DNA of 20,465 nt from a virus: IMG/VR virus record IMGVR_UViG_3300017748_000200, positions 1 to 20,465 of that record; one strand, 5' to 3'. Of the stretch, positions 1 to 20,465 are shown piece after piece; position 1 is the first letter of the stretch, and every line of letters starts with the position of its first letter. The notes beneath the pieces are model-generated. The model saw nothing but the letters and a program-made list of their open reading frames with translations, was not told where the DNA came from and made no database searches. Both the position numbers and the translations under genes were made by a program.

Positions 1-547
1 AGTTAGGATTATTTGCAGTAGCTCCTCTACTAACACTATCATCTGTTAATTTTATATTACTGTCTGTAGGGGTGTCTATGTTAGCTCCTGAAATAATTAA
101 AGATAAAGATCCTGCTGATAATTTTTGTTTATAATTTGCTCTATTTATATTAATTACATAAATGCTGTCTGGTGTGTGAGTACCAAAAGTAAAATTTTGT
201 GTTTCATCTTGAAAAACTAATTGTCTATATTGGTTATAATTTACTCTTGTAGCACTCATACCAAAAGATCCTGTGTCATTAGTAAAATCAGGAGATCCTG
301 ATCCGTGTCTGTGACCATATGCTAATGAATACTGTACTGCTGATGCATTAGAAGTACTAACTGCATTATGTGCGTCTATATAAAAATGTATTGATCCTGT
401 TGGAGATGTTACTGATGCTGACAATAATGAAGATGTAAAATTTGTATCTAAATTGTTGTCATTAGTAGACCACGTTGATGTAACTATTGGAGCTGGATTT
501 TGTAATATTACTATATCGTTTGCTTCGTCAAATCTGGTTAAACTCAT
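1..547 (-). CDS. Virion structural protein, partial (C-terminus outside window)
   Basis: The frame is open from an ATG at 545-547 to the left edge, giving 182 codons with no stop, so the C-terminus lies outside the window. The protein begins MSLTRFDEANDIVIL. It continues as Ser/Thr/Asn-rich, probably beta-structured sequence without signal peptide or membrane segment. Segments such as QYRQLVFQDE near residue 115 and INRANYKQKL near 145 resemble, from memory, a structural protein family conserved in marine T4-like phages. The start lies 11 nt beyond the stop of the 237-residue gene, with an A-rich leader and no Shine-Dalgarno site. It is probably co-transcribed with that gene from the motif near 1290. 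The virion role is inferred from composition, location and remembered family resemblance; I cannot name the exact component. Confidence 0.7.
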   Translation of the reverse strand, partial: MSLTRFDEANDIVILQNPAPIVTSTWSTNDNNLDTNFTSSLLSASVTSPTGSIHFYIDAHNAVSTSNASAVQYSLAYGHRHGSGSPDFTNDTGSFGMSATRVNYNQYRQLVFQDETQNFTFGTHTPDSIYVININRANYKQKLSAGSLSLIISGANIDTPTDSNIKLTDDSVSRGATANNPN

Positions 548-558
548 TTGTTTTTATT

Positions 559-1272
559 TTAAGTTGTTGTTGAATTTACAGTAAATGGAATTGTTATTCT
601 TGCTCCTGTATTTATTCCTTCAATTATTAAACTTGTTGTTAATGATGGTAATTCTGTGCTAAATAAAGCATTATTAGTTGTTGCTTGAATTGTAAATGTT
701 CTACCTACTACTGTTTCAGCTGTAGCTGTATTAGAAATAGTATTTATTGTTTGTTGATTTACAGTTGGTTGAGCTGTATTTCTTCTTCTTGCTGCTGCTC
801 TACTGTTAGATTTAGCTGATGCTCCTGTTGCTTGAACATATTCTCTTAATCTGTTGTCTACAATAGTAAATCTATATCCTCTTGATTCTGTGCCTGCTTG
901 ATTATTACCGTTAATGTTAAATGTTCTAGGTTTTATACTTTGAACAGCTCCTTGAGCTAATTCTATACCTGTTTGGTTAGCAACTTGAATATATGGTATT
1001 GCTGATGTTCCACGAGCTAAAGTAATTAATTTTGATTGCATCATGTTACCCCCATCTGGAATAGCTTCAATTAAAGGCATGTTTTCAATTGCTTCAGCTG
1101 AATATTGAGTTCCATTTGGGTGATTTTCATTAAATAAAGTATAATCTATTTCACTGTCTCCTAATGCAAATTGTGTTATTTCAAATGATCCGTCATTTCT
1201 AGCTAAAAGTTCTCTTCCTTTTTTGGTTAAAATTGCGTCTACTGTAATACTGGTTTTGTCTAAATATCCCAT
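559..1272 (-). CDS. Conserved virion/tail structural protein (237 aa)
   Basis: The N-terminus MGYLDKTSITVDAILTKKGR, then ITQFALGDSEIDYTLFN (residues 32-48) and HPNG (51-54), match from memory a structural protein widespread in large marine myoviruses of the far-T4 type. Residues 64-90 (ENMPLIEA and KLITLARG) also fit. A basic stretch, RAAARRR, at 158-164 separates the conserved N-terminal half from a Thr/Asn-rich C-terminal beta segment. There is no signal peptide or membrane helix. It is the first gene after a 47-nt gap holding a promoter-like motif, and the partial structural gene follows 11 nt downstream. It is probably a tail or baseplate-associated component, but its place in the particle is not known to me. 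Confidence 0.75.
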   Translation of the reverse strand: MGYLDKTSITVDAILTKKGRELLARNDGSFEITQFALGDSEIDYTLFNENHPNGTQYSAEAIENMPLIEAIPDGGNMMQSKLITLARGTSAIPYIQVANQTGIELAQGAVQSIKPRTFNINGNNQAGTESRGYRFTIVDNRLREYVQATGASAKSNSRAAARRRNTAQPTVNQQTINTISNTATAETVVGRTFTIQATTNNALFSTELPSLTTSLIIEGINTGARITIPFTVNSTTT

Positions 1273-1284
1273 TGTTTTTGTTGT

Positions 1285-1313
1285 TTATTATAAATATAAT
1301 GTTTTTTAAAAAA
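1285..1313 (-). promoter_or_regulatory. Putative phage promoter upstream of the 237-aa gene
   Basis: On the minus strand the gap reads a T6A6 tract (1302-1313), CAT, then TATATTTATAATAAA (1284-1298), 12 nt before the ATG at 1272. Two more copies of almost the same sequence occur at 13943-13956 and 17675-17687, also directly upstream of genes in otherwise tightly packed stretches. It contains a TATAAT hexamer. The reverse complement contains TATAAATA, the T4 late promoter core, but that orientation points away from the gene. It is probably a promoter used by the phage-modified RNA polymerase, inferred from position and recurrence only. Confidence 0.55.
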
Positions 1314-1319
1314 TGTTAA

Positions 1320-3353
1320 TTATTCAATAATGGTCCTTGTAAGTCCTCCAGGAGCAACATCTATCATTCCTCCTCTTTGTAAATATAATTCTAAATTTCT
1401 TTTTACTTTTGGATGAGTATGGTCAGGAATAATTACTATTCCTTTTGTTCCTATACCATCAAATAATTCTTCGTCTTTATTTATGTTAGCTATTATAGTA
1501 TGATCTTTATCTAAAAACGAAATTTGATAATCAAGTGAAGCTGTTCCTTGAGCATTAAGATATCCACCATAATAATTATCTGCTGTCATAGATCCTGATA
1601 TAGATTTTCTGTAATTAGGGTTACTAGATGTAATACTTTGTCTATGACCTACAGGACCTAATGCTCCCCCTTGTATAAAAACTCTACCATCTTCTATGTG
1701 GGATATATTTACTCCTCTTTGTAAATATGTACCATTAGATTGTTCACCTACTGCTGTACACCCTTCAAAAGCTCGGTCCTCTGAGGCAAATTGTAAACTT
1801 TCTTCTAATGTTATTGCTGGACTACCTGTGTATTGTAAGTAAGCTGTGTCAAATTCATCCTCAAAAGTATCTATTGTAGGCATAAATCTACCATCTCCTG
1901 CTGACTTAAATATTATCTCATGTGTTTGAGGTAAAAAGGAATGACAATGATCTCCAATGTCTAATGATGTTTGGTTTTGATCTACTTCAAAGGTTCCTAT
2001 GCTTCTTTCATCATTTGCACTTTCATTGTATGAATAATTTCCTGGACTTCCACTTCCACTTACACTAATACTAAAATCTTTTACTCCATGTAAAAAAGTA
2101 ACATGTATTTCTGTTTTGTCTTCTTCAGGTATAGTTGTGTCGTTTACATTAGCCTTTAAATGATCTAACATGTTTATCCCAATAAATCTACTTGCTCTTC
2201 CTAAATCAGAATTAGAAATACGTTCTGCGTTTGTACTTCCTATGTTAAAATCATTATCAATAAGACCAAATCCCCCACTGTAGAATTGTCTTGTATATTT
2301 ATTACTTATAATAGATGAAGAAACAAATGAAGGGCCCATATGTCCTAATGTAAATAAATCTCCTTCTGTAGGGTGTTCTACACTACTATCTGCAAACATA
2401 TCTATTACTGCATATCTAAATCTAGCTCCAGATATTGGGGATTGTGCTATTTCAACAGAACTCTCATTTAACATACCATTAATATGTGTGTCCGCTTCTT
2501 CAAGACCATCTCTATAAAAATACATTGAATTATTAGTTTGTAAATGATCTTCTCCTGTTGCTTCTCTGGATCCTGAAAATTCTCCTGCATGTACAAAATC
2601 AAAAGATTTTAACAACCATCCTTTATTCATTTTACAATGATATTTTTGTTTTAATTTTGAAGATATAGATTCATCTAATATTTTCATAGAAAAAGCTCCT
2701 CCTGTAGGTAAATCATTAGTTATAAACCTATGAAATTCACTCCAACCTTCTGTAGTTCTGTCTACTATGTCTACTGTGTCTGTTTCTATATTTACTATTA
2801 ATATTTTTGAAATTCCTATATAAGAATGATTTTCTAAAGTAGCAAATTGAGCGTCTTCTTCTCCTCCTACCACTGTAGTAGCTATAAATAAAGCTGTTGT
2901 TTCATTTTGTACTACAGGATTTAAACCATAAGTTATATCTCCTACTTCTTTTGTAAAATTAATACGATTCATACCTATTTGCCACGCAGGACCGTTAGAA
3001 GAAAGCGAACTAGATACTGTTCCAGAAGAATTTGCTATTTGAAAAAATCCTATACCTGAACCTACAACAGCAGGTGAATATTTATTTATAGCCTTTCCTG
3101 TTGCTTTGCATCCTTTATATCTAGGATTAGCCCACCATGCTTGTTCAACTAAACCATCATCAAATTCTGCTATATATAATCTGTCTTCAAAACTTTTTGT
3201 AATAAATCTAGTAGCTAAATTATGAGAAACTTGAAAAAAGGCTCCAGACACACCCCCTATATTCATAAAACCAATACCTGGTGCTGATACAGTACCTGGT
3301 AAAAAGTTAAATATAGCGGATCCTGTAGGTTTATTAGGATTTGTAATTGACAT
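1320..3353 (-). CDS. Large tail/baseplate structural protein, unrecognised family (677 aa)
   Basis: I do not recognise a named domain. The protein is acidic, Gly/Ser/Asn/Thr-rich and predicted mainly beta, with no signal peptide or membrane segment. A low-complexity SVSGSGSPGNYSYNES stretch lies around two thirds of the way along. It is followed by a segment containing DHCHSFLPQTHEI, which places a Cys between His residues. The last 60 residues include HPKVKRNLELYLQRGGMID. It starts 2 nt after the stop of the 1308-aa gene, with no Shine-Dalgarno site, and is the last gene of the wedge unit before the gap at 1273-1319. Size, composition and position suggest a peripheral baseplate or tail-fibre-like virion protein, perhaps involved in host contact; that role is inference. 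Confidence 0.6.
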   Translation of the reverse strand: MSITNPNKPTGSAIFNFLPGTVSAPGIGFMNIGGVSGAFFQVSHNLATRFITKSFEDRLYIAEFDDGLVEQAWWANPRYKGCKATGKAINKYSPAVVGSGIGFFQIANSSGTVSSSLSSNGPAWQIGMNRINFTKEVGDITYGLNPVVQNETTALFIATTVVGGEEDAQFATLENHSYIGISKILIVNIETDTVDIVDRTTEGWSEFHRFITNDLPTGGAFSMKILDESISSKLKQKYHCKMNKGWLLKSFDFVHAGEFSGSREATGEDHLQTNNSMYFYRDGLEEADTHINGMLNESSVEIAQSPISGARFRYAVIDMFADSSVEHPTEGDLFTLGHMGPSFVSSSIISNKYTRQFYSGGFGLIDNDFNIGSTNAERISNSDLGRASRFIGINMLDHLKANVNDTTIPEEDKTEIHVTFLHGVKDFSISVSGSGSPGNYSYNESANDERSIGTFEVDQNQTSLDIGDHCHSFLPQTHEIIFKSAGDGRFMPTIDTFEDEFDTAYLQYTGSPAITLEESLQFASEDRAFEGCTAVGEQSNGTYLQRGVNISHIEDGRVFIQGGALGPVGHRQSITSSNPNYRKSISGSMTADNYYGGYLNAQGTASLDYQISFLDKDHTIIANINKDEELFDGIGTKGIVIIPDHTHPKVKRNLELYLQRGGMIDVAPGGLTRTIIE

Positions 3354-3355
3354 AA

Positions 3356-6300
3356 CTATATACTATTAAATTCTTTATATTTATAATACCTACGAGAAAT
3401 TCTTCCTTTCGTTGCCATTCCTAATAAAATAGATGATTCGTGAGCTATATAATTGTCTGGTTTATTTGAAGGGTGAACATGAGCAGTCCATGAATCAATA
3501 GCAAAAGTAGTCCCTATTTCAGCATATCCTATTCCTACATTGTTATAACTTTGAGGACCATAGGGTTTAATAGGAGCTTGACAAGCTTGTTGATTTTCTG
3601 CATTAGGGTCTATTCTATCTTGACTTAAATGATCATCAAATATTTCAATTGTAGTATTAGTTCCTTGTTCTAATCTTTCTCCTGTTTTACTAGAAGTTAT
3701 ATTTGATAAATTATTGTAACTAACTACATAAGTACCAGGTTCATATTGACCTTGAGGAGTTAAAGGATCAGCAGTATCTGCTATATCATTTATTTTATTA
3801 TCTTCATAGTCTGATGATATAGTAACATCTAATGTTTGATGAAGACCTTCTGTCATAGTTTGACCATCACTTCTTACTGGTATTTCTCTAGGAAATTTAT
3901 TTCTTTCTAAAAAATGGGGTTCAATTAAAAGGCCTGTTTTTGTGTTTGCTTTAAAAGGTACCCATTCTTCTATTATTTTAAATAGAGTATGGTCTACTTG
4001 TTGAATTAATTTTATATAATCACCATAATTGTACTTTCTTTTTACTTTTTGAAAGTAAACATCACTAAGATCTGATAGATCTTCATAAGCAGAAGCTGAT
4101 TGAACCGAAGGTAAAGGTGAACCTATATAATCATCCATTCTAAAAGAACCTAAAGTATAAATTATATCTTCGTTTATTTCTTCTGTTGGTGAAAAGAATA
4201 TACCTAAATCTTCATATTCAGGAGGTTGTCTGTCTAAAGTAGAAGTTTCTAATTTTTTATTTGATACTAAAATATTTCCAGGTATTGTACCTGTATCTAT
4301 CCTAACTTTATCACTTGTCATAGAAGCTCCAACTGTGTCCGGAGTAGGTAAAAAATGAGGTTCTACTACTTCTTCCCATCTTTGAGAAGCCATACTACTT
4401 GTAACTCTAAATAAGTTATCTGCATTATAAGCATCTTCTGTTGTAACAGGAGTTTTTCCATTGTCTAAACCATTTAAAATGTCTAAATCTACATTTGGAT
4501 GGAAACTTGCACTACTTTCATAGTCATTTGCCCCTAAAGGTAATCTTAAAACTAAATTTTCAAATGAAGAAGAAGGTGAATTACCACTGTACATGTAAGG
4601 TTCAAGGGCGTGTTTTTTAAGAGTAGCATCTGAAATTAATTCTCCAAAGAAAATATTAATGCCTTGTAAAGAACCTGAGTACCTTAAAGGTTCTCCTGGA
4701 TGGATAGCATTATCATTTGTTGGGATTCCTCCAAAAAAGGCATATTTTGCTCCTCTTTTTTCTGATCCCCAAGCAAATTTATAAAAACTAGTATGTGAAG
4801 AAGTTATATAAGAAGATACATTTTTATTAAAATTAGATTGTAAAGCACCAAAAGTTACTTGAGCATCATTAGAATCTGGATCTTTATTTGCCCTTAAGAA
4901 AACATTCCAAAAAGCATCGTTATAAACGGGAAAATTAGACGAAGAACATATGAAAGTAGGTCCTTGATATAAATGTAAGGCTCCATATTGTGTAGAATCT
5001 CCTGAAGAAGATATGTCTGATCCTGTATGAGGACATAATAATAAATGGTGATCTCTACCTGCTAAATTAATATTAGAAGCTCCTGTATTGTTAGATCCTG
5101 ATAAACTAAATAAATGGTAATTTTCATTTGATCTTACAGGTTTTATTCTAAATTCAACTGATTTTTTTAATTGTTGAGCATTTGTAAAATGATCATCTGC
5201 TATAGAAGAAGACCAAGCTGTTCTTATAAAAAACCCATCTGTTGCCCCTTCTGTTCCTGAATCACCATGTAATGCTTGACCTGACTTTTCATAAGAAAAA
5301 GTTTTATAAAAATCAGCAAAATCTATGTCTTTTACTGGTCCACTAAAAGTAGTACTACCACCATATTCTTTTATATTTAATAATGTTGAAGGTAAACCAT
5401 AACAACTCATTAAAGCTTTAATTCCTCTTTCTGTTCCTTTTGTCTGTAGGAGATAAGGAGCATTATGGTATAAACGTTTCCAAATTTCTCTAGTTATTTC
5501 TCCTTTAGGGATTGAACCATTATCAATAGGACTTCCATTGTAAGATGCTGTTACTAATGTTTGATGATCTCCTACATTATACCATTCTCTACCTAATCCC
5601 CCTACTATATAATCTCCTATTACTAAATTTCCTACTACATGATCTTGGGTTCCTTCTCCTAAAATATATTCTATTAAATTAGCATTTTCAAATTGATCAA
5701 AAGTATCTATCCCTAGGGCTTTTAACTGAAAATAAACTAAATCTTGTGAAATACCTCTTTTACTGTGATGGTTATTTATTTCTGTTATGTCTTTTATATG
5801 GGTCCACATGTAATCAAAATGTTGACCTACCATGTTAACAAAACCTATATATAAACTATTATTAGTATTATTTCGTATATGTTCAGGTATAAGTTTATTT
5901 AGATTGTAAGAATTACTTCTATCATATAAAGAAGCAGATAATAATTGACCTGATGCGTTAGAGCTTGCAAAATTAGAACCTAACCATGTTATAGCTTCAC
6001 TAGAAGAAATAGAATGTATATCTCCATGAGAATTTATTTTAGGCCACGTATACACATTTGACCCCGTTGTATTGTATAAAAATTGTTCATACCCATCAAA
6101 TCCTTTTATTAAAGTTTCTATTTTATCTGTTATATTTTCTTTTGCATTTAGTATAAATCTAGAGGAAGATGTTGGACCTACTACAGTTGATATTTCAGCT
6201 GATTGAGAATGATATAGTTCTATTAATTCTAATTTATATTTAAAATTATTTAAACGTTCTTCTGCACTACTAAAATGAACAAAATTTTCAAAATGATAAG

Positions 6301-7282
6301 GAATGTCTGTATCTTCTAAACTTGAAGATACTTTTCTTATATAATCATATTGTATATTAGGGACTTCTTTATTTTCTAATTTATTTATAAGTCTATGATA
6401 AGATGAAGATACATTATAATTTAATAAATCATTATATGTTTTATAAGCAGAAGGTATAGAATTATTTTGTCTAGTACCTATATTAAAATTAGGACCCATT
6501 AATTCTATAGAATCTTCTTCTATCTCTGGTTGTAATAAACTTACTTTAGTAAAAAACGAATCTATAATTTCTTCAACTACTTTAAATTCTGTAGTTTTTT
6601 TAATGTCTGTAGGAAGAGGATCTAGTGTTTTTATTAATAACTCGTGTGTTTGAGTGTCTTTATTTAAAAGAATATTAATTGAAGGAATAATAATATCATT
6701 TCCAAAATTTAAAGCAAATTCTTTAAAATACACAGAACTACCTAATTCAGAAATAAAATTATTTACAGCTGTATCAAATAAATTATTATCTACTTTTTTA
6801 GATATAGCTCTTAATTCTGTTCGTGTTGAAGATATATCTTTAAGGTAAAAAGGAAATTCTAATCCTTCTGTGTTAAATATTTTATTTCTATGAATATTAA
6901 ATTTTAAATTAAAATCTCCAGATGTATAACCTCTTTGTTTTAAAACTTCTTCAAAGTCTATTATAATTTCTGAAGATGATTCTGTTTCACTGCCTCCAGG
7001 AAGTGTATAATCATTAAAATCATATTCAGAGTAAAGTAATTTATTAGCTAAATTATATATGTGTAGTTCTATTACATCTTCAGGTCTACCAAAAGTTTTT
7101 GATATAGTTGTCTCTCCTAAATCTAAATCAACAATATCTCTTGTTTTATCTATAAGAACTTCTTGTAAATTAGGAAAAGATATCTCTTCTAATACATCTT
7201 TTACATTAGGTATTTTGTCTCTTTTAAAAGAAGGAGAATCAGACTTAGAGGATCTATTAATATTTTTTTTATATCTAGCCAT
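3356..7282 (-). CDS. Giant baseplate/tail protein with LamG-like insertion (1308 aa)
   Basis: This is the largest gene here. Three parts stand out. Residues about 598-641 contain REIWKRLYHNAPYLLQTKGT, then GIKALMSCYGLPSTL and KEYGG, a block I recall as recurrent in baseplate-region proteins of marine myoviruses. Residues about 685-900 look like a concanavalin/LamG-type beta-sandwich: KKSVEFRIKP, an AFWNVFLR strand, YAFFGG, SLQGINIFFGELIS, then KKHALEPYMYSGN. Residues about 1087-1129 contain DYIKLIQQVDHTLFKIIEEW, VPFKANTKTGLLI and EPHFLERNK, a motif resembling the FVPAR-TGI-I-PH-LER signature seen in the same phage proteins. No membrane segment is visible. Its size and order after gp25 and gp6 make it a candidate functional counterpart of T4 gp7 (1032 aa) or another large wedge protein, but I see no direct similarity to gp7. 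Confidence 0.7.
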   Translation of the reverse strand: MARYKKNINRSSKSDSPSFKRDKIPNVKDVLEEISFPNLQEVLIDKTRDIVDLDLGETTISKTFGRPEDVIELHIYNLANKLLYSEYDFNDYTLPGGSETESSSEIIIDFEEVLKQRGYTSGDFNLKFNIHRNKIFNTEGLEFPFYLKDISSTRTELRAISKKVDNNLFDTAVNNFISELGSSVYFKEFALNFGNDIIIPSINILLNKDTQTHELLIKTLDPLPTDIKKTTEFKVVEEIIDSFFTKVSLLQPEIEEDSIELMGPNFNIGTRQNNSIPSAYKTYNDLLNYNVSSSYHRLINKLENKEVPNIQYDYIRKVSSSLEDTDIPYHFENFVHFSSAEERLNNFKYKLELIELYHSQSAEISTVVGPTSSSRFILNAKENITDKIETLIKGFDGYEQFLYNTTGSNVYTWPKINSHGDIHSISSSEAITWLGSNFASSNASGQLLSASLYDRSNSYNLNKLIPEHIRNNTNNSLYIGFVNMVGQHFDYMWTHIKDITEINNHHSKRGISQDLVYFQLKALGIDTFDQFENANLIEYILGEGTQDHVVGNLVIGDYIVGGLGREWYNVGDHQTLVTASYNGSPIDNGSIPKGEITREIWKRLYHNAPYLLQTKGTERGIKALMSCYGLPSTLLNIKEYGGSTTFSGPVKDIDFADFYKTFSYEKSGQALHGDSGTEGATDGFFIRTAWSSSIADDHFTNAQQLKKSVEFRIKPVRSNENYHLFSLSGSNNTGASNINLAGRDHHLLLCPHTGSDISSSGDSTQYGALHLYQGPTFICSSSNFPVYNDAFWNVFLRANKDPDSNDAQVTFGALQSNFNKNVSSYITSSHTSFYKFAWGSEKRGAKYAFFGGIPTNDNAIHPGEPLRYSGSLQGINIFFGELISDATLKKHALEPYMYSGNSPSSSFENLVLRLPLGANDYESSASFHPNVDLDILNGLDNGKTPVTTEDAYNADNLFRVTSSMASQRWEEVVEPHFLPTPDTVGASMTSDKVRIDTGTIPGNILVSNKKLETSTLDRQPPEYEDLGIFFSPTEEINEDIIYTLGSFRMDDYIGSPLPSVQSASAYEDLSDLSDVYFQKVKRKYNYGDYIKLIQQVDHTLFKIIEEWVPFKANTKTGLLIEPHFLERNKFPREIPVRSDGQTMTEGLHQTLDVTISSDYEDNKINDIADTADPLTPQGQYEPGTYVVSYNNLSNITSSKTGERLEQGTNTTIEIFDDHLSQDRIDPNAENQQACQAPIKPYGPQSYNNVGIGYAEIGTTFAIDSWTAHVHPSNKPDNYIAHESSILLGMATKGRISRRYYKYKEFNSI

Positions 7283-7285
7283 ATG

Positions 7286-7906
7286 TTATGAGTTCGGTTT
7301 ATACATATTAACTTCATAAGATGATATAAATAAATCTTGTATTTTATTAACAGGGGGACCATCTGCTATTGCGTCTAAACCTCCTGGCCATAAAAAAACA
7401 ATAACTTCTGAATCTTTTAAATCTTTCATTCCTAATCTGTTTTTTATTTTAGAATAAAGAGTATATTCACCTGATATAGGTCTTTTTTTCCCTGAATGCA
7501 TATAATATCTAGGACCTTTTATTCTTCCCTCTGAATCTATACCTCCATTTCCCGCAGTGTACCCTACATTAAAATCTTTATGCATTATTATAGATCCATT
7601 AATAAAATAGGGATGTTCTCTATCCGCGCTGTCTATTTCTAATTGAACTGTTTCTAATCGTTGTTTTAGTCTTTCTATTTCTAAATTTCTAGGATTATCT
7701 ACAGTCCCTACGTGGTTTTCGCTTTTTATAATAAAATTATTATGAACAGATTTATCTAAACTATAAAAATTTTCATTATATAATTTAAAAAATCCATTAA
7801 CTGTAGGGGGTTTTGTTTTAAATTCTGAAAAACCCATTTGGTCTCCTAAAAGACCTGCTACGTCTTTATACTTGTATGATACTTTATTTAATGTTACTTT
7901 TTTCAT
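7286..7906 (-). CDS. Baseplate-region protein with coiled coil and KR-x-IS domain (206 aa)
   Basis: Residues about 74-95 (NLEIERLKQRLETVQLEI) form a short coiled coil. It is followed by HPYFINGS (98-105) and a domain with YYMHSGKKRPISGEYTLY (134-151) and LDAIADGPP (177-185). The same arrangement (coiled coil, NGS, Y-x-M-x-x-G-x-KR-x-IS-x-E, then L-x-x-I-x-DG) occurs at residues 85-180 of the next gene downstream of it on the map (7908-9941), so the two share a duplicated region. The layout resembles the NG-x-L...VY-I-x-G-KR-x-I modules I recall from bacterial surface proteins. There are 1- to 3-nt spacings on both sides, so it is clearly part of the baseplate operon. The molecular function is unknown; an assembly or tail-periphery role is inferred. 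Confidence 0.65.
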   Translation of the reverse strand: MKKVTLNKVSYKYKDVAGLLGDQMGFSEFKTKPPTVNGFFKLYNENFYSLDKSVHNNFIIKSENHVGTVDNPRNLEIERLKQRLETVQLEIDSADREHPYFINGSIIMHKDFNVGYTAGNGGIDSEGRIKGPRYYMHSGKKRPISGEYTLYSKIKNRLGMKDLKDSEVIVFLWPGGLDAIADGPPVNKIQDLFISSYEVNMYKPNS

Positions 7907-7907
7907 A

Positions 7908-9941
7908 TTAACAATCTAAACAATTTGTAAAAGTACATCCTAAGGGAAGATTACTATTAGAACCTGCAGGTATTGAATATAAACTAAATTGTTCTAATTG
8001 GGATTTAGTAAAAGGACAAAATTCTGGGTCATTTGTATCTGCATAGTTTGTGTTAGAATTATTAGTATCTAATATAGTTCTTACTTCTCCTGATAACCCA
8101 TAATTACTTCCTTCATTAGGGGGATTAAAGTAATTACCCCCATTTGGTTCATAATAACGTAAATTTATTTGGTTGTTTTTTATAGGTTCATGTGTTAACC
8201 CTATATAAGCTATTTTACTTGTTTTTATAGCTTCCCAATTAAATCTTGAAGATCCTTCTCCTACCATTCCATATCTATAAGGATTAGCATATTCAACATT
8301 AAAAATTCCTATTCCAAACATACTGCTATTATTATTTGATCCAAAAGGAATACTATTAACCCCTGTATCATAAGCTATTCTTTTGAATTTTTGGTCTTTA
8401 TAAACATCACTATTTTTATTAAATAAATGATCTGGTAAATCTTTATCTTTTATTTTAAATATTTTTTTAGATGCATTTGAAGATTCATCTAAATTATAAA
8501 AATAATGATACCTAAAATCTTCTGCTGCTTCATAGTTAGCATTTCCTGAAGTAACATCTGTGTATCTTAAATATACAACATAGGTACCAAATAATTTTAA
8601 TATAGGTTGACCATAAACAGGGAATGTTTTTCCATTTCCTAAAGCTATTCTATGATCTAGTTTTATATTTCCTGCATACTGAAACCATCCCCCACCTGAT
8701 TCTACATTACCTACACTTTTTGATATTTCATCATTTTCAAATTTTACTGTTTTTTTATAGTATCTAAAATCAGGATCATCAAATTTATCTTCTAAATCTC
8801 CTGATTGGTTTAAATCCCCAAAACAATCTTCAAAAGATCCATCTAATTGTCTACATCCGTTAGAGTATATTTTTCTAACATTACCATATAGTTCCTCAAA
8901 AGTTATTTCTGTTAATATATCTTGATTTGTTTTTGTGTTAAATTTTTCTTCGCTTCCCTCTATTAATATACGACCTTCAGCTAATAATATTCCTTTATAT
9001 TTTTTATCCCTACCCCAAAGTCTAGTTCCTGTTTGTTGAATATCTAAATTGTAATCATAATAGTCTTCGTATACTTGTTTTGTAATTTCAGGAGGTATTC
9101 CTTTTAATCCATTATCATCTTTTGCTATTTCTATAGTTGCAGTTTGTCCTACTCCTATGTATTCTGTTTCTATAGAATAAGGTTCTGGGTCATCATCAAA
9201 TTTATTTTTTATATAAGTTATACTACAACCATCTTCTGGATCATCTTCTAAATAAAAATCACCACTTATTAAATCAAAAGAATCATCTGCTTCTCTACCT
9301 TCACAATAAAGAGATAAAGTATCAAAAGGAAATCTTTGATATATAGGATCATAATCTGCTGCAAATTCAGACATAGATAAATGCCATTGATATGCTATTT
9401 TTACACCATCAGGTATTCTATTTAATTCATTAATACTTAAAAAATATAATTCACTATATAGTTCTCCTCCTACTTTAAGAGATTTTCTAATTAATTTATA
9501 TAAACCTTCACTACTAATAGCTCTTTTTAAACCATCTTGCATAACATAAACAGTAGTCATTCCTTGAAACTGACCATCTGCATTTCCTGCTGTTAAAAAA
9601 GAACCATTAGGATATTCAGAATTTGATGGTCTAGGTGATGTTATTTTTGTTAATTCTTCTTGTTTTGAGTCTAATTTTTCTAATAAAGATTCTATTTTAT
9701 CATCTAATTTTTTATTTATTTGTGGATATAAATAATCTCTACTTTCTTTTATTATAGATTCATGAGAATTTTTTCCTTTTTTATTTATTTTAAAAAATAA
9801 AGAATTATATAAATCTTCTACCCTTTCATTAGATAAAGGAGGTTCTGATCTTGTTAATTCACTAAAAGATTTATTGTAAAGTTTATTAGATAACTTATTA
9901 CTTTTTATAGTTTTTTCTAATTTTATTTTATCTTCAGACAT
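7908..9941 (-). CDS. Tail structural protein with N-terminal KR-x-IS domain (677 aa)
   Basis: The N-terminus is Lys/Glu-rich and helical, with a coiled coil near 80-98 (DDKIESLLEKLDSKQEEL). Then PNGSF (111-115) and VYVMQDGLKRAIS (131-143), SELYFL and LNRIPDGVKI follow; this region is shared with the neighbouring 206-aa protein. The remaining 500 residues are acidic, Asn/Tyr/Gly-rich and probably beta-structured, typical of phage tail surface proteins, without a domain I recognise. The C-terminus is unusual: CPFTKS near 645, then LGCTFTNCLDC as the final residues, so four cysteines fall in the last 36 residues. The start overlaps the stop of the previous gene in a TAATG arrangement, implying coupled translation. 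A baseplate or adhesin-like role is inferred. Confidence 0.65.
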   Translation of the reverse strand: MSEDKIKLEKTIKSNKLSNKLYNKSFSELTRSEPPLSNERVEDLYNSLFFKINKKGKNSHESIIKESRDYLYPQINKKLDDKIESLLEKLDSKQEELTKITSPRPSNSEYPNGSFLTAGNADGQFQGMTTVYVMQDGLKRAISSEGLYKLIRKSLKVGGELYSELYFLSINELNRIPDGVKIAYQWHLSMSEFAADYDPIYQRFPFDTLSLYCEGREADDSFDLISGDFYLEDDPEDGCSITYIKNKFDDDPEPYSIETEYIGVGQTATIEIAKDDNGLKGIPPEITKQVYEDYYDYNLDIQQTGTRLWGRDKKYKGILLAEGRILIEGSEEKFNTKTNQDILTEITFEELYGNVRKIYSNGCRQLDGSFEDCFGDLNQSGDLEDKFDDPDFRYYKKTVKFENDEISKSVGNVESGGGWFQYAGNIKLDHRIALGNGKTFPVYGQPILKLFGTYVVYLRYTDVTSGNANYEAAEDFRYHYFYNLDESSNASKKIFKIKDKDLPDHLFNKNSDVYKDQKFKRIAYDTGVNSIPFGSNNNSSMFGIGIFNVEYANPYRYGMVGEGSSRFNWEAIKTSKIAYIGLTHEPIKNNQINLRYYEPNGGNYFNPPNEGSNYGLSGEVRTILDTNNSNTNYADTNDPEFCPFTKSQLEQFSLYSIPAGSNSNLPLGCTFTNCLDC

Positions 9942-11173
9942 TATCTTACAACTTTAAAGAAATAATCGTTATCATAAATGGTTACTCCATCTTTAGCTAT
10001 ATGTTTTATTAATATACGATAATATCTTTCTGGTTGTAACCCTTTCATAAAAATTTTAAAATAACTACTTTCATTATCATGACTTAGTCTTGTGTATTCA
10101 GTATCGAAAGGGATAATTTCTTCTTCAGAATATGCATCTCTTATACTATACAATGACTTTGCATCTGTTCTAAATATATAATTGTTTAAATAATTTGATG
10201 AAGTAGAAAAAGTTCTTACTGGATATTTTGGTCTTACATGGAATCTAAATAAAGCTTCATCGTTTTGATTGTATTCTTCTTTGTCGTTATACAAAGAAAC
10301 ATTAAAAGATCCACTAGAAGCTTTTGGTAGTGTTGAGTTAATTTCTTGATCATTCCACTTAAATGTTAATTTAGGAGGATAAATTGTATGAGTATCTTGA
10401 GAAAAATATTGTAATTCACCAAAACTAGTAGCTACATTAGATTCAACACTATCTATTTGTTTTATTAAAAATCCTTGATTTGAAATTCCTATTGGGTACT
10501 GTGCATCATTAAAATAACTTTGACTAAATTTTGTAACTATATCAGTTACATCAAAATTTGTATCTAAATTATCTCCTGCTAGAAATTGTTGGTTTGTTTG
10601 GAAACCACTACCTGTATACCAAACACCTCCTCCTGGAGTTATAGGTCCCCCATTATCTGAAGAACTAACTATTGATCCTGATGTTCCTGTTACTGTTTCA
10701 TATTGTTCTATTGTAAATCCTCCATATTCTCCTATTGCAGATGTTCCTATTCCTCCTAAAGAAGAAGTTGTCCATGCAGTAGCTTGGATTGAATTATCTC
10801 TAAATTTCCAAGTAACTCCATTTGAGGCTGAGGGTAAATTAAAGTATTTATTTGTTCCTTCGTTCCATGATTGTGAAATAGCATATACTTCTAATAGTTG
10901 AGTAGATGTTAAATTTTTAGCTTGAACAGAAGTTAATTGAAGATTTACTTTAGAAGAAGCAAAATTATCGCCCCCCATAGTATTTTCTATTATAGATGCT
11001 ATTTCTTCTTCTTTAAATTTAATTACAATTCTTGAAGGATAATAAAATTGGTCTGTATTTCCTCTTTCTTTTACAAGTTCAAGTATTTCATCTCCCCCTG
11101 TATTCATGTCTACACGATCGGGATGACTATATAATGTTGCGTCTATTTCTGGGAATAAAAAGTAGTATGCCAT
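9941..11173 (-). CDS. Baseplate-associated protein with DNRLRE/CBM-like beta domain (410 aa)
   Basis: Residues about 8-275 follow the pattern of the DNRLRE/carbohydrate-binding beta-sandwich family. There is an early SRIVIKF strand (47-53), YAISQSWNEGTNKYF (97-111), GVTWKFRD (119-126), FDVTDIVTKF (207-216), a GFLIKQ strand (234-239) and the closing YPPKLTFKW (265-273). Gly/Ser-rich loops lie between 137 and 200. A C-terminal part (285-410) with FRFHVRPKYPVR, EEEIIPFDTEYTRLS and LQPERYYRILIK looks like a further beta domain ending in a strand. There is no signal peptide. The gene sits directly after gp6, where T4 encodes gp7 and gp8, with a 1-nt gap. A plausible role is a glycan-contacting or structural component of the baseplate periphery. 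The fold call is from pattern, not from a search. Confidence 0.65.
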   Translation of the reverse strand: MAYYFLFPEIDATLYSHPDRVDMNTGGDEILELVKERGNTDQFYYPSRIVIKFKEEEIASIIENTMGGDNFASSKVNLQLTSVQAKNLTSTQLLEVYAISQSWNEGTNKYFNLPSASNGVTWKFRDNSIQATAWTTSSLGGIGTSAIGEYGGFTIEQYETVTGTSGSIVSSSDNGGPITPGGGVWYTGSGFQTNQQFLAGDNLDTNFDVTDIVTKFSQSYFNDAQYPIGISNQGFLIKQIDSVESNVATSFGELQYFSQDTHTIYPPKLTFKWNDQEINSTLPKASSGSFNVSLYNDKEEYNQNDEALFRFHVRPKYPVRTFSTSSNYLNNYIFRTDAKSLYSIRDAYSEEEIIPFDTEYTRLSHDNESSYFKIFMKGLQPERYYRILIKHIAKDGVTIYDNDYFFKVVR

Positions 11174-11174
11174 T

Positions 11175-13067
11175 TTAATATGTTGTTACACGTCCTTGAA
11201 TATCAGCATTTGGGAATTTTAATTCAAAAATACTAGGATCCATTGAAGGATAAATTACGTTATTTTTAGTTGCTTCTTTAAAACCATACTTATATTTTGA
11301 ATATCCTAAACTTTCTCCATTTTTATTTTCAAATCTAACAGATTCTACTGTTTGACATCCTGCGACCCCTCCTATTAAATTTTGAACTTCAGAAATTATA
11401 ATAGGTTGGTTTATCTGCCATTTATCTATACTAAAATATTCTTTAATTTCATTAATACAATTTAATAATACTTCTTGATTATTATAAGACTTATATGTTG
11501 TAATTTCAAATTCAATACCAAAATTAATTGCAAATGCATCTTTAATATTAATAGCATCTGTTAGCATTCTATATTGTTCTAAATAAGTAGATAAATTTAT
11601 TTTAGTTGCTGTGTTTAAATTTGTAAGATTTTTATTTTGATCATATCCTAAAGTATATAAATTTAAAGCTAAAGGATTAGGTATTCTACCTGGTTCGTTT
11701 GTTAAAGGTGAAGTTTGATCATCTTGAACTATATATGCTTTAGCTACTCTACCTAATTGTGCGGGCATAGATAAGGATCTAATTAGATAATCATCTTTTG
11801 TAACTGTTCTTTGTTGTGCTCCAAAATTAGCCATAGTATTCATTCTAACTTCTTCTATGGTTTCTGCTCCTCCTCCGCCTCTAGCTGCTTCTACATTAGT
11901 AGATTGGATTGAAGATTTAACAAAATTTAACATACTTTGATTTAAATTAGGTTTAGGTGTTATATTTATAGAACCTAATTCTGTGATTGAATTTGAATTT
12001 ACATTAGCATTTAAACCCCCTCCTACTAAATAAGTTACTTTTAAGGTTGTATTAGCAGGTACTTCTCCATAAGCTTTAGTATATAAAAAATTAGAGGGAT
12101 CATATGATACGTCTAATTTGCTTCTTCCATCCATAATTCCTAAACCTATATTATCTGGATTAGGAATAATTTGTTCGTCTGCTTTATCACTAACACCTGA
12201 TCCAAATTGTAATTCTAATTTATTGTCTTTTTTTACTCTTGTTGTAAATCTTTTAGGTACTTTTTTTAATTTTAAAAGATGAGGTGTTTGGTGGTTATAT
12301 TGATGTAGTTCAGGATCATTAGCTGCTGTATTATCTACTTCTTCAAATATTGTACTTTGTGCTAGATAAGGAACTTCATGGTATTTTTTACCTGATGAGT
12401 CTATTATAGATTCTATAGAGATTATATTAGTATCAAACAATTCTAATGTTAAATATTTTTGAGGAGCCCCTACAACAAAAGATTGAGTTTTTGTTTCTGC
12501 GGAAATAGAAGGTACTGTTTTTTTCAATAAATAGTATTCTGGGTTTTGTGATATGTCATATTGGTATACACTTACTGTAGTTGGTTCAAAACTTGATGAA
12601 AATCCAAATCTAGCATCTTTTGTTATATAAAAAGATGTACCATTTGTAGAGGCAAATGTAGAATTTGAATTTATATTTAAAGCATAATCATAATCAGGTT
12701 CATATGATCCATTTACTATTTTTGAAGGTACTAATTGAGATATATCTAAATCAACAGAAGCTGCTGATGTTAATTTTGGTTTATAACCCATAGCATGTGC
12801 TATGTTGTATAAGTTTTCTTTTTCTTGAGCTAGATTTAAAAATGATTCTCTTAATTGAGTGTCTGTGTAAAAAGATAAAACATCTCCTACATAAGCAGCC
12901 ATTTCTAGAAACATCATTCCTGGATTACCTTCACTAAAATCATTAAAATTATTAGGAAAATAAGTTTGAGTAAATTCTACTAATCTACTTTTAAAGCTAT
13001 TATAGTCTTTACTTAAGTATTTAACTTCTTTATCTTGATTTTTATTTGATACTTTATTATAAGCCAT
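11175..13067 (-). CDS. 6: Baseplate wedge protein, gp6-like (baseplate J family)
   Basis: The 630 residues compare with 660 in T4 gp6. The N-terminal part has NPGMMFLEMAAYVGDVLSFY (48-67), the characteristic helix of gp6/baseplate-J proteins, followed by LNLAQEKENLYNIAHAMGYK. The central strand-rich region leads to VTYLVGGGLNANVNS (344-358). A conserved GGGGAETIEEVRMN (397-410) and TVTKDDYLIRS (421-431) block follows, equivalent to the GG-x-x-E-x-x-x-x-x...T-x-x-DY signature of this family. In T4, gp6 dimers form the inner iris of the baseplate that clamps neighbouring wedges and opens when the sheath contracts. Its start overlaps the gp25-like stop by 1 nt (TAATG), preserving the gp25-gp6 adjacency common in contractile systems. 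Confidence 0.93.
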   Translation of the reverse strand: MAYNKVSNKNQDKEVKYLSKDYNSFKSRLVEFTQTYFPNNFNDFSEGNPGMMFLEMAAYVGDVLSFYTDTQLRESFLNLAQEKENLYNIAHAMGYKPKLTSAASVDLDISQLVPSKIVNGSYEPDYDYALNINSNSTFASTNGTSFYITKDARFGFSSSFEPTTVSVYQYDISQNPEYYLLKKTVPSISAETKTQSFVVGAPQKYLTLELFDTNIISIESIIDSSGKKYHEVPYLAQSTIFEEVDNTAANDPELHQYNHQTPHLLKLKKVPKRFTTRVKKDNKLELQFGSGVSDKADEQIIPNPDNIGLGIMDGRSKLDVSYDPSNFLYTKAYGEVPANTTLKVTYLVGGGLNANVNSNSITELGSINITPKPNLNQSMLNFVKSSIQSTNVEAARGGGGAETIEEVRMNTMANFGAQQRTVTKDDYLIRSLSMPAQLGRVAKAYIVQDDQTSPLTNEPGRIPNPLALNLYTLGYDQNKNLTNLNTATKINLSTYLEQYRMLTDAINIKDAFAINFGIEFEITTYKSYNNQEVLLNCINEIKEYFSIDKWQINQPIIISEVQNLIGGVAGCQTVESVRFENKNGESLGYSKYKYGFKEATKNNVIYPSMDPSIFELKFPNADIQGRVTTY

Positions 13068-13474
13068 TACTCGTTAAAATTTAATTGAATTGCATCTACT
13101 GAATTATCTAATAAAGATCTATACGTTACTGCTACAAATAATGTTCTTTGATCTGTAGATAATGATGTTCTTACGTCAAATACTTGTATATTAGGTACGT
13201 AAAAATCTGCTTGTGTTATTATTTTTTGTCTTAAACTTTCTAAATTAATATTTTGTTCAAATAATAAATTTTTTATTCCTACACCAAAATTGGGTAAATT
13301 TACCCTCTCACCAGGAACAGTTAATAATAAATTTATAAGATTTGATTTTGCTTGATCTATAAGAGTTTCGGTACTACTAAATACATTATTTTCATCTAAA
13401 GGAAAAGCTACCCCTATCTTAATATTATTATTAAGATCTCTTGGGTCTTTTCTTATTCCTTGTATTAGAGGCAT
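13067..13474 (-). CDS. 25: Baseplate wedge protein, gp25-like
   Basis: The 135 residues are close to the usual size of the gp25/GPW family (T4 gp25 is 132 aa). The pattern GVAFPLDENNVF (21-32), a helix with DQAKSNLINLLLT (40-52), then PGERVNLPNFGVGIKNLLFE (54-73) is the family core, including the conserved Glu-Arg after PG. The C-terminal strand LFVAVTYRSLLDN closes the small alpha/beta fold. In contractile tails this protein sits at the sheath-baseplate junction and nucleates sheath assembly. It lies directly before gp6 with a 1-nt overlap. A plain A-rich leader precedes the ATG. Confidence 0.93.
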   Translation of the reverse strand: MPLIQGIRKDPRDLNNNIKIGVAFPLDENNVFSSTETLIDQAKSNLINLLLTVPGERVNLPNFGVGIKNLLFEQNINLESLRQKIITQADFYVPNIQVFDVRTSLSTDQRTLFVAVTYRSLLDNSVDAIQLNFNE

Positions 13475-13477
13475 GTA

Positions 13478-13927
13478 TTATTTTTTCTTTTTATTTATTG
13501 CTTTCATTAAACCACTGTAATCTCTTGTTACTGCATTTGCTACTGATTCAGGCATACCTGTTGTATCTACAGACATTGGTGCACCTGAAGCAAATGGTTG
13601 TGCTAAACTTACTGGGGCGTTTCCTGATTCTGTATTTGTATCTCCTTGTGCTGTTTCATTTAATAAATCATTTAAAGCTGAATTGTTTGTAAAATTTTGA
13701 GGTTTAAATGGTTTTGATTTTAAAGGAGCACTACCCATAATTTTTTCTCTTAAAGAATTTTTTGCTATTTCAGGAACTTCAACTATTCTTTCTTTATGTT
13801 CTATAATAGTTGGTTTTAATTCATCACTTAAATCTTCTTTAAGTGTTTTAATTTCTCTGCGTAACGCATAATCTATTTCTTCTCTAACTACTTTTCTAAT
13901 TAGATTTTCAAAAGTTTTTGCTTTCAT
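13478..13927 (-). CDS. Small structural or assembly protein, unrecognised (149 aa)
   Basis: The N-terminal third is a charged amphipathic helix (FENLIRKVVREEIDYALRRE, residues 6-25) followed by KTLKEDLSDEL. The middle (65-125) is Pro/Ser/Asn-rich and probably flexible. The C-terminus TRDYSGLMKAINKKKK is basic. There are no membrane segments or catalytic motif. It is the first gene of the wedge unit, placed 37 nt after the preceding gene behind a promoter-like motif and 3 nt before gp25. A helical anchor, flexible linker and basic tail suggest a minor virion or scaffolding component; I cannot assign it to a named family. Confidence 0.6.
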   Translation of the reverse strand: MKAKTFENLIRKVVREEIDYALRREIKTLKEDLSDELKPTIIEHKERIVEVPEIAKNSLREKIMGSAPLKSKPFKPQNFTNNSALNDLLNETAQGDTNTESGNAPVSLAQPFASGAPMSVDTTGMPESVANAVTRDYSGLMKAINKKKK

Positions 13928-13942
13928 ATTATTAATTATTGT

Positions 13943-13956
13943 TTGTTATAAATATA
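13943..13956 (-). promoter_or_regulatory. Putative phage promoter upstream of the wedge unit
   Basis: In the 37-nt gap 13928-13964 the minus strand reads an A8 tract, CT, TATATTTATAACAA and a further 15 nt before the ATG at 13927. It matches the motif at 1285-1297 except for one T-to-C change after TATAA. It would drive the 149-aa gene, gp25, gp6 and the peripheral baseplate genes. The assignment rests on recurrence at unit boundaries. Confidence 0.55.
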
Positions 13957-13964
13957 AGTTTTTT

Positions 13965-14975
13965 TTAAATATTAATTATTTTAAAACTAATATTGTATTT
14001 AAGTACCCATTCTTTAGTTTCTTTTTGTAAAACTGAGATTCTTTCTAATGCTCTAGTATCTCCTTGAGCACGTAAGTTAGCTAATGTATTAGCATATTTA
14101 TCTTCAATTAAAGATGTTAAATCTTCAAGGCTTAAACCATCATTTAAAGAATGTATATTATTTCCATCTATGGTATTTACACCTAATCCATCACCATCAC
14201 CACTACCACTACCACTTCCATCACCAGTTCCGGTTCCTGTTCCTGTTCCTGTTGCCCCTGTGCTATCATTTAATAAATCATCACATTTACTTTCATGATT
14301 CATTTTTGCAAATTGAGCTAATAATACTAATTTATCTAGTTGATCTTTTAAAGCTTTTAATTTAGTTACAGCAGTTGTAATAATATTTAATATTTTATTT
14401 ATTTTATTAGTATAAAGTTGTACTATAATTGTTAAACTTAATACTAAAGCCGAATATTCTGCTATTTTTCCTCCAGCTATATCTGCTAAATCTTTAGCTA
14501 AAATAATAGGTCCCGGAGGTACTCCTGCTCCATTAGGAGGGAGAGGTATGTGACCTGCTACTTTTATTAATATTTTGGCTATTATTATAGTGGTACCTAA
14601 TACAGCTGTAATAGGTTGTAAAACTGATGCTAATTGATTTATTTTAGCTAATACTCCTGAAGGGTCTGTTATTTTTTTTAGTTTTTCTTCTACTGCTGAT
14701 AATTTATCTAAAGCCTTACCTACTGCGTTTTGAAGTTTATCTATTTTATCAATAATTTTTTGATGTTTATTATCAAATTTTTCTTTTCCTTTACCTGTAC
14801 AATTTGTTTCTGAAACATCTGCTTTTAACTCATTTATAAGATCAGCAGGAGAAGGTATTTGTTGTTTAAGCTTTAAAACTTGTTTTTTACCTTGTTCCTT
14901 TATTTGTTGTTTAGACGTTGTTATAACTCGAGTTACTGTGTTATTTAATAAATTTCTTACTGTTTCTGAAGACAT
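13965..14975 (-). CDS. Helical protein with two long hydrophobic segments and Gly-repeat linker (336 aa)
   Basis: Three parts are visible. Residues 1-105 are Lys/Glu-rich helix, including a coiled coil at about 70-102. Residues 108-142 and 155-187 contain long hydrophobic stretches (ITAVLGTTIIIAKILIKVAG and ALVLSLTIIVQLY), separated by a Pro/Gly turn (IPLPPNGAGVPPG). After another helical part comes a strict Gly-X linker (GTGTGTGTGDGSGSGSGDGD, 243-262) and a helical C-terminus. It follows the spike gene by 1 nt and ends the hub/spike unit. The hydrophobic helices beside a cell-puncturing module are compatible with a protein that enters or spans the host membrane, or with a tail-interior protein; both are speculation. 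It is too short to be a typical tape measure for a contractile myovirus tail. Confidence 0.6.
   Translation of the reverse strand: MSSETVRNLLNNTVTRVITTSKQQIKEQGKKQVLKLKQQIPSPADLINELKADVSETNCTGKGKEKFDNKHQKIIDKIDKLQNAVGKALDKLSAVEEKLKKITDPSGVLAKINQLASVLQPITAVLGTTIIIAKILIKVAGHIPLPPNGAGVPPGPIILAKDLADIAGGKIAEYSALVLSLTIIVQLYTNKINKILNIITTAVTKLKALKDQLDKLVLLAQFAKMNHESKCDDLLNDSTGATGTGTGTGTGDGSGSGSGDGDGLGVNTIDGNNIHSLNDGLSLEDLTSLIEDKYANTLANLRAQGDTRALERISVLQKETKEWVLKYNISFKIINI
14188..14253. repeat. Imperfect hexanucleotide tandem repeat inside the 336-aa gene
   Basis: On the plus strand eleven consecutive hexamers run CCATCA, CCATCA, CCACTA, CCACTA, CCACTT, CCATCA, CCAGTT, CCGGTT and then CCTGTT three times. 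They encode the alternating Gly-Thr, Gly-Ser and Gly-Asp linker. Unit length is a multiple of three, so gain or loss of units would change linker length without shifting frame. Confidence 0.85.
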
Positions 14976-14976
14976 T

Positions 14977-15447
14977 TTATACTAATTTTGTGTTTGTACT
15001 CATTATATCTTGTATATCTTGTTTTAGACTTTCTATTTCTATTTTTCTTGATTGAAAAGTAGAAAAATTAGCTGGATTCATACCAGTTAATCCACCCGGA
15101 GGTGTTACTACATATGTTACTTTTGTACATATATCATCTATTACATCATCTATTAAATCTAATACACCTTCTAATAATTCCCCTAATTCATCTCCTAATA
15201 CTGCTGGTTGGGTTGGAAGAGTATCATCAAATTCTAAGCCTAAATAAATTTGAGGAGAATTTATAATAAATTTACTTTCTTCATTAGGACTTGTATCAAA
15301 ATGGAAACTACCATTTGTACTAAAACCTATAGCTTTATCTGAAAACAGTAAAATACTATCTGATTTTGCATTAAATAGTAATCTATCTGAATTTAATATT
15401 ACTTGATTTCCTTGGTATGTGTCTGGGGATTCAGGAATGTATGCCAT
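14977..15447 (-). CDS. Spike/needle protein resembling the C-terminal part of gp5 (156 aa)
   Basis: Residues 13-70 form a run of short alternating strands: NQVILNSDRLLFNAKSD, ILLFSDKAIGFSTNGSFHFD, then SPQIYLG and AVLGDELGELL. From memory this is the pattern of the C-terminal beta part of gp5 in T4-like marine phages, where strands with small and hydrophobic alternation build the trimeric needle below the baseplate. Residues 85-110 are an acidic helix (LLEGVLDLIDDVIDDI), and a further helix lies at 133-150. No catalytic site is visible. It follows the M15 peptidase gene by 2 nt, in the same order as the domains of T4 gp5. It is probably the separate membrane-piercing needle or its adaptor. 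The strand region is short compared with the T4 needle. Confidence 0.7.
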   Translation of the reverse strand: MAYIPESPDTYQGNQVILNSDRLLFNAKSDSILLFSDKAIGFSTNGSFHFDTSPNEESKFIINSPQIYLGLEFDDTLPTQPAVLGDELGELLEGVLDLIDDVIDDICTKVTYVVTPPGGLTGMNPANFSTFQSRKIEIESLKQDIQDIMSTNTKLV

Positions 15448-15449
15448 AA

Positions 15450-16031
15450 TTATACTATTGTTTGGTCTGCTTCATTTTCTAATCCATGAGTATACTGTCC
15501 CCTTCTTTCTGTATTTTGAGTTCTAAAATATTCATGTAAATCTTCTCTATCTGAAGCTAGTGATTTTGTTTTTTTATTATCGTCTTCATTATATGCTATG
15601 TGTATCCATGATGAATTTAAATTACCACTATTAAAATCTCCTTTTTCTGGAAACTCCCATATAATTTGATTAAATGTAGGTAAATTTGCTATAGCCCAAT
15701 TATATATTTCAGATGTAGATCCTTCAGTGTAAATTAAATCACAAGCCATTCCTTGTATATGTTGAGAATTTTCTACTCCATTTACTGCTGCATTTAATGC
15801 TTTAGATCTATAAACAGATGTTACCCCTATAGAATTACCACTACTACCAGGTAAATTATTAAAATGACTCATTATAGGAGCTATACATTTATTATGTAAT
15901 TTTTCTAAATTACCTATAATATATTCAGAAGTCAATTTAGAATCTGATTCTACATCAACACCTGGAGTATTATCTATACCTTTTTTTGTTGCAGTACTGC
16001 TTAAAATATATGATTTTAATTTAAACGCCAT
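15450..16031 (-). CDS. M15-family zinc peptidase, probable tail-associated lysin (193 aa)
   Basis: The fold signature of peptidase M15 (VanY/DD-carboxypeptidase-like) is clear: VTSVYRSKALNAAV (70-83), then SQHIQGMACD (89-98) giving His91 and Asp98 as zinc ligands. IIWEF (123-127) contributes a candidate catalytic Glu126, and SWIHIAY (141-147) gives the third ligand, His144. These enzymes cut peptide cross-links or stems in peptidoglycan. No signal peptide is visible. The gene lies between the gp5-like hub gene and the spike gene, with 2-nt gaps on each side, which points to a virion-carried enzyme that opens the cell wall during DNA entry. A role as the lysis endolysin is the main alternative. 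The N-terminal 45 residues may be a docking part. Confidence 0.88.
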   Translation of the reverse strand: MAFKLKSYILSSTATKKGIDNTPGVDVESDSKLTSEYIIGNLEKLHNKCIAPIMSHFNNLPGSSGNSIGVTSVYRSKALNAAVNGVENSQHIQGMACDLIYTEGSTSEIYNWAIANLPTFNQIIWEFPEKGDFNSGNLNSSWIHIAYNEDDNKKTKSLASDREDLHEYFRTQNTERRGQYTHGLENEADQTIV

Positions 16032-16033
16032 AA

Positions 16034-17302
16034 TTAATATATTGATAATCCTGATTTTGCTTCATTTATTAATTCACCAGGAGTTCCTGAAGAAACACTA
16101 CCTTCATATACTGTATTCATATTTTTATCTTTAACTGTAACTTTACCTCGAGGTCCCATTCTTTGATAATAAAAACCATAAGGATTATTTTCTACTTTAG
16201 TTTGACCACTACTTTGAAGTTGTTGTTGTTCTGTAACATTTATAGTTTCTTCTGCATCTGCGTGTAAAGGAGGAGGTCCTGGAGGTCCCATCGGTCTTTC
16301 TACATCTATTCCCTCTGTATTAGAGTAATTTTCAGGTAAATCCCCTAAATCTTCTCCAGGGAATATTACTTGTTCTTCAGTAGGTGATATATCATAATCT
16401 GCTATGTCTTCTTGTACTTCTTCTTCTGGTATTTCTTCTGGTTCTGGAGGAAGAGGTGGTGGTGTAGCTAATGGTATATCTTCTTCTACATCTTCAGTTA
16501 TAGGTTCATTATTAGGTTCTGGTTCTATTTTTTCTTGTAATTCTAAATTAGCACCAAAAGATAATTGATATAAAGAAGAAGGTGTAAAATTAGTTATTTG
16601 TTGATTAGAACATAAATATATACTTGAATGATCACCATCTATGTCTTCTAATATATGTTCAAAAGATTCTTTTTGTTCATCTTCTTTTTGGCCATTTCTA
16701 ATTATAGTAATAGGATTTCCTATTTCACCTTCATTACTCCATCTATTAAAGTCACTTAATTGGTTAAAAGTAGTAGCTCCTAATCTTATAGAATTACCAT
16801 ATCTTCCTTCTATAATAGTATCTCCTTCATAAGGTCTTAAAGGTCTAATATTTTCTAATTCTTGAAAATATTCTCCTAAAGTAAGTGTAGATTCTTGGTC
16901 ATTAGGGTTAGATGCTCCTTCTTCTATTTCTTCATTAGATAAAGCTACTTTACCACTTTTTAAAACTTTAGGAAAAGCATTATGTAAAGGATGATTTTGA
17001 ATTTTTATAGCAGGTAAATAATAAGCTATTTCATCTCTATCTCCCTCATAATAATAAGGACTTGGACCTCTTAATATATAAACTATTTCATTAACTAAAG
17101 GATATTGTGTTATACTTGAAAATAAAGGTTTTGCAAAACTTAATTTATTAGTTGAATTATCTTTAGGAAGTGATTGTCTAAATTTGGTATATAATATAGT
17201 TCCTACAGCATCTGGGCCCCCTAAAGATTTATATCTATCTGGATTAGTTTCATCATTTAAGATAACTTCTTGTACCCTTACTGCTTCTAATCTAGTTATC
17301 AT
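16034..17302 (-). CDS. 5: Baseplate hub OB-fold protein, gp5 N-terminal-like (422 aa)
   Basis: The N-terminal 240 residues match the pattern of gp5 of T4-like marine phages: YPLVNEIVYILRGP (67-80), IQNHPLHNAFPKVL (101-114), GDTIIEGRYGNSIRLGAT (160-177), NPITIIRNGQ (196-205) and DIDGDHSSIYLCSNQ (220-234). In T4 gp5 this part forms the OB-fold ring that sits on gp27 at the baseplate centre. Residues 255-350 are an acidic, Pro-rich linker with PPPLPPEPEEIPEEE and PMGPPGPPP. A short C-terminal segment (371-422) with GFYYQRMGPRGKVTVKD remains. There is no lysozyme domain and no long needle repeat; those functions seem to sit in the next two genes. The start is the second gene of the hub unit, 1 nt after the 121-aa gene. 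Confidence 0.82.
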   Translation of the reverse strand: MITRLEAVRVQEVILNDETNPDRYKSLGGPDAVGTILYTKFRQSLPKDNSTNKLSFAKPLFSSITQYPLVNEIVYILRGPSPYYYEGDRDEIAYYLPAIKIQNHPLHNAFPKVLKSGKVALSNEEIEEGASNPNDQESTLTLGEYFQELENIRPLRPYEGDTIIEGRYGNSIRLGATTFNQLSDFNRWSNEGEIGNPITIIRNGQKEDEQKESFEHILEDIDGDHSSIYLCSNQQITNFTPSSLYQLSFGANLELQEKIEPEPNNEPITEDVEEDIPLATPPPLPPEPEEIPEEEVQEDIADYDISPTEEQVIFPGEDLGDLPENYSNTEGIDVERPMGPPGPPPLHADAEETINVTEQQQLQSSGQTKVENNPYGFYYQRMGPRGKVTVKDKNMNTVYEGSVSSGTPGELINEAKSGLSIY

Positions 17303-17303
17303 T

Positions 17304-17669
17304 TTACTTGTTTTCTATTTTTTTAGGTTCTTCTACTGTTTTTGATATTTCTTCAGCAACATCCATTAATTGACTCATTTCTTCTTCAGTTAATAAACCA
17401 CTATCACCATTAGAAGAAGTACTTGTAGATAAACGTTGTACAATAGCTGCCATTTTAATTAGTTGGTCATCATTTTTAACACTAATTTCCATGTATTCTT
17501 TAATTAAGGGAACTACAACTGTAGCATCACCTAAAGATTGGACTAAAGGTTTTAATTCTGAAATTAAAGATGCTAATTGTTTAGCTTTTTTCTTTTGGTT
17601 GCCGTGAATTTCTTTTAATAAATCTCCAAAAGATTTATCGTCGAATAATATTTGATTTAATGAATCCAT
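17304..17669 (-). CDS. Small helical protein at the head of the hub unit (121 aa)
   Basis: It is mostly helical, with a basic patch NQKKKAKQLASL (24-35), a hydrophobic mid-section (VVVPLIKEYMEI, 51-62), a Ser/Thr-rich turn (STSTSSNGDSG) and an acidic helix (LTEEEMSQLMDVAEEISKTV). No membrane helix or known motif is seen. The chosen ATG at 17667-17669 lies just after a promoter-like motif. Another ATG 4 nt earlier is out of frame. It precedes the gp5-like gene by 1 nt, so it may be a hub assembly factor or minor virion protein. That role is only inferred from position. Confidence 0.6.
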   Translation of the reverse strand: MDSLNQILFDDKSFGDLLKEIHGNQKKKAKQLASLISELKPLVQSLGDATVVVPLIKEYMEISVKNDDQLIKMAAIVQRLSTSTSSNGDSGLLTEEEMSQLMDVAEEISKTVEEPKKIENK

Positions 17670-17674
17670 ACATT

Positions 17675-17687
17675 TTATTATAAATAT
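17675..17687 (-). promoter_or_regulatory. Putative phage promoter upstream of the hub/spike unit
   Basis: The 25-nt gap 17670-17694 reads on the minus strand AAATTCC, ATATTTATAATAA, AATGT, then the ATG at 17669. It shares ATATTTATAA(T/C)AA with the sites at 1285-1297 and 13943-13956. It is close to the start codon, so a transcript from it would have a very short leader. The function is inferred from recurrence at unit starts. Confidence 0.5.
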
Positions 17688-17694
17688 GGAATTT

Positions 17695-18486
17695 TTAGAT
17701 TTTTACATACCCTGTTTCATCAAACTCCATATATAATGTTTTATAAACTGATTTTAATTTTTTTGTTACTTTAGTAATAACAGGGGTATCTACATCAGTT
17801 ATTTCTCTAATATAAATGTAAAGTGCTTTTTTATTGAATATTTCCAAATTTTCTCTACGTTTAAAAAGTATATTAATAGCATCACAAACTTTTCTATCTT
17901 TATCTTTTTTAAACATTGTAAACATGTGTTTATCAATATATTCTGTGAGGTAATCTATAAAATCTTTTATTTCTTGTTTACGTCCATCTCTTCCTAAAGA
18001 ACGTAAAACACCATCATCTTCATCTGCTGCTTCGAGTCCTACTTTTTGTTTTTTCTTTTTATAATTGTTATTATTATAAAGAATAAGATAATTTTTACCT
18101 ACAATAGAAAAATAACTAAAAGCTTTAGAACCTCTTTCAGGTTTAAAGTAATCTAATTTTTCTAAAAGAAAACAAATAACTTCATGTTTTAAGTCTTCTA
18201 AATCATCTACTTCAGTATAATAAAATTTAAAAGTATGTATAAGATTTTCTGCTAATTTATAAAAAGCATAATGTATTCTTGTAGAGAATATATGATCTCT
18301 TTCTTCTTGATTAGATGATGCTAAATATTCTTTTATAGCTCTATCAGTATCAGGAGTAAAATATTGTTTTTTAGATTTATTTCTTTTTCTTCCTCTTTTA
18401 GGTTTAGGAATATCAGTTACTCCTATAACAAAATCTACAGTAGTATCTACAGGAGGTAAAGGAGCATATTTGGTTTTGTTTGACAT
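17695..18486 (-). CDS. 55: Late-transcription sigma factor, gp55-like
   Basis: Residues about 68-147 carry a sigma region 2-like segment: RIHYAFYKLAENLIHTFKFY (70-89), DLKHEVICFLLEKLDYFKPE (98-117), then GSKAFSYFSIVGKNYLI (119-135), followed by a basic patch NYKKKKQK (141-148). The aromatic-rich AFSYFSIV-KNYLI block is the hallmark of gp55-type late sigma factors in T4-like marine phages. The N-terminus carries a basic PKPKRGRKRNKSKK tail (28-40). A C-terminal helix pair (219-251) is present beyond the core. At 263 residues it is longer than T4 gp55 (185 aa). In T4, gp55 redirects host RNA polymerase to late promoters together with the sliding clamp. It lies directly upstream of the structural units and may recognise the motif found before them. 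Confidence 0.85.
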   Translation of the reverse strand: MSNKTKYAPLPPVDTTVDFVIGVTDIPKPKRGRKRNKSKKQYFTPDTDRAIKEYLASSNQEERDHIFSTRIHYAFYKLAENLIHTFKFYYTEVDDLEDLKHEVICFLLEKLDYFKPERGSKAFSYFSIVGKNYLILYNNNNYKKKKQKVGLEAADEDDGVLRSLGRDGRKQEIKDFIDYLTEYIDKHMFTMFKKDKDRKVCDAINILFKRRENLEIFNKKALYIYIREITDVDTPVITKVTKKLKSVYKTLYMEFDETGYVKI

Positions 18487-18492
18487 TTATTT

Positions 18493-18774
18493 TTATCTTA
18501 GTGTAAATTCATTTAAGGCTTCTTGGATTTTTTGAAATTCTTTAAACATCCAACCTATTTCATCATCAGCTTTAAATATACCTCTATTATCAACTTCTTT
18601 TAATCTTGTATTACATGCTTCTATTGCCTCACTCTGTTTAACAATAAAATTTTCATATTCTGTTATTATGTCTTCTGATTTTTCAATTTGATTTAATAAA
18701 TTTTTAGTTATAAAAAAAACAAATATTAAAATAAGTACTAATGCAATAATTAATATTATATTAAGTGTATTCAT
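18493..18774 (-). CDS. Small membrane-anchored coiled-coil protein (93 aa)
   Basis: Residues 4-23 are one strongly hydrophobic helix (LNIILIIALVLILIFVFFIT), so the protein is probably an inner-membrane protein with a short N-terminus outside the helix. The rest is a charged coiled coil (25-62) ending in a block, FKADDEIGWMFKEFQKIQ (67-84), that I recall from small conserved proteins of T4-like cyanophages. The gene starts 2 nt after the HD-domain gene and ends 6 nt before the sigma gene. A spanin-like or membrane-remodelling role is possible but unsupported. Confidence 0.65.
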   Translation of the reverse strand: MNTLNIILIIALVLILIFVFFITKNLLNQIEKSEDIITEYENFIVKQSEAIEACNTRLKEVDNRGIFKADDEIGWMFKEFQKIQEALNEFTLR

Positions 18775-18776
18775 AT

Positions 18777-19559
18777 TTAATCTTTAAAAAATGAATCTAT
18801 AACATCAATTGTTGCTCTTGATAGATTCGGATTGTTTTCTGTGTTTATTTTTTTAGCTGCTCTTAATGTTTTATCACCCTTACTTGCGTTAGCTGGTTTT
18901 GATTTAGGAACGCTATTAGATGCGTTATTCCATAATTCAAATTCGATTTGAGCAGCCATATGATCTGCTTGATGCATTAATAAAGGTAAGTGTGTTCTTA
19001 ATCTAGTTTCTTTTTGACCAGACATAAAATAGAATTTATTTGACTCATCATATAAACCATCATGAATTTTAATTGTAATATATTCATTTTGAGTAACTTT
19101 ACAACCAATTTCTTGAAGTATAAATAATGATCTTTCTGGGACTTTCATTGCAGGAATATCAGTATTAAATTTATAAACCATACCTAATTTATCAACATGC
19201 CATTGTGAGTCATTTGGTTGATAATATTCACCTTCTTGTTGACCCATCTTGCCTAAATCATGGAATAAAGCGGCAAAATGCATTTCTTCAACAGAGTATG
19301 TAGATACATCACCCCCCATTGATTTCCACGTTTTATATAATTCATTTGCACAATCATACACACGTAAAACATGGTCAGTATAACCACCTGCAAATGCTGA
19401 ATGATGCCAATTTTTACTTGAGGCAGGCATCATCATCATTCTTTCTTTATACTTATCTAAAAATGGTAATAGTATATCTGTTCTTTCTTTTGAAAAACAT
19501 GTTCCTATTACACTTACATAACGATCCCAATTTGTTTGGATTTTTTCAGCTGATAACAT
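18777..19559 (-). CDS. HD-domain metal-dependent phosphohydrolase (260 aa)
   Basis: The HD signature is complete: GGYTDHVLRVYDCA (58-71) with His63, FHDLGKMGQ (99-107) with the His100-Asp101 pair and following Lys, IKIHDGLYD (163-171) as a further His-Asp pair, and HQADHMAAQ (196-204) with Asp199. Such proteins bind one or two metal ions and hydrolyse phosphate esters, often of nucleotides or cyclic nucleotides. The remaining sequence is mostly helical, with a Lys/Ala/Ser-rich tail (215-236). No transporter, nuclease or synthetase domain is fused to it. Its substrate cannot be told from sequence. Its position near the sigma factor is compatible with nucleotide-pool or signal-nucleotide control during infection; that is inference. 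Confidence 0.85.
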   Translation of the reverse strand: MLSAEKIQTNWDRYVSVIGTCFSKERTDILLPFLDKYKERMMMMPASSKNWHHSAFAGGYTDHVLRVYDCANELYKTWKSMGGDVSTYSVEEMHFAALFHDLGKMGQQEGEYYQPNDSQWHVDKLGMVYKFNTDIPAMKVPERSLFILQEIGCKVTQNEYITIKIHDGLYDESNKFYFMSGQKETRLRTHLPLLMHQADHMAAQIEFELWNNASNSVPKSKPANASKGDKTLRAAKKINTENNPNLSRATIDVIDSFFKD

Positions 19560-19560
19560 A

Positions 19561-19779
19561 TTATATATTTCCTATATTTCCTGTTCCTCTTGCTCCTAAA
19601 CTACCTGCTTGTGATATAGTTATAATATTTTGCATTTCTTCATAACGTTCTTTTAAAAGTCCTTCTGTCATGAATTTTATTGCTTTATCATTTTCTCCTC
19701 TTTTAATTAAATTAAGTAATTGAGCTAATGCTTGATCAATTCCTTCTAATGCTCCTTGTGCTTGTTTTGCGTATTTCAT
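19561..19779 (-). CDS. Small hypothetical protein (72 aa)
   Basis: It is an amphipathic helical protein (AQGALEGIDQALAQLLNLIK, residues 7-26, and LKERYEEMQNIITI) with a Gly-rich C-terminus (GSLGARGTGNIGNI). It lacks a membrane segment or known motif. It ends 1 nt before the HD-domain start and begins 39 nt after the preceding gene, behind an A-rich leader. It is a genuine operon member by spacing. The function is unknown. Confidence 0.55.
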   Translation of the reverse strand: MKYAKQAQGALEGIDQALAQLLNLIKRGENDKAIKFMTEGLLKERYEEMQNIITISQAGSLGARGTGNIGNI

Positions 19780-19818
19780 AATATTGTTTTATTTTAACTT
19801 GTATATAATAATTTATTT

Positions 19819-20187
19819 TTAGATATCCAAATATTTTTCATATTGTTTATTACACCATTCCATATTCTTTTTTAACATTTTTTTACGATCTGGGGGTATA
19901 TTAAGGAAATCTGTTGTTTCAATTAAAAGACCTATTGATATTATACGAGTAGAATCTGATTTAGTTCCTTTTTTTGTTATAAGTTTTTTAAGTAATTCAA
20001 CACTTCTAAGATATTCATCTTTTTTTAATTCGGCTGCTGATTGTTGTTTTTGTAATTCATGTTCTTTATCATTATCATCAAAGAACGACATTATATTAGT
20101 ACCGGAACGATGGATATTCTTTAATTCATCCGCTTTTTCCATCCGCCTCAGTGTTTCTTCTATATTTTTAGGATTATACTGTGTCAT
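19819..20187 (-). CDS. Small hypothetical helical protein (122 aa)
   Basis: Charged residues dominate. Helices are likely at 8-25 (NIEETLRRMEKADELKN), 40-72 (KEHELQKQQSAAELKKDEYL and following) and 100-120 (DRKKMLKKNMEWCNKQYEKY). A more hydrophobic IISIGLLIETTDFLNIPP lies at 82-99. No recognised catalytic motif or membrane helix is seen. The ATG at 20185-20187 lies at the end of an 83-nt untranslated stretch with unusual base composition. I do not recognise the family. Confidence 0.55.
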   Translation of the reverse strand: MTQYNPKNIEETLRRMEKADELKNIHRSGTNIMSFFDDNDKEHELQKQQSAAELKKDEYLRSVELLKKLITKKGTKSDSTRIISIGLLIETTDFLNIPPDRKKMLKKNMEWCNKQYEKYLDI

Positions 20188-20270
20188 GTGTTCGGTGTTG
20201 TGGTCCGCCGTTTCGACCCTAAAACCCCTACAGTTGTAGGATATAATTTAAAATTGGGGTAACCAAATTT
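20188..20270 (-). other. 83-nt non-coding gap, GC-richer than surroundings, with a hairpin
   Basis: This is the longest gap in the window. It is notably richer in G and C than the surrounding sequence (for example GGGTCGAAACGGCGGACC on the minus strand). It holds an inverted repeat, CCTAC-AACT-GTAGG (20227-20240), followed by GGTTTT on the minus strand. The ACCCC near 20256 could alternatively pair with GGGGT. The hairpin is weak as a terminator, with only four T. The stretch may be a transcription boundary, a leader structure or a small RNA. None of these is shown. Confidence 0.4.
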
Positions 20271-20465
20271 TTATCCAAATGTTTTTGTAAAGTTAAGTTT
20301 CATAGCACTTTGTGAAGAACCCATATTATCTAATATTTTTTCATTATCAAGAGCAGCAAAAGTAACATGGAAAAATTTCATACTACCATCTTTTTTAAGA
20401 TTAACTAAATGATTTCCATCACCTGGTTTTCTTTCTAATTTATCTCTTAAAAATTTTCTTGCCAT
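20271..20465 (-). CDS. Small hypothetical protein at right edge (64 aa, start uncertain)
   Basis: The frame runs from an ATG in the last three bases of the window (20463-20465) to TAA at 20271-20273. The peptide begins MARKFLRDKLERKPGDGN and includes GSMKFFHVTFAALDNEKIL. Because the ATG touches the edge, the true start may lie beyond the window. No domain is recognised. The stop precedes the GC-rich gap. Confidence 0.45.
   Translation of the reverse strand: MARKFLRDKLERKPGDGNHLVNLKKDGSMKFFHVTFAALDNEKILDNMGSSQSAMKLNFTKTFG

Follow-up and report, generated by a model that had tools for sequence, protein, structure and literature searches.

A contractile-tail spike probably encoded as separate hub, M15 peptidase and needle genes in an uncultured marine phage

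The central spike of a contractile phage appears to be encoded as three chains, a hub, a spike-borne M15 peptidase and a needle, in an uncultured marine phage fragment of 20,465 bases (IMG/VR record IMGVR_UViG_3300017748_000200, the whole of which is termed the window), a reading to which a probability of roughly 0.83 is assigned. Three complete ORFs on the minus strand (14977-17302) code, in this order, for a hub protein of 422 aa (16034-17302), an M15 zinc peptidase of 193 aa (15450-16031) and a needle protein of 156 aa (14977-15447), with gaps of 2 nt, and both the ORFs and the junctions are exactly as the initial annotation had first described them. Comparison with homologous sequences identifies the locus as a spike whose parts are divided among genes, the peptidase gene lying between those of hub and needle. 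The stop/start junctions of the hub and M15 genes (16029-16036, minus strand) and of the M15 and needle genes (15445-15452, minus strand) are identical (TAATTATG), each reading TAA-TT-ATG with a 2-nt gap, so that there is no in-frame read-through. While gaps of only 2 nt and the same TAATTATG at both junctions could also accommodate a frameshift or read-through that joins the genes into one translated chain, this is highly improbable, given that the spacing varies from -10 to +13 nt and the frames differ where hub and needle genes abut in relatives, that extra genes occur between the halves in some loci and that starts placed directly after stops are the usual sign of coupled re-initiation. 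The three-gene order is kept in near-identical and ~70%-identical IMG/VR contigs (L005-L014), and the arrangement is therefore not an accident of assembly.

Located downstream are a gp25 gene (13067-13474; PF04965, E=1.6e-9) and, at 11175-13067, the gene for a gp6-like wedge protein (PHROG_219, E=1e-21); by these profile matches they fit the baseplate cluster of a T4-like tail. The gene directly after that of the needle, 1 nt away (13965-14975, minus strand), codes for a coiled-coil protein of 336 aa whose middle part is hydrophobic and rich in Pro/Gly; it has a weak tape-measure match (PHROG_339, E=7e-4) and keeps this position in close relatives. Flavobacterium phage immuto shares gene context with the window, and the gene at the matching place after its fused hub is annotated as 'RecN', probably wrongly. 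Just upstream of the tail genes, a 263-aa protein (17695-18486, minus strand) showing weak sigma-factor matches (PHROG_1740, E=0.012) is possibly a late sigma factor.

In relatives, one chain contains both the hub and the 156-aa protein as its two halves. In tblastn searches against named phages, both queries match one and the same ORF in Microcystis phage Mel-JY01 (503 aa) and in immuto (378 aa), while the hub query also matches LR756508, whose ORF likewise holds hub and needle parts. With hhalign profiles built from 57 hub and 55 needle sequences, the hub core aligns to columns 31-275 of the fused-family profile (E 1e-102) and the needle to columns 276-414 (E 2e-47); the columns are adjacent. 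The hub/needle break lies at the short stretch that links the two parts. The AlphaFold2 (AF2) model of the needle protein (pLDDT 84.7) is rich in beta-strands from about residue 10 to 80 and continues with two helices and a last strand at the C-terminus. Almost no strands pair within the chain in residues 10-65, as is expected for strands that pair between chains. When this monomer model was compared with the PDB, no known spike was matched, only helical bundles and unrelated folds, and the protein has no gp5_C or PAAR match in Pfam. The identity of the protein as a putative needle thus derives from its homology to the C-terminal half of single-chain spikes and not from a fold match. Both the fold comparison and the two helices in a protein without a gp5_C or PAAR match would suit an accessory protein, such as a chaperone or tip adaptor, with the hub keeping a needle of its own. 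This is improbable, however, as the 156-aa protein is homologous over its full length to the C-terminal part of single-chain hubs, and the hub model contains no other beta-helix segment past residue 250.

The hub comprises a core with a gp5/VgrG-type OB fold and the start of a beta-prism (residues 1-250; 16553-17302), a disordered, acidic and Pro-rich arm (residues 251-371; 16190-16552) and a C-terminal domain with a DUF1508-like beta-beta-beta-alpha fold (residues 372-422; 16037-16189), all on the minus strand. The AF2 model is confident for most of residues 1-100, moderately so for ~150-230, high for 373-422 and of low confidence for about 250-371. A Foldseek search of the PDB with this model gave nothing under E 0.001, with spike proteins at ranks 3, 14 and 34, and re-alignment with VIA moved these to the top. 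Spike or baseplate proteins take all of the first 11 VIA rows (Z 5.6-6.7). Most of them align over residues 1 to about 240, and they include those of P1 (9vzk, Z 6.7), PVC (6j0m, 6.2), VgrG (4uhv/7q5p, 6.0) and P2 gpV (3qr8, 5.9), as well as A-1(L), Streptomyces CIS and AlgoCIS. With Z below 8, the model lends moderate support to a hub of the contractile-tail central spike type, in which an N-terminal OB fold runs into a beta-prism. PDB sequence searches with the hub profile, the needle profile and the M15 peptidase yielded no useful match, and neither hub nor needle is named by NCBIfam. In agreement with the initial annotation, there is no lysozyme domain among the Pfam and PHROG matches of the hub, and the Pro-rich acidic linker that had also been pointed out is a real, conserved module. 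This arm (13% Pro and 22% Asp/Glu over the 173 residues after the hub core) carries the motif EDIxLxxPP...YDISPTE, which for the module in general reads EDIxLxxPP...YYDIAPTE, and is recognised in relatives by an arm HMM. The compact C-terminal domain of ~50 residues (373-422, pLDDT about 94), which was absent from the initial description, resembles the DUF1508 fold (VIA Z 5.0 to 6q2z and 4.6 to 3bid), and DUF1508 phage proteins also exist.

The 193-aa protein encoded between the two halves matches PF08291 (E=1.8e-10, 41.3 bits against a cut-off of 23.2). The predicted catalytic residues His91, Asp98 and His144 are all present, in keeping with the His-x6-Asp/His zinc ligands of the M15 family, and are invariant in 37 of 37 relatives, as are Glu129 and Trp142, with Arg75 conserved in 36 of the 37. 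M15 homologues are fused to the hub in other members of the family (L017, L021 and L105), and since it is a hub domain there, the peptidase very probably belongs to the spike. Its closest PHROG (PHROG_894, E=2.5e-17) is labelled endolysin, endolysins of the M15 type occur widely in phages, those of Bacteroides included, and a 93-aa single-membrane-span protein encoded upstream (18493-18774, minus strand) has a weak holin match (PHROG_1296, E=0.006). No second M15 copy was found in any of the M15-bearing contigs searched (19-55 kb, incomplete contigs), nor any Amidase_2 or M15_4 above cut-off in the long, incomplete contigs searched for further lytic enzymes. The label, the single copy and the holin match would suit a lysis endolysin placed by chance in a tail operon, with an unrelated hub/needle split, but this is unlikely: M15 is covalently part of the hub in nine non-redundant relatives, amidase and M23 domains take the same slot, the own-gene and hub-domain states interconvert on the tree, and a protein similar to the small membrane protein is encoded, by our own reading of the ORFs, in the enzyme-free locus LR756508 and is thus not tied to M15. 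The alternation of the enzyme between hub domain and own gene on the tree, together with the movement of the arm, argues strongly for M15 as a spike (entry) enzyme. The best standalone M15 matches are in Salicola phage SCTP-2 and in ctYwJ313, where no hub and needle are annotated around M15. Among open papers none was found on Mel-JY01, on split gp5 or on the location of the phiM12-type peptidase in the virion, and for the split clade neither an isolate nor virion proteomics was found.

A survey of IMG/VR contigs, GTDB contigs and named phages yielded 232 loci that carry hub as well as needle, 165 of which remained as non-redundant after near-duplicates and incomplete loci were dropped. Enzyme classes were assigned with HMMs whose seed members had a Pfam or PHROGs match to confirm them. 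Hub and needle are fused, with no enzyme domain found in the chain, in 100 of the 165. The needle is a gene of its own in the other 65, and in 58 of these there is an extra module at the break, namely M15 (37), amidase (14), M23 (1) or an unassigned extension (6), while seven have none. M15 is encoded as its own gene in 28 loci and as a hub domain in nine, the amidase as a hub domain in 12 and its own gene in two, and no single chain with OB fold, enzyme and needle together occurs among the loci surveyed. Among the six unassigned extensions, that of L152 gives a VanY match below threshold. In L038 (2593-5007), L044 (3081-5477), L056, L066 and L049 (2140-4353) the enzyme slot is taken by large extensions, of up to 540 residues or as a 737-aa gene; they have no Pfam match where tested and are possible candidate lytic domains. 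L057 (4914-6259) contains a second, apparently independent hub/needle split without an enzyme, among fused relatives.

An arm-like segment is encoded in all 28 loci with a separate M15 gene, on the hub in 20, on M15 in three and as its own ORF in five. The arm HMM, built from hub arms only, detects the module as a small gene of its own in L031, L037, L121, L123 and L136 (E 2.5e-13 to 3.5e-9), whereas in L113, L043 and L140 it forms the N-terminal part of the M15 protein (E 1e-9 to 0.016). In L031 (2514-2795), L123 (5097-5375) and L136 (1226-1576) the free-standing arm gene, of 92-116 aa, lies between hub and M15. The DUF1508-like domain is similarly mobile, being located on the hub in the window, at the end of M15 in L019, L028 and L035, and between arm and M15 in L021, L024 and L115. 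Across these sequences the order hub, arm, enzyme and needle is constant, with only the gene borders shifting. On the tree of the split clade, the enzyme type changes at least 11 times and its location, as gene or hub domain, at least seven times, four of these for M15 alone; neighbours on the tree include L105 (M15 in the hub) and L111 (M15 gene), and L040 (M23 in the hub) and L124 (M15 gene). Only two changes between fused and split states occur over the whole tree, which is unrooted. The most distant relatives (L001, L003 and L249) are fused, as are gp5, gpV and VgrG, which favours, with weak branch support in this part of the tree, a fused ancestral state and one main split, and the ancestor was probably an enzyme-free spike. 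An independent-pairs test of enzyme presence against splitting comprises only one to two events and has no power; as the split is essentially one event, the association of enzyme and split is not independent and carries little statistical weight.

The initial annotation had taken the locus for T4 gp5 split into three genes, with M15 in place of lysozyme. This derivation is not borne out: the hub and needle reach an hhalign probability of 0.1 against the gp5 family profile (a small profile of five sequences), Gp5_OB, Gp5_C and Gp5_trimer_C have no Pfam match in either, and the single-chain relatives contain no enzyme, so that M15 appears to have been inserted at the break rather than to have replaced a lysozyme. 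T4 gp5 consists of an OB domain, lysozyme and a triple-stranded beta-helix, and the needle, which drives trimerisation, is cut from the OB-lysozyme part at Ser351/Ala352 after assembly and blocks the lysozyme until its departure frees the enzyme (PMC3004832, PMC7650644). The window shares with it the module order of OB base, enzyme and needle and a similar end state, the needle chain being apart from the OB part in the T4 virion (PMC3004832, PMC7650644), but has separate genes, an M15 peptidase rather than lysozyme between OB and needle, and a needle with C-terminal helices and no gp5_C repeat match. Single elements of the arrangement are precedented in isolated phages. Sinorhizobium phage phiM7 encodes a gp5-like protein without a lysozyme match (weak Phage_base_V and Gp5_trimer_C matches) and, 2 nt later, an M15 peptidase (gp98-gp97; PF08291, E=8e-19), although its OB and needle form one chain and the peptidase follows the needle instead of lying between. 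The gp5 of Shigella phage AG3 (Ackermannviridae) holds a CHAP domain in the enzyme slot but is a single chain, and that of Vibrio phage XZ1 is without lysozyme. Direct homologues of hub and needle are found in the 100 enzyme-free single-chain spikes (immuto, Mel-JY01 and metagenomic loci), which, unlike the window, are fused with nothing enzymatic between the halves; in Mel-JY01 a putative chitinase gene directly follows the fused spike. In Anabaena phage A-1(L), peptidase activity resides in the hub gp15, apart from the OB/beta spike gp25, and in contrast to the window the enzymes are on a barrel-domain hub protein and the spike is one chain (PMC10966104). In open papers, no account was found of a needle that has a gene separate from that of its OB base, with an enzyme between the two.

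By analogy with gp5, gpV and VgrG, the OB-fold hub core would form the spike base, presumably as a trimer on the tip of the tail tube, and the 156-aa protein a trimeric beta-helical needle continuing from it. Hub and needle, one chain in relatives, would join by non-covalent contacts, and the hub would reach its trimeric state without a needle in the same chain. Where genes alternate between fused and separate forms, their products usually work in the same complex, and on this principle M15 is read as an entry enzyme carried by the spike, with the arm to tether or dock it, as the initial annotation had suggested. The peptidase would be held by the hub arm and the small end domain, because the same modules are covalently joined in relatives, and, as its family suggests, would cut the stem peptides of peptidoglycan once the needle is through the outer membrane. 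The needle would never be covalently attached to the enzyme chain, its separate gene giving a T4-like final state without a maturation cut. It is also somewhat more probable than the contrary that the marine clade, which possibly infects Flavobacteria, uses the spike as a kit with a fixed part order, movable borders, exchanged enzymes and a separate needle; the linker would then be a docking element that works covalently joined or not, and a needle coded on its own would stand in for the cleavage that matures T4 gp5. Contigs of Flavobacteriales MAGs carry fused-type relatives (L245 and L247-L249), and immuto infects Flavobacterium.

The textbook example of a puncturing device is T4 gp5, a single chain that is cut once and whose needle drives trimerisation of the whole protein. 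A comparable machine occurs naturally either fused or spread over two, three or four genes, the same set of parts being divided at different points in dozens of relatives. Virion-associated endopeptidases are almost exclusively from phages of Gram-positive bacteria according to one review (PMC6116005), and the peptidases and amidases encoded here instead of lysozyme bear on how the wall of Gram-negative hosts is opened. Comparison of these sequences suggests that the pieces of a spike can be made separately and work when docked, with enzymes that can be exchanged, and the natural variants make testable why T4 cuts gp5, what joins the needle to its base and whether the enzyme needs a covalent tether.
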